From an uncultured Alphaproteobacteria bacterium (GTDB lineage Bacteria; Pseudomonadota; Alphaproteobacteria; GCA-2731375), in assembly GCA_951812805.1 (NCBI GenBank), contig CATOSZ010000005.1, positions 434,001-498,000 on the forward strand: 64,000 nt of DNA, written 5' to 3'. The notes beneath the pieces were generated by a model. That model had not been told where the DNA came from. It saw only the letters and a program-made list of their open reading frames with translations, and did not search any database. Both the position numbers and the translations under genes were made by a program. Shown here piece after piece: positions 1 to 64,000 of this stretch. Numbering within the stretch: position 1 is the first letter of the stretch; the number at the start of each line of letters is the position of its first letter.

Positions 1-732
<732 letters not shown>

Positions 733-1020
733 CTACTCGATCACGCCCATGATGTCGGACTCTTTCATGATGATGAGGTCCTCACCATCGACCTTGACTT
801 CGGTGCCGGACCACTTGCCGAACAGCACCGTGTCGCCGGCCTTCACGTCCAGCGGCTGCACCTTGCCGTCCTCGCCGCGCGCGCCGGAGCCCACGGAGAC
901 GACTTCGCCTTCCATCGGCTTTTCCTGGGCGGTGTCGGGAATGATGATGCCACCGGCCGTGCGCTCCTCGCTCTCGAGCCGGCGGATCAGGACACGGTCC
1001 TGTAGGGGTCTGATACCCAT
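733..1020 (-). CDS. groES: Co-chaperonin GroES
   Basis: Heptameric lid of the GroEL chamber. The 95-residue product has the family's usual length. It starts [15 protein letters not shown], carries the mobile loop with GGIIIP around residues 23-28 that docks on GroEL, and ends in the conserved [15 protein letters not shown] region. First gene of groESL. The leader contains a strong promoter and a HrcA-type CIRCE operator about 40 bp upstream of the ATG, so heat-shock derepression by HrcA is the likely regulation. Confidence 0.98.
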
Positions 1021-1060
1021 GGAACTTCCTCCACTTTTGACTGACCTGTGCCAGCGGCTG

Positions 1061-1087
1061 CTAGCACTCCTTTGATATGAGTGCCAG
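1061..1087 (-). promoter_or_regulatory. CIRCE operator of groESL (HrcA binding site)
   Basis: On the minus strand the site reads CTGGCACTC-N9-GAGTGCTAG, close to the CIRCE consensus TTAGCACTC-N9-GAGTGCTAA, with the exact 9-nt spacer. It lies just downstream of the -10 box and upstream of the groES start, so it would be in the early transcribed leader. HrcA itself is not in the window. Confidence 0.93.
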
Positions 1088-1088
1088 G

Positions 1089-1117
1089 GATATAGAAAGC
1101 TCGCCGTCAGCTGTCAA
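1089..1117 (-). promoter_or_regulatory. Sigma-70-type promoter of groESL
   Basis: Minus strand: -35 TTGACA (1112-1117), 17-nt spacer, -10 TATATC (1089-1094). The -35 is a perfect consensus and the -10 a good match. The CIRCE element begins 1 nt downstream of the -10, placing the operator over the initiation region. Confidence 0.85.
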
Positions 1118-1211
1118 GGGGGTTCGTCTGTGCCGGCCAACTCATTGGCGGATTTGACATATTTAGATTCGAGTCTGCTGGGTCTCAGCGGTGGGATTGC
1201 CGCACGTTGGC

Positions 1212-2549
1212 TTACGGCGACCCATCCACGCGCCACGCCCGCCCACCGGCCCATTTGCGCCAGCGGCCGAGGTTCGCCTCGGAGAGCTGGACGTCGAGGC
1301 GCATCGCCTCGCCGTCGCTCTCGCTGGCGACGACCTCGCCATGGGCATGCAGCCAGGCGAGCGCCGCGCCGTCCTCGGGCGCGAGGCGGATTTCGACCCG
1401 CTGGCGGCGGGGCGCCAGGATTTCGTCCAGTTTGGCGAGCAGGCCGTCGCGCCCTTCCCCGGTCAGTGCCGAGATCGCTACCCGGTCCGGCCGCTCACCG
1501 TTGACCTCGAGCAGCTCGTCACGGGCGTCCCGGTCCAGCAGGTCGATCTTGTTCCAGACCTCGAGCATCGGTGGTCCGTCTTCGCCCAGCACGCCGAGTT
1601 CCGCCAGTACCGCTTCCACATCCTCGCGCTGCGCCTCGCGGTCGGCGTGGGAGACGTCGCGGACGTGCAGGATCAGGCTCGCCTCGCGGACCTCTTCGAG
1701 CGTCGCGCGAAAGGCGGCGACCAGGTGGGTCGGCAGCTCGGAGATGAAGCCGACCGTGTCGGAGAGCAGGATCCGCCCCGCCGCCGGCAGATCGATACCG
1801 CGCAAGGTCGGATCGAGGGTGGCGAAGAGCTGGTCTTCGGCGAAGACTTCCGCCCGGGTCAGCCGGTTGAACAGGGTCGACTTGCCCGCGTTGGTGTAGC
1901 CGACGAAGGCGACCACCGGATGGGGCGCCTGGCGACGGCGGCGGCGCTGCAGCTCGCGGGTGCGGGCGACGTCATCGAGCCGCTTGCGGATCGCCTCGAT
2001 GCGCGTGTCGAGCATGCGGCGGTCCGCCTCGAGCTGGGTTTCGCCCGGGCCGCCGACGGCGCCGAGGCCGCCGCGCTGGCGTTCGAGATGGGTCCAGGTG
2101 CGCACGAGACGCCCGCGCTGATAGGTCAGCTGCGCCAGTTCGACCTGCAGGCGTCCTTCGCGGGTGCGGGCGCGGGCGGCGAAGATTTCCAGGATCAGCC
2201 CGGTCCGGTCGATGACCTTGCAGTTCCAGGCCTTCTCCAGGTTGCGTTGCTGCACCGGGCCGAGCGCAGCGTTCAGCACGACCAGCTCCGCCTCCAGATC
2301 GCGCACCGTATCGCCGACCGCCTCGACCTTGCCGGCGCCGAGCAGCGTTTTGGCCCGCGGCCGCGACAGGTTGGCGACCTCGCCGTGCACCACCTCGAGG
2401 TCGATCGCCTCGGCGAGGCCGATCGATTCCTCAAGCATGGCCGGCGCACTTCGCTGATGCGCGCCGCCGCGGCCCGTATCGGGATGCACGACCAGGCAGC
2501 GCCCGCTGGCGCCCGGCCCGGTCTCGCCCGTGGTGTCGTGCCCGTTCAC
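1212..2549 (-). CDS. hflX: Ribosome-associated GTPase HflX
   Basis: Stress-linked GTPase that binds and splits ribosomes. The 445 residues hold the N-terminal HflX domain with the glycine-rich [13 protein letters not shown] segment (about 166-178), then a GTPase domain: G1 GYTNAGKST (217-225), G3 DTVGF (264-268), G4 NKID (333-336), SAL G5 near 360. The ATG at 2549 overlaps the hfq stop by 4 bp (ATGA), so the genes are translationally coupled as in many alphaproteobacteria. The region 1088-1211 between its stop and the groESL promoter holds nothing else I can recognise. Confidence 0.96.
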
Positions 2550-2803
2550 GCCGGCTCGGTCGCGGCCTCGCCCTGTGCCGGGTCGTAGAGCTGCACGGGC
2601 GTCGCCGGCATCACCGTCGAGATCGCGTGCTTGTAGACCAGCTGGATATGGGCGTCGCGCTTCAGCAGCACGCAGAAATTGTCGAAGCCGCTGATCGCGC
2701 CTTGCAGCTTCACGCCGTTGACCAGGAACACAGTGACGGGCGTGTGGTTCTTACGCACGTGATTGAGGAACACGTCTTGGACGTTGTGTGAACGTTCTGA
2801 CAT
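2546..2803 (-). CDS. hfq: RNA chaperone Hfq
   Basis: Sm-like hexameric RNA chaperone for sRNA-mRNA pairing. I start at the ATG 2801-2803 ([14 protein letters not shown]), giving 85 residues. A start further upstream at 2875 would add 24 basic residues that do not look like Hfq. Sm1 motif: [24 protein letters not shown] with the distal-face sequence; Sm2: the YKHAIST motif (here [11 protein letters not shown]). The C-terminus is short. Neighbours are hflX (4-bp overlap downstream) and the aminotransferase upstream. Confidence 0.97.
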
Positions 2804-2884
2804 CGGAGAGCGAACCCTTTGTTTGTTGTTACGCCGTTCTTCCTTGTCATGTCGGGCAAACGGATCCCGATACACGAGGGGAAT

Positions 2885-2934
2885 GGCGAGGCGCCGCCTT
2901 CGAAATTCTCACGTCCCGGCAGCGCCGCCTCGCC
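2885..2934 (-). terminator. GC-rich hairpin between dat and hfq
   Basis: Inverted repeat with arms 2885-2896 and 2923-2934 (GGCGAGGCGSCG type, about 10 of 12 positions pair) around a 26-nt loop, in the 177-bp gap between the aminotransferase stop and the hfq ATG. No clear T-tract follows, so it may be a terminator, an attenuator or a leader structure of hfq. Confidence 0.35.
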
Positions 2935-2980
2935 ACCGGCTAAAGATGGTCGGCGGCGGGGCCAAAAGCAAGCGTCACCG

Positions 2981-3838
2981 TCACAGGGCGCCGGCGACAA
3001 ACTGGTCGTAGAGCCGGCGCAACTCGAGCGAGACGCCGCCCGCCCTGCCGTTGCCGAGCACCGTGTCGTCGATCCGGCTGACCGGCAGCACGAAACAGGT
3101 CGTCGACGTGATGAAAGCCTCCCGCGCCGCCTTGGCTTCTTCCAGGCTGAAGGCGCGCTCCTCGACCGGAATGCCGGCGCCTCTGGCGAGCTCGATCAGC
3201 CGCCTTCGGGTGATCCCGGCGAGAATGCGCTCGTCGGGCGCCCGGGTCACCAAGCCCCCCGACGCGGTGACGATCCAGGCGTTGGTCGAGCCGCCCTCGG
3301 CGACCATGCCGTCACGGTCGACCAGCCAGGCTTCGTAGGCACCGCTTTCACGGGCGCGCTGCTTGGCCAGCACGTTGCCGACCAATGCGATTGCCTTGAT
3401 GTCGCAGCGATCCCAGCGAAAGTCCGCCATCGACAGCACGCCGACGCCGGCCTCGGTGGTCGCTGCCGCGGGGGCCGCAGCGCGGCGCGAGGTCATCACC
3501 AGGCTCGGCCTGGGCGCGCGCGCAGGAAAGGGATGATCGCGCCTGGCCGTGCCCCGTGTCGCCTGGAGATAGACGATGCCGTCGGCGACGCCGTTGCGCC
3601 TCGCGGTTTCGGCTGCAATGAAGCCGAGCGCCCGCGATCCCGCCGGCAGGGCGATTTCCAATTCACCGAGCGAGCGGGCCAACCGCTCAAGATGCCACTG
3701 GCCGTCGACCAACCGCCCGCCCGACAGCCAGATCACCTCATAAGCGCCGTCAGCGAACTGATAGCCGCGGTCTTCGATGTGGATTCGAGCATCGCGGTGC
3801 GCGACATAGCGCCCGTTGACATAGGCGATGCGGCTCAT
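2981..3838 (-). CDS. dat: D-amino-acid aminotransferase-like class IV PLP enzyme
   Basis: PLP-dependent fold-type IV transaminase, probably D-alanine/D-amino acid aminotransferase. The 285 residues match the family. The N-terminus MSRIAYVNGRYV is followed by the HIEDRGYQFADGAYEV motif. The Schiff-base lysine is in RCDIKAIALV (about residue 147). The phosphate-binding region STNAWIV and the late GITRRRLIELA are present. This gene is routinely found between trkA and hfq in alphaproteobacterial ntr clusters; its link to nitrogen metabolism is inferred from that context. Substrate (D-Ala versus branched-chain) cannot be fixed from sequence alone. Confidence 0.88.
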   Translation of the reverse strand: MSRIAYVNGRYVAHRDARIHIEDRGYQFADGAYEVIWLSGGRLVDGQWHLERLARSLGELEIALPAGSRALGFIAAETARRNGVADGIVYLQATRGTARRDHPFPARAPRPSLVMTSRRAAAPAAATTEAGVGVLSMADFRWDRCDIKAIALVGNVLAKQRARESGAYEAWLVDRDGMVAEGGSTNAWIVTASGGLVTRAPDERILAGITRRRLIELARGAGIPVEERAFSLEEAKAAREAFITSTTCFVLPVSRIDDTVLGNGRAGGVSLELRRLYDQFVAGAL

Positions 3839-3881
3839 GGGCGCTGTCTCCCTCCCACCCTCCCGCGCACGTCGGCGGGGT

Positions 3882-5258
3882 CTAAAAGAAATCGATGCGG
3901 ACGGAGAACATCTTCTCCACCTGGCGGACCCGGTCCGCCAGCGCGAACATGATGACCCGGTCGCCGGTCTTGATCACGGTATCGCCCCTCGGGATGATGA
4001 TCGCGCCGTCGCGGACGACGGCGCCGACGATGGCACCCGACGGCACGCGGGTCTCGCTCAAGGGTCGGCCAACCAGGCTCGAGGTCTCCAGGGCTTCCGC
4101 CTCCAGGATTTCCGCCATGCCGTCGCGCAGGGTGTAAACGCCCCGGATCCGGCCGCGGCGCACGTGGCGCAAAATCGAAGATACCGTCGTGGCCCGGGGA
4201 TTGACCGCCGCGTCGATGCCGAGGGACGAGATCAAGGGGCCGTAGCTCGCGTTGTTGATCAGGGTGACGACACGTTCCGCACCCTGCCGTTTGGCGAGCA
4301 GGGAGGCCAGGATGTTCACCTGGTCATCGTCGGTCACCGCGACGACGGTTTCCGTGCTTTCGACGTTGGCCTCGCTCAGGATTTCGCGGTCCAGGGCATC
4401 GCCGTTGATGACCACGGCGCGCTCCAGCCGGTCGGCGACGAGCCGTGCCCGCTCGGTGCCGCGCTCGATGATGTTGACGCGAACACCCGAATCCTCGCCT
4501 TCGATCAGGTGCGCCAAGTAAAGCCCGATGTTGCCGCCGCCGATGATGATCATGCGGCGCGCCTCCTGCTCCTCGTGCCCGAAAAGCGTCATGGCGCGGC
4601 CCAGGTGATTGCTGTCGGCGACGAAATAGACCTCGTCGCCCGCGTGGATCTGATCGTCCCCCGTCGGCACGACCATCCGGTCGCCACGGAGAATGCCGAC
4701 GACGACGATGTTCAGATCGGGAAACAGCTCCGTCAGCTGGCGCATCGGCGTGTCGATCACCGGACAGTCCTCGCCGACGAAGACACCGATGACCTGGACG
4801 GCGCCGTCGGCGAAGGGAATGGTATCGAAGGCGCCCGGCACGTGGAGGCGGCGCACCACCGCCTGGGCGACTTCGATCTCGGGCGAGATGATGACGTCGA
4901 TCGGCATGTGATCGCGGGAGAACAGATCACGCCAGACCGGGCTCAGATAATTCTGGGCCCGGACCCGGGCGATCTTCGTCGGCACGTTGAACAGGGAATG
5001 GGCGACCTGACAGGCGACCATGTTCACTTCATCGGCATAGGTGACGGCGATCAGCATGTCGGCGTCGGCCACGCCGGCCCGTTCCAGCACGTCGGGATGC
5101 GAGGCGAAGCCCAGCATTCCCTGCACCTCCAACGTATCGTTGACCCGCTGGATCAGCGCCGGATCACGATCGACGACGGTGATGTCATTCTGCTCGTCCG
5201 CCAGTTGACGGGCGATCGCGAAGCCGACCTGGCCGGCCCCGCAGATGACGATCTTCAT
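3882..5258 (-). CDS. trkA: Trk system K+ uptake NAD-binding protein TrkA
   Basis: Cytoplasmic gating subunit of the Trk potassium transporter. The 458 residues consist of two RCK units: RCK-N 1 begins MKIVICGAGQVGFAI (GxGxxG) with the NAD-ribose acidic site VVDRD, followed by an RCK-C domain. The second RCK-N has IIGGGNIGLYLA near residue 240 and a second RCK-C follows. The start codon overlaps the ntrX stop by 4 bp, so it is co-transcribed with ntrX. No Trk membrane subunit is present in the window. Confidence 0.96.
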   Translation of the reverse strand: MKIVICGAGQVGFAIARQLADEQNDITVVDRDPALIQRVNDTLEVQGMLGFASHPDVLERAGVADADMLIAVTYADEVNMVACQVAHSLFNVPTKIARVRAQNYLSPVWRDLFSRDHMPIDVIISPEIEVAQAVVRRLHVPGAFDTIPFADGAVQVIGVFVGEDCPVIDTPMRQLTELFPDLNIVVVGILRGDRMVVPTGDDQIHAGDEVYFVADSNHLGRAMTLFGHEEQEARRMIIIGGGNIGLYLAHLIEGEDSGVRVNIIERGTERARLVADRLERAVVINGDALDREILSEANVESTETVVAVTDDDQVNILASLLAKRQGAERVVTLINNASYGPLISSLGIDAAVNPRATTVSSILRHVRRGRIRGVYTLRDGMAEILEAEALETSSLVGRPLSETRVPSGAIVGAVVRDGAIIIPRGDTVIKTGDRVIMFALADRVRQVEKMFSVRIDFF

Positions 5259-6745
5259 GCCTCGGGCGCGGCCGCGGCCATCGCCGGCGCCGCGGCGCCG
5301 TTGCCGGAACCGTTGCCGCCGTAACCGGCGCTCACCCCGCTGGATCCGGCGTGCCCGTTGCCGCCGCCACGGTGGTGCACGCCGAGCGCCTTGAGCTTGC
5401 GGTGCAGTGCCGAACGCTCCATGCCGACGAACTCGGCGGTGCGGGAGATGTTGCCGCCGAAGCGATTGACCTGCGCCATCAGGTACTGTCGCTCGAACAC
5501 CTCGCGCGCCTCGCGTAGCGACAAGGACATGACCTCTTCGTTGTTGGACGGCAGCAGCGTCGAGGGCGTCGGCATGCGGACGTCTTGTGGCAGCATCTCG
5601 GCCCGGATCACCTCGCCGCCCTCGATCGGATTCATGATCAGGACCTGCTCCAGGATATTGCGAAGCTGGCGCACGTTGCCGGGCCAGGCGTAGCTCTGCA
5701 ACGCGACCAGCGCCTCGTCGCTGATGTGCCGCTCCGGCAAGCCGAGCATCTCGGCCGAGCGGTGCATGAAGTATTCGACCAGAGCCGGCACGTCCTCGGG
5801 CCGCCGCTCGAGCGCTGGGACCTCGACGGGCACCACGTTGAGGCGATGGTAGAGATCCTCGCGGAAGCGCTTCTCGTCGATTTCCAGGCGCAGATCGCGC
5901 GCCGTGGCGGAAACCACGCGGACATCCACCTCGACTTTTTCGTCGCCGCCGACCCGCTTGAAGCTCTGGTCGACCAGGCAGCGCAGGATCTTGCCCTGGG
6001 TTTCGTAGGGCATGTCGGCGATTTCATCGAGGAACAACGTGCCGCCATGCGCCTGCTCCAGCAGCCCGACCCGCGCCGGACCGGCCTCGCTGCCGCCGGC
6101 CTCCGCACCGAACAGCTCGTATTCGACCCGGTCGGGCGCCAACATTGCCGCGTTCAACACCACGAACGGCCCCTCGGCGCGTTGCGATAGCGCATGCAGG
6201 TGGCGGGCGACCACCTCCTTGCCCGATCCCGCCGGCCCGGTGATCATCACCCGGCTGCCGGTCTGCGCCACCTTCTGGATCGCCGCGCGCACGGCGGTAA
6301 TCGCCGAGCTTTCGCCGATGATTTCCGTTTCGCGCACCGCCTTGGAGCGCAATTCGCGGTTCTCCCGCTCCATCCGGGCCGCCCGCATGGCGCGTTCGAC
6401 GATCAGCAGCAGCTTGTCGGCCTCGAACGGCTTTTCGATATAGTCGTAGGCGCCCCGCTTGATGGCGGAGACCGCGGCCTCGATGTTGCCGTGGCCGGAA
6501 ATCATCACCACCGGGACTTCCGCGTGTTCCTCACGCATGAAGTCCAGCAGATCCAGGCCGTCCTTGTCGCTGCCCTGCAGCCAGATGTCCATAATGACCA
6601 GCGATGGCCGCCTTGCCGCCATCGCGGCGAGAAAACCGTCGCTATCGCCGGCCGTCCTGGTATCGAAACCCTCGTCGCTCAAGATTTCCGAGAGAATTTC
6701 GCGAATGTCGACTTCGTCGTCAACGATCAGAATGTCACGAGCCAT
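5255..6745 (-). CDS. ntrX: Nitrogen/redox response regulator NtrX
   Basis: Response regulator partner of NtrY. Order: receiver domain with D53 as phosphoacceptor (LVIMDIWLQ), AAA+ domain with Walker A GPAGSGKE (170-177) and Walker B GGTLFLDE (234-241), and a Fis-type HTH near the C-terminus (NISRTAEFVGMERSALHRKL). The sigma-54 contact loop is not GAFTGA: the region reads FGAEAGGSEAGPARVG, as expected for NtrX, which does not behave as a classical sigma-54 activator. After the HTH there is an unusual ~40-residue Gly/Ala/Ser-rich tail. It overlaps ntrY by 11 bp and trkA by 4 bp. Confidence 0.95.
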   Translation of the reverse strand: MARDILIVDDEVDIREILSEILSDEGFDTRTAGDSDGFLAAMAARRPSLVIMDIWLQGSDKDGLDLLDFMREEHAEVPVVMISGHGNIEAAVSAIKRGAYDYIEKPFEADKLLLIVERAMRAARMERENRELRSKAVRETEIIGESSAITAVRAAIQKVAQTGSRVMITGPAGSGKEVVARHLHALSQRAEGPFVVLNAAMLAPDRVEYELFGAEAGGSEAGPARVGLLEQAHGGTLFLDEIADMPYETQGKILRCLVDQSFKRVGGDEKVEVDVRVVSATARDLRLEIDEKRFREDLYHRLNVVPVEVPALERRPEDVPALVEYFMHRSAEMLGLPERHISDEALVALQSYAWPGNVRQLRNILEQVLIMNPIEGGEVIRAEMLPQDVRMPTPSTLLPSNNEEVMSLSLREAREVFERQYLMAQVNRFGGNISRTAEFVGMERSALHRKLKALGVHHRGGGNGHAGSSGVSAGYGGNGSGNGAAAPAMAAAAPEA

Positions 6746-9065
6746 GTCCCACCCCGTTCGTATCAGCTAGAGTTGCATCCAGTGTTTCGACATTTTTGTC
6801 GTTGTCGTTGTCGCTCCGCGCCGATCGATGGCGCGGCAGGGCGATGCGCACGACGGCGCCGCCCCCCTCCCGATCATCCAGCGTCAGTTGGCCGCCGTGG
6901 TCCTCGACAATCTTACGCGTGATTGCCAGGCCGAGGCCGGTCCCTTCCCGACGCGTCGTCACATAGGGTTCGGTCAGCCGATCGCGTTCCTCGACGGGCA
7001 GCCCGCGGCCGTTGTCGGCCACGTCGACAGAGACCCGCGCCGCGTCCGCGACCAGCCGAACCTGAATTCTTCCTTCCGGCAGTTCGTCGGAGGTTTCTTC
7101 ACGTCCCTCAATAGCTTCCGAGGAATTTTTCAATAAATTCGTCAAGACCTGGCGAAGCTGGCGTGCATCGCAATCCAGCGTCACGGGCGCCTCGGGAACC
7201 GACAATTCGAAGGTGATCTCCGGCCGGGCGGTATCCGCCGCGAAAACCGCCTGGCGGACAAGCTCGCCGATGTCCTCCTCGCGCAATACCGGCGCCGGCA
7301 TACGCGCGAACGACGAAAACTCGTCGACCATCCGGCCGATGTCGCCGACGTGGCGGACGATCGTATCGGTGCAGCGGAAAAAGACCTCGTCGTCCTCGCC
7401 GATTTGTTTGCCGTACTTGCGCTTCAACCGTTCGGCCGAGAGCTGGATCGGTGTCAGCGGGTTCTTGATCTCGTGCGCGATGCGCCGCGCGACATCGGCC
7501 CAGGCGGCGGTACGCTGCGCCGTGACCAGGGCGGAGATATCGTCGAACGTGATGATGAAGCCGCCGTGATCGCGGCCCGGCGCCCGGTCGCTGTCGACCC
7601 GGACGTAGAGGGTGCGCCGCCGGGCGCCCTGACTGAGGCTGATCTGCCGTTCGAGGGCGCGTGCCGGCATGCCCCGCGCCTCCGACAGCAAATCGGCGAG
7701 TTCCGGCGCGATCTCGTCGAGCGGCAGGCCGATCATCGCCTCGACGTCCGTGCCCAACAGGTCGGCGGCAGATCGGTTCGGCAGGTTCACCCGACCGTCC
7801 TGGTCGGTCCCGATGACCCCGGCGGACACCCCGCTCAGCACCGCTTCGGTGAACCGACGGCGGCGGTCGAGCTTGCGATTGGCCTCCACCAACTCCTCGC
7901 GCTGACCGGCGAGCTGACGGGTCATGCGATTGAAGGCCCGGCTGAGCGTGCCGATCTCGTCGTCGAGGCCGGTGGTCGGCACCTCGGCGGTGAGGTCGCC
8001 TTCCCGCACCCGTTCCGTCGCCAGGACCAGCCCGCCGATCGGGCGCACGATCGCGGTAGCGAAATGCAGCCCCAGCCATACCGCGACCACCAGCAACAGC
8101 AACGCCACGACGATGAAAATCAGCACCGAGGTGACCTGAATACCGGAGCGCATGCCCTCCAGGGTCTTGTATTCCGAAACCACGTTTCGGGTCCGCTCGG
8201 CATGGGCGAGCACGACCGGGTCGACGAAGCGGCCGACGTAAAGATAGGCGTCGATGAAGCCATCGAGACGCGCCAACGCGTAGACGTTGTCCTCGCCCTC
8301 CTTGCCGAGGACCAGGACCTCGCCGTCGCGGGCCCGGTCGATGACGCTCAACGGTACGTCGTCGAAGGCCGCGATGAGCGATAGCGACGTCCGGGCGATG
8401 ACGCGGCCGGAACTGTCGAAAACCGTGGCCTCGCTGAGGGAGCGGATCCGGGCCTGGGATTGCAGGAAGGAATTGAACAGATGCGGGCGACGAATCAGGT
8501 TGGGCGCCGCCCGGTTCAGGTCGTTGGCGACGGCCAGCACATCGGCACGGATGACGTTGCGATGCTCCGCGACGTAGGCGTCGGCGACGGCGAGGCTCTC
8601 GCTCACCGCGGTGCCGACCCGCTCGGAAAACCAGGTCTGCAGGCCGAGATGGAACAACAGAGCCGAGAACACGACGGTAACGATGGCCGGGGCTACGGCG
8701 ACGACACTGAACAACGCCACGAGACGGACATGCAGGCGCGAACCGGCGGAGCCGCTGCGCCGTTCGACCCACAACCGGGTGAGCTGTCGCGCGATGAGCG
8801 CGGCCAGCGACAGCAGCAACACGAGATCGACGATCAACAGGCCGAGGACGACGTTCGGGTTCGGCCCCTGCGGTCCGGCCCCGGTCCAGGCGGCGTAGGT
8901 CGCGATGCCGGCGGCGCCCGCGGCGGCGGCCAGCAGCATGGTGAGCTTGCCGGCGATCCGGGTGCGCCGCGTCCAGGCCGATATCCGACGCGCCAGGCGG
9001 GACTTGTCGCCCCGCGCCGCCGTCGAGATCTCGCCCGTCAGGCTGTCCGTGCTCGTGCTCGCCAC
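6735..9065 (-). CDS. ntrY: Membrane sensor histidine kinase NtrY
   Basis: Sensor kinase for NtrX, implicated in nitrogen and redox/oxygen response. The 776 residues show transmembrane segments at about 38-56, 72-94, 115-140 and 312-333, a periplasmic sensor region at 141-311, HAMP at about 334-386 (RPIGGLVLATERV), a PAS domain at about 400-510, then HisKA with phospho-accepting H531 in [13 protein letters not shown]. The HATPase_c domain has the N box NLLKNSSEAI and the G box DNGRGLP. Length matches NtrY and not NtrB. Encoded immediately upstream of ntrX with overlapping ends, so the pair is translationally coupled. Confidence 0.96.
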   Translation of the reverse strand: MASTSTDSLTGEISTAARGDKSRLARRISAWTRRTRIAGKLTMLLAAAAGAAGIATYAAWTGAGPQGPNPNVVLGLLIVDLVLLLSLAALIARQLTRLWVERRSGSAGSRLHVRLVALFSVVAVAPAIVTVVFSALLFHLGLQTWFSERVGTAVSESLAVADAYVAEHRNVIRADVLAVANDLNRAAPNLIRRPHLFNSFLQSQARIRSLSEATVFDSSGRVIARTSLSLIAAFDDVPLSVIDRARDGEVLVLGKEGEDNVYALARLDGFIDAYLYVGRFVDPVVLAHAERTRNVVSEYKTLEGMRSGIQVTSVLIFIVVALLLLVVAVWLGLHFATAIVRPIGGLVLATERVREGDLTAEVPTTGLDDEIGTLSRAFNRMTRQLAGQREELVEANRKLDRRRRFTEAVLSGVSAGVIGTDQDGRVNLPNRSAADLLGTDVEAMIGLPLDEIAPELADLLSEARGMPARALERQISLSQGARRRTLYVRVDSDRAPGRDHGGFIITFDDISALVTAQRTAAWADVARRIAHEIKNPLTPIQLSAERLKRKYGKQIGEDDEVFFRCTDTIVRHVGDIGRMVDEFSSFARMPAPVLREEDIGELVRQAVFAADTARPEITFELSVPEAPVTLDCDARQLRQVLTNLLKNSSEAIEGREETSDELPEGRIQVRLVADAARVSVDVADNGRGLPVEERDRLTEPYVTTRREGTGLGLAITRKIVEDHGGQLTLDDREGGGAVVRIALPRHRSARSDNDNDKNVETLDATLADTNGVGHGS

Positions 9066-9098
9066 GTCGTCCGCCCCAGTTCACCGATCCTGGCGCCA

Positions 9099-9122
9099 GA
9101 CTGCGTCCCCTGGGGCACAGTC
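9099..9122 (-). terminator. Hairpin between ntrC and ntrY
   Basis: The 72-bp gap between the ntrC stop and the ntrY ATG contains an imperfect hairpin: arms GACTG/CAGTC, continued by CCC/GGG around a short loop. No T-run follows. It may attenuate read-through from ntrBC into ntrYX or protect the ntrC mRNA 3' end. Confidence 0.35.
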
Positions 9123-9137
9123 TGTTGCAGAATCGTC

Positions 9138-10576
<1,439 letters not shown>

Positions 10577-10580
<4 letters not shown>

Positions 10581-11689
10581 GCCGCGTCCTCGGGCTCGTC
10601 GATCGGCAGCAGCACGCGAAAGACCGTGTTTCCCGGTTCCGACTCGCAGGCAATGGTGCCGCCGTGATCGTCGATCAGCTTGGCGACGAGCGCCAGCCCG
10701 AGCCCGGTGCCGATCCGCTTGGTGGTAACGAAGGGATCGAACAGGTGCGCCTGCAGATCCTCCGGCACGCCGGCGCCGTTGTCCTGCACCGTGACCTCGA
10801 GCGGCAGGCGATGGCGCGCCTGGTTGCCGGCCACGGCGAGGCGGACGCCATGGCGGAAGGCGGTGGAGATCACGATGCGGCCACCGGACTTGGCGATCGC
10901 CTCGGCCGCGTTCTTCACCAGATTGAGGAAGATCTGCACCAGCTGGTCGAAATCGCCATACACCATGGGCAGGGAGGGATCGTAACGCTCGACGATCTCG
11001 ATCCGTTCGGCGAACCCGCTTTCGGCGATCCGGCGCACCCGCTCCAAGGCCTCGTGAATGTTGATGGGCGTGCGGGCGACGGGCTTGTCGGCGAAACTCT
11101 CCATCCGGTCGACCAGGGCGCAGACCCGGTCGGTCTCGTCGCAGATCAGCCTGGTCAACACCTGGTCGTCGGCCGGCACGGCGCTTTCCAGCAGCTGCGC
11201 GGCGCCGCGGATGCCGCTCAACGGGTTCTTGATCTCGTGCGCCAGCACCGCCGCCATGCCGTTCACCACACGGGCGCCGCCGCGATGGCTCAACTGACGG
11301 TCCATTCGATTGGCGATCGAGGTCTCCTGCAGGACGATAACGGCGGCGCCGGGCGTTTCCGGGATCGGCGCGATCGACACATTGGCGGGCCGCGTACCGG
11401 TGCGCGGCGTGCCGAGATCGACCTCGTGCTCGGAGACGGTCATCGCGGCACCGACCGCCTGGTCCAGCAAGGGCAGCACCGGACTGCCATACGGTATCAG
11501 CCCTTCCAGGGCCTGGCCGACGAGATGGCCGCGGCCGGCATGGAAGAACTGCTCCGCCGCCGGGTTCACGTCGCGCAGCCGGCCATCCGGCCCGACGACG
11601 AGCACCGGGTTCGGCAGGGCCGACAGCACCGCATCGACGCTGATCGCCTCGCCCACCCCGTCGCGCGCGCCGTCGCTCACGCCGCGCAC
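10577..11689 (-). CDS. ntrB: Nitrogen regulation sensor kinase NtrB (NR(II))
   Basis: Soluble sensor kinase/phosphatase for NtrC, controlled by PII proteins. The 370 residues have an N-terminal PAS domain (about 20-120), then HisKA with H151 in [17 protein letters not shown], and a HATPase_c domain with the N box [10 protein letters not shown] and G box [11 protein letters not shown]. No transmembrane segment is seen, as usual for NtrB. It overlaps ntrC by 4 bp and dusB by 13 bp, matching the classical nifR3-ntrB-ntrC operon. Confidence 0.97.
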
Positions 11690-12662
11690 CGCTCGAGGTC
11701 GTCGTATATCCGGGTCAACCTGTCCTGCACGCGCCGGGGCGAGTCGTCGCGCATCAGGTCACGGCGCACCTCGTCGTCGATACCCTCGCGGGTCAGGTAC
11801 CAGCCGAGATGCTTGCGCGCGATGCGGCACCCGAGCTCCGAGCCGTAATGCGCCAGCATTGCCGCGTAATGGACCTGCACGATGTCGTGCCGCTCCGCCC
11901 GCGTGGGGGCCCTGCCCGCCCCTGGGAGGCCCCGCAACGCCGAAGAGACCGCACCGATGAGCCAGGGCCGCCCATAGACGGCGCGGCCGATCATGACCCC
12001 GTCAGCACCCGATTGCCGCAGCATGTCGCGCGCATCGGCGGCGGATTCGATGTCTCCGTTAGCGATTACAGGTACTTGCACGGATTTTTTAACATTATAG
12101 ATGAACTTTCGATCGGCCCGGCCTTGAAAGGCCTGGTCGCGCGTACGCCCGTGCACCGTGATCATGGCGATGCCGACGTCCTCGGCTATCCGTGCCAGCC
12201 GGGGGGCGTTTCGGTTGGCATGGTCCCGACCGGTCCGCATCTTCAAGGTCACGGGAATCGAGACGGCGGCCTTGACGGCGCGCAGGATCCGCGTCGCCAG
12301 ATCCTCGTCCCGCATGATCGCCGAACCGGCGAGCGTGCCGACGACCTTTTTCGCCGGACAGCCCATGTTGATGTCGATGACATCGGCCCCGAGGTCCTGG
12401 TTGAGGCGCGCCGCCTCCCCCATGACTTCGGGATCGGCGCCGGCGAGTTGGACGATCCGCGGCCCCTCGACGCCGTCGTGCGCAGGCGCCGAAGGCTCTC
12501 GCGGCTCTGGCAGAGCATGCCGCGACTGGCGACCATCTCCGAGACCACGATGCCACCGCCCAGGCGCTGCACCAGACGGCGAAAGGGCGCGCCCGTGACC
12601 CCGGACATCGGCGCCAGGATGACCGGACTTTCGAGCTTCAGGGGGCCGACATGTATGGTCAT
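11677..12662 (-). pseudogene. dusB: tRNA-dihydrouridine synthase DusB (nifR3), split by a one-base frameshift
   Basis: FMN-dependent reductase of tRNA uridines, first gene of the nifR3-ntrBC operon. The N-terminal part (from ATG 12660-12662: MTIHVGPLKLESPVILAPMSG, through SEMVASRGMLCQSRESLRRLR) is in one frame. The rest (GVEGPRIVQLAGADPEVM, then the catalytic-cysteine motif DINMGCPAKKV) is in another. The frame changes at about 12480-12490, within the codons for SLRRLR-(H)DG; the family pattern is restored by adding one base there. Both halves are otherwise intact and well conserved, so this is either a sequencing/assembly error or a very recent mutation. No slippery heptamer is visible. An alternative start lies at 12701. 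The downstream frame alone, from ATG 12423, would lack the FMN-binding N-terminus. Confidence 0.85.
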
Positions 12663-12744
12663 TGTTTGGGCAGCTGCTTGCCTTGCCGAAATTTTCGGCA
12701 AATTACGTCAATATTTGCGATTTCGCAAGGCGAACCGGTCCGTC

Positions 12745-13965
12745 TCACCCGCGCCGCCGGGCCGACGAGAGACACCAAATGAAAGCCAGCACCTGGACCG
12801 CGACCGCGGCGCCGAGACCGGCGCGATGTCCCGTCGCCGACCAGGCGCCGTCGGCGCCGGCCGGGAACGCCTCGATGATCGCCCCGCTGGACCATTGGGT
12901 GGCGAATATCGCCAGGAAGAGCAGGCCGTTGACGGCGCTGGCGGCACGGCCGGCCTGTTCCGGCGCGACGCCGCCGGCGACCATGGCGAAGCCGGCGACG
13001 GGAAAGGCGAAAAGCACGGAGACGGCGACCCAAAGCACGGCGGGCAGCGCCCCGCCCGCGGCCGGCAGCAGGGCGATCTGCACCACGATCATGGCGGCGA
13101 AACCGACGAGCGTGGCCACGAAGATCTCGCCACCGGCGGCGAGGCGCCGGCGCACCCACCAGCCATAGCCGAGGTTGCCGACCAGAACGCCGGTGAACAT
13201 GGCGAACAGCACCCAGGCCCGGGCCGTTTCGCCATATCCCGCCACGTCTCGCAGCCAGAGGCCGGCCCACAGCGTCTGGTAACCGATGCCGACACCGACG
13301 CCGGCGAAGACCAGGGGCGCGACGCGCCAGAAGGCGAAGCTGGTCAGGATGTCGCGATACTCGCCGAGCTGGCGGGTGAGACCGGGCCGGCCGGCGGCCA
13401 GGCGGGGCGTTTGCGGGACCAGGGTCAGGAAGGCGACCACCAGCCCGGCACACAGGCAAAGCAGCCCGACCATGACGCCGCGCCACCCGAGGTACGCCAG
13501 CAGCCCGACCATCGGCCCGGTCGCCAGCATGCCCCCCAGGCCCGCCAGGGCGACATGCAGGGCGGCGATCTGCGGGAGCCGTTCGGGCGGGAACCAAAGG
13601 CTCGCGGCCTTGATACCGCCCATCAGGCTCGCCGCCATTCCGATGCCGAGGAGAAAGCGTCCGGCGATCAAGCCGCCGAGGTCACCCGCCGTCAGATAGA
13701 CCAGCCCACCGAGCACGGCGATCGACAGCAGCGGAACCACCACCCGCCGCGGCCCAAGGGAATCGAGCAGAAGGCCGAGCGGCCATTGCGCGGCGGCGAA
13801 GGCGGCGAAGAAGGCTCCGGTGACCAGACCGAGATCGGCGGCATCGAGGGCAAATTCCCCGGCCAGCGCCGGCGCGATCATCGCGCTGTTGACGCGGAAG
13901 ACATAGTCGATGGTGACGTAGACGAGGAACGGCGCCAGCACCAGGGCACCGCGGCGCCCGCTCAA
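12745..13965 (-). CDS. MFS transporter
   Basis: Major facilitator permease of 406 residues with about 12 hydrophobic segments. The MFS inter-helix 2-3 loop reads WPLGLLLDSLGPRRV (about 61-75), a form of the GxLxDrxGrR motif. The N-terminus MSGRRGALVLAPFLVYVTIDYVFRVNSAMIAP is typical of a Proteobacteria-type MFS. Substrate is unknown. The ATG overlaps the stop of the upstream 2-hydroxyacid dehydrogenase by 4 bp, so the pair is probably an operon. Uptake or export of an organic acid would fit the neighbour but is inference. Confidence 0.85.
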   Translation of the reverse strand: MSGRRGALVLAPFLVYVTIDYVFRVNSAMIAPALAGEFALDAADLGLVTGAFFAAFAAAQWPLGLLLDSLGPRRVVVPLLSIAVLGGLVYLTAGDLGGLIAGRFLLGIGMAASLMGGIKAASLWFPPERLPQIAALHVALAGLGGMLATGPMVGLLAYLGWRGVMVGLLCLCAGLVVAFLTLVPQTPRLAAGRPGLTRQLGEYRDILTSFAFWRVAPLVFAGVGVGIGYQTLWAGLWLRDVAGYGETARAWVLFAMFTGVLVGNLGYGWWVRRRLAAGGEIFVATLVGFAAMIVVQIALLPAAGGALPAVLWVAVSVLFAFPVAGFAMVAGGVAPEQAGRAASAVNGLLFLAIFATQWSSGAIIEAFPAGADGAWSATGHRAGLGAAVAVQVLAFIWCLSSARRRG

Positions 13966-14951
13966 TAGCCGGCCTCGGGATCGACGCGATTGCGCAGCTT
14001 CCGGCCGCCGGCGAGCCTCAGCGCGTTGTCCAGCACCAGGTCCAGGGTGCGGGGTGCATAGGACTCGAGATCGTCGGCCGCGACATGCGGCGTCATCAAC
14101 AGGTTGGGCGCCCGCCAGAGCGGTGAGGCGCGGGGTGGCGGCTCGGTATCGAAAACATCGAGCACCGCGCCGGACAGGTGGCCGCTGCGCAACGCCGCCA
14201 GCAATGCGGGCGTCGCCACCACCGGGCCCCGGCCGACGTTCAGGAACCCGGCCCCCGGCTTCATCGCGGCGAATTCACGCGCCCCGATCAGGCCGTCCGT
14301 CGCCGGCGTCAGCGGCGTCGCCACGGCGACGATGTCGGCCCCCTTCAACGCCCGGCGCAGGCGCGTTGGCGGATGCATGACGTCGACGTTGCGCACCCGC
14401 TGGCCGCTGCGGCTGACACCGGTGACGGTCAAGCCGAGGCGCCGCGCCTCGGCCGCGATGACGCCGCCCATCTTGCCCACCCCGACGATGGTGATCCGGC
14501 CGCCGGCGATCGGCCCGGTGAAGACCGGGTCCCAGCGCCGTGCCGCCTGCGCGCTGGCGAGACGCGGCATCCGGGTCCACAGCATCAGCAGCGCCATGCG
14601 GGCGTAGTCGGCGAACTTCTCCGCATGCACGCCGCTGTTGTTGGTGAGCGTGACGCCCGGCGGCAGCCAGTCGAGCGGGGTCAGGTGATCGACGCCCGCC
14701 CCGATCACATGGATCCACTTCAGGGCGGGCGCGCGGGCCGCCAGGTCCGCCGTCGGCAGATCCCAGGTGACCAGGCCATCGGCCGTCGCCAGGGAGGCGT
14801 CGAAATTGTCGAAATCCCAATCGATCCGCGCCGAGACGACGCCGCGCGCCTGCGGGCGGCGGGCGAAGGCGGCGCGCAGACGGGCGGGCGTCGTGCGAAA
14901 CACCTCTTCGCCGGCGCGGTTGTTCTTGATATGCAGACGGATCCGCCGCAT
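13962..14951 (-). CDS. D-isomer-specific 2-hydroxyacid dehydrogenase
   Basis: NAD(P)-dependent reduction/oxidation of a 2-oxo/2-hydroxy acid. I start at the ATG 14951 (MRRIRLHIKNNRAG), giving 329 residues; an upstream ATG at 14996 would add 15 residues with no signal character. The Rossmann motif GVGKMGGVIAAEARRLG lies mid-protein. The catalytic Arg is in NVGRGPVV, the Glu in DVFDTEPPP and the His in MTPHVAAD. Divergent from the SDR gene at 15038 and coupled to the MFS gene downstream. The exact substrate (glyoxylate, hydroxypyruvate or other) cannot be told. Confidence 0.88.
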   Translation of the reverse strand: MRRIRLHIKNNRAGEEVFRTTPARLRAAFARRPQARGVVSARIDWDFDNFDASLATADGLVTWDLPTADLAARAPALKWIHVIGAGVDHLTPLDWLPPGVTLTNNSGVHAEKFADYARMALLMLWTRMPRLASAQAARRWDPVFTGPIAGGRITIVGVGKMGGVIAAEARRLGLTVTGVSRSGQRVRNVDVMHPPTRLRRALKGADIVAVATPLTPATDGLIGAREFAAMKPGAGFLNVGRGPVVATPALLAALRSGHLSGAVLDVFDTEPPPRASPLWRAPNLLMTPHVAADDLESYAPRTLDLVLDNALRLAGGRKLRNRVDPEAGY

Positions 14952-15037
14952 CGCCCTTCGCCTCCCCGCCACCCCTCGTGTCGCTGAGCGGAGCATACTA
15001 TCCTCCGCCGCTCATGGGGATCGACAAAGAACATCGC

Positions 15038-15799
15038 ATGACCGACATCGCAACCGGCCCGCTTCACGGCCAAACCGCCATCGTCACCGGCGGCGCCCGC
15101 AACATCGGCCGGGGTATCGCGCTGGCACTCGCCGGCGACGGCGCCCGGGTCGTCGTCAACGCCCGAACCGACCGGGCCGCCGCCGCGGCCGTCGTCGCCG
15201 AGATCGAGGCCAGGGGTGGGCAGGCCATCTCCCATGTCGGCGACGTCACCGACGAAGCCGCGGTCGGGGCCCTGCTGGCGGCAACCGTCGACGCCTTCGG
15301 TGGCGTCGACATCCTGGTCTCCAACGCCGCCTTCCGACGCCAGCAGCCCTTTCTCGAGATCAGCCTCGCCGACTGGCACGAGATCCTGGCCGTGCCGCTC
15401 GACGGCGCCTTCCTCACCGCACGTGCCTGCATCCCGCATATGCAGCGCGCGGGCGGCGGCACCATCGTCACCTTGGGCGGCGTCTCGGCGCATGTCGGCA
15501 CGCCCGAGCGGGCCCATGTCTGCGCCGCCAAGGCCGGCCTGGTCGGCCTGACGCATGCCCTGGCGATCGAGTTCGCCGCCGACAACATCCGCGTCAATTG
15601 CGTTGCACCCGGCTCGATCGACACGGCGCGGCCGGCGACGGCCGGGGCCCGACCGCCCGGCATGGACGACAAGATCCCCCTCAAGCGCAAGGGCGAAGTG
15701 GATGAGATCGCCGGCATGGTCCGCCACCTCTGCCGCCCCGAAGGCGCCTATGTCACCGGCCAGACGATCCATGTGAACGGCGGCCTGTTTCTGGTTTGA
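15038..15799 (+). CDS. Short-chain dehydrogenase/reductase with atypical active site
   Basis: Classical-length SDR (253 residues from ATG 15038; another ATG at 15014 is possible). The cofactor motif TGGARNIGRGIALAL, NAG-type SNAAF motif and C-terminal GAYVTGQTIHVNGG are standard. The active site is not: the usual YxxxK is VCAAK, so the catalytic Tyr position is Val with a His just before it (AHVCAAK), and the Ser position about 13 residues upstream is Gly (LGGVSAHVG). The fold is certain; canonical SDR catalysis is doubtful. It is followed 20 bp later by a crotonase-family gene, suggesting an acyl-CoA or aromatic acid pathway. Confidence 0.85.
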   Translation: MTDIATGPLHGQTAIVTGGARNIGRGIALALAGDGARVVVNARTDRAAAAAVVAEIEARGGQAISHVGDVTDEAAVGALLAATVDAFGGVDILVSNAAFRRQQPFLEISLADWHEILAVPLDGAFLTARACIPHMQRAGGGTIVTLGGVSAHVGTPERAHVCAAKAGLVGLTHALAIEFAADNIRVNCVAPGSIDTARPATAGARPPGMDDKIPLKRKGEVDEIAGMVRHLCRPEGAYVTGQTIHVNGGLFLV

Positions 15800-15819
15800 G
15801 ACCGCGAGGAGACGACGCG

Positions 15820-16593
15820 ATGCCCGACTACGACACCCTGCGTTACGAGGTCCGCGACCGCGTGGCCGAAATCACCCTGGACCGGCCACCGGTCAACGCC
15901 ATCAACATGACTTTGGCGGAGGAACTGGTCGACGCCTACGGCCAGGCCCGTCGCGACGACAGCGTGCGTGCGGTGATCCTGACCAGCGGGCAGGAGCGCG
16001 CCTTCAGCGCCGGCATGGACCTCGCGATGATGCAGGGCGGCGACGCGCTGAAGCTTCGTCGCTTTCTCGAGGTCCTCTATATGGGCATGCACGATGCGCA
16101 ATACCGCATGGGCAAGCCGACGATCGCGGCGGTGAACGGCCCGGCCCGCGCCGCCGGCGTTACCATGGCGGTCAGCTGCGACGTCATCATCGCCGCCGAG
16201 GATGCGGACATGAGCTATCCGGAGATCAACGTCGGCGTCATTCCGGCAATGCACTTCGTCCACCTGCCCCGCCAGATCGGCCGCCACCGGGCGTTCGAGC
16301 TGCTGTTCACCGGCGATACCATCGGCTTCCCGGAAGCCGCGGCCCGCGGCCTGGTGAACCGTGCCGTGCCCCGCGACCGGGTCATGGCGGAGGCCCGCGC
16401 GCTCGGCGCCAAGTTCGCCGCACAGTCGCCCGTGGTCATGAAGCTCGCCCGCGACGGCTTCATGCGCGCCAACGACGGCGACTACCGGCGCAACATCGAG
16501 GGCATGGTCGAGGTCATCTGCAACATCATCTCGACGCCCGACGCGCAGGAAGGCCTGAACGCCTTCAACGAGAAACGCCCGCCCAATTGGTGA
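15820..16593 (+). CDS. Crotonase-family protein (enoyl-CoA hydratase/isomerase like)
   Basis: Acyl-CoA-binding enzyme of 257 residues. Start chosen at ATG 15820 because GAGGAG lies 8 nt upstream. Oxyanion-hole segments are AFSAGMDL and NGPARAAGVTMA. Of the two glutamates of rat enoyl-CoA hydratase, the second (in PEINVGVIP) is present and the first is replaced by Thr (GVTMAVSCD). It may therefore be an isomerase, hydrolase or decarboxylase of the superfamily and not a true hydratase. Likely co-transcribed with the SDR gene just upstream. Convergent with the Sel1 gene, 16 bp away. Confidence 0.85.
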   Translation: MPDYDTLRYEVRDRVAEITLDRPPVNAINMTLAEELVDAYGQARRDDSVRAVILTSGQERAFSAGMDLAMMQGGDALKLRRFLEVLYMGMHDAQYRMGKPTIAAVNGPARAAGVTMAVSCDVIIAAEDADMSYPEINVGVIPAMHFVHLPRQIGRHRAFELLFTGDTIGFPEAAARGLVNRAVPRDRVMAEARALGAKFAAQSPVVMKLARDGFMRANDGDYRRNIEGMVEVICNIISTPDAQEGLNAFNEKRPPNW

Positions 16594-16609
16594 GGACGGC
16601 GGCGGCGCT

Positions 16610-19105
16610 CTACCACTCCCGCGCCTCGACCCACTCTTCGGCGAGGCGCCGGGCCTCCAACAACCAATCGGGATCGAGATCCATGGCGATACGGTCGCGG
16701 AGGTCGAGGGCGGCATCCGCCCGGGGCCCATCGTCGCGGATCCGCCAGGCCCGCGCCGCCAGGTCCTGGAACATGTGGGCGAGGCGCGCGTCCGCATGGA
16801 CACCGTCGCCCGCCAGGTAGCATTCGGCGAGCGCGGAGAAGGCCTCCGGCTCGCCCCGCTCCGCCGCCTCCCGGTACCAGAGCGCAGCCTTGCCCGGATC
16901 GCGCCTGACACCCTGGCCATCGCCGTGCATGCGGGCGAGCGCCAGCTGCGCCGCGACATGGCCCTGTTTCGCCGCGCGTTCCAGCCCCTCGCGGGCGCCG
17001 CGGCCGTTCTCGGCCAGGCGGGCGAGGCCATAGTGACCGCCGGCATCGCCCGACTTCGCCGCGCGTTCATATAGGCGCCGGGCCGCGTCCAGATCGCGCG
17101 GCACACCGGTGCCGTCGAGATAAAGGTCGCCGAGGGCGGCATGCGCCGCCACATGGCCCCGGGATACGGCGTCGCCGAAATGCCCGGCCGCGAGCGCCGG
17201 TTCGCGCGGCAGACCGAGACCATCGCGCCAGATCAGGCCCATCTGGAAATTGGCTTCCCCGTCGCCCTGCTCGGCCGCCAGGTGAAAGAGCCGCGCCGCC
17301 ATCGTCTCGTCCCCCGGGCCGGACCCGTTCTCGGCATGCAGTCGACCGAGACGGACCTGCGCCGCGACACCGCCGGCAAGTGCGCGGGGCAGCAAGGCGC
17401 GTGCGACCAGCACGTCGTCTCGGCGCGCCGGGCCCGTGCCTGCGAGACGGCCGAAGGTTTCGCGAAAGAGGCGGCGGGCGAGCGACGGCGGCGCGTCGTC
17501 GTTCGGGCAGGGACAGGCCATATCGGCGATCGGTCCCGCGGCCAACGCCTCGGCTTGCGCGACGGTTTCGGCGGAGAGATGCTCGGCGAAGGCCTCGACC
17601 TCGTCTTCCGCGTTTCCATTCGAGAGCCGGTCCGCGCGGTGCAACCAGGCGAGCGCGAGGACGTCGTCCCGCGCGACGCCGCGCCCCGTGCGATGCATCT
17701 CGGCAAGCGCCAGGCAGGCGTTGGCGTGATCGCCGAGCGCGGCGTTGCGATAGCAACGCGCCGCCTCGCGAAGCTCGTCCGCGCCGGCGTTCCAGACGTT
17801 GGCCATTTCACCGAGGTTGAACCAGGCCCAAGGGCTTTCCGGCGCGGCGGCACGGAACCAGGCGCGGGCGCGCTCGCAATCGTAGGCGACGCCGCGCTCC
17901 TGGAGATACATCAAACCGAGGTTGTTGCGGGCACCGGCATGGCCGCGGAGCGCCGCGCTGCGGTACCAGGCCGCCGCCGCCGCCGCGTCCGCGTCGGTGC
18001 CCCGGCCATGCTCCAGCGCATAGCCGAGGTTGAACTCCGCCTCCAGGTGGCCGGCCTCGGCGGCGCGGCGATACCAATGGGCCGCCGCCTGCAGGTCGAC
18101 GGCCGCGCCATGGCCCTGCTCCAGCACTTGGCCAAGCAATTGCTGTGCCGGCGCGTTTTCCTGCTCGGCGGCCTCGCGCAGCATGGCCACGGCCGCCTCC
18201 GGATCCGGCGCCGGGCCGAGGCCGTTCAGATGCATACAGGCGAGATTGGTGAGCGCACCGATCTCGCCCGCCTCGCCGGCGCGGGCATACCAGTCCATCG
18301 CCGCGGCATCGTCGCGCGTGACGCCGTCGCCGGCCTCATACATGAGTGCGAGATTGAAACAGGCGCCGACATGACCCGCCGCTGCGCCGGCATGAAAATA
18401 CTCCGCCGCCTCCGCCGCGTCCCGGCGACCATCGGTGCCGAGGATCAAGCGCAGGCCGAGCTCGTTCTGCGCATCCGCGTTACCGACATCCGCCGCCCGG
18501 TGCAGCAACCGCAACGCCTCCGCCACGTCGACCGGCGCGCCCCGGCCCTGGGCGAGACAATCCGCCAGATGCACCTCGGCCCCGTCATGGCCCTGTTCGG
18601 CGGCGAGGCGGAACCACTTCACCGCCTCCGCATCATCGGGCGCCGCACCCTCCCCGCGCTCGTGCACGAGCCCGAGATTGAACTGGGCATTGGCGTCCCC
18701 GCCCTCCGCCGCTTCGCGGAACCACATGACGGCCTCGACCGGATCCTCGGGCACACCCTCGCCGTTGAACAGCATGAAGCCGAGCTTGATCTGCGCGCGT
18801 GGCTCGCCGGCATCGGCAGCGGCGCGCAGCCAGCGAAGCGCCGCCGGGATGTCGGCCTCCACGCCGTCGCCTTCCGCCAGGATGCGGCCGAGGGCGGCTT
18901 GCGCCTCGAGGTGTCCCTGCTCCGCCGCCCGGCGATACCACTGGACGGCGCGAACCGGATCCGGCGCCACCCCCTGCCCCATCTCGTAAAGAACGGCGAG
19001 ATTGTATTGCGCGAAGGCCTCGTGGGAATCCGCGAGGCGGCGCCAGATGCGGCGCGCGGCGGCGTAGTCGCCACGCTCGTATTCGGCCATGCCGTCGCCA
19101 CTCAT
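16610..19105 (-). CDS. Sel1-repeat (TPR-like) protein, very long
   Basis: A protein of about 831 residues built almost entirely of Sel1-like repeats of ~36 residues (pattern A..WYRRAAEQGHxxAQxxLGxxxxxGxGVxxD). About 20 repeats can be followed from residue ~15 to the end, with a less regular central stretch near residues 465-560. Such alpha-solenoids act as protein-interaction scaffolds. No signal peptide is visible, so a cytoplasmic location is likely. I chose ATG 19105 because GGAG lies 9 nt upstream; ATGs at 19135 and 19090 are alternatives. The function is unknown. It lies beside the tRNA-Val/78-bp repeat region, near the proposed rearrangement point. Confidence 0.88.
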   Translation of the reverse strand: MSGDGMAEYERGDYAAARRIWRRLADSHEAFAQYNLAVLYEMGQGVAPDPVRAVQWYRRAAEQGHLEAQAALGRILAEGDGVEADIPAALRWLRAAADAGEPRAQIKLGFMLFNGEGVPEDPVEAVMWFREAAEGGDANAQFNLGLVHERGEGAAPDDAEAVKWFRLAAEQGHDGAEVHLADCLAQGRGAPVDVAEALRLLHRAADVGNADAQNELGLRLILGTDGRRDAAEAAEYFHAGAAAGHVGACFNLALMYEAGDGVTRDDAAAMDWYARAGEAGEIGALTNLACMHLNGLGPAPDPEAAVAMLREAAEQENAPAQQLLGQVLEQGHGAAVDLQAAAHWYRRAAEAGHLEAEFNLGYALEHGRGTDADAAAAAAWYRSAALRGHAGARNNLGLMYLQERGVAYDCERARAWFRAAAPESPWAWFNLGEMANVWNAGADELREAARCYRNAALGDHANACLALAEMHRTGRGVARDDVLALAWLHRADRLSNGNAEDEVEAFAEHLSAETVAQAEALAAGPIADMACPCPNDDAPPSLARRLFRETFGRLAGTGPARRDDVLVARALLPRALAGGVAAQVRLGRLHAENGSGPGDETMAARLFHLAAEQGDGEANFQMGLIWRDGLGLPREPALAAGHFGDAVSRGHVAAHAALGDLYLDGTGVPRDLDAARRLYERAAKSGDAGGHYGLARLAENGRGAREGLERAAKQGHVAAQLALARMHGDGQGVRRDPGKAALWYREAAERGEPEAFSALAECYLAGDGVHADARLAHMFQDLAARAWRIRDDGPRADAALDLRDRIAMDLDPDWLLEARRLAEEWVEAREW

Positions 19106-19208
19106 CCCCGCGGGCTCCGTTCGACTCGTGCACATGATGAAGATAAGTCGCGATCGGCGCCCCGCGCAATGCGCTAAGCGCCAGCCATGTAACGCGACCC
19201 TTGAAGAT

Positions 19209-19364
19209 ATGGTGGAGGGTGCGAGAGCAAACTCGAACCCGGAACCAGCGGGTCGGGTTGGCGGGCCGGCGACCCGCGGACAAAGAATGGTGAAGGGTGC
19301 GAGAGCAAACTCGAACCCGGAACCAGCGGGTCGGGTTGGCGGGCCGGCGACCCGCTGACAAAGA
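19209..19364. repeat. Two tandem 78-bp direct repeats abutting tRNA-Val
   Basis: Copies 19209-19286 and 19287-19364 differ at only a few positions. Each unit contains an internal hairpin (GCGGGTCG / CGACCCGC, first copy about 19248-19277). On the minus strand each unit ends in a stretch resembling a tRNA 3' half: GGTTCGAG-type T-loop sequence followed about 20 nt later by CCACCA or TCACCA. The 78-bp register continues exactly into the 3' end of the real tRNA-Val at 19366. These may be partial tRNA 3'-end duplications or a tRNA-associated repeat family. Confidence 0.85.
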
Positions 19365-19365
19365 A

Positions 19366-19442
19366 TGGTGGGCGGTAGAGGGCTCGAACCTCCGACCTTC
19401 CGGGTGTAAACCGGACGCTCTCACCATCTGAGCTAACCGCCC
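19366..19442 (-). tRNA. tRNA-Val(TAC)
   Basis: Cloverleaf on the minus strand: acceptor GGGCGGT/ACCGCCC, D arm GCTC/GAGC, anticodon stem TCCGG/CCGGA with loop TTTACAC (anticodon TAC), T arm GGAGG-TTCGAGC-CCTCT, discriminator A and an encoded CCA. It lies downstream of hupB in the same direction, the usual alphaproteobacterial position. The tRNA-Asp and nuo operon that normally follow are about 40 kb away at 59368. Confidence 0.96.
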
Positions 19443-19510
19443 GCACCGTCAAAATGCCGCAGCGGCACCGGCATTGCAATCCGTCCATCTCCGCTGCCAT
19501 CGACGCCGAA

Positions 19511-19578
19511 ACGTTTGAAGCCGGCCCGTGGGCCGGCTTCACACGGGATGGCCGGTGGCCATCCCATATTTCAAACGT
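19511..19578 (-). terminator. Nested three-way inverted-repeat structure after hupB
   Basis: Outer arms ACGTTTGA (19511-19518) and TCAAACGT (19571-19578) enclose two perfect hairpins: 19516-19541 (12-bp stem, 2-nt loop GT) and 19545-19565 (GGGATGGCC / GGCCATCCC, 3-nt loop). The outer and first inner helices share a few bases, so they may compete. It sits 8 bp past the hupB stop and before tRNA-Val, so it is probably the hupB terminator or an mRNA 3' stabiliser. No long T-run is present. Confidence 0.6.
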
Positions 19579-19585
19579 CCGCGTC

Positions 19586-19858
19586 CTAGTTGACGGAGTC
19601 CTTCAGAGCCTTGCCTGCCTTGAACTTGGGCTGGCGCGAGGCCGGAATCTGGATCGACTCGCCGGTCCGGGGGTTGCGCCCCGTGCTGGCCTTGCGCGTC
19701 GCCACTGAAAACGTGCCAAAACCGACGACCCGTACTTCATCGCCGCCTTTCAAAGCGCCCCCGATTTGATCAAACACCGCGTCAACGGCCTTTTGCGCAT
19801 CCGATTTGCTGAGATCGGCCTCAGCCGATACCGCCGCGACCAAGTCGTTCTTGTTCAC
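19586..19858 (-). CDS. hupB: DNA-binding protein HU
   Basis: Nucleoid-associated HU protein of 90 residues. The start is a GTG (19856-19858; VNKNDLVAAV) with a GGGGG-containing ribosome binding site 6-7 nt upstream; an ATG at 20014 would add 52 residues unlike HU. The DNA-binding arm GRNPRTGESIQIPASRQPKFKAGKALK is intact, and GFGTFSVATRKAS precedes it. It has its own promoter (19919-19948) after the lon gene, consistent with separate high-level expression. Confidence 0.97.
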   Translation of the reverse strand: MNKNDLVAAVSAEADLSKSDAQKAVDAVFDQIGGALKGGDEVRVVGFGTFSVATRKASTGRNPRTGESIQIPASRQPKFKAGKALKDSVN

Positions 19859-19918
19859 AGTCGCCCCCTTATGATGATTGGTAATGATATTCGACGCCTG
19901 CTGTCCCGCGCCGAGAGG

Positions 19919-19948
19919 AGTGTAGGCACCCCCGGGCACTCGGGTCAA
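19919..19948 (-). promoter_or_regulatory. Promoter of hupB
   Basis: Minus strand: -35 TTGACC (19943-19948), 18-nt spacer, -10 TACACT (19919-19924), about 60 bp upstream of the hupB GTG. The -35 directly follows the lon terminator hairpin. Confidence 0.65.
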
Positions 19949-19981
19949 AGGGAAAAGCCGACGGAACGGCGTTTTTCCCTT
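19948..19981 (-). terminator. Intrinsic terminator of lon
   Basis: Minus strand: AAGGGAAAAA, then GCCG-loop-CGGC, then TTTTCCCTT. The core GC hairpin is followed by four T and preceded by an A-tract, and the A/T tracts extend the stem to a 9-bp outer pairing (AAGGGAAAA/TTTTCCCTT). It ends at the hupB -35 box. The rest of 19982-20116 shows nothing recognisable. Confidence 0.65.
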
Positions 19982-20116
19982 GGCCCCGTTGGGATTCGCG
20001 CCGATGGCTTCCACCAGATCCGCGCCCCGAGCGGATTACGCCACCGGGGGCGGTGTGGAATTCGAGGCTGGGCAGGCGCGGCGAGTGTCGATCCCGCGCC
20101 ACACGCCCGCCCACTC

Positions 20117-22528
20117 TCAGTGCGTGACGACGTTTTCCGTCTCGTCGCCGCCTTCGGGAAGCGCCTCGACCTCGACCTCGATCTCCTCGCCATCGATTTC
20201 GATGGCGGCGGGCCGTGCGGTCAAGGCGTGCTCGATGACCTCGTCGACGGTCTTGACCGGAATAATCTCCAGCCCCTTCTTCACATTGTCGGGGATTTCC
20301 GCCAGATCCTTCTCGTTGTCGATCGGAATCAGCACGGTTTTCAATCCCCCGCGCAACGCCGCCAGCAGCTTCTCCTTCAAGCCACCGATCGGCAGCACGC
20401 GACCGCGCAGCGTGATCTCGCCGGTCATGGCGATATCGCGACGGATCGGAATGCCCGTCAGCACGGAAACGACGGTGGTGCACATGGCAACGCCGGCCGA
20501 GGGGCCGTCCTTTGGGGTCGCCCCTTCCGGCACATGGACGTGGATATCCTGCTTTTCGAAGGCCTTCGATTTGATGCCGAAGAAATTCGCCCGCGAACGC
20601 ACGAAACTCGTCGCGGCCTGGATCGATTCCTGCATCACATCGCCGAGCTTGCCGGTGTATTTGATGTTGCCCTTGCCCGGCAGGACGACCGATTCGATGG
20701 TCAGCAACTCGCCGCCAACCTCGGTCCAGGCGAGGCCCGTGACCACACCGACCATGTCCTCCGTCTCGATCTCGCCGAAGCGGAAGCGGTGGACACCGGC
20801 GTAGCGCTCCAGGTTGCGACGCGTGAGGGTGATCTTCTTGCGCTTCTTCTGCACGATATCGCGCACCGCCTTGCGGGCGAGCCCGGCGATTTCACGCTCG
20901 AGGTTCCGCACACCGGCTTCGCGCGTGTAGTAGCGAATCAGGTCCTGCAACACGCCTTCGGAGAGCGTCCATTCCCGCTTGCGCAGGCCGTGCGCCTCCA
21001 TCTGCTTCGGGATGAGGTGGCGCTTGGCGATTTCGACCTTCTCGCCCTCGGTATAACCGGCGAGACGGATGATCTCCATGCGATCCATCAGCGGCTGGGG
21101 CATGCGCAGCGTATTCGCCGTGGTCAGGAACATGACGTCCGACAGGTCGTAGTCGACCTCGAGATAGTGGTCGTTGAAGGCGTGGTTCTGCTCGGGATCC
21201 AGCACTTCCAACAGGGCCGAGGCGGGGTCGCCGCGGAAGTCGGCCCCCATTTTGTCGACCTCGTCCAGCAGGAACAGCGGATTGGACTTCTTCGCCTTCT
21301 TCATCCCCTGGACGACCTTGCCCGGCATGGAGCCGATATAGGTCCGCCGATGGCCGCGGATTTCCGCCTCGTCGCGCACACCGCCCAGCGACATGCGCAC
21401 GAATTCCCGCCCCGTCGCCCGCGCGATGGACTTGCCGAGCGAGGTCTTGCCGACGCCCGGCGGGCCGACCAGGCAGAGGATAGGTCCCTTCACCTTGTTC
21501 GTGCGCTGCTGCACGGCGAGGTATTCGAGGATCCGCTCCTTCACCTTCTCCAGGCCGAAATGGTCTTGATCGAGAATCTTCTGCGCCTGGCCGAGGTTCT
21601 TCTTGACCCGGCTGCGGTCGCTCCAGGGGATGGTCAGCAACCAGTCGAGATAGTTGCGCACCACCGTCGCCTCGGCGGACATCGGGCTCATGTTCTTCAG
21701 CTTTTTCAGCTCGGCGACCGCCTTGTCGCGGGCCTCCTTGGTGAGCTTCGTCTCGGCGATCTTCTCTTCCAGTTCCTGCAACTCGTCGCGGCCGTCGTCA
21801 CCCTCGCCGAGTTCCTTCTGGATCGCCTTCATCTGCTCGTTCAGATAATACTCGCGCTGGGTCTTCTCCATCTGCCGCTTGACCCGACTGCGGATCTTGC
21901 GCTCGACCTGCATGACGCCGATCTCGCTCTCCATCAGCGAGTAGACCCGTTCCAGCCGCTCCTGCGCGCTCTGGATTTCCAGCAATTCCTGCTTGTCGGG
22001 GATCTTCAGCGCGAGATGCGAGACCACCGTATCGGCAAGCTTGCCGGCATCCTCGATCTGGTTGACGGAGACGAGCACTTCGGGCGGGATCTTGCGGTTC
22101 AACTTCACATACTGCTCGAACTGCGAGATGACCGAGCGGGTCAGCGCCTCGAGATCTTCGGCCTCGTCGCCCTCGTCCTCCAACAGGCGCGCCCGCGCCT
22201 CGAAATATTCGGGATGATCCGTATAGCCCTGGATGACCGCCCGCGTGCCGCCCTCGACCAATACCTTGACCGTACCGTCGGGAAGTTTCAGCAGCTGCAA
22301 CACCGAGGCGATGGTCCCGACCTCGTAGATGTCGCCGGGCCCCGGATCATCGTCGGCGGCGTTCTTCTGGGTGACCAGAAGAATCTGCTTGTCGTCCTTC
22401 ATCACGCTTTCGAGCGCGTTCACCGACTTCTCGCGGCCGACGAAGAGCGGCACGATCATGTGCGGAAAAACCACGATGTCGCGCAACGGCAGAACCGGGT
22501 AGAGCGGATATTCAGAACCTTCGAGCAT
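20117..22528 (-). CDS. lon: ATP-dependent protease Lon
   Basis: Cytosolic AAA+ serine protease degrading damaged and regulatory proteins. The 803 residues show the N-terminal LON domain (1-200), AAA+ module with Walker A GPPGVGKT (355-362) and Walker B FLLDEVDK (419-426), and the protease domain with the Ser-Lys dyad: S677 in PKDGPSAGV and K720 in [10 protein letters not shown]. It lies between clpX and hupB as in most alphaproteobacteria, 125 bp after clpX. Confidence 0.98.
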
Positions 22529-22653
22529 GATTCATCCCACGCTTCAAATGGATACCCCGACCCGGAATGGGCCAGGACGACAGGCCAGGAGCGGCCTCGG
22601 CCAACAGGTGGCGTTGGCCGTCATCGAGGTCAAGACCGGGCGGGCCCCGGCCC

Positions 22654-23925
22654 TCACGACGCGCTGGAGCCGACGTCCTCGCGCGACTGGGCGTAAGCGT
22701 AGAGCGGCTGTGCGCGCCCCTCCACCACCTCGCCGTTGATCACGACCTCTTCCACGCCCTCCAGGCTCGGCAGCTCGTACATCGTCTCGAGCAGGATGCC
22801 TTCCATGATGGAGCGCAGGCCGCGCGCGCCGGTCTTGCGGGCAATCGCCTTGCGCGAGATGGCGCCCAGTGCATCGTCCGAGAAGGCGAGCTTGGTTTCT
22901 TCCATCTCGAACAGCCGCTGATACTGCTTGACCAGGGCGTTCTTCGGCTTGGTCAGGATCTCCACCAGCGCCGCCTCGTCCAGATCGGTAAGCGTCGCGA
23001 CCACCGGAAGGCGGCCGACGAATTCCGGGATCAGGCCGAACTTCAGCAGGTCCTCCGGCTCGACGCCTTTCAGGATTTCTCCGGTCTGCCGCATATCCGG
23101 GGTCTCGACGTCGGCGCCGAAGCCGATCGAGGTGCCCTTGCCGCGCGCGGCGATGATCCGCTCCAGCCCGGAGAAGGCGCCGCCGCAAATGAACAGGATG
23201 TTGGTCGTGTCGACCTGGAGGAATTCCTGCTGGGGATGCTTGCGTCCCCCCTGGGGCGGCACGCTCGCCACCGTGCCTTCCATGATCTTCAGCAGGGCCT
23301 GCTGCACGCCCTCGCCCGACACGTCGCGGGTGATCGAGGGGTTGTCGGACTTGCGGGAGATCTTGTCGACCTCGTCGATGTAGACGATGCCGCGCTGCGC
23401 CCGCTCGACGTTGTAGTCGGCGGCCTGCAGCAGCTTCAGGATGATGTTCTCGACATCCTCGCCGACATAGCCCGCCTCGGTCAGCGTCGTGGCGTCGGCC
23501 ATGGTGAAGGGAACGTCGATGATCCGCGCCAGGGTCTGCGCCAGCAGCGTCTTGCCGCAACCCGTCGGCCCGACCAGAAGGATGTTCGACTTCTGGATTT
23601 CGACGTCGTTGCTCTTGGTGCCGTGCCCGAGGCGCTTGTAGTGATTGTGCACGGCGACGGACAGCACGCGCTTGGCATGCGCCTGGCCGATCACGTAGTC
23701 GTCCAGGACCCGGCAGATTTCCGCCGGCGTCGGCACCCCTTCGCGGGACTTCACGAGGCTGCTCTTGCTCTCCTCGCGGATGATGTCCATGCAGAGCTCG
23801 ACGCATTCGTCACAGATGAAGACGGTCGGCCCGGCGATCAGCTTGCGCACTTCGTGCTGGCTCTTGCCGCAGAACGAGCAATAGAGAGTGTTCTTCGAGT
23901 CGCCGCCGCTCAGCTTGGTGGTCAT
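22654..23925 (-). CDS. clpX: ClpXP protease ATPase subunit ClpX
   Basis: AAA+ unfoldase feeding ClpP. The 423 residues begin with the C4 zinc-binding domain (C16, C19, C38, C41: LYCSFCGKS and [10 protein letters not shown]), then Walker A GPTGCGKT (about 118-125), Walker B YIDEVDKI, and the [11 protein letters not shown] segment near the ClpP-contact and sensor regions. The gene is in the standard tig-clpP-clpX-lon order. Confidence 0.98.
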
Positions 23926-23984
23926 GGATACCCCACAGTCCCGCGCGGGCGCGGAATTGCGCCGACGCGTTCCGAGTCCTCAAT

Positions 23985-24015
23985 CATGGCACCGAACCAA
24001 GGGGCCCGTGCCATG
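23985..24015 (-). promoter_or_regulatory. Perfect 8-bp inverted repeat in the clpX leader
   Basis: Arms CATGGCAC (23985-23992) and GTGCCATG (24008-24015) around a 15-nt loop, about 60 bp upstream of the clpX ATG in the 194-bp clpP-clpX gap. It could be an operator or a leader hairpin. I could not place a convincing promoter in this gap. Confidence 0.35.
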
Positions 24016-24119
24016 GTCGAATCCCGCAAATACACTACATCAGGCCAAAGCGTGACGTCCACCGGTCAATATTCCGTAAAGGCGGTGGGGTCAACCGAGG
24101 TCACGGGCCGAACGCGGCG

Positions 24120-24779
24120 CTATCCGTCGGTGCTCTCCGAGGTCCCGTTTTCCTCACTGTCGCCCGTCTCGGCCGGCCTGCTGTCGACCACTTCGTCGAC
24201 CAGGCCATAGTCCTTCGCGGCGTCCGCCGTCATGAAGGTGTCGCGCTCCATCGAGCGTTCGATCTTCTCCAGCTCCTGGCCGGTATGGCGGACGTAGATC
24301 TGATTCAACCGCTCGCGCAACTCGAGGATCTCGCGGGCGTGGATCTCGATATCCGTCGCCTGACCCTGGAAGCCACCGGAGGGCTGATGCACCATGATCC
24401 GCGCGTTCGGCAGGCAATAGCGCTTGCCAGCCATGCCCGCCGCCATCAGCAGCGAGCCCATCGAGGCCGCCTGTCCGATGCAAAGCGTCGAGACGTCCGG
24501 GCGGATGTATTGCATGGTGTCGTAGATCGCGAGGCCCGAGGTAACGATACCGCCCGGCGAATTGATATAGAGGGAGACGTCTTTCTCCGGATTCTCCGCC
24601 TCCAGGAACAGCAGCTGCGCGGTCACCAGGCTGGCCACGTTGTCGTCGATCGGGCCGACGATGAAGACGATCCGTTCCTTCAGCAGACGGGAATAGATGT
24701 CATAGGCGCGTTCACCCCGGTTGGTCTGTTCGACCACCATGGGCACCAGCAGGTTCATACGCGTGTCGTGCTCGTTCAT
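24120..24779 (-). CDS. clpP: ATP-dependent Clp protease proteolytic subunit ClpP
   Basis: Serine peptidase of the ClpXP/ClpAP machines. I start at ATG 24779 ([19 protein letters not shown]), with AAAGGG about 9 nt upstream, giving 219 residues; a GTG at 24809 overlapping the tig stop is an alternative. Catalytic triad: S106 ([11 protein letters not shown]), H131 (MVHQPSGG), D180 (ERDTFM). A short Ser/Glu-rich tail follows. Between tig and clpX as expected. Confidence 0.97.
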
Positions 24780-24805
24780 GCCGGCCATCCCTTTCGCATC
24801 ATGCC

Positions 24806-26191
24806 TCACTTCTCGTCACCTTCCGTGCCCTCGACGGCCTCGTCGGCCTTGTCGTCTCCGCCATCCTCTTCCGCCTCCGGATCGGCCAGCAACTCCTCCT
24901 TGGAGACGGACTTGTCCGTGACCTGGGCCAGTTCGAGGATGTAATCGCAAACCTTGTCCTCCAGGATCGGCGCGCGCAGGCTGGCCTGGGCCTCCGGGTT
25001 CTGCTGAAAGAACTGGAAGACCTGGGTCTCCTGCCCCGGCATGGAGCGGGCCTGCTGCATGATCGCCTGGTTGATTTCCTCCTGCGAGACCTCGAGGCCG
25101 TTCGTGGTACCGACCTCGGAGAGCAGCAGGCCGAGACGGACACGGCGCTCGGCGATGCGCTGGTATTCGGTGCGCACCTCGTCCTCGGGCTCGTCGAGAT
25201 CGGCGAGCGTCTTCTGCTGATTCTCCAGCTCGCGCTCGAGCTGTTCCCAGATCGAGTTGAACTCGAGCTCGATCATGCCGGGCGGGACCTCGAAGTCGTG
25301 GCTCTCCGAAAGGTGGTCCAGCAGGCTGCGCTTCAGGCGCGCACGGGAATGCTGGGCGAACTCACCCTCGATCTGCCGGCGCACGTTGGTCTTCAGGTCC
25401 TCGAGGTTTTCGAGCCCGAGCTGTTCGGCCAACGCATCGTCGAGGGCGACGGGCAACGCGACCTTCACCGCCTTCACCGTGCAGGTGAACTCGGCCGGCT
25501 TGCCGGCGAGATCGGCCTGCGGATATTCGTCGGGAAAGCTCACCTCGACGATCTTTTCCTCACCGACCTTGGCGCCGACCAATTGCTCCTCGAAGCCGGG
25601 GATGAAACGGCCGGAGCCGAGTTCCAGCTGGAAATCTTCGGCGGCACCGCCTTCGAATTCCTCGCCGTCGACCCGGCCGACGAAGTCGATCACCACCGCG
25701 TCGCCCTCGCTCGCCGCCTCGCCCTCGGCGACGTCGATGAACGATTTCATGCCGTCGGCGATGGCGGAGATCCGCTCGTCGACTTCCTCGTCACCGATTT
25801 CGACCTGCAGGCGCTCCAGCTCGATCGCCGAGAAATCGTTCGGCTCGACCACCGGCAGGGCCTCGATCTCCATGGTGAATTCGAGGTCGCCGCCCTCTTC
25901 GAAGCTGGTGATCTCGATCTTCGGCTGCAGCGCCGGTCGGATCTCCTTCTCCTCCAAGGTCTTGGAGGCGGTCTCGTTCACCGTCTCCTCCAGGATCTCG
26001 CCCATCATGCGCTTGCCGTAGGTTTTGCGCAGCAGCGGCACCGGCGCCTTGCCGGGTCGAAAGCCCGGAACGGCGACCTGCTGGGCCAGTTCCGTCAGCT
26101 TCGTGGTCATCTTGTCTTCCAGCGTATCCGCCGGAACGACGACCTGGTAGGCATGTTTCAGTCCTTCGGACTGGGTTTCCGTCACCTGCAT
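24806..26191 (-). CDS. tig: Trigger factor
   Basis: Ribosome-bound folding chaperone with FKBP-type PPIase domain. Start at ATG 26191 ([20 protein letters not shown]), 461 residues; the frame runs further upstream into the tRNA-Leu but that is not plausible coding sequence. The ribosome-docking signature is [14 protein letters not shown] (about 42-55). The FKBP domain starts near residue 155 ([15 protein letters not shown]). The C-terminal helical chaperone arms are followed by an acidic tail ([21 protein letters not shown]). First gene of the tig-clpP-clpX-lon block, downstream of tRNA-Leu. Confidence 0.97.
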
Positions 26192-26308
26192 CGCGCGCAC
26201 CCGAGCTCTATTCAATCTGTTTCGAAAACGTGGTCCGACGAAGAATCGCCGACCCCTCGCCACCGCCCCACGCCGCTGCGTTCCTGACAACGCGGGGCCG
26301 GGAAGCGG

Positions 26309-26393
26309 TGGTGCGGACGGAGGGACTCGAACCCCCACGGCCGAAGCCACCAGGACCTAAACCTGGCGCGTCTACCAGTTCCGCCACGTCCGC
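26309..26393 (-). tRNA. tRNA-Leu(TAG)
   Basis: Class II tRNA on the minus strand with a long variable arm (GGCTTCGGCC region). Acceptor GCGGACG/CGTCCGC, anticodon stem CCAGG/CCTGG with loop TTTAGGT (anticodon TAG), T arm GGGGG-TTCGAGT-CCCTC, discriminator A and encoded CCA. It lies 117 bp upstream of the tig start. No other feature is seen in 26394-26484. Confidence 0.96.
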
Positions 26394-26484
26394 CGATACC
26401 CCGTCACGAGACCTCGGCCCGCGCGGGGCGGCACTCTATAGCACACCTGGATTTTCGAAGACCAGCGCATTTCGCCCGGCGATC

Positions 26485-27198
26485 TCAATGACCGGGCGTA
26501 TTGCCCCACGCCAGCACGTGCAGTTGCGGCAGCACGGTCGGCGCATACCAGCGATCGCGGGCCAAACGTTCGACCAGCCAGCGATAGCGCGCCATCAATT
26601 CACCCGCCAGATCCGCCGGCTCCGGCGCCGTCTCGGGCGGAAAGGACGGGTTGCCGACTTGCAGGTAGAGGTCGAATTCGGGATGGCGCGCCGCGAGCGC
26701 GCGGGCGAAGTCGTAGTCCGCGGCATCGAAGACCGTCACCTTCAGCGATATCGCCACGCCGGCGGCGGAGTCGAGGCAGGCTTGAAAGATCTCCCAGTCC
26801 GGTGTCTCGCCGGACGAGGGCGGCTTGGGGCTGAGGAAGAGATAGTCGAGATCGCGGAACCAGTCGCGCGGCAGCGACCCCTGGGTCTCCAGGGAAAAGC
26901 GCAGGCCCCGGGCCCGCCCCGCCGCCAGCAGCGGCCCCAGCTTCTGCATCGCCGGGTTGCCGCCGGAGAGCGACACCAGGATCGGCGTCCCGCCGCTGAG
27001 GGCGAGGACCTCCTCGACGATCTCGTCGGCCGAGAGCGAACGCCACGACGCAGCATGTTCGGGCAACACGGCATAGAGCGTGTCGCACCAGGTGCAGCGA
27101 TAGTCGCAGCCGCCGGTGCGCACGAAGACGGTCGGGCGGCCGATCAGCGCGCCCTCCCCCTGTACCGTCGGGCCGAAAATTTCGACGACGCGGATCAC
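26485..27198 (-). CDS. queE: 7-carboxy-7-deazaguanine synthase QueE
   Basis: Radical SAM enzyme converting 6-carboxytetrahydropterin to 7-carboxy-7-deazaguanine in queuosine/7-deazaguanine synthesis. Start is a GTG at 27198 overlapping the queD stop (GTGA), giving 237 residues (VIRVVEIFGPTVQGEG). The cluster motif CDYRCTWCDT is a CxxxCxxC and lies about residues 30-39. SAM-binding region LSLSGGNPAM and the later LFLSPKPP are family features. Directly downstream of queD; queC and queF are not in the window. Confidence 0.95.
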   Translation of the reverse strand: MIRVVEIFGPTVQGEGALIGRPTVFVRTGGCDYRCTWCDTLYAVLPEHAASWRSLSADEIVEEVLALSGGTPILVSLSGGNPAMQKLGPLLAAGRARGLRFSLETQGSLPRDWFRDLDYLFLSPKPPSSGETPDWEIFQACLDSAAGVAISLKVTVFDAADYDFARALAARHPEFDLYLQVGNPSFPPETAPEPADLAGELMARYRWLVERLARDRWYAPTVLPQLHVLAWGNTPGH

Positions 27199-27728
27199 GG
27201 CCGATACTCGGCCATCGAATTCGGCGTCTCCCAGACCCGGACGGCGACCAGCGCCGCGACGCCGGCGCTGCGCCGTGTCACCTCCGCCTCGAGACGCCCA
27301 TACCAATGCGCCGCCAACCGCTCCGCCGTCGGCTGGCGGGCGATCACATAAAGCTTGGTCGCAAGCCTGGTCTCCGTCGTCAGGCAACGACCATCGCGTG
27401 CCACGGCCGCCGCCAGATCGGCGCGCCAGGCCGCGACGTCCGCATCCACCGGTGCGAACATGGCCAGCAATTCGTCGTCCCCGGCCGCGGCGATGAAGCC
27501 GTGATCGCACGGCGCTTCGACCTCCTGTGCCAAGGCCTCGGCCAGGAAGCCGAAATCGATCACCATGTCCGACTGCTCGCCCGTGGCATGCAGGCCATCG
27601 GCGCCGGCGCGGCACTCCGCCTCGATCACGAAGCGATGGCCGTGCAGATGCCGGCATTTGGAGCCGTGCGTCATCACGCGATGGCCGGCATCGATCTCCA
27701 GCCGCCGCGTTACCGTGTAGGTCGTCAT
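27195..27728 (-). CDS. queD: 6-carboxy-5,6,7,8-tetrahydropterin synthase QueD
   Basis: Zinc enzyme of the PTPS family producing the QueE substrate. The 177 residues are longer than the minimal ~120-residue QueD. Zinc ligands are His in AGHRVMTHGSKCRHLHGHRF together with the nearby Cys; catalytic region CDHGFI follows. Overlaps queE by 4 bp, so the step order matches the operon order. Confidence 0.93.
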   Translation of the reverse strand: MTTYTVTRRLEIDAGHRVMTHGSKCRHLHGHRFVIEAECRAGADGLHATGEQSDMVIDFGFLAEALAQEVEAPCDHGFIAAAGDDELLAMFAPVDADVAAWRADLAAAVARDGRCLTTETRLATKLYVIARQPTAERLAAHWYGRLEAEVTRRSAGVAALVAVRVWETPNSMAEYRP

Positions 27729-27781
27729 GGCGTTTCGCTTCCCGTGTTCGGCCGCGCCGGGCGGCCTTTTACACCAGCGAA

Positions 27782-28399
27782 CTAAAGAAGCCCATGCCCC
27801 CGCAGCGCCGCCTCCAGACCTTCCGGTCCCTGGAAGTGGTGCCCTTGCAGGCCGGCCGCGCGGGCCCCCTCGATATTGACCGCGAGATCGTCGATGAAAA
27901 GGGCGCGCCCGGGCGTGACGCCGTGCCGCTCGATCAGACGATCGAAGATGTCACGCCGCGGCTTGCGGGTCCGCTCGAAGCCGGAAATCACCAGGCCGTC
28001 GAACAGCTCGAGCCAGGCAAACATCCGCTCGGCGTGCGGCCAGGTCTCGGCCGACCAGTTGGACAGCACATAGAGCGGCACGCCCTTGGCCTTCAGGCGT
28101 CGGAGGATGTCGACGGTGCCGTCGATCGGGCCGCGGATCATTTCCGGCCAGCGCTCGAAATAGGCCTCGATCATGGCGCCGTACTCGGGATGGCGCGCCG
28201 ACAGCTCCGCGATGCCGTCCGCGAAGCTCACCCCCTCGTCGTGCCGTTCGTTCCAATCCTGGTTCACGACGTTGGCGAGGAAATGCTCCCGCTCCGCCTC
28301 GTCGTCGAACAGCTTGGCGTAGAGATAGCGTGGGCTCCAATCGACCAGCACGCCGCCCATGTCGAAGACGACCGTGTCGATGGCAGGCAGGTCCGCCAT
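27782..28399 (-). CDS. HAD-family (subclass IA) phosphatase, YihX-like
   Basis: Haloacid dehalogenase-like phosphatase of 205 residues. Motif I VVFDMGGVLVDW has the nucleophile D13; the second position is Gly, as in YihX-type phosphatases (DLGNV/DMGGV). Motif II is YVLSNWS, the lysine lies in RTRKPRRDIFD and motif III is ALFIDDLAVNIEGA. YihX acts on alpha-D-glucose 1-phosphate but the substrate here is not fixed. It lies 1 bp after the stop of the AceE-like gene and is probably co-transcribed with it. Confidence 0.85.
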   Translation of the reverse strand: MADLPAIDTVVFDMGGVLVDWSPRYLYAKLFDDEAEREHFLANVVNQDWNERHDEGVSFADGIAELSARHPEYGAMIEAYFERWPEMIRGPIDGTVDILRRLKAKGVPLYVLSNWSAETWPHAERMFAWLELFDGLVISGFERTRKPRRDIFDRLIERHGVTPGRALFIDDLAVNIEGARAAGLQGHHFQGPEGLEAALRGHGLL

Positions 28400-28400
28400 C

Positions 28401-30776
28401 TCAGGCCTGCCGGTTCAGGCAGGCGGCGGCACAGGCGTCCAGGATCGCCGCCTCGTCGATGCCGTGCACCCTGTAGAGGTCGGGGATGTCGCCCGACTGC
28501 CCAAAGCTTTCGACGCCGAGCGAGAACACCCGGCGCCGGGAGGCGGAGCCGAGCCAGGAAAGCGTCGAGGGATGGCCGTCCAGCACCGTGATCAGGGCCG
28601 CGTCCGGCGCCAGCGGATCCAGCAGGCGGCCAATGTGGCTGCGCGCCTCGATCTCGCCCCGGGCGCGGCGGCGCCAGGCCCGGTTCCATTCCGTGTAGGC
28701 GATGTCGGCCGAGGTCACGGCGAGCAGGCCGGCACCCGGAATATCCTCCAGGATCGCGGCGTGAGCGGCCTCCGCCTCGGCGGCGATGGCGCCCTGATAG
28801 ACGATCGCCAGCTCCGCCCCCTCGGCCGGCGGTATGCGCCAGTAGGCGCCGGCCAAAATCTCGTCTTCCAGCGCCTCGGTCATGTCTCGGTCCGGCTGCT
28901 GCAGGATGCGGGTCGAAAGGCGCAGGTAGACCGAGCCGCCGTCCTCCGCCTGCATATGCTCGAAGCCCCAGCGCATGATCGCCGCCAGCTCGTCCGCATG
29001 CGCCGGTTCGAACGCGGCGAGTTTGTCCTGCCCCATGCCGATGAGCGGCGTGACGATCGACTGGTGTGCGCCGCCCTCTGGCGCCAGGGTTATGCCCGAA
29101 GGCGTCGCCACCACCATGAAACGGGCGTCCTGGTAGCTCGCATAGTTGAGCGCGTCGAGGCCACGCTTGACGAAGGGGTCATAGAGCGTGCCGACCGGCA
29201 GCAGGCGGACGCCGAACAGTTCACTCGACAGGCCGAGGGCCGCCAGCATCAGGAACAGGTTGTTCTCGGCGATCCCGAGTTCGATGTGCTGGCCCTGCTG
29301 GCCCATGTGCCAGCGCTGGGCGGAGACGACCTTCTCCTCGCGGAACACGTCCTCGCGGCGATGGCGGTCGAAGATGCCGCGGCGGTTGACCCAGCCGCCC
29401 AGGTTCGTCGAGACGGTGACGTCCGGCGAGGTCGTGACCAGGCGTTCCGAAAACATATCGTCGGCATTCGCCAGTTCATAAAGGATCCGGCCGAACGCCT
29501 CCTGGGTCGAGGTCTCCTCGCTCCGCGCGAGCGGGAGGTGCCGGGGCACGGCAATCCGCGGCGCACTGCGCACCCGGCTCGTGCCCGTGTTGAAGGGCGC
29601 CTGGTCGATGAAGGCCTGCAGCTCGTCGGCGGAGACATCCAGGCCGGTAAACTTCTCCCACTCCTGCCCATCCGCCAGCCCCATGCGGGTGCGGAAGTCG
29701 GCCATCTGCTCTGGGTTCATCAGGCCGGCGTGATTGTCCTTGTGGCCGGCGAAGGGCAGGCCGTGGCCCTTGATGGTATAGGCGATGAAGCAGGTCGGCT
29801 CGTCCCCGAGCGTGGTTTCGAAGGCCTCCAGCACGCTTTCCATGTCCTGGCCGGCGAGGTTGGTCATCAGGGCATGCAGCGCCGCATCATCGTGCTCGTC
29901 CAGCAGATGGCGAATGCCGCGCACGTCGCCGAGGTCGCGGACCAGGTGCTCGCGCCAACCCTCCCCGCCCTTGTAGGTGAGCGCGGAATAAAGCGAGTTG
30001 GGACAGTCGTCGATCCACTTACGCAGCTGGTCGCCGTCCTCACGAGCGAAGGCCGCCTCCAGGCGCTTGCCGTATTTCATGGTGACGACGCGCCAGCCGG
30101 TGGTGCGGAAGATGTCGTCGACCCGGGCGAACAGGCGATCGGAAATCACCGAGTCCAGGCTCTGGCGGTTGTAGTCGACGACCCACCAGGTATTGCGGAT
30201 GTCATGCTTCCAGCCTTCGAGCAAGGCTTCGAAGATATTGCCCTCGTCGAGCTCGGCATCGCCCATCAGCGCCACCATGCGCCCGGTCTCCGGCCGTTCC
30301 CCCATCAGGCCCTTCATGGAGACGTAGTCCTGCACCAGGCTGGCGAAGGCGGTCATCGCGACGCCGAGGCCGACGGAGCCGGTCGAAAAGTCGACCTCGT
30401 CCGAATCCTTCGTGCGGCTCGGATAGGACTGCGCGCCGCCCAGCGCGCGAAAATTCTCCAATTTCTCGCGGCTCTGACGACCGAGCAGGTATTGAATCGC
30501 GTGAAAGGCCGGGCTGGCGTGCGGCTTGACCGCGACCCGGTCTTCCGGCTGGAGGATGTGAAAATAAAGCGCCGTCATCAGCGTCGACAGGCTGGCCGAG
30601 GAGGCCTGATGGCCGCCGACCTTCAGCCCGTCGCGGGAGGGGCGGACGTGATTGGCGTGGTGGATGATCCAGCTCGACAGCCAGAGCACCTTGCGCTCGA
30701 GCGCCAGCAGACAATCGATGTCGGCCGCGTCGGCGCGGCCCGCCGGGTCCCGTCCGCTTCCGGTCACTGTAGACAT
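28401..30776 (-). CDS. Transketolase/AceE-superfamily thiamine-diphosphate enzyme
   Basis: A large single-chain TPP enzyme of 791 residues (start ATG 30776, MSTVTGSGRDPAG, with GGGAGAGAG upstream). The N-terminal TPP domain holds LKVGGHQASSASLSTLMTAL and the Mg/TPP region ALMGDAELDEGNIFEALLE...DYNRQSLDSV, which resembles homodimeric pyruvate dehydrogenase E1 (AceE). The central pyrimidine-binding domain has HIELGIAENNLF. The third domain is transketolase C-terminal-like. The chromosome already has an E1-alpha/beta PDH at 47101-49536, so this is a paralogue of uncertain substrate: pyruvate, another 2-oxo acid or a ketose. No E2 or E3 gene is adjacent. Co-transcribed with a HAD phosphatase. Gap 30777-30965 holds no recognisable feature. 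Confidence 0.85.
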   Translation of the reverse strand: MSTVTGSGRDPAGRADAADIDCLLALERKVLWLSSWIIHHANHVRPSRDGLKVGGHQASSASLSTLMTALYFHILQPEDRVAVKPHASPAFHAIQYLLGRQSREKLENFRALGGAQSYPSRTKDSDEVDFSTGSVGLGVAMTAFASLVQDYVSMKGLMGERPETGRMVALMGDAELDEGNIFEALLEGWKHDIRNTWWVVDYNRQSLDSVISDRLFARVDDIFRTTGWRVVTMKYGKRLEAAFAREDGDQLRKWIDDCPNSLYSALTYKGGEGWREHLVRDLGDVRGIRHLLDEHDDAALHALMTNLAGQDMESVLEAFETTLGDEPTCFIAYTIKGHGLPFAGHKDNHAGLMNPEQMADFRTRMGLADGQEWEKFTGLDVSADELQAFIDQAPFNTGTSRVRSAPRIAVPRHLPLARSEETSTQEAFGRILYELANADDMFSERLVTTSPDVTVSTNLGGWVNRRGIFDRHRREDVFREEKVVSAQRWHMGQQGQHIELGIAENNLFLMLAALGLSSELFGVRLLPVGTLYDPFVKRGLDALNYASYQDARFMVVATPSGITLAPEGGAHQSIVTPLIGMGQDKLAAFEPAHADELAAIMRWGFEHMQAEDGGSVYLRLSTRILQQPDRDMTEALEDEILAGAYWRIPPAEGAELAIVYQGAIAAEAEAAHAAILEDIPGAGLLAVTSADIAYTEWNRAWRRRARGEIEARSHIGRLLDPLAPDAALITVLDGHPSTLSWLGSASRRRVFSLGVESFGQSGDIPDLYRVHGIDEAAILDACAAACLNRQA

Positions 30777-30965
30777 CGGTGCTCTCTCCCGGTTTGCCTG
30801 GCGGACAATTCGCCTCCAGGAGGCCGGATTATAAGTCCCGCCCGGACAGCCGCCAAACCACGGCCGAGCCGACCGCGTCTCTACAGGGGGCGGGGTGAAG
30901 CCCACCGGACGCGGCGACACATTGTCGGTCGGCCCGGTTAGGGGGCCATTCGCACGATACCGATC

Positions 30966-31448
30966 CTATTTGATGTCGCCGGAGCGAGGGTCTTCCTGTG
31001 TCGAGGCGGCTCCCATTCGCCGGCAATTCTCGACCGCCGTCGCCCACGCCGTGGGATGCAACGCTCGCCCTTCATAGAAGAGTTGTCGGCGTTCGAAGTC
31101 GAACGTAATACGCCCCAATACACCTTCGAGCCGGGCGCGGCGCCCGCGGTCCGAACGTCGGCGGATACGCCAGGGCCGATGCGCGCCCCGGCCCTGCAAG
31201 AGCCGGTGCGGGACGAGCAGTTCGAACGTGATTTCCCCCGGTAGGAACAGGCCATCGTTTCGCGGCAGCTCCGCCGGCACGACGGGCCGGCCCCGGGCGT
31301 CCACGCCCCCCACATATTGCGCTGAAGCGGAGCTCTCGATCAGCCGGTGGCATGCAGCCCCGTCCAAAGTGACACCGTCTTCGGCCCGCGCGAGAGGCAC
31401 GACGAAGAGGCCGATGACCGCGAGGGCGCAGATGACAGGGCTCGGCAT
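30966..31448 (-). CDS. Small exported protein of unknown function
   Basis: About 160 residues from the paired ATGs at 31448/31451, preceded by GGGGAG. The N-terminus MPSPVICALAVIGLFVVPLARA is a clear Sec-type signal peptide with an AxA-like cleavage site near residue 22. The mature part has two cysteines (AACHRL and ENCRRM) that could form a disulfide, and motifs GRITFDFERRQLFYEGRALHP. I do not recognise the family. It lies upstream of the AceE-like gene, 189 bp away. Confidence 0.6.
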   Translation of the reverse strand: MPSPVICALAVIGLFVVPLARAEDGVTLDGAACHRLIESSASAQYVGGVDARGRPVVPAELPRNDGLFLPGEITFELLVPHRLLQGRGAHRPWRIRRRSDRGRRARLEGVLGRITFDFERRQLFYEGRALHPTAWATAVENCRRMGAASTQEDPRSGDIK

Positions 31449-31512
31449 CATGCTCCCCAGCCTCCCACCGGAGCATGAAAATTTCGTAACGGCGGCACGG
31501 TTCGCCGCCACG

Positions 31513-31543
31513 AAAAAGGGGCCGCACGAGAGCCGTGCGGCCC
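31513..31543 (-). terminator. Perfect terminator hairpin left of the ISAs1 element
   Basis: 10-bp perfect stem GGGCCGCACG/CGTGCGGCCC (31519-31528 with 31534-31543), 5-nt loop, followed on the minus strand by TTTTT (31513-31517). It would terminate leftward transcription coming from moeA before the IS was inserted. The stretch 31544-31641 contains GGGAGGAAAC, a Shine-Dalgarno-like string, but no gene I can support. Confidence 0.7.
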
Positions 31544-31642
31544 AAATAATTGGGAGGAAACGCCTTCAAGCGTACTTCAGAGGAGAACACCCTCCGAAAG
31601 CAGTGAAATTATGAAAGTAATTGTCGCGTTTGACAACAAAAG

Positions 31643-32851
31643 CAGGGGAATCGCATTTGGAATTGCCTTGACGTGCGTGTTTGATCTTGAGGTATTGGCG
31701 CGAATCGATTCTACCCGGTCTTTTCACGGGTGGAGGTTGCGATGGAAGGCTTTCTGGAGTGCTTTGAGGGTCTCGAGGATCCGCGGACTGGCAATGCCGG
31801 GCGTCACGATCTGCTGGAGATCTTGACGATCGCCCTGTGCACGGTCCTCTCGGGCGGTCAGACGGCGGTCGACATGGCGATCTTCGCGCGTGAAAAGGAG
31901 GCGTTCCTGCGGGAATTTCTCGTACTCGAACATGGCGTGCCGAGCCACGACACCTTCAGCCGGGTGTTCCGGTTGCTGGATCCGGAGGCGTTCGGCGCCT
32001 GCTTCCAGCGCTTCATGGCGCGCTTTTCCGAGACCTGCCAAGGGGTCATTGCGATCGACGGCAAGGTGGTGCGGCGATCCTACGACAAGGCGAGCGGCAC
32101 GTCGGCGCTGCATATGGTCTCGGCCTGGGGCTGTGATCAGCGGCTGGTGTTGGGGCAAGTCGCCACCGACGCCAAGTCCAACGAGATCACCGCCGTGCCG
32201 AAGCTGTTGAAACTATTGAGCCTCGAGGGGACGATCGTGACCGTGGACGCCCTCAATTGCCAGCGCGCCATCGCCAGCCAGATTATCGAGCAGGGGGGTG
32301 ACTACGCCCTGGCGTTGAAGGGCAATCAAGGCACGCTGCATGACGACGTGAGAACCTTCCTCGACGATCCGAAAGCCGAAGCGACCACCACCGACACCAC
32401 GGTCGATGGCGATCATGGCCGCATCGAGACCCGTGCCGCTCTCGTCTCCAGCCACGTCGAGTGGCTGCAAGAGCGCCATCATTGGCCGGGCCTGAAGGCG
32501 GTCGCCAAAGTCACCCGGACCCGCGAGTGCGCGGAGAAGACGTCGAGCGAAACCGCCTACTACCTGCTCAGCCAGCCGCTCGACGCCGAGCGCTTCAATC
32601 CCGTTGCCCGGGCGCACTGGGGGGTCGAAAACCGCCTGCACTGGTGCCTCGATGTCCAAATGAACGAAGACCAAGACAGAACCCGCAAGGACAATGGACC
32701 GCACAATCTCGCCGTCCTGCGCCACATGGCGCTCAATGTCATGCGAAAGGATCCACGAAAAGACTCGCTGCGCGCCAAGTTCAAAATCGCCGCTTGGAAC
32801 AACGACTATCTCCTGTCACTCCTCGGCAAATTCTGAAATGCGATTGCCCTG
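31643..32851 (+). mobile_element. ISAs1-family insertion sequence, apparently complete
   Basis: A 1.2-kb element with a single intact transposase gene. Terminal inverted repeats read CAGGGGAATCGCATTT (31643-31658) on the left and, in reverse complement, CAGGGCAATCGCATTT (32836-32851) on the right: 15 of 16 positions agree. I could not find the 8-10 bp target-site duplication expected for this family. The right end overlaps the transposase stop codon. It lies 46 bp beyond the moeA stop. Confidence 0.88.
31742..32836 (+). CDS. ISAs1-family DDE transposase
   Basis: Full-length transposase of 364 residues (start ATG 31742 with GGTGGAGG just upstream). N-terminal DUF4338/H_repeat-type region LEDPRTGNAGRHDLLEILTI is typical of the family. 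Catalytic residues are D106 (VIAIDGKVVRRS), D169 (IVTVDALNCQ) and E296 (HWGVENRLHWCLDV). No frameshift or stop is seen, so the element may be active. Confidence 0.95.
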   Translation: MEGFLECFEGLEDPRTGNAGRHDLLEILTIALCTVLSGGQTAVDMAIFAREKEAFLREFLVLEHGVPSHDTFSRVFRLLDPEAFGACFQRFMARFSETCQGVIAIDGKVVRRSYDKASGTSALHMVSAWGCDQRLVLGQVATDAKSNEITAVPKLLKLLSLEGTIVTVDALNCQRAIASQIIEQGGDYALALKGNQGTLHDDVRTFLDDPKAEATTTDTTVDGDHGRIETRAALVSSHVEWLQERHHWPGLKAVAKVTRTRECAEKTSSETAYYLLSQPLDAERFNPVARAHWGVENRLHWCLDVQMNEDQDRTRKDNGPHNLAVLRHMALNVMRKDPRKDSLRAKFKIAAWNNDYLLSLLGKF

Positions 32852-32897
32852 CAGCCAAATCGCGCAAAAAAGTCTGAATTTGGACGTCGGAGGGCCG

Positions 32898-34115
32898 TCA
32901 AATGCCGCCAAATTCGGCGCCAAAGGGGACGATTTCCACCTCGTCGCCACGTTTTGCCGCCGCCGCGTGGGGCGCACGCACGACCAGGGCATGGGCGCGC
33001 GCGAGCAGGGACATCATCGACGAGTCCTGCTTGCCGAAGGGCGTGGCGATCAGCGTGCCGTCGCCGTCGCGATGCAGCTCGGCGCGCAAATAGTCTTCGC
33101 GTTGGTCGTTTTGGCTGAGATCGCGGCCGAGGCGGGCCCGGGCGCGGGGCTCGGTGGCGGGATGCAGGCCGAGCAGGGCGCGGATGGCCGGGCGCAGGAA
33201 GATGGTCCCGCAGACCAGGGAAGAGACGGGATTGCCCGGCAGGCCCAGCATCACGGTCTGGCCCAACTGGCCGAACATCAGCGGTTTTCCGGGCCGCATG
33301 GCGATCCGCCAGAAGTCCAGTTCCAGCCCGCGCCGGGCCAGCGCGTCGCGGACCAGGTCGTGGTCGCCGACGGAAGCCCCGCCGAGCGTGACCAGCACGT
33401 CCGCGCCGCTGGCCCCCGCGACCCGCGCCTCGATCGAGGCCAAGTCGTCGCGGGCGATGCCGAGGTCGATCGGCTCGCCGCCGGCGCCTTCGATGAGGGC
33501 GGCAAGCGCCAGCGTGTTCGAGCTGACGATCTGGTTCTCCGCGATCGGCTCGCCCGGCCTGACGATTTCGTCGCCGGTCGCCAGCAGCGCGATCCGCGGG
33601 CGACGGCGCACGGTGACCCAGGGCACGTTCATCGCCGCGGCAAGGCCGATCTCCCGCGCGCCCATCCGCGTGCCGGCGGGAATGCCGACGTCGCCCCGGG
33701 TGAAGTCGAGCCCGGCGGGCCGGATATAGGTCCCGGCCGCGGCAACCTCGCGCACGTTGATGCGGCCTTCGGCGATCACATCGGTATCTTCCTGGATGAC
33801 AATGGCGTCGGCGCCCGCCGGCACCGGGCCGCCGGTGAAGATGCGCACGGCTTCACCGGGGCCGAGGGCGCCGTCATGCGCCCCGCCGGCCGGCGCTTCG
33901 CCGATGACGGTGAGCGGGACGGGCACCTCGGCGACGTCGACGGCGCGCACCGCATAGCCGTCCATCGCCGAGACGGCCTTCGGTGGCTGCGTGACCCGGG
34001 CCGCCACGTCCTCCGCCAGCGCCCGACCGAAGGCGTCGGCGAGCGGCACGACCTCGCCCGACAGCGGCTCGATCGGGGCCAGGATCCGCGATAGCGCCTC
34101 GGCGACGGAGATCAT
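32898..34115 (-). CDS. moeA: Molybdopterin molybdenumtransferase MoeA
   Basis: Inserts molybdate into adenylylated molybdopterin. The 405 residues show MoeA N-terminal and linker domains (MDGYAVRAVDV), the central MoCF-binding domain with TLGGASVGDHDLV and MLGLPGNPVSSLVC, and the C-terminal barrel. Encoded 9 bp after moaC in the trpD-trpC-moaC-moeA arrangement common in alphaproteobacteria. The lexA gene usually next in line is replaced by the ISAs1 element. Confidence 0.96.
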   Translation of the reverse strand: MISVAEALSRILAPIEPLSGEVVPLADAFGRALAEDVAARVTQPPKAVSAMDGYAVRAVDVAEVPVPLTVIGEAPAGGAHDGALGPGEAVRIFTGGPVPAGADAIVIQEDTDVIAEGRINVREVAAAGTYIRPAGLDFTRGDVGIPAGTRMGAREIGLAAAMNVPWVTVRRRPRIALLATGDEIVRPGEPIAENQIVSSNTLALAALIEGAGGEPIDLGIARDDLASIEARVAGASGADVLVTLGGASVGDHDLVRDALARRGLELDFWRIAMRPGKPLMFGQLGQTVMLGLPGNPVSSLVCGTIFLRPAIRALLGLHPATEPRARARLGRDLSQNDQREDYLRAELHRDGDGTLIATPFGKQDSSMMSLLARAHALVVRAPHAAAAKRGDEVEIVPFGAEFGGI

Positions 34116-34124
34116 GGCCGGGCC

Positions 34125-34601
34125 CTATTCGGCATCGTAGTCGCCCGACTTGCCACCGGACTTGTGCGTCAGGCGCACGCCCTCGACCCGCATGCCGCGG
34201 TCGACCGCCTTGCACATGTCGTAGATGGTGAGCGCCGCGACCGAGACCGCGGTCAGCGCCTCCATCTCCACGCCGGTCTTGCCGGTGATCTTCACCGTCG
34301 CCTCGATTTCGACGCCCCGGCCCGCCGCCTCCGGCGTCAACGCCAGCTCGACCGAGGAGAGCGCCAGCGGATGACAGAGCGGGATCAGCTCGGCGGTCTT
34401 CTTCGCCGCCATGATGCCGGCGAGACGGGCGACCTGCAGCACGTCGCCCTTGGCGATTTGTCCCTCGCGGATCCGCTGCAGCGTCGCGGGTGCCATCTCC
34501 ACACGGCCGCGGGCGACGGCGATCCGCGCGCTGACTGCCTTGTCGCTGACGTCGACCATGCGGGCGTTGCCGGCCGCGTCGAAATGGGTGAGCTCGCTCA
34601 T
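34125..34601 (-). CDS. moaC: Cyclic pyranopterin monophosphate synthase MoaC
   Basis: Second enzyme of molybdenum cofactor synthesis. 158 residues from ATG 34601 ([21 protein letters not shown]); a GTG six bases upstream is an alternative. Active-site motifs [13 protein letters not shown] and [13 protein letters not shown], then [10 protein letters not shown], are complete. Lies between trpC and moeA with gaps of 12 and 9 bp. Confidence 0.97.
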
Positions 34602-34613
34602 CTCCACCGTCCT

Positions 34614-35429
34614 CTATTCAGCCGCGCGCTCGCCCGCGGGCGGCGCCAGCAGCGCCCGGGTCGCCTGGGCGACATCGGCCTGGCGCATCAGCGACTCGCC
34701 GACGAGGAAGCCCCGGTATCCGGCGCGGCCCATGCGGGCCAGGTCCTCGGGCCCGCCGAGACCGCTCTCGGAAATGGGGAACGCGTCGGCCGGCATGGCG
34801 TCCGCCAGCGCCTCCGAGGTTCCGAGATCCACGCTCAGCGTCTTCAGGTTGCGGTTGTTGACGCCGATCAGGCGGCTTTTCAGACGCAGCGCGCGTTCCA
34901 GCTCGCCCGCATCGTGCACTTCGACCAGCACGTCCATGCCCCACTCACCGGCTGCCACCTCCAGCTCGGCCGCGAGGGCGTCGTCCAATGCCGCCATAAT
35001 CAATAGAATGCAGTCGGCACCGAGCGCGCGGGCCTCGGCCACCTGGTAGGGATCGACCATGAAGTCCTTGCGCAATACCGGCAGCGCCACCGCCTGGCGG
35101 GCCGCACTCAGGTAGGCGTCCTCGCCCTGGAAATAGGGCTGGTCGGTCAGCACCGACAGGCAGCTGGCGCCGCCCTCGGCATAGGCGCGGGCGAGGCTCG
35201 GCGGGTCGAAGTCGGCCCGGATCAACCCCTTGGAGGGCGAGGCCTTCTTGATTTCGGCGATCAGGCCCGGCCGCCCCTCGCCGGCGTGCACCTCCAATGC
35301 CCGGCGAAAGCCGCGCGGCGGGGTGGCGTCGCGGGCCGCGGCCTCGACCTCGGCCGGGGATGCCTCGGTGCGGCGGTCGCGGACATGCTCGCGTTTGACC
35401 GCGCAGATCTCGTCGAGCACTGTGCTCAT
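34614..35429 (-). CDS. trpC: Indole-3-glycerol phosphate synthase TrpC
   Basis: Tryptophan pathway enzyme closing the indole ring; TIM barrel of 271 residues. Motifs: [14 protein letters not shown] near residue 56, [35 protein letters not shown]. Overlaps trpD by 4 bp (ATGA), so it is translationally coupled. A single-domain TrpC, not fused to TrpF. Confidence 0.97.
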
Positions 35430-36466
35430 GTCGCGCCGTCTCCCCGGTTGGTGATGCGGACCAGGTGCTCGAGGCAGGCCTCGGCCCGACCGTTGTCGAT
35501 CGCCTGGGCGGCGATCGGAACGCCGTCGCGCAGCGTCTCGGTGCGCCCGGCGATCAGCAGGGCGGCGGCGACGTTATAGAGGACGGCATCGCGGAAGGCG
35601 CCGCCCTCGCCCTTGAGCAGCGCGCGGAGCGCCGCCGCGTTCTCCTCCGGTGCGCCGCCGCGGATGGCTTCGGCCGGGTGCAACGGCAGGCCGGCGTCCT
35701 CGGGCGAGACCTCGAACTCGCGAATCTCGCCGTCGACCAGTTCGGCGACCCGGCTGGCGGCGACCGGTGTCAACTCGTCGCTGCCGTCGCCGCCGTGCAC
35801 GACCCAGACCCGCTCGGCGCCGAGCGCCTGCATCGTCTCCGCCATCGGCCGGCACCATTGCGCGGCGAAGGTGCCGATCAACAGCCGCTTGACGTCCGCC
35901 GGGTTGGAGAGGGGGCCGAGCATGTTGAAGATGGTACGAACCGCCAGTTCGACCCGGGCGCCGGCGACGTTGCGCATGGCGCCGTGATGGCGGGGCGCCA
36001 GCATGAAGCAGATGCCGGCCTCCCACACCGCTTCGCGTATCAGCGCGAAGTCGGCGTCGAGGTTGATGCCGAGGTGGCTCAACACGTCGGCGGCACCGGT
36101 CTTGGACGAAAGCGCCCGGTTGCCGTGCTTGGCGACCGGCACGCCCGTGGCCGCGGCGACCAGGGCGGAGGCGGTGGAAATATTCAGGGTGCCGATGCCG
36201 TCGCCGCCGGTGCCGACGATGTCGATGGCATCGGCCGGCGCCTCGATCCGGGTCATCCGCTCGCGCATCGCCATGACGCCGCCGGTGATCTCCGAGACGC
36301 GTTCGCCGCGCACCCGCAAGCCCATGAGGAAGCCGCCCATTTGCGCCGGCGTGGCATCGCCCGACATCATGATGTCGAAGGCGCGGTGGGCCTCCGCCAC
36401 CTCCAGCACGCCGCCATCGGCGACCTTGGCAATCAATGCCCGGAAGTCGCTCTGCTGGTCAGCCAT
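35426..36466 (-). CDS. trpD: Anthranilate phosphoribosyltransferase TrpD
   Basis: Transfers phosphoribose to anthranilate. The 346 residues include the PRPP loop [19 protein letters not shown] (about 85-103), [17 protein letters not shown], and the late metal-site segment [15 protein letters not shown]. First gene of the trpD-trpC-moaC-moeA run. The trpE and trpG genes usually upstream are absent: the next gene is a divergent deacetylase on the other strand. Confidence 0.97.
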
Positions 36467-36564
36467 TCCGCCTCTCTTCCGCCGTCGGGCGGCGGCAATA
36501 TCCTGGTTCGCCTCGTCGTCCCTCTGTATAGTCCGCCCGAGTCGTTGGCAAGCGGGCGTGGACG

Positions 36565-37911
36565 ATGCAGCAGGACGTCATCGGCAAGTCGGCGCTGATC
36601 GCGCTGGCGGGCTTCATGACCAGCGTCGTCCTCGTGGCGGCGGGCACGCTCGTCGTGTCGCCGGCCGATGGCGAGGTCGCCACCGAGCAGCCCCGAAACG
36701 TCGCCGCCGTCGCCCTCGAGCCCGCCCGCGCACCGCGCGTCCCGTTCGGCGAAAATGCCACTTTTCCCCGCGCCCCCTCCACCGCCGCGCCCGAGCTGGT
36801 CGCCCCCGTCGCGCCCGGCGCGGCGCGGGTGCCCGCCGGCCGTGCGCCCGTCGCCCCTGTTGCCGGGCGGTCCGAATTGCGCCCGACCCGTACCGCCATT
36901 CCCTCCCCGGGCGCCGTCGCGGCAGGCCGTCCGCTGGGGCCGGGCGGTGCGGTGCAAGAAGCGATCGAACCCTTTCCCAAAATCCTGCCGGGGGTGAACG
37001 CGGCGGAAGTGGAGGGCCGGAACCTGGCGCCGTCACCCGGCAGCCGCCCGGCGGAAATCGCCGCCAGGCGGGCAGCCCGGGAAGAAACACGCGTTGCCGC
37101 CATTCCGCCGCCCGCCGTTCCGCCCGCCGCCTCACCCGCCGCCCCGCAGAATCGCGTCCGCCCGCCGGCCGCCTGGGACGGTGCCGGCCTGCCCCCCTGG
37201 CAGCGTTTCGCCGCGCTGCCGCCGGCCGACGACGACAGACCGAAGATCGTCATCATCATCGACGACCTGGGCCTGCATGCCGGCCGGTTGCGCCGGGTGT
37301 TGGCCTTGCCCCGGCCGATGACGCTGTCGTTCTTGCCTTACGGCGAGCAGGCCCTGCGCCTCGCCCGCCTGGCCCGACAGGCCGGACACGAGCTGTTGCT
37401 GCACCTGCCGATGGAGCCGCACGGCCGCAACGAGAATCCAGGCCCCAATGCCTTGCTGGTCGATCTGGCGCCGAAAGAGGTCGCGCGGCGGATCGAATGG
37501 AACCTCGACCGGCTGGAAGGCTATGTCGGCGTCAACAACCACATGGGCAGCCGCTATACGGAGCGTTCGGACAAGCTCGCGCCTTTAATGCGGCGGTTGA
37601 AGACGCGGGGCCTGCTGTTCGTCGACTCGGTTACCTCCCACCGCAGCGTCGCCGGCGACGTGGCCCGCCGCCACGGCGTGCCGACAACCCGACGCGACGT
37701 CTTCATCGACCATGTCATCGAACGGCGCAGCATCGAGGCCCAGCTCCGCCGGGTGGAGCGGCTGGCGCGGCGCAACGGCCTCGCCATCGCGCTCGGACAT
37801 CCGCACAAGGAGACGCTTCGCGCGCTGGAAGCCTGGCTACCGACGCTCCGGCGTAAGGGTTTTTCGATCGCGCCGGTGAGCGCCGTGGTGGCACGGCGGC
37901 GGACCGGTTAG
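36565..37911 (+). CDS. Divergent polysaccharide deacetylase family protein (YibQ/DUF610 type)
   Basis: Membrane-anchored envelope protein of 448 residues. An N-terminal transmembrane segment (about 8-32) is followed by a long Pro/Ala-rich linker (about 45-220), then the deacetylase-like domain beginning KIVIIIDDLGLHAGRL. Within it: LSFLPYG, LLLHLPMEPHG, VGVNNHMGSRYT, LLFVDSVTSHRS, GHPHKETLRAL. These are the family's metal- and substrate-site positions. Cell-wall or division role inferred from YibQ relatives. Transcribed away from trpD and followed 20 bp later by the di-haem cytochrome gene. Confidence 0.9.
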   Translation: MQQDVIGKSALIALAGFMTSVVLVAAGTLVVSPADGEVATEQPRNVAAVALEPARAPRVPFGENATFPRAPSTAAPELVAPVAPGAARVPAGRAPVAPVAGRSELRPTRTAIPSPGAVAAGRPLGPGGAVQEAIEPFPKILPGVNAAEVEGRNLAPSPGSRPAEIAARRAAREETRVAAIPPPAVPPAASPAAPQNRVRPPAAWDGAGLPPWQRFAALPPADDDRPKIVIIIDDLGLHAGRLRRVLALPRPMTLSFLPYGEQALRLARLARQAGHELLLHLPMEPHGRNENPGPNALLVDLAPKEVARRIEWNLDRLEGYVGVNNHMGSRYTERSDKLAPLMRRLKTRGLLFVDSVTSHRSVAGDVARRHGVPTTRRDVFIDHVIERRSIEAQLRRVERLARRNGLAIALGHPHKETLRALEAWLPTLRRKGFSIAPVSAVVARRRTG

Positions 37912-37931
37912 GGCCGGGAGTAGAGAGAGCT

Positions 37932-39203
37932 ATGCGCCGGGGCGCCGTCCTGCCGGGAGCGATGGCCCTGCTGTTGTCGATTTCGGCAAGCGCGCAGGAT
38001 CTCGGCCAGCCCCATGCCATCGAAGGATTGCGCTGGGTCGATGCGGCGACGGGCCGGATCGGCGTCGTCGTCCGCCCGCCCCAATTGCTGCGAGACGAGA
38101 TCGCCGGCAGCCGCCTGTCGAACCTGGCCCGGCTCGGCGCGCTGGCGTTTCGCCAGCCGGCGGTGCTGGGCGGTGCCGCACGTCTCGCCGGGCTCAGTTG
38201 CGCGAGTTGCCATCCCAACGGGGCCGCGAATGTCGAGTTCTTTGTTCCCGGCCTCTCCGACCGGCCGGGCAACGTCGATGTGACACATAGCGCCTTGGGA
38301 GATCTCCTGGCGAACGGCCGGCACGATCCCGTGAACATCCCGAGCTTGCGCGGCGTCGCCCAGACCGCGCCCTACGGCCGAAGCGGTGCGGTCGCCAGCC
38401 TGCGCGCCTTCGCCCGCCGCGCCATCGTCACGGAGTTCGAGGGCGACGAGCCGCCGCCCTGGTTGGTGGATGCCCTGGTCGCCTATCAAAACCAGCTCGT
38501 CTTGCCGCGGCCCGGGCCGGCCGTCGCCGCGCCGGAAATTCTCGCGCGCGGTGCCGCGATCTTCGAGATCCACTGCGCGCGCTGCCACATTCCGAGCGCG
38601 GCCTATCAGGACGGCCGGCGCCACGATGTCGGCACGGGCGGGGTGTTCGACACGCCGAGCCTGCGGGGCCTGGCCGAAACGGCGCCCTATCTGCACGACG
38701 GTCGCGCGGCCGATCTGCGGGACGCACTATCGCACGGCGTTTCGGGGCTGGCGCCCCGGGCGTTCACGGACCTGCAAGCCCATGTCGCTGGAATCGGCGC
38801 GGTGGCGGCGGGCGAGACGGCGATCACGCTCGCCGGCGAGGTCGCCGGGCTGACGGCGGACCTCGAGTTGCTGGCCTGGGCGGGGCGGCGGGAATTTTCC
38901 GCCATCGGCACGTTTGTCGCCACGGCGCTCCGGCGCGAGGCTGGCCTGATCCATGCCCGCCTGCGGAAAACGTCCGGCGAGGGGCCCCGCGATCTGCTGC
39001 TCGGCTGGTCGATGGCTTTTCGCGATATCGGCCAGGCCTTCGAGGCGGGCGATTTCATTCGCGCCCGCACCCTCTATCCGCAACTGGCGGGGCGGCTCCG
39101 CCGGGACGCGCCGCGCGTGGTGGCGGCCGCGCCCGGCTCGCTCTACGACCCTGCGCGCCTGGCGCCCGTTCGGGCGCCTTCAGACGCGGAAGCTCAGCGG
39201 TAG
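37932..39203 (+). CDS. Di-haem cytochrome c peroxidase/MauG-like protein
   Basis: Periplasmic haem protein of 423 residues. The N-terminus MRRGAVLPGAMALLLSISASAQ is a signal peptide. Two haem-attachment motifs are present: CASCH (90-94) and CARCH (215-219). The DTPSLRGLAETAPYLHDGRA segment (about 240-259) and the similar VNIPSLRGVAQTAPYGRSGAV (about 134-154) are hallmarks of the CcpA/MauG family. Function as peroxidase, MauG-type oxidase or electron carrier is undetermined. Its last 10 bp overlap the 3' end of convergent ppiD. Confidence 0.88.
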   Translation: MRRGAVLPGAMALLLSISASAQDLGQPHAIEGLRWVDAATGRIGVVVRPPQLLRDEIAGSRLSNLARLGALAFRQPAVLGGAARLAGLSCASCHPNGAANVEFFVPGLSDRPGNVDVTHSALGDLLANGRHDPVNIPSLRGVAQTAPYGRSGAVASLRAFARRAIVTEFEGDEPPPWLVDALVAYQNQLVLPRPGPAVAAPEILARGAAIFEIHCARCHIPSAAYQDGRRHDVGTGGVFDTPSLRGLAETAPYLHDGRAADLRDALSHGVSGLAPRAFTDLQAHVAGIGAVAAGETAITLAGEVAGLTADLELLAWAGRREFSAIGTFVATALRREAGLIHARLRKTSGEGPRDLLLGWSMAFRDIGQAFEAGDFIRARTLYPQLAGRLRRDAPRVVAAAPGSLYDPARLAPVRAPSDAEAQR

Positions 39204-41104
39204 TTGTGCTGCGTGTTGTCGAAGATCGAGGCGACGGCGCGGTCGTTGATTTCGACCGTGTGCAGCTTCTCCAGGCCGCGGTTGAACTGTTCCAGTAAAT
39301 CGCCGGTCATCGACTGCTCCAGGCCCTGGGCCAGGGCCTCGAACTCGTCCTTGGATTTGGCGAGATCGACGTCTTCAATCTCCAGCAGGCGGACGACGAC
39401 TTGCGTCGTGGCCGTCGCACCCTCGCCCGTGATGACGGCATCCTTCTTGGCGGTGAAGACCTGGTCGACCACGCCGGCACCCACGCCGGCGGCCCGGCCC
39501 ATCTGGCGCCGGTCCAGTTTTTCGCGCTTGGTGACGGTGAGGCCGCCGTCGTTGGCGAGCTTGGCGAAGGCGGTGCCGCCCTCGGCCTTGGCGGCGAGTT
39601 CCTTGATCCGCGTCTCCGCCGCCGTGCGCCGGGCATCGGCCGTCCAGTCGGCCAGGACCCTGTCGCGGACCTCGGCGATGGGGCGCGGCGCCGGCGGCTG
39701 AATGGCGTCGACGCGCACCGCGTAGTAGGTTCCGGTGTCCGATTCCTCCAGCCGCGGCTCTTCGCCGGCCTCGAGGCTGAAGGCCTTCTGCATGAATTCG
39801 GGCGCCCGCGGGATGGCGGCGATGACCTTGCCGTCCGGGCCGCGCCGGTCGGCGCCGATGGCGGCCAGTTTGGTGAGCGTCAGGCTGAGTTCGCTCGCCA
39901 TCTCCTCGAGGCTGGCGCCGCCCGCGAGCGAATCCTCGACGGCGTTCGACAGCTCGAACAGGGCGTCGGCCGCCCGCTCCAGCTTGATCTCGCCCTCGAT
40001 CCGCTTCTTCATTTCCTCATAGGTCCGCGTGCGGCCGGGCGTCAGCTTGGTCAGACGGAAGATATGCCAGCCGAAGGGACCCTTCACCGGCGCGGAGATG
40101 CCGTCCGCGGCCAGGCCCTGCACCACGTCGTCCAGTTCGCCCGGCAGGTCGCCCTTGCGCACGATGCCGAGCTTGATCTTGCCTTCGTCCAGTCCCGCCA
40201 TCTCCTTGGCGATGGCGATGAAGTCGCCGCCGGCGTCCAGCCGTTCCTTGATCTGGTTCGCCTTGTCCTCCTCCTGGACGCGGATCTGCTCGACCTCGCG
40301 GGTCTCCTCGATGGTGAACTCGTCGAGGCGGGCGTCGTAGGCGTCGCGCACTTCGGTTTCCGTCACGGAGACCTGCTCGAGCAGACTTTCCGGGCGGAGG
40401 TCGAGGAAGGTGAGGGTGCGGTATTCCGGCGCCGTGTAGCGCGTCACATGGTCCTTGTAAAAAGCCTCGAGCACGTCCTCGCCCGGCACGTCGGGTGCGG
40501 GCAGCGAGGCGTCGTTCAAGGTCAGGACCTCGACCGAGCGGCGCTGGCGCTGGTGGCGCAGCAGCGCCTCGACCATGGCCTTGGGCGCGTGACCGCCGAG
40601 GGTGACGGAATCGAACAGTTGCTGGCGGTTCAACTCGCGCCGGCGGTTCTGTAGGAAATAGGCCTCGGAAATGCCGGCATTCTGCAGCGCGCTCTGGAAG
40701 GCCAGCGGATCGAAGCCGCCACCGATGCCCTGGAAGGCCGGATTGGTCGACATCTCGCGTTGGATGACCTGGTCGGCGACGGCCAGGCCCAAATCCTTCG
40801 CCGCCTGGTCGTAGAGGGCCTGGTTCACCAGCTGGCGCAGGGTCTCGTCGGCGACGCCCATGTCGCGGGCCTGCTGCGAATCGATCCGTCCGCCGAACTG
40901 CCGTTGCAAGTTGCCGACGGCGCGGTTGAAGGCGTCGGTGAACTCGTACTGGCTGATCTCGATCTCGCCGACCTCGGCGACGGCGGTATCGGGGCTGACG
41001 CGGAAGATGTCGCCGATGCCCCAGACCGCGAAACTCAGCACCAGAATGCCGAGAAAGATCTTCACCACCCAGGTGCCGGCACCGCGTCGCAAGGAGTCGA
41101 GCAT
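39194..41104 (-). CDS. ppiD: Periplasmic folding chaperone/PPIase PpiD (SurA N-terminal domain protein)
   Basis: Inner-membrane-anchored chaperone acting on exported proteins. Start ATG 41104 (MLDSLRRGAGTWVVKIFLGI), 636 residues. One transmembrane segment at about 15-34 (IFLGILVLSFAVWGIGDIF), SurA_N-like helices to ~210, a parvulin domain about 235-365 (FGWHIFRLTKL) and a C-terminal helical region. Divergent from tpiA, the usual alphaproteobacterial neighbour. Convergent overlap of 10 bp with the cytochrome gene. Confidence 0.93.
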   Translation of the reverse strand: MLDSLRRGAGTWVVKIFLGILVLSFAVWGIGDIFRVSPDTAVAEVGEIEISQYEFTDAFNRAVGNLQRQFGGRIDSQQARDMGVADETLRQLVNQALYDQAAKDLGLAVADQVIQREMSTNPAFQGIGGGFDPLAFQSALQNAGISEAYFLQNRRRELNRQQLFDSVTLGGHAPKAMVEALLRHQRQRRSVEVLTLNDASLPAPDVPGEDVLEAFYKDHVTRYTAPEYRTLTFLDLRPESLLEQVSVTETEVRDAYDARLDEFTIEETREVEQIRVQEEDKANQIKERLDAGGDFIAIAKEMAGLDEGKIKLGIVRKGDLPGELDDVVQGLAADGISAPVKGPFGWHIFRLTKLTPGRTRTYEEMKKRIEGEIKLERAADALFELSNAVEDSLAGGASLEEMASELSLTLTKLAAIGADRRGPDGKVIAAIPRAPEFMQKAFSLEAGEEPRLEESDTGTYYAVRVDAIQPPAPRPIAEVRDRVLADWTADARRTAAETRIKELAAKAEGGTAFAKLANDGGLTVTKREKLDRRQMGRAAGVGAGVVDQVFTAKKDAVITGEGATATTQVVVRLLEIEDVDLAKSKDEFEALAQGLEQSMTGDLLEQFNRGLEKLHTVEINDRAVASIFDNTQHNYR

Positions 41105-41261
41105 CGTATCGTCGCTTTCCCACAGGTTGGTGCGCCCCGCAACGGGGCGCGCCGTATCATATGGTCGTACCGCCGCCGCCCACAAGCTGGCGGACGGAGA
41201 ATTCCTCTGCTACATGAACGCGTTGCGTGCTGAGGTCAACTGACGAAGAGGGGAGGCGGCC

Positions 41262-42020
41262 GTGAGCGAGATCCGCCCGCTGATCGCGGGAAACTGGAAG
41301 ATGAACGGCGGTCGCCGCGAGGGCCTGAAACAGGCCGGGCAAATGGCCCGCCAGGCGGCCCGGCGCAAGGGGGCGGCGGCCGAGATCCTGATCTGTCCGC
41401 CGGCGATCCTCGTGCCCGTGCTGCGCGACGCCCTGGCGGCGGGCGCCATCGCCATCGGCGCCCAGGATTGCCACGCCGCCGCGGCCGGCGCCCACACCGG
41501 CGAGCAGAGTGCGGAAATGCTGGCGGATGCCGGCTGTTCGCACGTCATCGTCGGCCATTCCGAACGCCGGGCCGATCAGGGCGAAAGCGACGCGGCCGTC
41601 CGCGCCAAGGCGGAGGCCGCCCATCGCGCCGGCCTGACGGCGATCGTCTGCGTCGGCGAAACCCGGGCCGAGCGGCGGCGCGGCCAAGCCCTCGACGTGG
41701 TGGCCCGCCAGCTCTCACGCTCCGTGCCGAAGGGGGCGGCGGCGGCCAATACGGTGGTCGCCTACGAACCGGTCTGGGCGATCGGCACCGGGCTGGTGCC
41801 GACGGTGGACGACGTTGCGGAAATGCACGCCATGATGCGCGCCCGCCTGGCCCGGCGGTTCCGCGCCGAGGGACGCGGTATGCGGCTGCTTTACGGCGGC
41901 TCCGTCAACGCCGGCAACGCCGCCGCGCTGCTGGGCGTCGCGCATGTGAACGGGGCCCTCGTCGGCGGCGCCAGCCTGACCGCCAAGGCCTTCATGCCCA
42001 TCGTCAAGGCGGCGGGGTGA
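41262..42020 (+). CDS. tpiA: Triose-phosphate isomerase
   Basis: Interconverts glyceraldehyde 3-phosphate and dihydroxyacetone phosphate. The 252 residues include GNWKMNG (with catalytic Lys), catalytic His in [10 protein letters not shown], catalytic Glu in [12 protein letters not shown] and the phosphate-binding YGGSVN and VGGASL. Starts with GTG at 41262 (GTGAGCGAGATC). Followed by secG as in most alphaproteobacteria. Confidence 0.97.
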
Positions 42021-42112
42021 GCATTCCCCTGGCGTCGGCCCGCGCCCTGGTGTAAATACGCGCCGGCCGGCCCCATATGGCGTGGGGAGGGCGCTTTTCG
42101 CGAGATTGAGGC

Positions 42113-42433
42113 ATGATCGCAGTCATTACCGTCATCCACCTGATCCTGGCGATCGCCATCGTCGTGCTGGTGCTGTTGCAGCGTAGCGAAGGCGGCGCGC
42201 TCGGCATCGGCGGCAGCGGCAACATCGGTGGACTGGTGAGCGGCCAGGCCGCCGGCAATTTCCTGACCAAGGCGACCGCCGGGCTCGCGGCGGGCTTCAT
42301 GGCGACCTCGATCCTGCTGACCATCCTGGCCGGCGCGACGGGGGAGCGGCGCTCGATCGCCGATGATATCGCGGTCGGCGGCGCGAATCAGGAACAACCG
42401 GCGAGCGGGCCGGTCGTGCCGAAGACCGAGTAA
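42113..42433 (+). CDS. secG: Preprotein translocase subunit SecG
   Basis: Small inner-membrane partner of SecYE. 106 residues with two hydrophobic segments: about 4-22 (ITVIHLILAIAIVVLVLLQ) and about 54-73, joined by the SEGGALGIGG loop characteristic of SecG. Located between tpiA and pyrG, the conserved arrangement. Confidence 0.94.
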   Translation: MIAVITVIHLILAIAIVVLVLLQRSEGGALGIGGSGNIGGLVSGQAAGNFLTKATAGLAAGFMATSILLTILAGATGERRSIADDIAVGGANQEQPASGPVVPKTE

Positions 42434-42523
42434 GCCGATAAAACACGCCGAATTCCGGCATTCCTCACCAGCCCCACCGGTTTTGCTTCCGCGAAGCGCG
42501 CCGGCGCTATACTAACGAGGTCC

Positions 42524-44149
42524 ATGACGCGGTTCATCTTCATCACCGGCGGCGTGGTCTCCTCACTTGGAAAAGGCTTGGCGACGGCGGCGCTGGGTGC
42601 CTTGCTGCAAGCACGTGGCCATTCGGTGCGTCTGCGCAAGCTCGACCCCTATCTCAACGTCGACCCCGGGACCATGAGCCCGATCCAGCACGGCGAGGTT
42701 TTCGTCACCGACGACGGCGCCGAGACGGATCTCGACCTCGGCCATTACGAACGATTCACCGGTGTGGCCTGCAACAAGGGCGATAACGTCACCACGGGCC
42801 GCATCTACCAGGAAATTCTGGGCGCGGAACGGCGCGGCGACTATCTCGGCGGCACCGTGCAGGTCATCCCGCACGTGACCGACGCCATCAAGGCCTTCGT
42901 GCGCTCCGATACCGGCGATGTCGACTTCGTGCTCTGCGAGATCGGCGGCACCGTCGGCGACATCGAAAGCCTGCCCTTCCTGGAGGCGATCCGCCAGCTC
43001 GGCAACGACCTCGGCCGCGACGCAACCCTGTTCATCCACGTGACCCTGGTGCCCTTCATCGCCGCCGCGGGCGAATTGAAGACCAAGCCGACCCAGCATT
43101 CCGTCAAGGAGCTGCGCTCGATCGGCATCCAGCCGGATATTCTGCTCTGCCGGGCCGACCGCGAAGTGCCGGAATCGGAGCGGCGCAAAATCGCCCTCTT
43201 CTGCAACGTGCCGGCGGACGCGGTGGTGCAGGCGCTCGACGCCCGCTCGATCTACGAGGTGCCGCTCAGCTACCATGCCGAGGGGCTCGACACTCAGGTG
43301 CTGCGTCGTTTCCGCCTCGACGATTCCGCCCCCGACCTCACGCGCTGGGAGGAGATCCGCGACAAGATCCTGGGGCCGGAGGGCGAGGTGAAGATCGCCA
43401 TCGTCGGCAAGTACATCGAATTGAAGGACGCCTACAAATCCCTGGCCGAAGCGTTGACGCACGGCGGCATCGCCAACAACGTCGCCGTGACGGTCGAGTG
43501 GATCGACGCCGAGGTCTTCGAGACCGAGGACGCGGTGCATCACCTCGAGGGGGTGAGCGGCATCCTGGTGCCGGGCGGCTTCGGCGACCGCGGCGCGGAA
43601 GGCAAGATCCATTCGACGACCTTCGCCCGCGAGCGCGAGGTGCCCTTCCTCGGCATCTGTTTCGGCATGCAGATGGCGGTGATCGAGGTCGCGCGTAATC
43701 TGGCGGGCCTGCCCGAGGCCAGTTCGACCGAGTTCGGGCCCTGCCGGGATGCGGTCGTCGGCCTGCTGACCGAATGGGCGCGCGGCAACGAGGTCGAACG
43801 GCGCCAGGCGGGCGACGATCTCGGCGGCACCATGCGCCTCGGCCAGTACGAATGCCATATCCGGCCCGAGAGCCGGGTGGCCGCGATCTATGGCGACGAG
43901 GTGATCCGCGAACGCCACCGCCACCGCTACGAGGTCAACGTCACCTACCGCGACCGGTTGGAAGCGGCGGGCCTGAAATTCTCCGGGCTGTCGCCGGACG
44001 GCGTGCTGCCGGAGATCGTCGAACTCGACGACCATCCCTGGTTCGTCGGCGTGCAGTTCCACCCGGAACTGAAGTCGAAGCCGTTCGAGCCCCATCCCCT
44101 GTTCGCCGCCTTCATCGAGGCGGCGGTGACCCGTTCCCGTCTTGTGTGA
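42524..44149 (+). CDS. pyrG: CTP synthase
   Basis: Makes CTP from UTP with glutamine nitrogen. 541 residues. Synthase domain begins [18 protein letters not shown] with the P-loop and [13 protein letters not shown]. The class I glutaminase domain has nucleophile Cys in [12 protein letters not shown] and His/Glu in [11 protein letters not shown]. Next to eno (9-bp gap) as is usual. Confidence 0.98.
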
Positions 44150-45451
<1,302 letters not shown>

Positions 45452-45500
45452 GCAATTTCCCCTTGATCCGGGGAAGCGAAACGTGATTCCCTGACGAATC

Positions 45501-45812
45501 ATGGAGTTGTGGTACGCTATACGACGCCGCGGCCGGGCCCTCATCGCGCCCAGCCTGTTGCTGTTGGTGGCCGCCTATTTCGCCTACCACACGGTGCAGG
45601 GCCAGCGCGGCCTGATCGCCTATGCCCGCCTCGACCTGGAGGTCGCGCGGGCCGAAGCCGAATTGCGCACCATCGACGCCGAACGCCGGATCATCGAGGG
45701 CCGCGTCGCCCTGCTGCATCCCGACCATATCGAACCGGACATGCTGGACGAGCAGACCCGCCGCATCCTCGGGCTGGCGCACCCGGACGAGGTGGTGATT
45801 TATCTGGATTGA
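45501..45812 (+). CDS. ftsB: FtsB/DivIC-like septum formation initiator
   Basis: Small bitopic divisome protein. 103 residues: basic N-terminus, a transmembrane segment at about 14-30 (LIAPSLLLLVAAYFAYH), then a heptad-like coiled coil about 38-72 (ARLDLEVARAEAELRTIDAE) and a short C-terminal domain PDEVVIYLD. Positioned between eno and the pdh operon as in other alphaproteobacteria. Confidence 0.9.
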   Translation: MELWYAIRRRGRALIAPSLLLLVAAYFAYHTVQGQRGLIAYARLDLEVARAEAELRTIDAERRIIEGRVALLHPDHIEPDMLDEQTRRILGLAHPDEVVIYLD

Positions 45813-45815
45813 GGG

Positions 45816-45853
45816 GACGGCCGGGCGCGGGCGCGTTGCCCTGCCCGGCCGTC
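45816..45853. terminator. Bidirectional terminator hairpin between ftsB and the aldolase gene
   Basis: Perfect 11-bp stem GACGGCCGGGC/GCCCGGCCGTC (45816-45826 with 45843-45853) and a 16-nt loop in the 47-bp space between two convergent genes. No T-tract, so it may work with Rho or as a 3' end block. Confidence 0.6.
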
Positions 45854-45859
45854 GTCGCC

Positions 45860-46627
45860 TCAGGACGTGCGGGCCTTGAAGTCGTCGAGTTGCTGGCGGG
45901 CGCCGGCGACCATGCAGGCGAGGTCGGCGGTCAGCATCACCATGTCGAAGCCGCGCGCGATGGCACCGGCCGCGAATTCGGCGCTGGCGCAATGCATCAC
46001 CGCCTTGATGCCGTTGGCGTGCGCGGTCTCCCGGATCTTGTCGCAGGTCGCGATGTGGACCGGATCGGGATTGTCGCCGCGCGGCGCCATGCCGAGCGCG
46101 AAGGACAGGTCGGCCGGCCCGATATAGACGGCATCCAGCCCCGGCGTGGCGCAGATCTCGTCGAGATTGGCGAGGCCTTCCTTGGTCTCGATCATCGCCA
46201 TGACGACGACCTCGTCGTTGGCGTTGGCGACATAGTCGGCGCCGCCGTAGTGCACCGCGCGCACCGGACCGTTCGAGCGGATGCCGACCGGGGGATAGCG
46301 ACAGGCGGCGACCGCGGCGGCGGCTTCCTCGGCGTTGTTGACCAGCGGCACGATGATGCCGTAGGCGCCGAGATCCAACGCCTTCATGATCGCCGCCGGC
46401 TCGTTCCAGGCGACCCGCACGACGGGAACCGTGTCCGTCTGCGAGACCGCCTGCAGCATCGGCAGGACGTCCTTCAACTCCGAGGTTCCATGTTGCAGGT
46501 CGACGCAGAGCGCATCGAAGCCCTGGCGGGCCATGACCTCGGCCGTGAAGCCATGGGAGATGGAGAGCCAGCCCAGCGTGACGAACTTGCCATCGGCCCA
46601 CATCTGCTTGATTTTGTTTGGTCGCAT
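45860..46627 (-). CDS. HpcH/HpaI-type aldolase
   Basis: Class II metal-dependent pyruvate aldolase/citrate lyase-like enzyme of 255 residues. Start ATG 46627 (MRPNKIKQMWADGK) with GGAG 8-10 nt upstream. Family motifs: DALCVDLQHG, VRVAWNEPAAIMKALDLGAYGIIVPLVN (with conserved Arg and Glu), MIETKEGLANLDEI (metal-binding Glu) and YIGPADLSFALG (Asp). It acts on 2-keto-3-deoxy acids or related compounds; the substrate is unknown. It sits on the opposite strand between ftsB and pdhA, which are usually adjacent. Confidence 0.9.
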   Translation of the reverse strand: MRPNKIKQMWADGKFVTLGWLSISHGFTAEVMARQGFDALCVDLQHGTSELKDVLPMLQAVSQTDTVPVVRVAWNEPAAIMKALDLGAYGIIVPLVNNAEEAAAAVAACRYPPVGIRSNGPVRAVHYGGADYVANANDEVVVMAMIETKEGLANLDEICATPGLDAVYIGPADLSFALGMAPRGDNPDPVHIATCDKIRETAHANGIKAVMHCASAEFAAGAIARGFDMVMLTADLACMVAGARQQLDDFKARTS

Positions 46628-47100
46628 CGTCGGATCTCCAGTGTTGTTCCGGGGCGGGGCGGGATCGTCGATGCCGCGGCAGCCGACCCTTCGCGTGAGA
46701 GTGCCCGTATTCCTAGCTGGCGGAGGTCCATTGATGCAAGCCGAGCGGTCCTCGCAGGGCGGCATCGGATCCCCGCGGGCCCGATCACGGAACCGCGAGC
46801 CGTTTTGAGTCCGCGGAGGCCGTTTCGCCGGATCGTGCCGTAAGTGCCTGGGGGAATGGACGCTTTTGCGATTGCCGTATCCGGCGGCGCTCAATGAAAT
46901 TAACTGAAAATCAATTAAGTTTCATAATCCTTTGAAAATACGCAACTTTCCTTGCTTGCTAAATTCGCGTGCAGGGGGGAGGATAACGTTATCTGGCGCG
47001 CTGGTTATCCCGGACGGTCTGCCGGGAGGCATCGAAACCAGGGTGTCGCGACGCGAGGGGCCTTGCCGGCCCGGGCGCGGCGTGGATGTTCGGAGGGAAG
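46628..47100. promoter_or_regulatory. 473-bp intergenic region upstream of pdhA, with an AT-rich palindrome
   Basis: No gene is seen. About 46890-46970 is strikingly AT-rich for this genome and contains an imperfect palindrome at 46895-46924: TGAAA-TTAA facing TTAA-g-TTTCA around a 11-nt centre. This looks like a repressor or activator site controlling the divergent aldolase and/or the pdh operon. A GGAGG lies 4 nt before the pdhA ATG. I could not assign -35/-10 boxes with confidence. Confidence 0.4.
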
Positions 47101-48111
47101 ATGGCCAGGACCCGGCGTAAACGGAAACTCGACGAGCCTAAACCGGTCCCCGCGACCGAGGAACTTCTCAAATATTACAACGACATGCTGATGATCCGCC
47201 GCTTCGAGGAGAAGGCGGGTCAACTCTATGGCATGGGCCTGATCGGCGGCTTCTGCCATCTCTATATCGGCCAGGAGGCCGTCGTCGTCGGCATGCAGGC
47301 GGCGATCGGCGAAGGCGACGCGGTCATCACCAGCTACCGCGATCATGGCCACATGCTGGCCTGCGGCATGGCGCCCAAGGGCGTGATGGCGGAGCTGACG
47401 GGCCGCAGCGGCGGCTACTCCAAGGGCAAGGGCGGCTCCATGCACATGTTCAGCCGGGAGCAGAGCTTCTTCGGCGGGCATGGCATCGTCGGCGCGCAGG
47501 TGCCGCTCGGCACCGGGATCGCCTTCGGCCTCAAGTACCGGGAGACCGACCGGGTCTGCCTGACCTATTTCGGCGACGGCTCGGCCAACCAAGGCCAAGT
47601 TTACGAGTCGTTCAACATGGCCGAACTGTGGAAGCTGCCGGTCATCTACATCATCGAGAACAACCAATACGCGATGGGCACCTCGGTGCAGCGCTCCTCC
47701 GCGCAGACGGAGCTGTTCCGTCGCGGCGAGAGCTTCGGCATCCCGGGGGAGCAGGTCGACGGCATGGACGTGCTGGCGGTCAAGGCGGCGGGCGAAGAGG
47801 CGGTGGCCTGGGCGCGGTCTGGCCGCGGCCCCTACATCCTGGAGATGAAGACCTATCGCTACCGCGGCCATTCCATGTCCGACCCGGCGAAGTATCGCAC
47901 CAAGGAAGAGGTCCAACGGGTCCGCAGCGAGCGCGATCCGATCGACCGGATGCGGGAGTTCCTGGTGACCGGCGCACACTCCGACGAGGTGGCGTTGAAG
48001 GCCGTGGACCGGGATATCAAGAAGGCCGTCACCGAAGCGGCCGAGTTTGCGCAAAACAGCCCCGAGCCGGCAACGTCGGAGCTTTATACCGACATCCTGC
48101 TCGAGGCGTGA
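47101..48111 (+). CDS. pdhA: Pyruvate dehydrogenase E1 component alpha subunit
   Basis: Part of the PDH complex converting pyruvate to acetyl-CoA. 336 residues from ATG 47101 (MARTRRKRKLDEPK); an ATG at 47086 would place the GGAGG inside the coding region. Motifs: MLMIRRFEEKAGQLYGMG, HLYIGQEAVVVG, TPP/Mg site GDGSANQGQVYESFNMA and TYRYRGHSMSDPAKYR. First gene of pdhA-pdhB-pdhC-lpdA-lipA-ratA. Confidence 0.98.
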   Translation: MARTRRKRKLDEPKPVPATEELLKYYNDMLMIRRFEEKAGQLYGMGLIGGFCHLYIGQEAVVVGMQAAIGEGDAVITSYRDHGHMLACGMAPKGVMAELTGRSGGYSKGKGGSMHMFSREQSFFGGHGIVGAQVPLGTGIAFGLKYRETDRVCLTYFGDGSANQGQVYESFNMAELWKLPVIYIIENNQYAMGTSVQRSSAQTELFRRGESFGIPGEQVDGMDVLAVKAAGEEAVAWARSGRGPYILEMKTYRYRGHSMSDPAKYRTKEEVQRVRSERDPIDRMREFLVTGAHSDEVALKAVDRDIKKAVTEAAEFAQNSPEPATSELYTDILLEA

Positions 48112-48150
48112 GGCGCCGGGCGTCGCCCGGGCCTGGAGGACGTGCCTGAC

Positions 48151-49536
<1,386 letters not shown>

Positions 49537-49580
49537 ACCAAGTTCCGGCGGCCGGCCGCCGCCGTCAGGGGGAATGCACC

Positions 49581-50873
49581 ATGCCGATTACCATCACCAT
49601 GCCGGCTCTCTCGCCCACCATGACCGAGGGTACGCTCGCCAAGTGGATGGTCAAGGAAGGCGACAGCGTCGCCTCCGGCGACATCATCGCCGAGATCGAG
49701 ACCGACAAGGCCACCATGGAGGTGGAAGCGATCGACGAGGGTATCGTCGGCCAGATCCTGGTCGCCGAGGGCACGGAAGGGGTCGCGGTCAACACGCCGA
49801 TCGCCGTCATCCTGGAGGAGGGCGAGGCGGCGGATGACGTTACGCCGGCCGCCGCTGCCCCTGCGCCCGCCCCGGCCGCTGCTGCGCCTGCGCCGGCCGC
49901 TCCCGCGGCGGCCCCGGCGCCCAGTGCCGGCAACGGCAAGGCGCCGCCCGCCCCGGTCACCGCCGCCGGTGAACGGGTGAAGGCGAGCCCGTTGGCCCGG
50001 CGGATGGCGGCCCAGGCCGGCCTCGACTTGACGGCGGTCGCCGGCGGCGGTCCGGGCGGCCGCATCGTCAAGGCGGATATCGAGGCAGCCGTGGCCGCGC
50101 CGGTCCCTGTTGCAGCGCCGGCCGCCGCGCCGCTCGCCGCCCCGGCCCCCGCTGCGCCGAGCGCTGTCCCGGCCGATCCGCACCAGCCGGCCTTCACGCT
50201 CGAGCCGTTGAGCCAGATGCGCAAGACCATCGCCCGGCGCCTGAGTGAATCGAAACAGACCGTGCCGCATTTCTACCTGACCGTGGATTGCGAGCTGGAC
50301 GCCCTGTTGGCGTTGCGCAAATCGCTGAACGACAAGGCGGAGGGGGCCTACCGCCTCTCCGTCAACGATCTGGTGATCAAGGCGGCCGCCGTGGCGTTGA
50401 AGCGGGTGCCGGCGGCCAACGCCTCTTACGGCGAGGAGGGGCTGAAACTCTTCCATTCGGCCGATATCTCCGTCGCCGTCGCGACCGAGCGCGGCCTGAT
50501 TACGCCCATCGTGCGCAATGCCGGCGAGAAGGGGCTGGAGACGATCTCGGCGGAGATGAAGTCGCTGGCCGAGCGGGCCCAGGCGGGCAAACTGATGCCG
50601 GAGGACTACCTCGGTGGCACCTTCTCGATCTCCAATCTCGGCATGTACGGCATCAAGCAGTTCGAAGCGGTGATCAACCCGCCGCAGGCCTGCATCCTCG
50701 CCGTCGGCGCGGGGGAACAGCGCCCCGTGGTGAAGGACGGTGCGCTGGCCGTCGCCACGGTGATGAGCGTGACCCTCTCGGTCGATCACCGCGCCGTCGA
50801 CGGCGCCATCGGCGCCGAATACCTCGGCGCCTTCAAGCGGTTGATCGAAGACCCGGTGACCATGCTCCTCTAG
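49581..50873 (+). CDS. pdhC: Dihydrolipoamide acetyltransferase (PDH E2)
   Basis: Core of the PDH complex. 430 residues: lipoyl domain 1-80 ([17 protein letters not shown]), Ala/Pro linker, E1/E3-binding domain about 133-168 ([17 protein letters not shown]), second linker, catalytic domain about 205-430 with [17 protein letters not shown] near the C-terminus. Its lipoyl domain closely resembles that of pdhB (shared [19 protein letters not shown] start), indicating duplication. Confidence 0.97.
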
Positions 50874-50888
50874 GGAAAAGCGCAAACC

Positions 50889-52292
50889 ATGAGCAAGCAA
50901 AGCTTCGACGTCGCCGTCGTCGGTGGCGGTCCCGGTGGCTACGTCGCCGCCATTCGCGCCGCCCAGCTCGGTCTCGAGGCCTGCGTGATCGAGCGCGAGA
51001 ACTTGGGCGGCATCTGCCTCAACTGGGGCTGTATCCCGACCAAGGCGCTGCTGCGCACTTCCGAACTTTATCACCTGATGCAGCGCGCCTCCGAGTTCGG
51101 CCTCAAGGCGGACAACGTCGGCTTCGACCTGGCGGCGGTGGTGCGGCGCAGCCGCAAGGTGGCCGGCCAGCTGAACGCCGGCGTCAAGCATCTGCTGCGC
51201 AAGAACAAGGTGACCGTCATTGACGGCCACGCCCGGCTCGCCGGCAAGGGCCGGCTGGGGGTCGAGCGGGACGGCAAGGCGGTCAGCGAAATCGAGGCCC
51301 GCGACATCATCCTGGCGACCGGCGCCCGGGCGCGGGAACTGCCCGGCCTGGCGGCGGACGGCACGCTGATCTGGACCTACCGCGAGGCCATGGTGCCCGA
51401 CGTCATGCCGAAATCGATGCTGGTGATCGGCTCGGGCGCGATCGGCATCGAATTCGCCAGCTTCTATCGCACCCTCGGCGCCGAGGTGACGGTGGTCGAA
51501 GTCCTGGACCGGATCTTGCCCGTAGAGGACGCGGAGATCTCGACCTTCGCCCGCCAGGCCTTCGAGAAACAGGGCATGACGATCCACACCGCCACCCAGG
51601 TGAAGGCGCTGCAGCCCGGCGCCGACAGCGTCACCGCGAGCCTCGCGTTCGCCGACGGCAAGGTCGAGCGCCTCACCGTCGACCGGGTCGTGCTCGCCGT
51701 CGGCATCGTCGGCAACGTCGAGGACCTGGGCTTGGAAAACACCCGGGTCGAGGTAGACCGCTCCCACATCGTCACCAACGAATGGTCGGAGACGGCAGAG
51801 CCCGGCGTCCATGCGATCGGCGATGTCGCGGGCCCGCCGTGGCTCGCCCACAAGGCGAGCCACGAAGGCGTCATCTGCGTCGAGCGGATCGCCGGGATGG
51901 AGGGGTTGCATCCGCTCGATACCGGCAACATCCCGGGCTGTACCTACTGCCAGCCGCAGGTCGCCAGCGTCGGGCTCACCGAGGCGGCGGCGATCGCGGC
52001 GGGGCACGAGGTCCGGGTCGGGCGCTTCCCCTTCGTCGGCAACGGCAAGGCCATCGCGCTCGGCGAGGCCGACGGCATGGTGAAGACGGTGTTCGACGCC
52101 ACGACCGGCGAGCTGCTGGGCGCCCACATGATCGGTGCCGAGGTAACGGAGCTGATCCAGGGCTATGGGATTGCCCGAACGCTGGAGACGACGGAGGCGG
52201 ATCTGCTGCACACGGTGTTCCCGCATCCGACGCTTTCCGAGATGATGCATGAATCCGTGCTTGACGCCTACGGCCGGGCGATCCATTTCTAG
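50889..52292 (+). CDS. lpdA: Dihydrolipoyl dehydrogenase (E3)
   Basis: FAD enzyme that reoxidises dihydrolipoyl groups with NAD+. 467 residues. FAD motif VVGGGPGGYVAAIRAAQLG, redox disulfide GGICLNWGCIPTKALL (CxxxxC, about 38-53), NAD motif VIGSGAIGIEFASFY, FAD-contact GVHAIGDVAGPPWLAHKA and catalytic HPTLSEMMHESV (HxxxxE). Fourth gene of the pdh operon. Confidence 0.98.
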   Translation: MSKQSFDVAVVGGGPGGYVAAIRAAQLGLEACVIERENLGGICLNWGCIPTKALLRTSELYHLMQRASEFGLKADNVGFDLAAVVRRSRKVAGQLNAGVKHLLRKNKVTVIDGHARLAGKGRLGVERDGKAVSEIEARDIILATGARARELPGLAADGTLIWTYREAMVPDVMPKSMLVIGSGAIGIEFASFYRTLGAEVTVVEVLDRILPVEDAEISTFARQAFEKQGMTIHTATQVKALQPGADSVTASLAFADGKVERLTVDRVVLAVGIVGNVEDLGLENTRVEVDRSHIVTNEWSETAEPGVHAIGDVAGPPWLAHKASHEGVICVERIAGMEGLHPLDTGNIPGCTYCQPQVASVGLTEAAAIAAGHEVRVGRFPFVGNGKAIALGEADGMVKTVFDATTGELLGAHMIGAEVTELIQGYGIARTLETTEADLLHTVFPHPTLSEMMHESVLDAYGRAIHF

Positions 52293-52319
52293 GCTGGAAA
52301 CGCACACGGCGGACGTGAC

Positions 52320-53273
52320 ATGACGGCGATGATCGAGGACGGCGCACCGGTGCGCCATCCCGAAAAGATCCACCGGCCCGACAACCCGAGCCCGCGCAAG
52401 CCGCGCTGGATCCGGGTCAAGGCGCCGACCTCGCCCGTCTATGGCGAGACCCGTCGCATCGTGCGCGAGCACGGCCTGCACACGGTCTGCGAGGAGGCGG
52501 CCTGTCCCAACATCGGCGAATGCTGGGCCAAGCGCCATGCCACCATGATGATCATGGGCGACGTCTGCACCCGGGCCTGCGCCTTCTGCAATGTCGCCAC
52601 GGGCAAGCCGAACCGCCTGGACGCGGGCGAACCGGCCAGGGTCGGCGACGCGGTCGCCAAGCTCGAGCTAGCGCATGTGGTCGTCACCTCGGTCGATCGG
52701 GACGACCTCGCCGACGGCGGTGCCGAACATTTCGCGCAGGTGATCCGGGCCATTCGCGCCGCCTCCCCCGGCACCACGGTGGAGGTCCTCACACCCGACT
52801 TCCTCGGCAAGCCCGGCGCCCTCGAGGTCGTCGTCGAGGCGGCGCCGGACGTCTTCAACCACAATTTGGAAACGGTGCCGCGGCTCTATCCGACGGTGCG
52901 GCCGGGCGCGCGCTATTTCGCGTCCCTGCAACTGCTGGCTGAGGTCAAGCGGCTGGCACCGGCGTCGTTCACCAAGTCGGGCCTGATGGTCGGCCTCGGC
53001 GAGGAACGGATCGAGGTGCACCAGGTGATGGACGATCTGCGGGCGGCCGAGGTCGATTTCCTGACCATGGGACAGTATCTCCAGCCGACGCCGAAGCATC
53101 ACGCGATCGACCGCTTCGTCACGCCGGAGGAGTTCGAGGCCTTCGCCGCCATGGCGCGCGGCAAGGGCTTCCACATGGTGTCGGCCTCGCCGCTGACGCG
53201 TTCCTCCTATCATGCCGATGCCGACTTCGCGGAGCTTCGCGTCCGTCGGCAGGCGCGCCTCGGCGCGGGGTAG
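52320..53273 (+). CDS. lipA: Lipoyl synthase
   Basis: Radical SAM enzyme inserting sulfur into octanoyl domains. 317 residues. Auxiliary cluster Cys in [13 protein letters not shown], radical SAM cluster [10 protein letters not shown] (CxxxCxxC), and the terminal RSSYHAD segment whose Ser ligates the auxiliary cluster. Serves the lipoyl domains of pdhB and pdhC encoded just upstream. Confidence 0.98.
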
Positions 53274-53280
53274 GGCCGCG

Positions 53281-53757
53281 ATGCCGACGCATGCCGAGGT
53301 CAAGGTCCTGCCCTACCGGCCCGACCAGCTGTTCGATCTGGTCGCCGATATCGATTCCTACCCCGAGTTCCTGCCCTGGTGCGTCGGCTGCCGGACGACC
53401 CGGCGCGACGGCAACGTGATCTGGGGCGATCTCATGGTCGGCTTCAAGCTGTTCCGTGAGACCTTCACTTCCAAGGTGACGTTGGAGCGGCCGAACCGTA
53501 TCCACGTCGCCTATATCGACGGCCCGTTCCGCTATCTCGACAATCACTGGGTCTTCATCCCCGGCGACGACGGCCAGTCGACGACGATCGATTTCTATGT
53601 CGATTTCGAATTCCGCTCCCGCGCCTTGCAGCTCGTCGCCCGCGCCGCCTTCTCGGAAGCGGTGAAGCGCATGGTCAACGCCTTCGAGCAGCGCGCGGCG
53701 GTGGTCTATGGGCCCGGCGGCGGCTTCGCCGGGGCCGCGGTGCCGGCGGGCGACTGA
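53281..53757 (+). CDS. ratA: Coq10/RatA-type START-domain protein
   Basis: 158 residues from ATG 53281 (MPTHAEVKVLPYRPDQLFDL). Polyketide cyclase/START-like fold: LVADIDSYPEFLPWCVGC near the N-terminus and FRYLDNHWVFIPGDDG, then VDFEFRSRALQLVARAAF. Known relatives bind ubiquinone (Coq10) or act on ribosomes (RatA). Conserved neighbour of lipA in alphaproteobacteria; starts 7 bp after lipA. Confidence 0.9.
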   Translation: MPTHAEVKVLPYRPDQLFDLVADIDSYPEFLPWCVGCRTTRRDGNVIWGDLMVGFKLFRETFTSKVTLERPNRIHVAYIDGPFRYLDNHWVFIPGDDGQSTTIDFYVDFEFRSRALQLVARAAFSEAVKRMVNAFEQRAAVVYGPGGGFAGAAVPAGD

Positions 53758-53760
53758 GGC

Positions 53761-54537
53761 ATGACGACCGACAGCGTCCTGGTCGCGCGGGACGAGGCGA
53801 TCTGGACGGTCACGATCAATAGGCCCCGCGCCCGCAACGCCTGCGACATGGCCACCGTCAAACGGTTGCACGACGTCTTTGCAGAGTTCGAAGCCGACGA
53901 TACGGCCCGCGCCGCGGTGCTGACCGGGGCCGCGGGCGGCGGCTTTTGCGCCGGCGCCGATCTTCACGAGCTGTCGAGCGGGGCCTCGATCGGTTTTTCC
54001 TGGGCGGGCGAGGACAAGGGGCTGACCCGGCGCCAGACGACGAAGCCGGTGATCGCCGCCGTGCATGGCCACGCCGTCGCGGCGGGGCTGGCCTTGGCCG
54101 TCTGTTGCGATCTTCGCGTCGCCGACGCCACCGCGGTGTTCGGCGTCTTCTGCCGGCGCTACGGCGGGCCGATGCCGAACGGCGCCACGGTGCGCTTGCC
54201 CCGCCTGATCGGCCAGAGCCGGGCGCTGGACATGATGCTGACGGGCCGCGCGGTCGAGGCGGAGGAGGCCTTCGCCATCGGCCTCGCCAACCGGCTGGTT
54301 CCGGCGGGCGAGGCGCTCGCCGCGGCGCAGGCCCTGGCGCGCGAGCTCGCCGCTTTTCCGCAGACCGCCATGCTGTCCGATCGGGCCTCGCTCATCGACC
54401 AGTGGAACTGGCCGGAGGACGAGGCGATCCGGCGCGAGGTCGCGGGCGCGGCGGCCGCCTTCGAAACCGACTTTCAGTCGGGCGCCGGGCGTTTCGTCGC
54501 CGGCCACGGCCGCCACGGGGATTTCGGGGCCGAATAG
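53761..54537 (+). CDS. Crotonase/enoyl-CoA hydratase family protein
   Basis: 258 residues of crotonase fold: oxyanion-hole segments GFCAGADLHEL and GHAVAAGLALAVCCD, then GGPMPNGATVRLPRLIGQSRALDM. Both catalytic glutamates of classical enoyl-CoA hydratase are replaced (GLALAVCCD and VFGVFCRR), so hydratase activity is doubtful. Starts 3 bp after ratA, probably in the same transcript, and is convergent with the redoxin gene 19 bp away. Confidence 0.85.
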   Translation: MTTDSVLVARDEAIWTVTINRPRARNACDMATVKRLHDVFAEFEADDTARAAVLTGAAGGGFCAGADLHELSSGASIGFSWAGEDKGLTRRQTTKPVIAAVHGHAVAAGLALAVCCDLRVADATAVFGVFCRRYGGPMPNGATVRLPRLIGQSRALDMMLTGRAVEAEEAFAIGLANRLVPAGEALAAAQALARELAAFPQTAMLSDRASLIDQWNWPEDEAIRREVAGAAAAFETDFQSGAGRFVAGHGRHGDFGAE

Positions 54538-54556
54538 ACCGGGCCGGCGCGCGCGA

Positions 54557-55123
54557 TCACTGCAAGGTGGCGAGGATCTCGTCGGGTTCCGGGCGGCTGC
54601 GATAGTTGGGGCCCGAATGGCGCCGGCGGACGATGCCGTCGGCATCGATCACGATCAGTGCCGGATGGGCTATGCCGTAGCCGTAGCTGCCGGGACCGAA
54701 GCGCTCGTTGCGCAGACCGAAGGCGGAGATGATCTTCGAGTCGGGATCGGCCAGCAGGGCGAACTCGATATCCCGCCCCTCGGCGAAGCGGGCCATCGCT
54801 TTGGCACTGTCATAGGTGACGATGGCGACCTCGTAGCCGAGCGCCCGCGTCGCGTCCAGATGGTTCTGCCAGGCGACCGCCTCGCTCTTGCAGTAGGGTC
54901 ACCAGTCGAGGGAGCGGCTGAACAGCAGCAGCAACCCGCGCGTGCCCGTCAGTGTCTTGAAGCTGCGGGCCTCGCCGCGCTGGTCCGGGACCTCGAGGCT
55001 GTGCGGGATCGGCTTGCCGATCGCCGGCCCGAGATCCTGCGCCTGAGCGTCGAGCCCACGCCCGCCGAGCGCGAGTGCGAAGGTGATCGCCAGGTACAGA
55101 GCTGTTCGACGCGTGATCGACAT
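54557..55123 (-). CDS. Exported redoxin/AhpC-TSA-like protein with in-frame TGA, candidate selenoprotein
   Basis: Reading through one TGA (54899-54901) gives 188 codons of continuous, redoxin-like sequence. N-terminus MSITRRTALYLAITFALALG plus GRGLDAQA is a signal peptide, so the protein is periplasmic or membrane-attached. The peroxiredoxin-like core GTRGLLLLFSRSLDW is followed by [TGA]-PYCKSEAVAWQ, that is position 75 of a CxxC motif in which the first Cys is TGA: U-P-Y-C. Downstream EVAIVTYDSAKAM and HPALIVIDADGIVRRRH continue the thioredoxin fold to a normal stop at 54557. TGA is a normal stop elsewhere in this genome (many ATGA overlaps). A possible SECIS hairpin follows. Alternative: a disabled gene with a nonsense mutation. 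No sel genes are in the window. Confidence 0.75.
54866..54893 (-). promoter_or_regulatory. Candidate bacterial SECIS hairpin after the redoxin TGA
   Basis: Minus strand, beginning 5 nt after the TGA: lower stem CTGC/GCAG, a 7-nt by 1-nt internal loop, upper stem AGGC/GCCT and apical loop GGTC. The apical loop starts 20 nt past the TGA, within the spacing range known for bacterial SECIS elements, and begins with G as in the consensus. The stems are short, so this is suggestive only. Confidence 0.5.
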
Positions 55124-55248
55124 GATCGAGGGTCCCCGCGCGGTGGTTGTTTAACGGACCGGAGGGATACTATCGTCGAAGTTGCGTATCGAGGAAAGCC
55201 TGTCCCGCCAAGCTCCCGATGTCGTGATCACGCCGGCAGGCCGCCCCG

Positions 55249-55941
55249 TCAGACCTCCAATCCCGCCGTCACGGCGAGGACGGCGATGAGGTTGTTGGTG
55301 GCATGCGCCAGGATCGGCACCCAGAGGTTGTCGAAATGCTCGTAGGCGATGGCGAAGAGGGTGAACAGCACGAAGAGCGCGGGCAGCGCGGCCAGGTCGA
55401 AGTGGATGAGCGCATGCGCGGCGCCGGCGATGGCGGCGCTGGCGAGGATCGGCAGGCGGGTGCGCAGCCAGCCGTAGAGGGCGCCGCGAAACAGCAGCTC
55501 CTCCCAGAGCGGGGCGACGACGACGCCGAAGATGACGAAGCCGGCGATGAAGAAGGCGTCCATCTGCGCGCCGGCGCCGATCAGGTCGACCAGAGGGTTC
55601 TTCGGCCGGCCGAGCGGGGCTTCCAGCAGGCTGGTCAGCAGCACCGAGAGCGCGACGCCGACCAACGCCGTCGCCAGCGCCGCGCCGAGCGACCAGCGGT
55701 CGAGCCGCCCGAGCCCGAACCAGCGGTCGCCGAACGTCTCGAAGCGGCCCATGTAGAGATAGCTCCAGGCGAGCAGGGCCAGCATCGGGGGCAGCAGGAC
55801 GAGCAGGATGAAAAGGCCGCCGGAGCCCATCTCGACGCCGAGAAATCGTACCATGACATAGAGCCAGACACCGCCCAGGACCTGGATGGCGAGGCCGCCC
55901 AGCAGCAGCAAGGCGACGTGTCTGCCGGGAACCGCATACAT
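55249..55941 (-). CDS. CPBP (CAAX protease-like) family intramembrane protease
   Basis: 230 residues from ATG 55941 (MYAVPGRHVALLLLGG) with GGGGG upstream. Six to eight hydrophobic segments. Family motifs: motif 1 EELLFRGALYGWLR (EExxxR), motif 2 HALIHFDLAAL, motif 3 HATNNLIAVLAV. Such proteins are glutamic-type intramembrane proteases or related membrane proteins; the substrate is unknown. Starts 5 bp before cinA ends on the same strand, so it follows cinA in the ispDF-pgpA-cinA run. Gap 55124-55248 shows nothing. Confidence 0.88.
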   Translation of the reverse strand: MYAVPGRHVALLLLGGLAIQVLGGVWLYVMVRFLGVEMGSGGLFILLVLLPPMLALLAWSYLYMGRFETFGDRWFGLGRLDRWSLGAALATALVGVALSVLLTSLLEAPLGRPKNPLVDLIGAGAQMDAFFIAGFVIFGVVVAPLWEELLFRGALYGWLRTRLPILASAAIAGAAHALIHFDLAALPALFVLFTLFAIAYEHFDNLWVPILAHATNNLIAVLAVTAGLEV

Positions 55942-55945
55942 GGCG

Positions 55946-56449
55946 TCAGGCCCCCTGCAAGGCGTCGCGCAGCATCGCCAGCGCGGTCCGGACCGTGGCC
56001 TCGCGAATGCCGGCCCGGCCGAGGTCGCCGTAGGTTTCCCGCCGGTGGACGTCGCCGGCCGCCTCGTCACGCGCGGCGAGGGCCAGATGAACCAGGCCGA
56101 CCGGCTTTTCGGGCGAACCGCCGCCGGGCCCGGCGATGCCGGTGACGGCGACGGCCAGGTCGGCGGCGGAAGCGGCGAGCGCGCCCCGCGCCATGGCGCG
56201 GACGGTTTTCTCGCTCACCGCGCCGTCGCCCTCGATCGTCGCCGATGGCACGCCGAGGACCTCCTGCTTGGCGGCGTTGGAATAGGTGACGAAGCCGCGG
56301 TCGACGACGGCGGAGGCGCCGGCGATGTCCGTGAGGGCGGCGGCGATGCCGCCCCCGGTACAGGACTCGGCCGTGGCGATCATCCAGCCGCGCGCGCGTG
56401 CCCCCCGGACGACCTCGCCCGCCAGGGCCTCGATGTCCGCCCGGGTCAT
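55946..56449 (-). CDS. cinA: CinA-family nicotinamide-nucleotide amidohydrolase (C-terminal domain type)
   Basis: Hydrolyses NMN to nicotinate mononucleotide in pyridine salvage. 167 residues, only the amidase domain and not the N-terminal molybdopterin-like domain of long CinA. Motifs: ATAESCTGGGIAAALTDIAGASAVVDRG, VTYSNAAKQEVLGV, AVTGIAGPGGGSPEKPVGLVH. ATG overlaps the pgpA stop by 4 bp. Confidence 0.93.
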   Translation of the reverse strand: MTRADIEALAGEVVRGARARGWMIATAESCTGGGIAAALTDIAGASAVVDRGFVTYSNAAKQEVLGVPSATIEGDGAVSEKTVRAMARGALAASAADLAVAVTGIAGPGGGSPEKPVGLVHLALAARDEAAGDVHRRETYGDLGRAGIREATVRTALAMLRDALQGA

Positions 56450-56937
56450 TGCCAGCTCTCCAGCGCCCAGCCGAGCGCGATCACACCGGCCACGGAATAG
56501 AGTGCGGCGAACAGGTCGTCGAGGATGGTGCCGAGCCCGCCCTTGATGTTCCGGTCGGCCCAGCGGGCCGGCCAGGGCTTGAAGATATCGGCGAGGCGAA
56601 ATAGCACGAAGCCCGCACCGTAGAGCGCGGGATCCAAGCCCGCCGGGATCAAGGTGAGCCACATGCCGGCCACCTCGTCCACCACGATGTCGCCCGGATC
56701 CTCGCGCCCCAGCGCCCGGATATAGATGTTGCCGGCCCACCAGCCGGCAAGCGTCACCAGCACCGTCGCGCCCGCCAGCGCCCAGGGCCCGCCCGCCCAC
56801 ATGATGACTGCGGCGAACGGCAGGGCGGCGAAGGAGCCGAGCGTGCCCGGCGCCTTCGGCATCAGTCCGACCCCGAACCAGGTCGAGATCAGGCAGGCCG
56901 GATGGAAGAAGGGGAGGGGGGCTTTACGAAACTTCAT
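56446..56937 (-). CDS. pgpA: Phosphatidylglycerophosphatase A
   Basis: Inner-membrane phosphatase making phosphatidylglycerol. 163 residues from ATG 56937, several hydrophobic helices. Signature stretches [35 protein letters not shown] and [17 protein letters not shown] contain the conserved acidic residues. ATG overlaps the ispDF stop (ATGA); the next gene overlaps its own stop, so ispDF-pgpA-cinA are translationally coupled. Confidence 0.95.
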
Positions 56938-58100
56938 AGCACCACGGTCGCCGTTGCCTGGGCGGCGATGCCCTCGCGCCGGCCGAGAAAGCCGAGCTTC
57001 TCCGTCGTCGTCGCCTTGACGCTGACCCGTTCCGGCGGAATAGCGAGGATCTCGGCGATCCGCTGGCGCATCGCGGCGCGGTGCGGGCCGACCTTGGGCC
57101 GCTCGGCCATCAGGGTGACGTCGACATGGGTGATCTCGCCGCCGGCCGCGCGGGCGAGCGTGGCGGCATGGGCGAGGAAGCGGTCGGAGGAAGCGCCGCG
57201 CCATTCGGGATCGCTCGGCGGGAAGTGCTGGCCGATGTCGCCCTCGCCGATCGCGCCGAGGATCGCGTCGGTGAGGGCGTGCAGGCCGACGTCGGCGTCG
57301 GAGTGGCCGAGCAGGCCGCGCTCGTGCGGCACGGCGACGCCGCACAGCATGACCGTGTCGCCCTCGGTAAAGCGATGGACGTCGAAGCCGTTACCGACGC
57401 GGACGTCGACGGTAGCGGTGGCGGGCGCCACGGCGGCGCGTGCACGGGCCATGTCTTCCTCCGTCGTGATCTTGAAGTTGCTTTCGGGCGCCGGGACAAT
57501 GACGACGTCGAGCCCCTCGGCCTCGGCGACGGCCGAATCGTCGGTGAAGGCGGCGCCTGCCCGGGCCCGGTGCGCGGCCAGGATCTCGGCGAAGCGAAAG
57601 CCCTGCGGCGTCTGCGTGCGCCACAGCCCGTCGCGCGGCACGGTGTCGACGACGCGCCCGTCCGTCACCCGTTTCAAGCTGTCGGCCAACGCCAGGGCCG
57701 GCACGGCGCCGGCGGACTCGTCGAGGGCGCGGACGACGGCGGAAATCGTCGACGCTTCGACGAAGGGCCGGGCCGCGTCGTGGATCAGCACCCGGTCCGG
57801 CGCTGCGGCGGCGAGGCTTTCGAGCCCGAGGTGCACCGACTCCTGCCGGCTTTCCCCCCCGGGCACCGGCGCGAGCACCTCGAGATCGGCAAGTGCCGCG
57901 TCGTGCTGGTCGCGGTCGTCGGCGTGGATTACCACCCGCACCGCGTCGACCGCTGGATGATCGAGGAAGGCGCGCACGGTCCGGCGCAGCATCGGCGCCC
58001 CGGCGAGGTCCTGATACTGCTTCGGCCCCGGCCCGCCGAGACGGGTGCCGCGTCCGGCTGCGACGACGAGCGCGATCACTTTCTTGCCGTCAACCGTCAC
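56934..58100 (-). CDS. ispDF: Bifunctional IspD/IspF (MEP isoprenoid pathway)
   Basis: One protein of 388 residues combining 2-C-methyl-D-erythritol 4-phosphate cytidylyltransferase (N-terminal, about 1-228) and 2,4-cyclodiphosphate synthase (C-terminal). GTG start at 58100 ([22 protein letters not shown]), with the P-loop-like [16 protein letters not shown]. IspF part: [16 protein letters not shown] with metal ligands Dx[19 protein letters not shown], and [14 protein letters not shown]. The fused form is common in alphaproteobacteria, where it normally lies divergent from dusB; here dusB is 44 kb away. Confidence 0.97.
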
Positions 58101-58299
58101 GCCGCATCCCCGAGCCCCTCTCCTGGTGGCGGCCAGCTTTACCGATTTTGCGCCCCGCCGCCAACCATGATGCTTTTGGCTGAGAAAACGCGTGATGGCC
58201 CTGACTAGGTTCAGATAGATGTGAGACGCGCCTCTGGCGGCAGAGGCGGGGATCTCCGAAGCTGTGAGTTGCGAGACCAACAGCTTGAAGGAGATCCCC

Positions 58300-59307
58300 A
58301 TGCAGGTTTTTGGCCTGCCCCGACATGTTATCAGGGGTTGGAGGACGGCGTCGCGTCTGAACGCGGAGCCCGACACTAAATGCGTAGCGTTCAGACGCGA
58401 CGCCGTCCGGCGTTGGCATCGGGCCCGGCGTGACGGCTTGACGGCCGAGGCGGCGGCCCAGGCGGTGGGCGTGCCGCGTAGCACGCTCTATCGCTGGGAC
58501 GAGCGGTTGGAGCCGCGCTCGCGCGCGCCTCGCCGCCGTCGTCGCCGAGAGTGGTCGAGTGCGGTGCTGCGTCGGCTTGAACGGCTGCGCCGCGACTTCC
58601 CGATGTGGGGCAAGGCCAAGCTCGGACCGCTGCTGCGCCGAGAGGGCTTCACCTTGTCGGACAGCACCGTTGGTCGCATGCTCGCCCATCTGGTCGCGCG
58701 CGGCGTCGTTGTGCCGGTGCCCGTGGCGCGACGACGCGCCAAGGGCAAGAGAGCCAAGCGCCCACACGCCAAGCGTTTGCCGAAGGGGATGAAGGCAACG
58801 GCCCCCGGCGATCTGGTCCAGCTCGACACCTTGAGCATCACGCCGGCCGGCGAGCGCACGGTCAAGCAGTTCACCGCCTACGATCCCGTCAGCCGCTTCA
58901 CCTGTGCCAAGGCCTTCCGCAGAGCGACCGCCAGGAACGCCGAGAGCTTCCTCGACAAACTCGTGGCCGACCTGCCCTTCCCCGTGAAGGCCATCCAGGT
59001 CGACGGTGGATCCGAGTTCATGGCCGAGTTCGAGGCCGCCTGCGAGAGCCGAAAGATCCCCGTCTATGTCTTGCCGCCGAGGACGCCGCAGCTCAATGGC
59101 GGCGTCGAGCGAGCCAACGGCGCATGGCGCTACGAGTTCTACGCCTGCCATGACATCGAGGACCAGCTCGACAAACTAAACCCACAGATCGACAAGTTCG
59201 CCAACATCTACAACACCTTCAGGCCTCATGGAGCCTTGAAAGGCAAAACCCCCGAGGAGTACCTTCGACAGATCACAGCCAAGAAGACCTCGTCGTCTCA
59301 TATGTAG
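58300..59307 (+). CDS. IS481-like transposase (integrase core, DDE)
   Basis: 335 residues from ATG 58300 with AAGGAG 7 nt upstream. N-terminal winged-helix/[23 protein letters not shown] (about 48-67), followed by an Arg-rich linker and an rve catalytic core with D176 (DLVQLDTL), D235 (IQVDGGSEF) and E270 ([11 protein letters not shown]), 34 residues between D and E. C-terminus [16 protein letters not shown] is typical. A perfect 22-bp inverted repeat lies inside codons about 15-36. No frameshift is visible. Confidence 0.93.
58343..58408. repeat. Perfect 22-bp inverted repeat inside the IS481-like transposase gene
   Basis: Left arm 58343-58364 and right arm 58387-58408 are exact reverse complements over 22 bp (left begins GGACGGCGTCGC, right ends GCGACGCCGTCC), separated by 22 nt. 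It encodes RTASRLNA and, on the other side, AFRRDAVR. The hairpin would form in mRNA close to the start codon and in single-stranded DNA. Confidence 0.95.
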
Positions 59308-59324
59308 TGAACCTGGACAGGCCC

Positions 59325-59353
59325 TTGACTTGGCGGCGGCGGATCAGTACTTC
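59325..59353 (+). promoter_or_regulatory. Promoter of tRNA-Asp
   Basis: -35 TTGACT (59325-59330), 17-nt spacer, -10 TACTTC (59348-59353), 15 bp before the tRNA 5' end. The -35 box starts directly after the target duplication of the IS481-like element. Confidence 0.65.
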
Positions 59354-59367
59354 CAACGACCTAGCCA

Positions 59368-59445
59368 GGGGGTGTAGCTCAGTCCGGTTAGAGCGCTGGC
59401 CTGTCACGCCAGAGGTCGCGGGTTCGAGTCCCGTCACTCCCGCCA
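59368..59445 (+). tRNA. tRNA-Asp(GTC)
   Basis: Acceptor GGGGGTG/CACTCCC, D arm GCTC/GAGC, anticodon stem CTGGC/GCCAG with loop CTGTCAC (anticodon GTC), T arm CGGGT-TCGAGTC-CCG region, G discriminator and encoded CCA. In many alphaproteobacteria it lies between tRNA-Val and nuoA; here tRNA-Val is at 19366. 59446-59538 shows nothing else. Confidence 0.97.
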
Positions 59446-59538
59446 TTTTCCCTCATCAGAATCGAGTTTTGACGCGGCGCGCGTTGACGCCGCCCATGGC
59501 CCATGGCCTGATCGCCTTGTGTGGTAACGGGAGGTGTC

Positions 59539-60489
59539 ATGACGGTCGAGCCCGGGCGGCGGCAGGCCATAGTCTTTGGCGTGGCGATGATCCTGGTGGG
59601 ATCGGCGCTCGGAATATATGGCGCGATTCAGTTCCGGGAGCTGCGGTTGTTTGCCGAGGACGGCGTGCAGGCCAGCGCAATCCTCGCCGACAAGAACTGG
59701 TCCAGCTCCACCACCGAGACGAAGGAGGGGCAGCGGACCACCGTCACCCGCGTGATCGAATTCACCTTCGAGACGCAGGCCGGCGAAACCGTTGCCGGGC
59801 GCCACGAGGTCGGAAGCCGCACCTATCATCAGGGCGAGAAGGGACGCGCGATCTATCCCATTCTCTACCTGCCTGACGATCCGACCCGAACCCTGCCCCG
59901 TGCCGACATCCAAAACCGGGCGCCCGGGCTCGTCCTCATCGGCGCCGGCGGCCTGCTCGCCGTGGGCATCGCCATGGTCGGGTTTGTCGTCGTTCGCGGG
60001 GCGGCACGGCCGCCGCTCGCGCACTCTACCCGGGCGGCCCTGGTCTTCGGCCTGTTGTTCCTCTTCGCCGGCACGGGCGTCGGGTTGTTCGGATATGGGC
60101 CCGCGGCCTTTCGCGACGGGCTGGAGGCGGAGGGCACCTGGATCGAGGCCCGGGTCCGCGGCCATGGCTCGCAACGGGTCGACGAGGAATGGCACTACGA
60201 GCTGAGTTATGTCTTCACCGACCCCGAGGGTTTCGAGCGGACCGGTGAGAGCGCCGTCGACCGCGAGACTTTCGAAGCGCGCAAGGAGCGGCGCGGGGCG
60301 ACCTTGCCGGTCGTCTATCACCCGGCGGAGCCTGCATTACACCTCACGCGCTTTCAGCTGGAGGACGGATTCGGCCATCTGTTGGTGATTCTCGGCAGCC
60401 TCGGCGCGCTGTTCGGGGCGCTGCTGCTGCTGGCGCCGTTGGTGCGGGGTCTGTTTTCCGGAACTCCGCGCCGGCCGGGCCTCGGATAG
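59539..60489 (+). CDS. DUF3592-type membrane protein with internal duplication
   Basis: 316 residues from ATG 59539 (GGAG 6-9 nt upstream). Three hydrophobic segments: about 11-31, 140-160 and 175-195, plus one near 285-310. Two related extracytoplasmic modules follow TM helices: residues about 38-125 (AEDGVQASAILADK...ITFETQAGETVAG...GRAIYPILYLPDDP) and about 205-285 (AEGTWIEARVRGHG...YVFTDPEGFERTGE...ATLPVVYHPAEPA), each ending in a Val/Tyr-Pro strand. Matches DUF3592 by pattern. Function unknown; located between tRNA-Asp and nuoA. Confidence 0.8.
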   Translation: MTVEPGRRQAIVFGVAMILVGSALGIYGAIQFRELRLFAEDGVQASAILADKNWSSSTTETKEGQRTTVTRVIEFTFETQAGETVAGRHEVGSRTYHQGEKGRAIYPILYLPDDPTRTLPRADIQNRAPGLVLIGAGGLLAVGIAMVGFVVVRGAARPPLAHSTRAALVFGLLFLFAGTGVGLFGYGPAAFRDGLEAEGTWIEARVRGHGSQRVDEEWHYELSYVFTDPEGFERTGESAVDRETFEARKERRGATLPVVYHPAEPALHLTRFQLEDGFGHLLVILGSLGALFGALLLLAPLVRGLFSGTPRRPGLG

Positions 60490-60496
60490 GCCCGGC
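60474..60496 (+). terminator. Hairpin at the DUF3592 stop codon
   Basis: 8-bp stem GCCGGGCC/GGCCCGGC around a 7-nt loop, spanning the TAG stop. Followed by GATCCTTGCGGGGCTTTCG but no long T-run. Probably separates the DUF3592 transcript from nuo. The remaining 60497-60624 should hold the nuo promoter, which I cannot assign. Confidence 0.45.
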
Positions 60497-60624
60497 GATC
60501 CTTGCGGGGCTTTCGATTAAGGGCTATAGGATGACCGCGTTTGGCCGGGCCCGAGAGAACCGGTGATGGGGCGTTATCGTCGGCACGAGTGCTGTCGAAG
60601 GCGATAGCGGTGGGGAAGGACGAG

Positions 60625-60990
60625 ATGACCGACCTGCTGAGGGAATACCTGCCGATTCTGATGTTTTTCGGCGTCGCGGTGGCGATGGCGATCGGCATGA
60701 TCATCGCCTCCCTGATCGTGGCGCGCCAGCATCCCGATCCGGAGAAACTGTCGCCCTACGAGTGCGGTTTCGAGGCCTTCGGCGACGCCCGCCGGCAGTT
60801 CGATGTCCGCTTCTACCTGGTGGCCATCCTGTTCATCATCTTCGATCTCGAAGTCGCCTTCCTGTTCCCCTGGGCCGTGGCCTTCGGCGGCCTCGGCTGG
60901 TTCGGGTTCTGGTCGATGACGATCTTCCTCGGCATCCTCACCATCGGCTTCGTCTATGAATGGCGGAAGGGAGCGCTCGAATGGGAATGA
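60625..60990 (+). CDS. nuoA: NADH-quinone oxidoreductase subunit A
   Basis: Membrane subunit of Complex I. 121 residues from ATG 60625 ([12 protein letters not shown]) with GGGGAAGGA upstream. Three transmembrane helices and the loop [43 protein letters not shown], in which Cys and Glu/Asp residues are conserved. First gene of nuoABCDEF. Confidence 0.97.
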
Positions 60991-61523
60991 CGGACGGGTC
61001 CACCGACGTCCCCGTCGTCGGCAACGATCAGGATGCGCTGTTCCGCTCGGTCGCCGACGAGTTGAACGAGAAGGGCTTTCTCGTAGCCCAAATGGACAAT
61101 CTCGTGAATTGGGCGCGGACCGGCTCGCTCTGGCCGATGACCTTCGGCCTCGCCTGCTGCGCGGTGGAGATGATCCACGCCTATATGCCGCGCTACGACC
61201 TCGACCGCTTCGGCGTCGTGCCCCGCGCGAGCCCGCGCCAGTCGGACGTGATGATCGTCGCCGGCACCCTCACCAACAAGATGGCGCCGGCGCTGCGCAA
61301 GGTCTACGACCAGATGGCCGAGCCGCGCTATGTCATCTCGATGGGCAGCTGCGCCAACGGCGGCGGCTACTATCACTATTCCTATTCCGTCGTTCGGGGC
61401 TGCGATCGGATCGTGCCGGTCGACATCTATGTTCCGGGCTGTCCCCCGACGGCGGAAGCGCTGGTCTACGGCATTCTGCAATTGCAGAAGAAGATCCGTC
61501 GGACCGGCACCTTCCTCCGGTAA
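60981..61523 (+). CDS. nuoB: NADH-quinone oxidoreductase subunit B
   Basis: Hydrophilic subunit carrying cluster N2. 180 residues from ATG 60981; AAGGGAG lies 8 nt upstream; ATG 60987 is an alternative. Cluster ligands: tandem Cys in LACCAVEM, then [10 protein letters not shown] and CPPTAEAL. Overlaps nuoA by 10 bp. Confidence 0.97.
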
Positions 61524-61548
61524 CGCGCAGGCAAACGGCAAAGCCCCG

Positions 61549-62166
61549 ATGATGGTCGACGAACAAGCCCTGGCGGATCTCGGCGCGCATGTGGAACGCG
61601 TGCTCGCCAATGAAGTGAGCGGCACGGACATCCGCCTCGGCGAATTGATGGTCGAGGTCCGGGCCGAGCATGTCGTCCGGGTATTGACCTTCCTGCGCGA
61701 CGATCCGCTCTGTCAGTTCAAGATCCTGCTCGACATCTGCGGCGCCGACTATCCCGAGCGGGCGGAGCGTTTCGATGTCGTCTACAACCTGTTGAGCCTG
61801 AGTTTGAACCAGCGCGTCCGGGTCAAGGTCCGCGTCGACGAGGAAGGCGTGGTGCCCTCCGCCACCGGCGTCTTTAACGCCGCCAACTGGTTCGAGCGGG
61901 AGGCCTGGGACATGTACGGCATCCTGTTCTCCGAACATCCCGACCTGCGTCGCCTGCTGACCGACTACGGCTTCGAGGGCCACCCCCTGCGCAAGGACTT
62001 CCCGCTCACCGGCTATGTCGAGATGCGCTACGACGACGAGCAGAAGCGCGTCGTCTACGAGCCGGTGAAGCTGACGCAGGAGTTCCGCTCCTTCGATTTC
62101 CTGAGCCCTTGGGAAGGTGCCGACTATATCCTTCCCGGCGACGAAAAGGCCGAGGAGCAGGGCTGA
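61549..62166 (+). CDS. nuoC: NADH-quinone oxidoreductase subunit C
   Basis: 30-kDa-type hydrophilic subunit. 205 residues from ATG 61549 (a second ATG follows directly). Signature [41 protein letters not shown] is complete. Stop overlaps the nuoD start by 1 base. Single-domain protein, not the NuoCD fusion of enterobacteria. Confidence 0.97.
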
Positions 62167-63344
62167 TGGCCGAAGTCGAAATCAAGAACCTGACGATGAA
62201 CTTCGGGCCGCAGCACCCGGCCGCGCACGGTGTCTTGCGTCTGGTGCTGGAACTGGACGGTGAGATCGTCGAGCGCGCCGATCCGCACATCGGCCTGCTG
62301 CACCGCGGCACCGAGAAGCTGATCGAGTACAAGACCTATTTGCAGGCCGTGCCCTATTTCGACCGCCTCGATTACGTGGCGCCGATGAGCCAGGAGCATG
62401 CCTACGCGCTGGCCGTGGAAAAGCTGCTGCAAATCGAGGTGCCGCCCCGGGGCCAGGCGGTCCGGGTGCTGTTCGCGGAAGTCTCGCGGATCCTGAACCA
62501 CTTGTTGAACATCACGACGCAGGCGATCGACGTCGGCGCGATCACGCCGGCGCTCTGGGGCTTCGAGGAGCGCGAGCTGCTGATGGAGTTCTACGAGCGG
62601 GTCTCCGGCGCGCGGCTGCATGCGGCCTACTTCCGCCCGGGCGGCGTACACCAGGACCTGCCCGCCGGCCTCGCCGACGATATCCTGCGCTACTGCGAGA
62701 ACTTCGACAAATTCATCGTCGACGTCGAAGGCCTGCTGACGGAGAACCGCATCTTCCGCCAGCGCAACGCGGATATCGGTATCGTTTCCGCTAAGGACGC
62801 GATGGACTGGGGTTTCACCGGCGTGATGCTGCGCGGCTCCGGCGTGCCGTGGGATCTGCGCAAGTCGCAACCCTACGACGGCTACGAGCAGTACGACTTC
62901 GACATTCCGGTCGGCAAGAACGGCGATTGCTTCGACCGCTATCTCTGCCGGATCGAGGAGATGCGCCAGTCCTGTCGTATCATCAAGCAGGTGATCGAGA
63001 CGATGCCGGACGGCGCCGTCGCGACCGACGACCGCAAGGTCGTGCCGCCGAACCGTGGCGAGATGAAGCAGTCGATGGAAGCCCTCATCCATCACTTCAA
63101 GCTCTATACCGAGGGCTATCACGTGCCGGCGGGCGAGACCTATACGGCGGTCGAGGCGCCGAAGGGCGAATTCGGCGTCTATCTCGTCTCGGACGGTACC
63201 AACATGCCGCATCGCTGCAAGATCCGCGCGCCGGGCTTTTCCCATCTCCAGGCGCTCGATTTCCTGTGCCGCGGCCATCAGCTGGCCGATACGGTGGCGC
63301 TGATCGGCAGCCTCGATATCGTCTTCGGGGAGATCGACAGATGA
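62166..63344 (+). CDS. nuoD: NADH-quinone oxidoreductase subunit D
   Basis: 49-kDa-type subunit forming the quinone site with NuoB. 392 residues from ATG 62166. Motifs: [15 protein letters not shown] near the N-terminus with the quinone-site His, [15 protein letters not shown], and the C-terminal [12 protein letters not shown]-like end ([11 protein letters not shown]). Overlaps nuoC and nuoE by 1 and 4 bp. Confidence 0.98.
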
Positions 63345-63943
63345 CGGCCGTGGCCGAACAGATGGACGCGTTCACCTTCTCGGAGGAGAACCGGGCGCAG
63401 GCGGAGGCGGTGATCCAGCGTTATCCGCCCGGTCGGCAGGCGAGCGCGGTGATGCCGCTGCTGGATCTGGCGCAACGCCAGAACGATGGATGGCTGCCCC
63501 GCGCGGCGATGCATCACATCGCCGAAATGCTGGAGATGCCGCGGATCCGGGTCTACGAGGTCGCGACGTTCTACACGATGTACAACCTGGCGCCGGTCGG
63601 CAAATACCGGGTGCAGGTCTGTACGACGACGCCCTGCTGGCTGCGCGGCTCCGACGACGTGGTGGCGGCCTGCAAGGCCAAGCTCGGCATCGGCTTCGGC
63701 GAGACGACGGCGGACGGCCTGTTCACCCTGCAGGAGGTCGAATGTCTCGGCGCCTGCGTCAACGCGCCGATGATCCAGGTCAACGACGAGTACTACGAGG
63801 ACCTGGACGGCCCCCGTACCGAGGCGGTCCTCGACGCGCTGGCCAAGGGCGAGACGCCCGCGCCCGGCCCGCAGAACAGCCGGCACACGTCGGAGCCGGA
63901 AGGCGGTCCGACGACGCTCGAAGCTTTCCGGGGTGACGACTGA
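63341..63943 (+). CDS. nuoE: NADH-quinone oxidoreductase subunit E
   Basis: 24-kDa-type subunit with cluster N1a. 200 residues from ATG 63341 (overlapping the nuoD stop). Thioredoxin-like ferredoxin with ligands CTTTPC (CxxxxC) and CLGAC (CxxxC). Includes the family's [15 protein letters not shown]. Ends with a Pro/Thr/Gly-rich tail of about 35 residues. Confidence 0.97.
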
Positions 63944-64000
63944 TGTTGAGCGATTCCGACCGCATCTTCACCAATCTCTATGGCTTCCAGGACTGGGGCC
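63943..64000 (+). CDS. nuoF: NADH-quinone oxidoreductase subunit F, start only
   Basis: ATG 63943 overlaps the nuoE stop by 1 base. The first 19 codons read [19 protein letters not shown], matching the NuoF N-terminus. The NADH- and FMN-binding body lies outside the window. Confidence 0.9.
   Translation, partial: MLSDSDRIFTNLYGFQDWG

Follow-up and report, generated by a model that had tools for sequence, protein, structure and literature searches.

The locus

The analysed window is a stretch of 64,000 nucleotides, in which a redoxin gene lies on the minus strand, a strand that the earlier note on this DNA had not given. Translation from 55123 to 54557 with TGA written as U gave MSITRRTALYLAITFALALGGRGLDAQAQD...LLLLFSRSLDW-U-PYCKSEAVAW...EILATLQ-stop. 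The sole internal stop of the frame was codon 75, a TGA at 54901..54899, which confirmed the claim of that note that a single TGA stands at the first Cys of a CxxC motif (DW-U-PYC) in a frame open on both sides. The terminal stop of the gene was also found to be TGA (54559..54557). Mechanical ORF calling cut the gene into pieces of 74 and 79 amino acids, and since standard ORF calling breaks the gene up, the enzyme is likely to be missed or mis-annotated in these genomes. There was no evident operon partner; judging by the ORFs themselves, the upstream same-strand neighbour is CPBP-type membrane protease-like, and the other neighbour, which is convergent, is enoyl-CoA hydratase-like. The features of the locus are as follows, the hairpin being numbered with the U of the UGA as +1.

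54557..55123, minus strand: candidate selenoprotein gene for an AhpC/TSA-type redoxin of 188 residues with Sec75 (read-through translation, domain match, 15 further genes with TGA in this column)
55037..55123, minus strand: signal-peptide-like N-terminal segment, residues 1-29 (RR, then a hydrophobic core, and AQA before QD)
54590..55021, minus strand: redoxin / AhpC-TSA domain, residues 35-178 (PF00578 and PF08534 matches, AF2 model, Bcp/PrxQ fold matches)
54899..54901, minus strand: TGA codon predicted to be read as Sec, residue 75, first position of UxxC (translation and homologue column)
54890..54892, minus strand: codon of Cys78, second UxxC redox residue (invariant in 41 homologues; placed by the 5enu alignment on the PrxQ/Bcp peroxidatic Cys)
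54868..54885, minus strand: candidate bacterial SECIS hairpin, +17 to +34, GC-G-AGGC [GGUC] GCCU-G-GC (folding, comparison, whole-genome model match)
54875..54878, minus strand: apical tetraloop GGUC, +24 to +27 (invariant in its own clade)

Fold and N terminus of the redoxin

The read-through protein matched PF00578 (AhpC-TSA) over residues 35-167 (E=2.2e-24, 86.2 bits, cut-off 26), so that a single domain spans the TGA, as had been proposed from the amino acid pattern on its two sides. A weaker match to PF08534 was also obtained (E=7e-14, 52 bits). Structure prediction by AF2 on the single sequence reached a pLDDT of only 36.5, and a model built from a 41-sequence alignment, with a mean pLDDT of 89.6, was used instead. 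In this model residue 75 directly precedes the helix formed by residues 76-87. The best fold matches in the PDB were peroxiredoxins of the Bcp/PrxQ type (3hjp, 5epf).

The N terminus, MSITRRTALYLAITFALALGGRGLDAQAQ-D, carries an RR pair, a hydropathy peak at residues 8-19, and AQA before residue 30, and the AF2 pLDDT was about 50-55 over residues 1-30. This segment looks like a signal peptide, possibly one of the Tat type. The signal-like N terminus, together with the similar N termini of relatives, suggests that the protein may be exported.

The predicted redox pair

Together with PrxQ/Bcp proteins 3hjp, 5epf, and 5enu, the protein of the window shares one fold (TM-score on target 0.82-0.86) at about 22-24% identity, but the active site is TPGC in the former and WUPYC in the latter. 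In the canonical peroxiredoxin signature (PxxxTxxC) the peroxidatic Cys is preceded, at a distance of three residues, by a Thr; this Thr is absent here, Sec75 taking its position. In the sequence alignment with 5enu, Sec75 falls over Thr and Cys78 over the peroxidatic Cys of TPGC. Taken together, the AF2 model and this alignment suggest a Sec-Cys pair of the thioredoxin type on a peroxiredoxin scaffold, in which Sec75 and Cys78 would form a UxxC pair at the N-terminal end of the active-site helix in an AhpC/TSA fold. The enzyme would most likely act in the periplasm as a thiol- or selenol-dependent oxidoreductase, its substrate and reductant being a matter of prediction. Sec75 would attack a disulfide or peroxide and Cys78 would resolve the intermediate, and on balance this assignment of the two roles seems the probable one.

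Even with Sec insertion accepted, these data allow another interpretation of the chemistry, namely that the protein works as a true peroxidase, with Cys78 as the peroxidatic residue and Sec75 resolving through a selenenylsulfide. Both the position of Cys78 over the Cys of TPGC and the identity of the best fold matches as Bcp/PrxQ peroxidases fit such a scheme, and it is a quite plausible one. However, the redoxin lacks the TxxC/TxxU peroxiredoxin signature, CxxC and UxxC pairs are typical of thioredoxin-type dithiol chemistry, and peroxiredoxin-like proteins with UxxC have been termed thiol:disulfide oxidoreductases (PMC1088965, PMC13188914). An attacking Sec75 with Cys78 resolving is the assignment preferred here.

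Conservation of the TGA column

Homologues were sought at three ranks, in 385 genomes for the class, 398 for the phylum, and 15 for the order, with one collection scan in addition. The searches yielded 16 TGA-type genes (the gene of the window included) in 11 alphaproteobacterial genomes, and 25 Cys-type genes. Low-scoring matches from the phylum (L067-L072), which were PrxQ/Bcp-like (TPGC) or ambiguous, were excluded from the comparison. Column 75 was TGA or Cys in 41/41 homologues compared, with residues conserved on both sides, and the positions of W74, residue 75, and C78 were invariant over the 41 sequences when TGA was written as C in the alignment. In every TGA-type gene the TGA occupied exactly the same column, within the motifs DWUPYC, SWUPYC, DWUPHC, DWUPFC, AWUPTC, DWUTPC, and VWUPPC, while the Cys-type genes had WCPYC or WCPFC. 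The TGA-type relatives were conserved over their full length, at about 30-55% identity to the protein of the window. A search of plasmids returned no relative at or above 60% identity, the best being about 30%.

In a phylogenetic tree the gene of the window was placed within a group of 10 rows, all of them TGA-type (support 97/89). The Sec/Cys label changed four times over the whole tree, far below the number for shuffled labels. In three genomes the putatively exported UxxC redoxin occurs as a tandem pair (L040, L041, and L042, in G220, G386, and G309), where both copies carry TGA and have diverged from each other. A longer TGA-type form with VW-U-PPC (L024, L051, L052, L057) bears a C-terminal extension of ~200 residues with a YQACDD..C pattern.

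A hairpin downstream of the UGA

Behind the TGA a candidate SECIS hairpin with GU in its loop was identified, and it was accompanied by covariation among the relatives. In nine genes of the window's own clade, positions +18..+23 pair with +28..+33 (CCAGGC-GGUC-GCCUGG or near); in the copy of the window a single G/G mismatch at +19/+32 replaces the C-G of relatives, and its stem closes again below the mismatch. The 26-nt stretch of the window folded at -11.0 kcal/mol. When the 61 nt from the UGA were folded alone the segment was not unusually stable (z=+0.97), and the hairpin was evident only in the 26-nt stretch and by comparison. The more distant TGA-type genes use another stem, in which the register is longer by one base, for example GCAGCU-GGUCG-AGCUGC. 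The hairpin of the window has no equivalent of the bulged U in the SECIS of E. coli fdhF.

The mean folding energy of the hairpin was -10.4 kcal/mol in TGA genes vs -3.2 kcal/mol in Cys genes (p=1e-6), and GU at +25/+26 of the loop was present in 15/16 TGA genes vs 2/19 Cys genes. Within the own clade there was one compensatory change, from G-C to A-U at +21/+30, both substitutions being silent; the distant TGA group showed compensatory changes in three pairs. Pairing was lost when the hairpin partner was slid. In a shuffle control the own clade scored 47/500, which is not strong because the set is small and nearly identical, while the distant set gave a stronger result (5/500). Conservation of the hairpin in the own clade could be owed in part to the conserved peptide QAVAW.

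Over the same region a search of Rfam at E<=10 returned one chance match only, and none to a bacterial SECIS family. A model built from six distant TGA genes without the gene of the window (R2) was used for a scan of the 7.4-Mb genome, in which this UGA ranked first (23.8 bits, E=0.0065), a score that comes in part from the conserved UGA-Pro-x-Cys codons.

The selenocysteine machinery

The genome assembly is a draft of 7.4 Mb in 19 contigs and is 98.5% complete. A genome-wide search recovered the whole set of SelA, SelB, SelD, and tRNA-Sec on which a selenoprotein reading depends. On contig 17, SelA (572 bits, cut-off 268) has SelB (447 bits, cut-off 242) immediately after it. The tRNA-Sec is on contig 1 (70 bits, gathering 47); it measures 95 nt and has the anticodon TCA, and SelD (286 bits, cut-off 125) is 1.4 kb away from it. 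SelD forms the rear part of a fusion with an NADH-dehydrogenase-like FAD domain (L017 about 301-2400, G000:C1) and carries Cys (CGGCGAK); Ndh-SelD fusions with CxxC have been described (PMC2398784).

Presence of SelA was compared with gene type in the same genome searches. SelA scored over its cut-off in 10/11 genomes with the TGA type vs 0/10 with the Cys type (Fisher p=3e-5, not corrected for relatedness). The one exception, G004, has a TGA-type relative and no SelA match; its assembly is a 370-contig draft, 94% complete, and its sister genomes have SelA.

Decoding of the UGA

At the level of sequence, the evidence establishes the machinery, the conserved TGA, the conserved hairpin, and the fold. 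Together with the co-occurrence of SelA, the machinery, the TGA column, and the hairpin support the earlier note in its reading of the gene as a candidate selenoprotein, as do the first rank of the site under model R2, the all-TGA group in the tree, and a second TGA redoxin of this genome, and UGA75 is very probably decoded as Sec. Insertion would proceed through SelB and tRNA-Sec, guided by the hairpin 17-34 nt downstream, and the terminal UGA would act as a normal stop.

It could be argued instead that the gene is a pseudogene with a nonsense mutation at Cys75, or that TGA is a sequencing or assembly error for TGC or TGT, from each of which it is one base away; many relatives do have Cys, and the assembly is in draft. 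However, 15 further genes, spread over 10 other genomes, have TGA at this very position, with tandem pairs in three of the genomes, and the earlier note had already judged a chance nonsense mutation unlikely. The gene is free of other stops and frameshifts, and among the homologues the TGA is fixed in one column rather than stops being scattered. Moreover, the hairpin is specific to TGA genes and SelA accompanies them. Conservation, hairpin, and co-occurrence thus effectively exclude a pseudogene or an error, which is highly improbable. Just as improbable is that general read-through or a recoded genetic code gives the UGA a meaning other than Sec, such as Trp or Cys. Any read-through would explain the conserved downstream frame, but the column is otherwise Cys and always inside UxxC/CxxC, the gene itself ends at a UGA stop, the genome encodes the full Sec machinery with its tRNA-Sec, and UGA-type genes track SelA. 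Recoding was rejected on conservation, hairpin, and SelA co-occurrence.

A second UxxC redoxin

Model R1, which includes the window's own site, also picked a position at C1:919995 of the same genome, within a PF00578 protein of 163 residues with the motif FYRGHW-U-PYCRRQL. This second predicted selenoprotein, at G000:C1:919851-920339 (L085, L113), has no evident signal-like N terminus. When the GHW-U-PYC redoxin was searched against the class, TGA was present in 21/22 matches, itself included. The 20 loci of this type that were read all had W-U-P-[YF]-C, and most had a covarying hairpin resembling GCCGNC-AGUUG-GNCGGC. With the redoxin of the window, this brings the genome to at least two UxxC redoxin selenoproteins, as predicted from sequence. 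In three genomes (G311:C1:3250819, G388:C22:42082, and G222:C15:113087) only about 1-2 kb separate the GHW-U-PYC gene from selA, which links the predicted selenoprotein to the Sec machinery on the genome.

No formate dehydrogenase alpha subunit scored above the TIGR01553 cut-off in the genome, and the weak matches were all without a stop. It may be, as a tentative suggestion, that this lineage and its relatives keep the Sec pathway for a few UxxC redoxins (the putatively exported one and the GHW-U-PYC type) and not for formate dehydrogenase, that is, for thiol or peroxide defence.

Relation to known selenoproteins

UxxC redoxins are, as the earlier note had said, already known among bacterial selenoproteins, the PF00578 peroxiredoxin-like proteins having been described in 2005-2008. 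A selenoprotein from the Sargasso Sea had distant peroxiredoxin homology and a thioredoxin-like UXXC motif (PMC1088965), and 225 sequences of Prx-like 1 were reported in the GOS data (PMC2398784). A family table of 2026 lists a Prx-like thiol:disulfide oxidoreductase (PF00578, UxxC; PMC13188914 Table 1) and also a redoxin family selenoprotein (PF08534, UxxC; PMC13188914 Table 1), the latter being Prx-like 3 of GOS (PMC2398784).

The present protein shares with the PF00578 group (reference WP_010940744.1) the AhpC/TSA domain, Sec as the first residue of UxxC, widespread Cys homologues, and bacterial Sec machinery, a likeness drawn from defining features. It differs in that the present clade has a signal-peptide-like N terminus and occurs in Alphaproteobacteria. 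With the PF08534 redoxin selenoproteins it has UxxC and the redoxin fold in common, but it fits PF00578 better (86 vs 52 bits). The best NCBIfam match by E-value was the SelL-related redox protein NF040769, yet its 41.3 bits lie below the cut-off of 120. As UxxC selenoproteins of the PF00578 type have been known since 2005-2008, the redoxin is best regarded as an added, signal-bearing alphaproteobacterial clade and not as a new type of protein. The alphaproteobacterial branch has probably not been catalogued before, which is not to claim that such clades are unreported.

Data newer than the survey of 2006 have revealed broader Sec use. That survey listed one selenoprotein family, FdhA, for Alphaproteobacteria (PMC1794560). 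The present results suggest that Sec use in Alphaproteobacteria exceeds the FdhA-only picture of early surveys. They add a signal-bearing selenoprotein clade that has natural Sec/Cys counterparts as well as tandem Sec copies, and with these it can be asked what Sec buys an exported redoxin.
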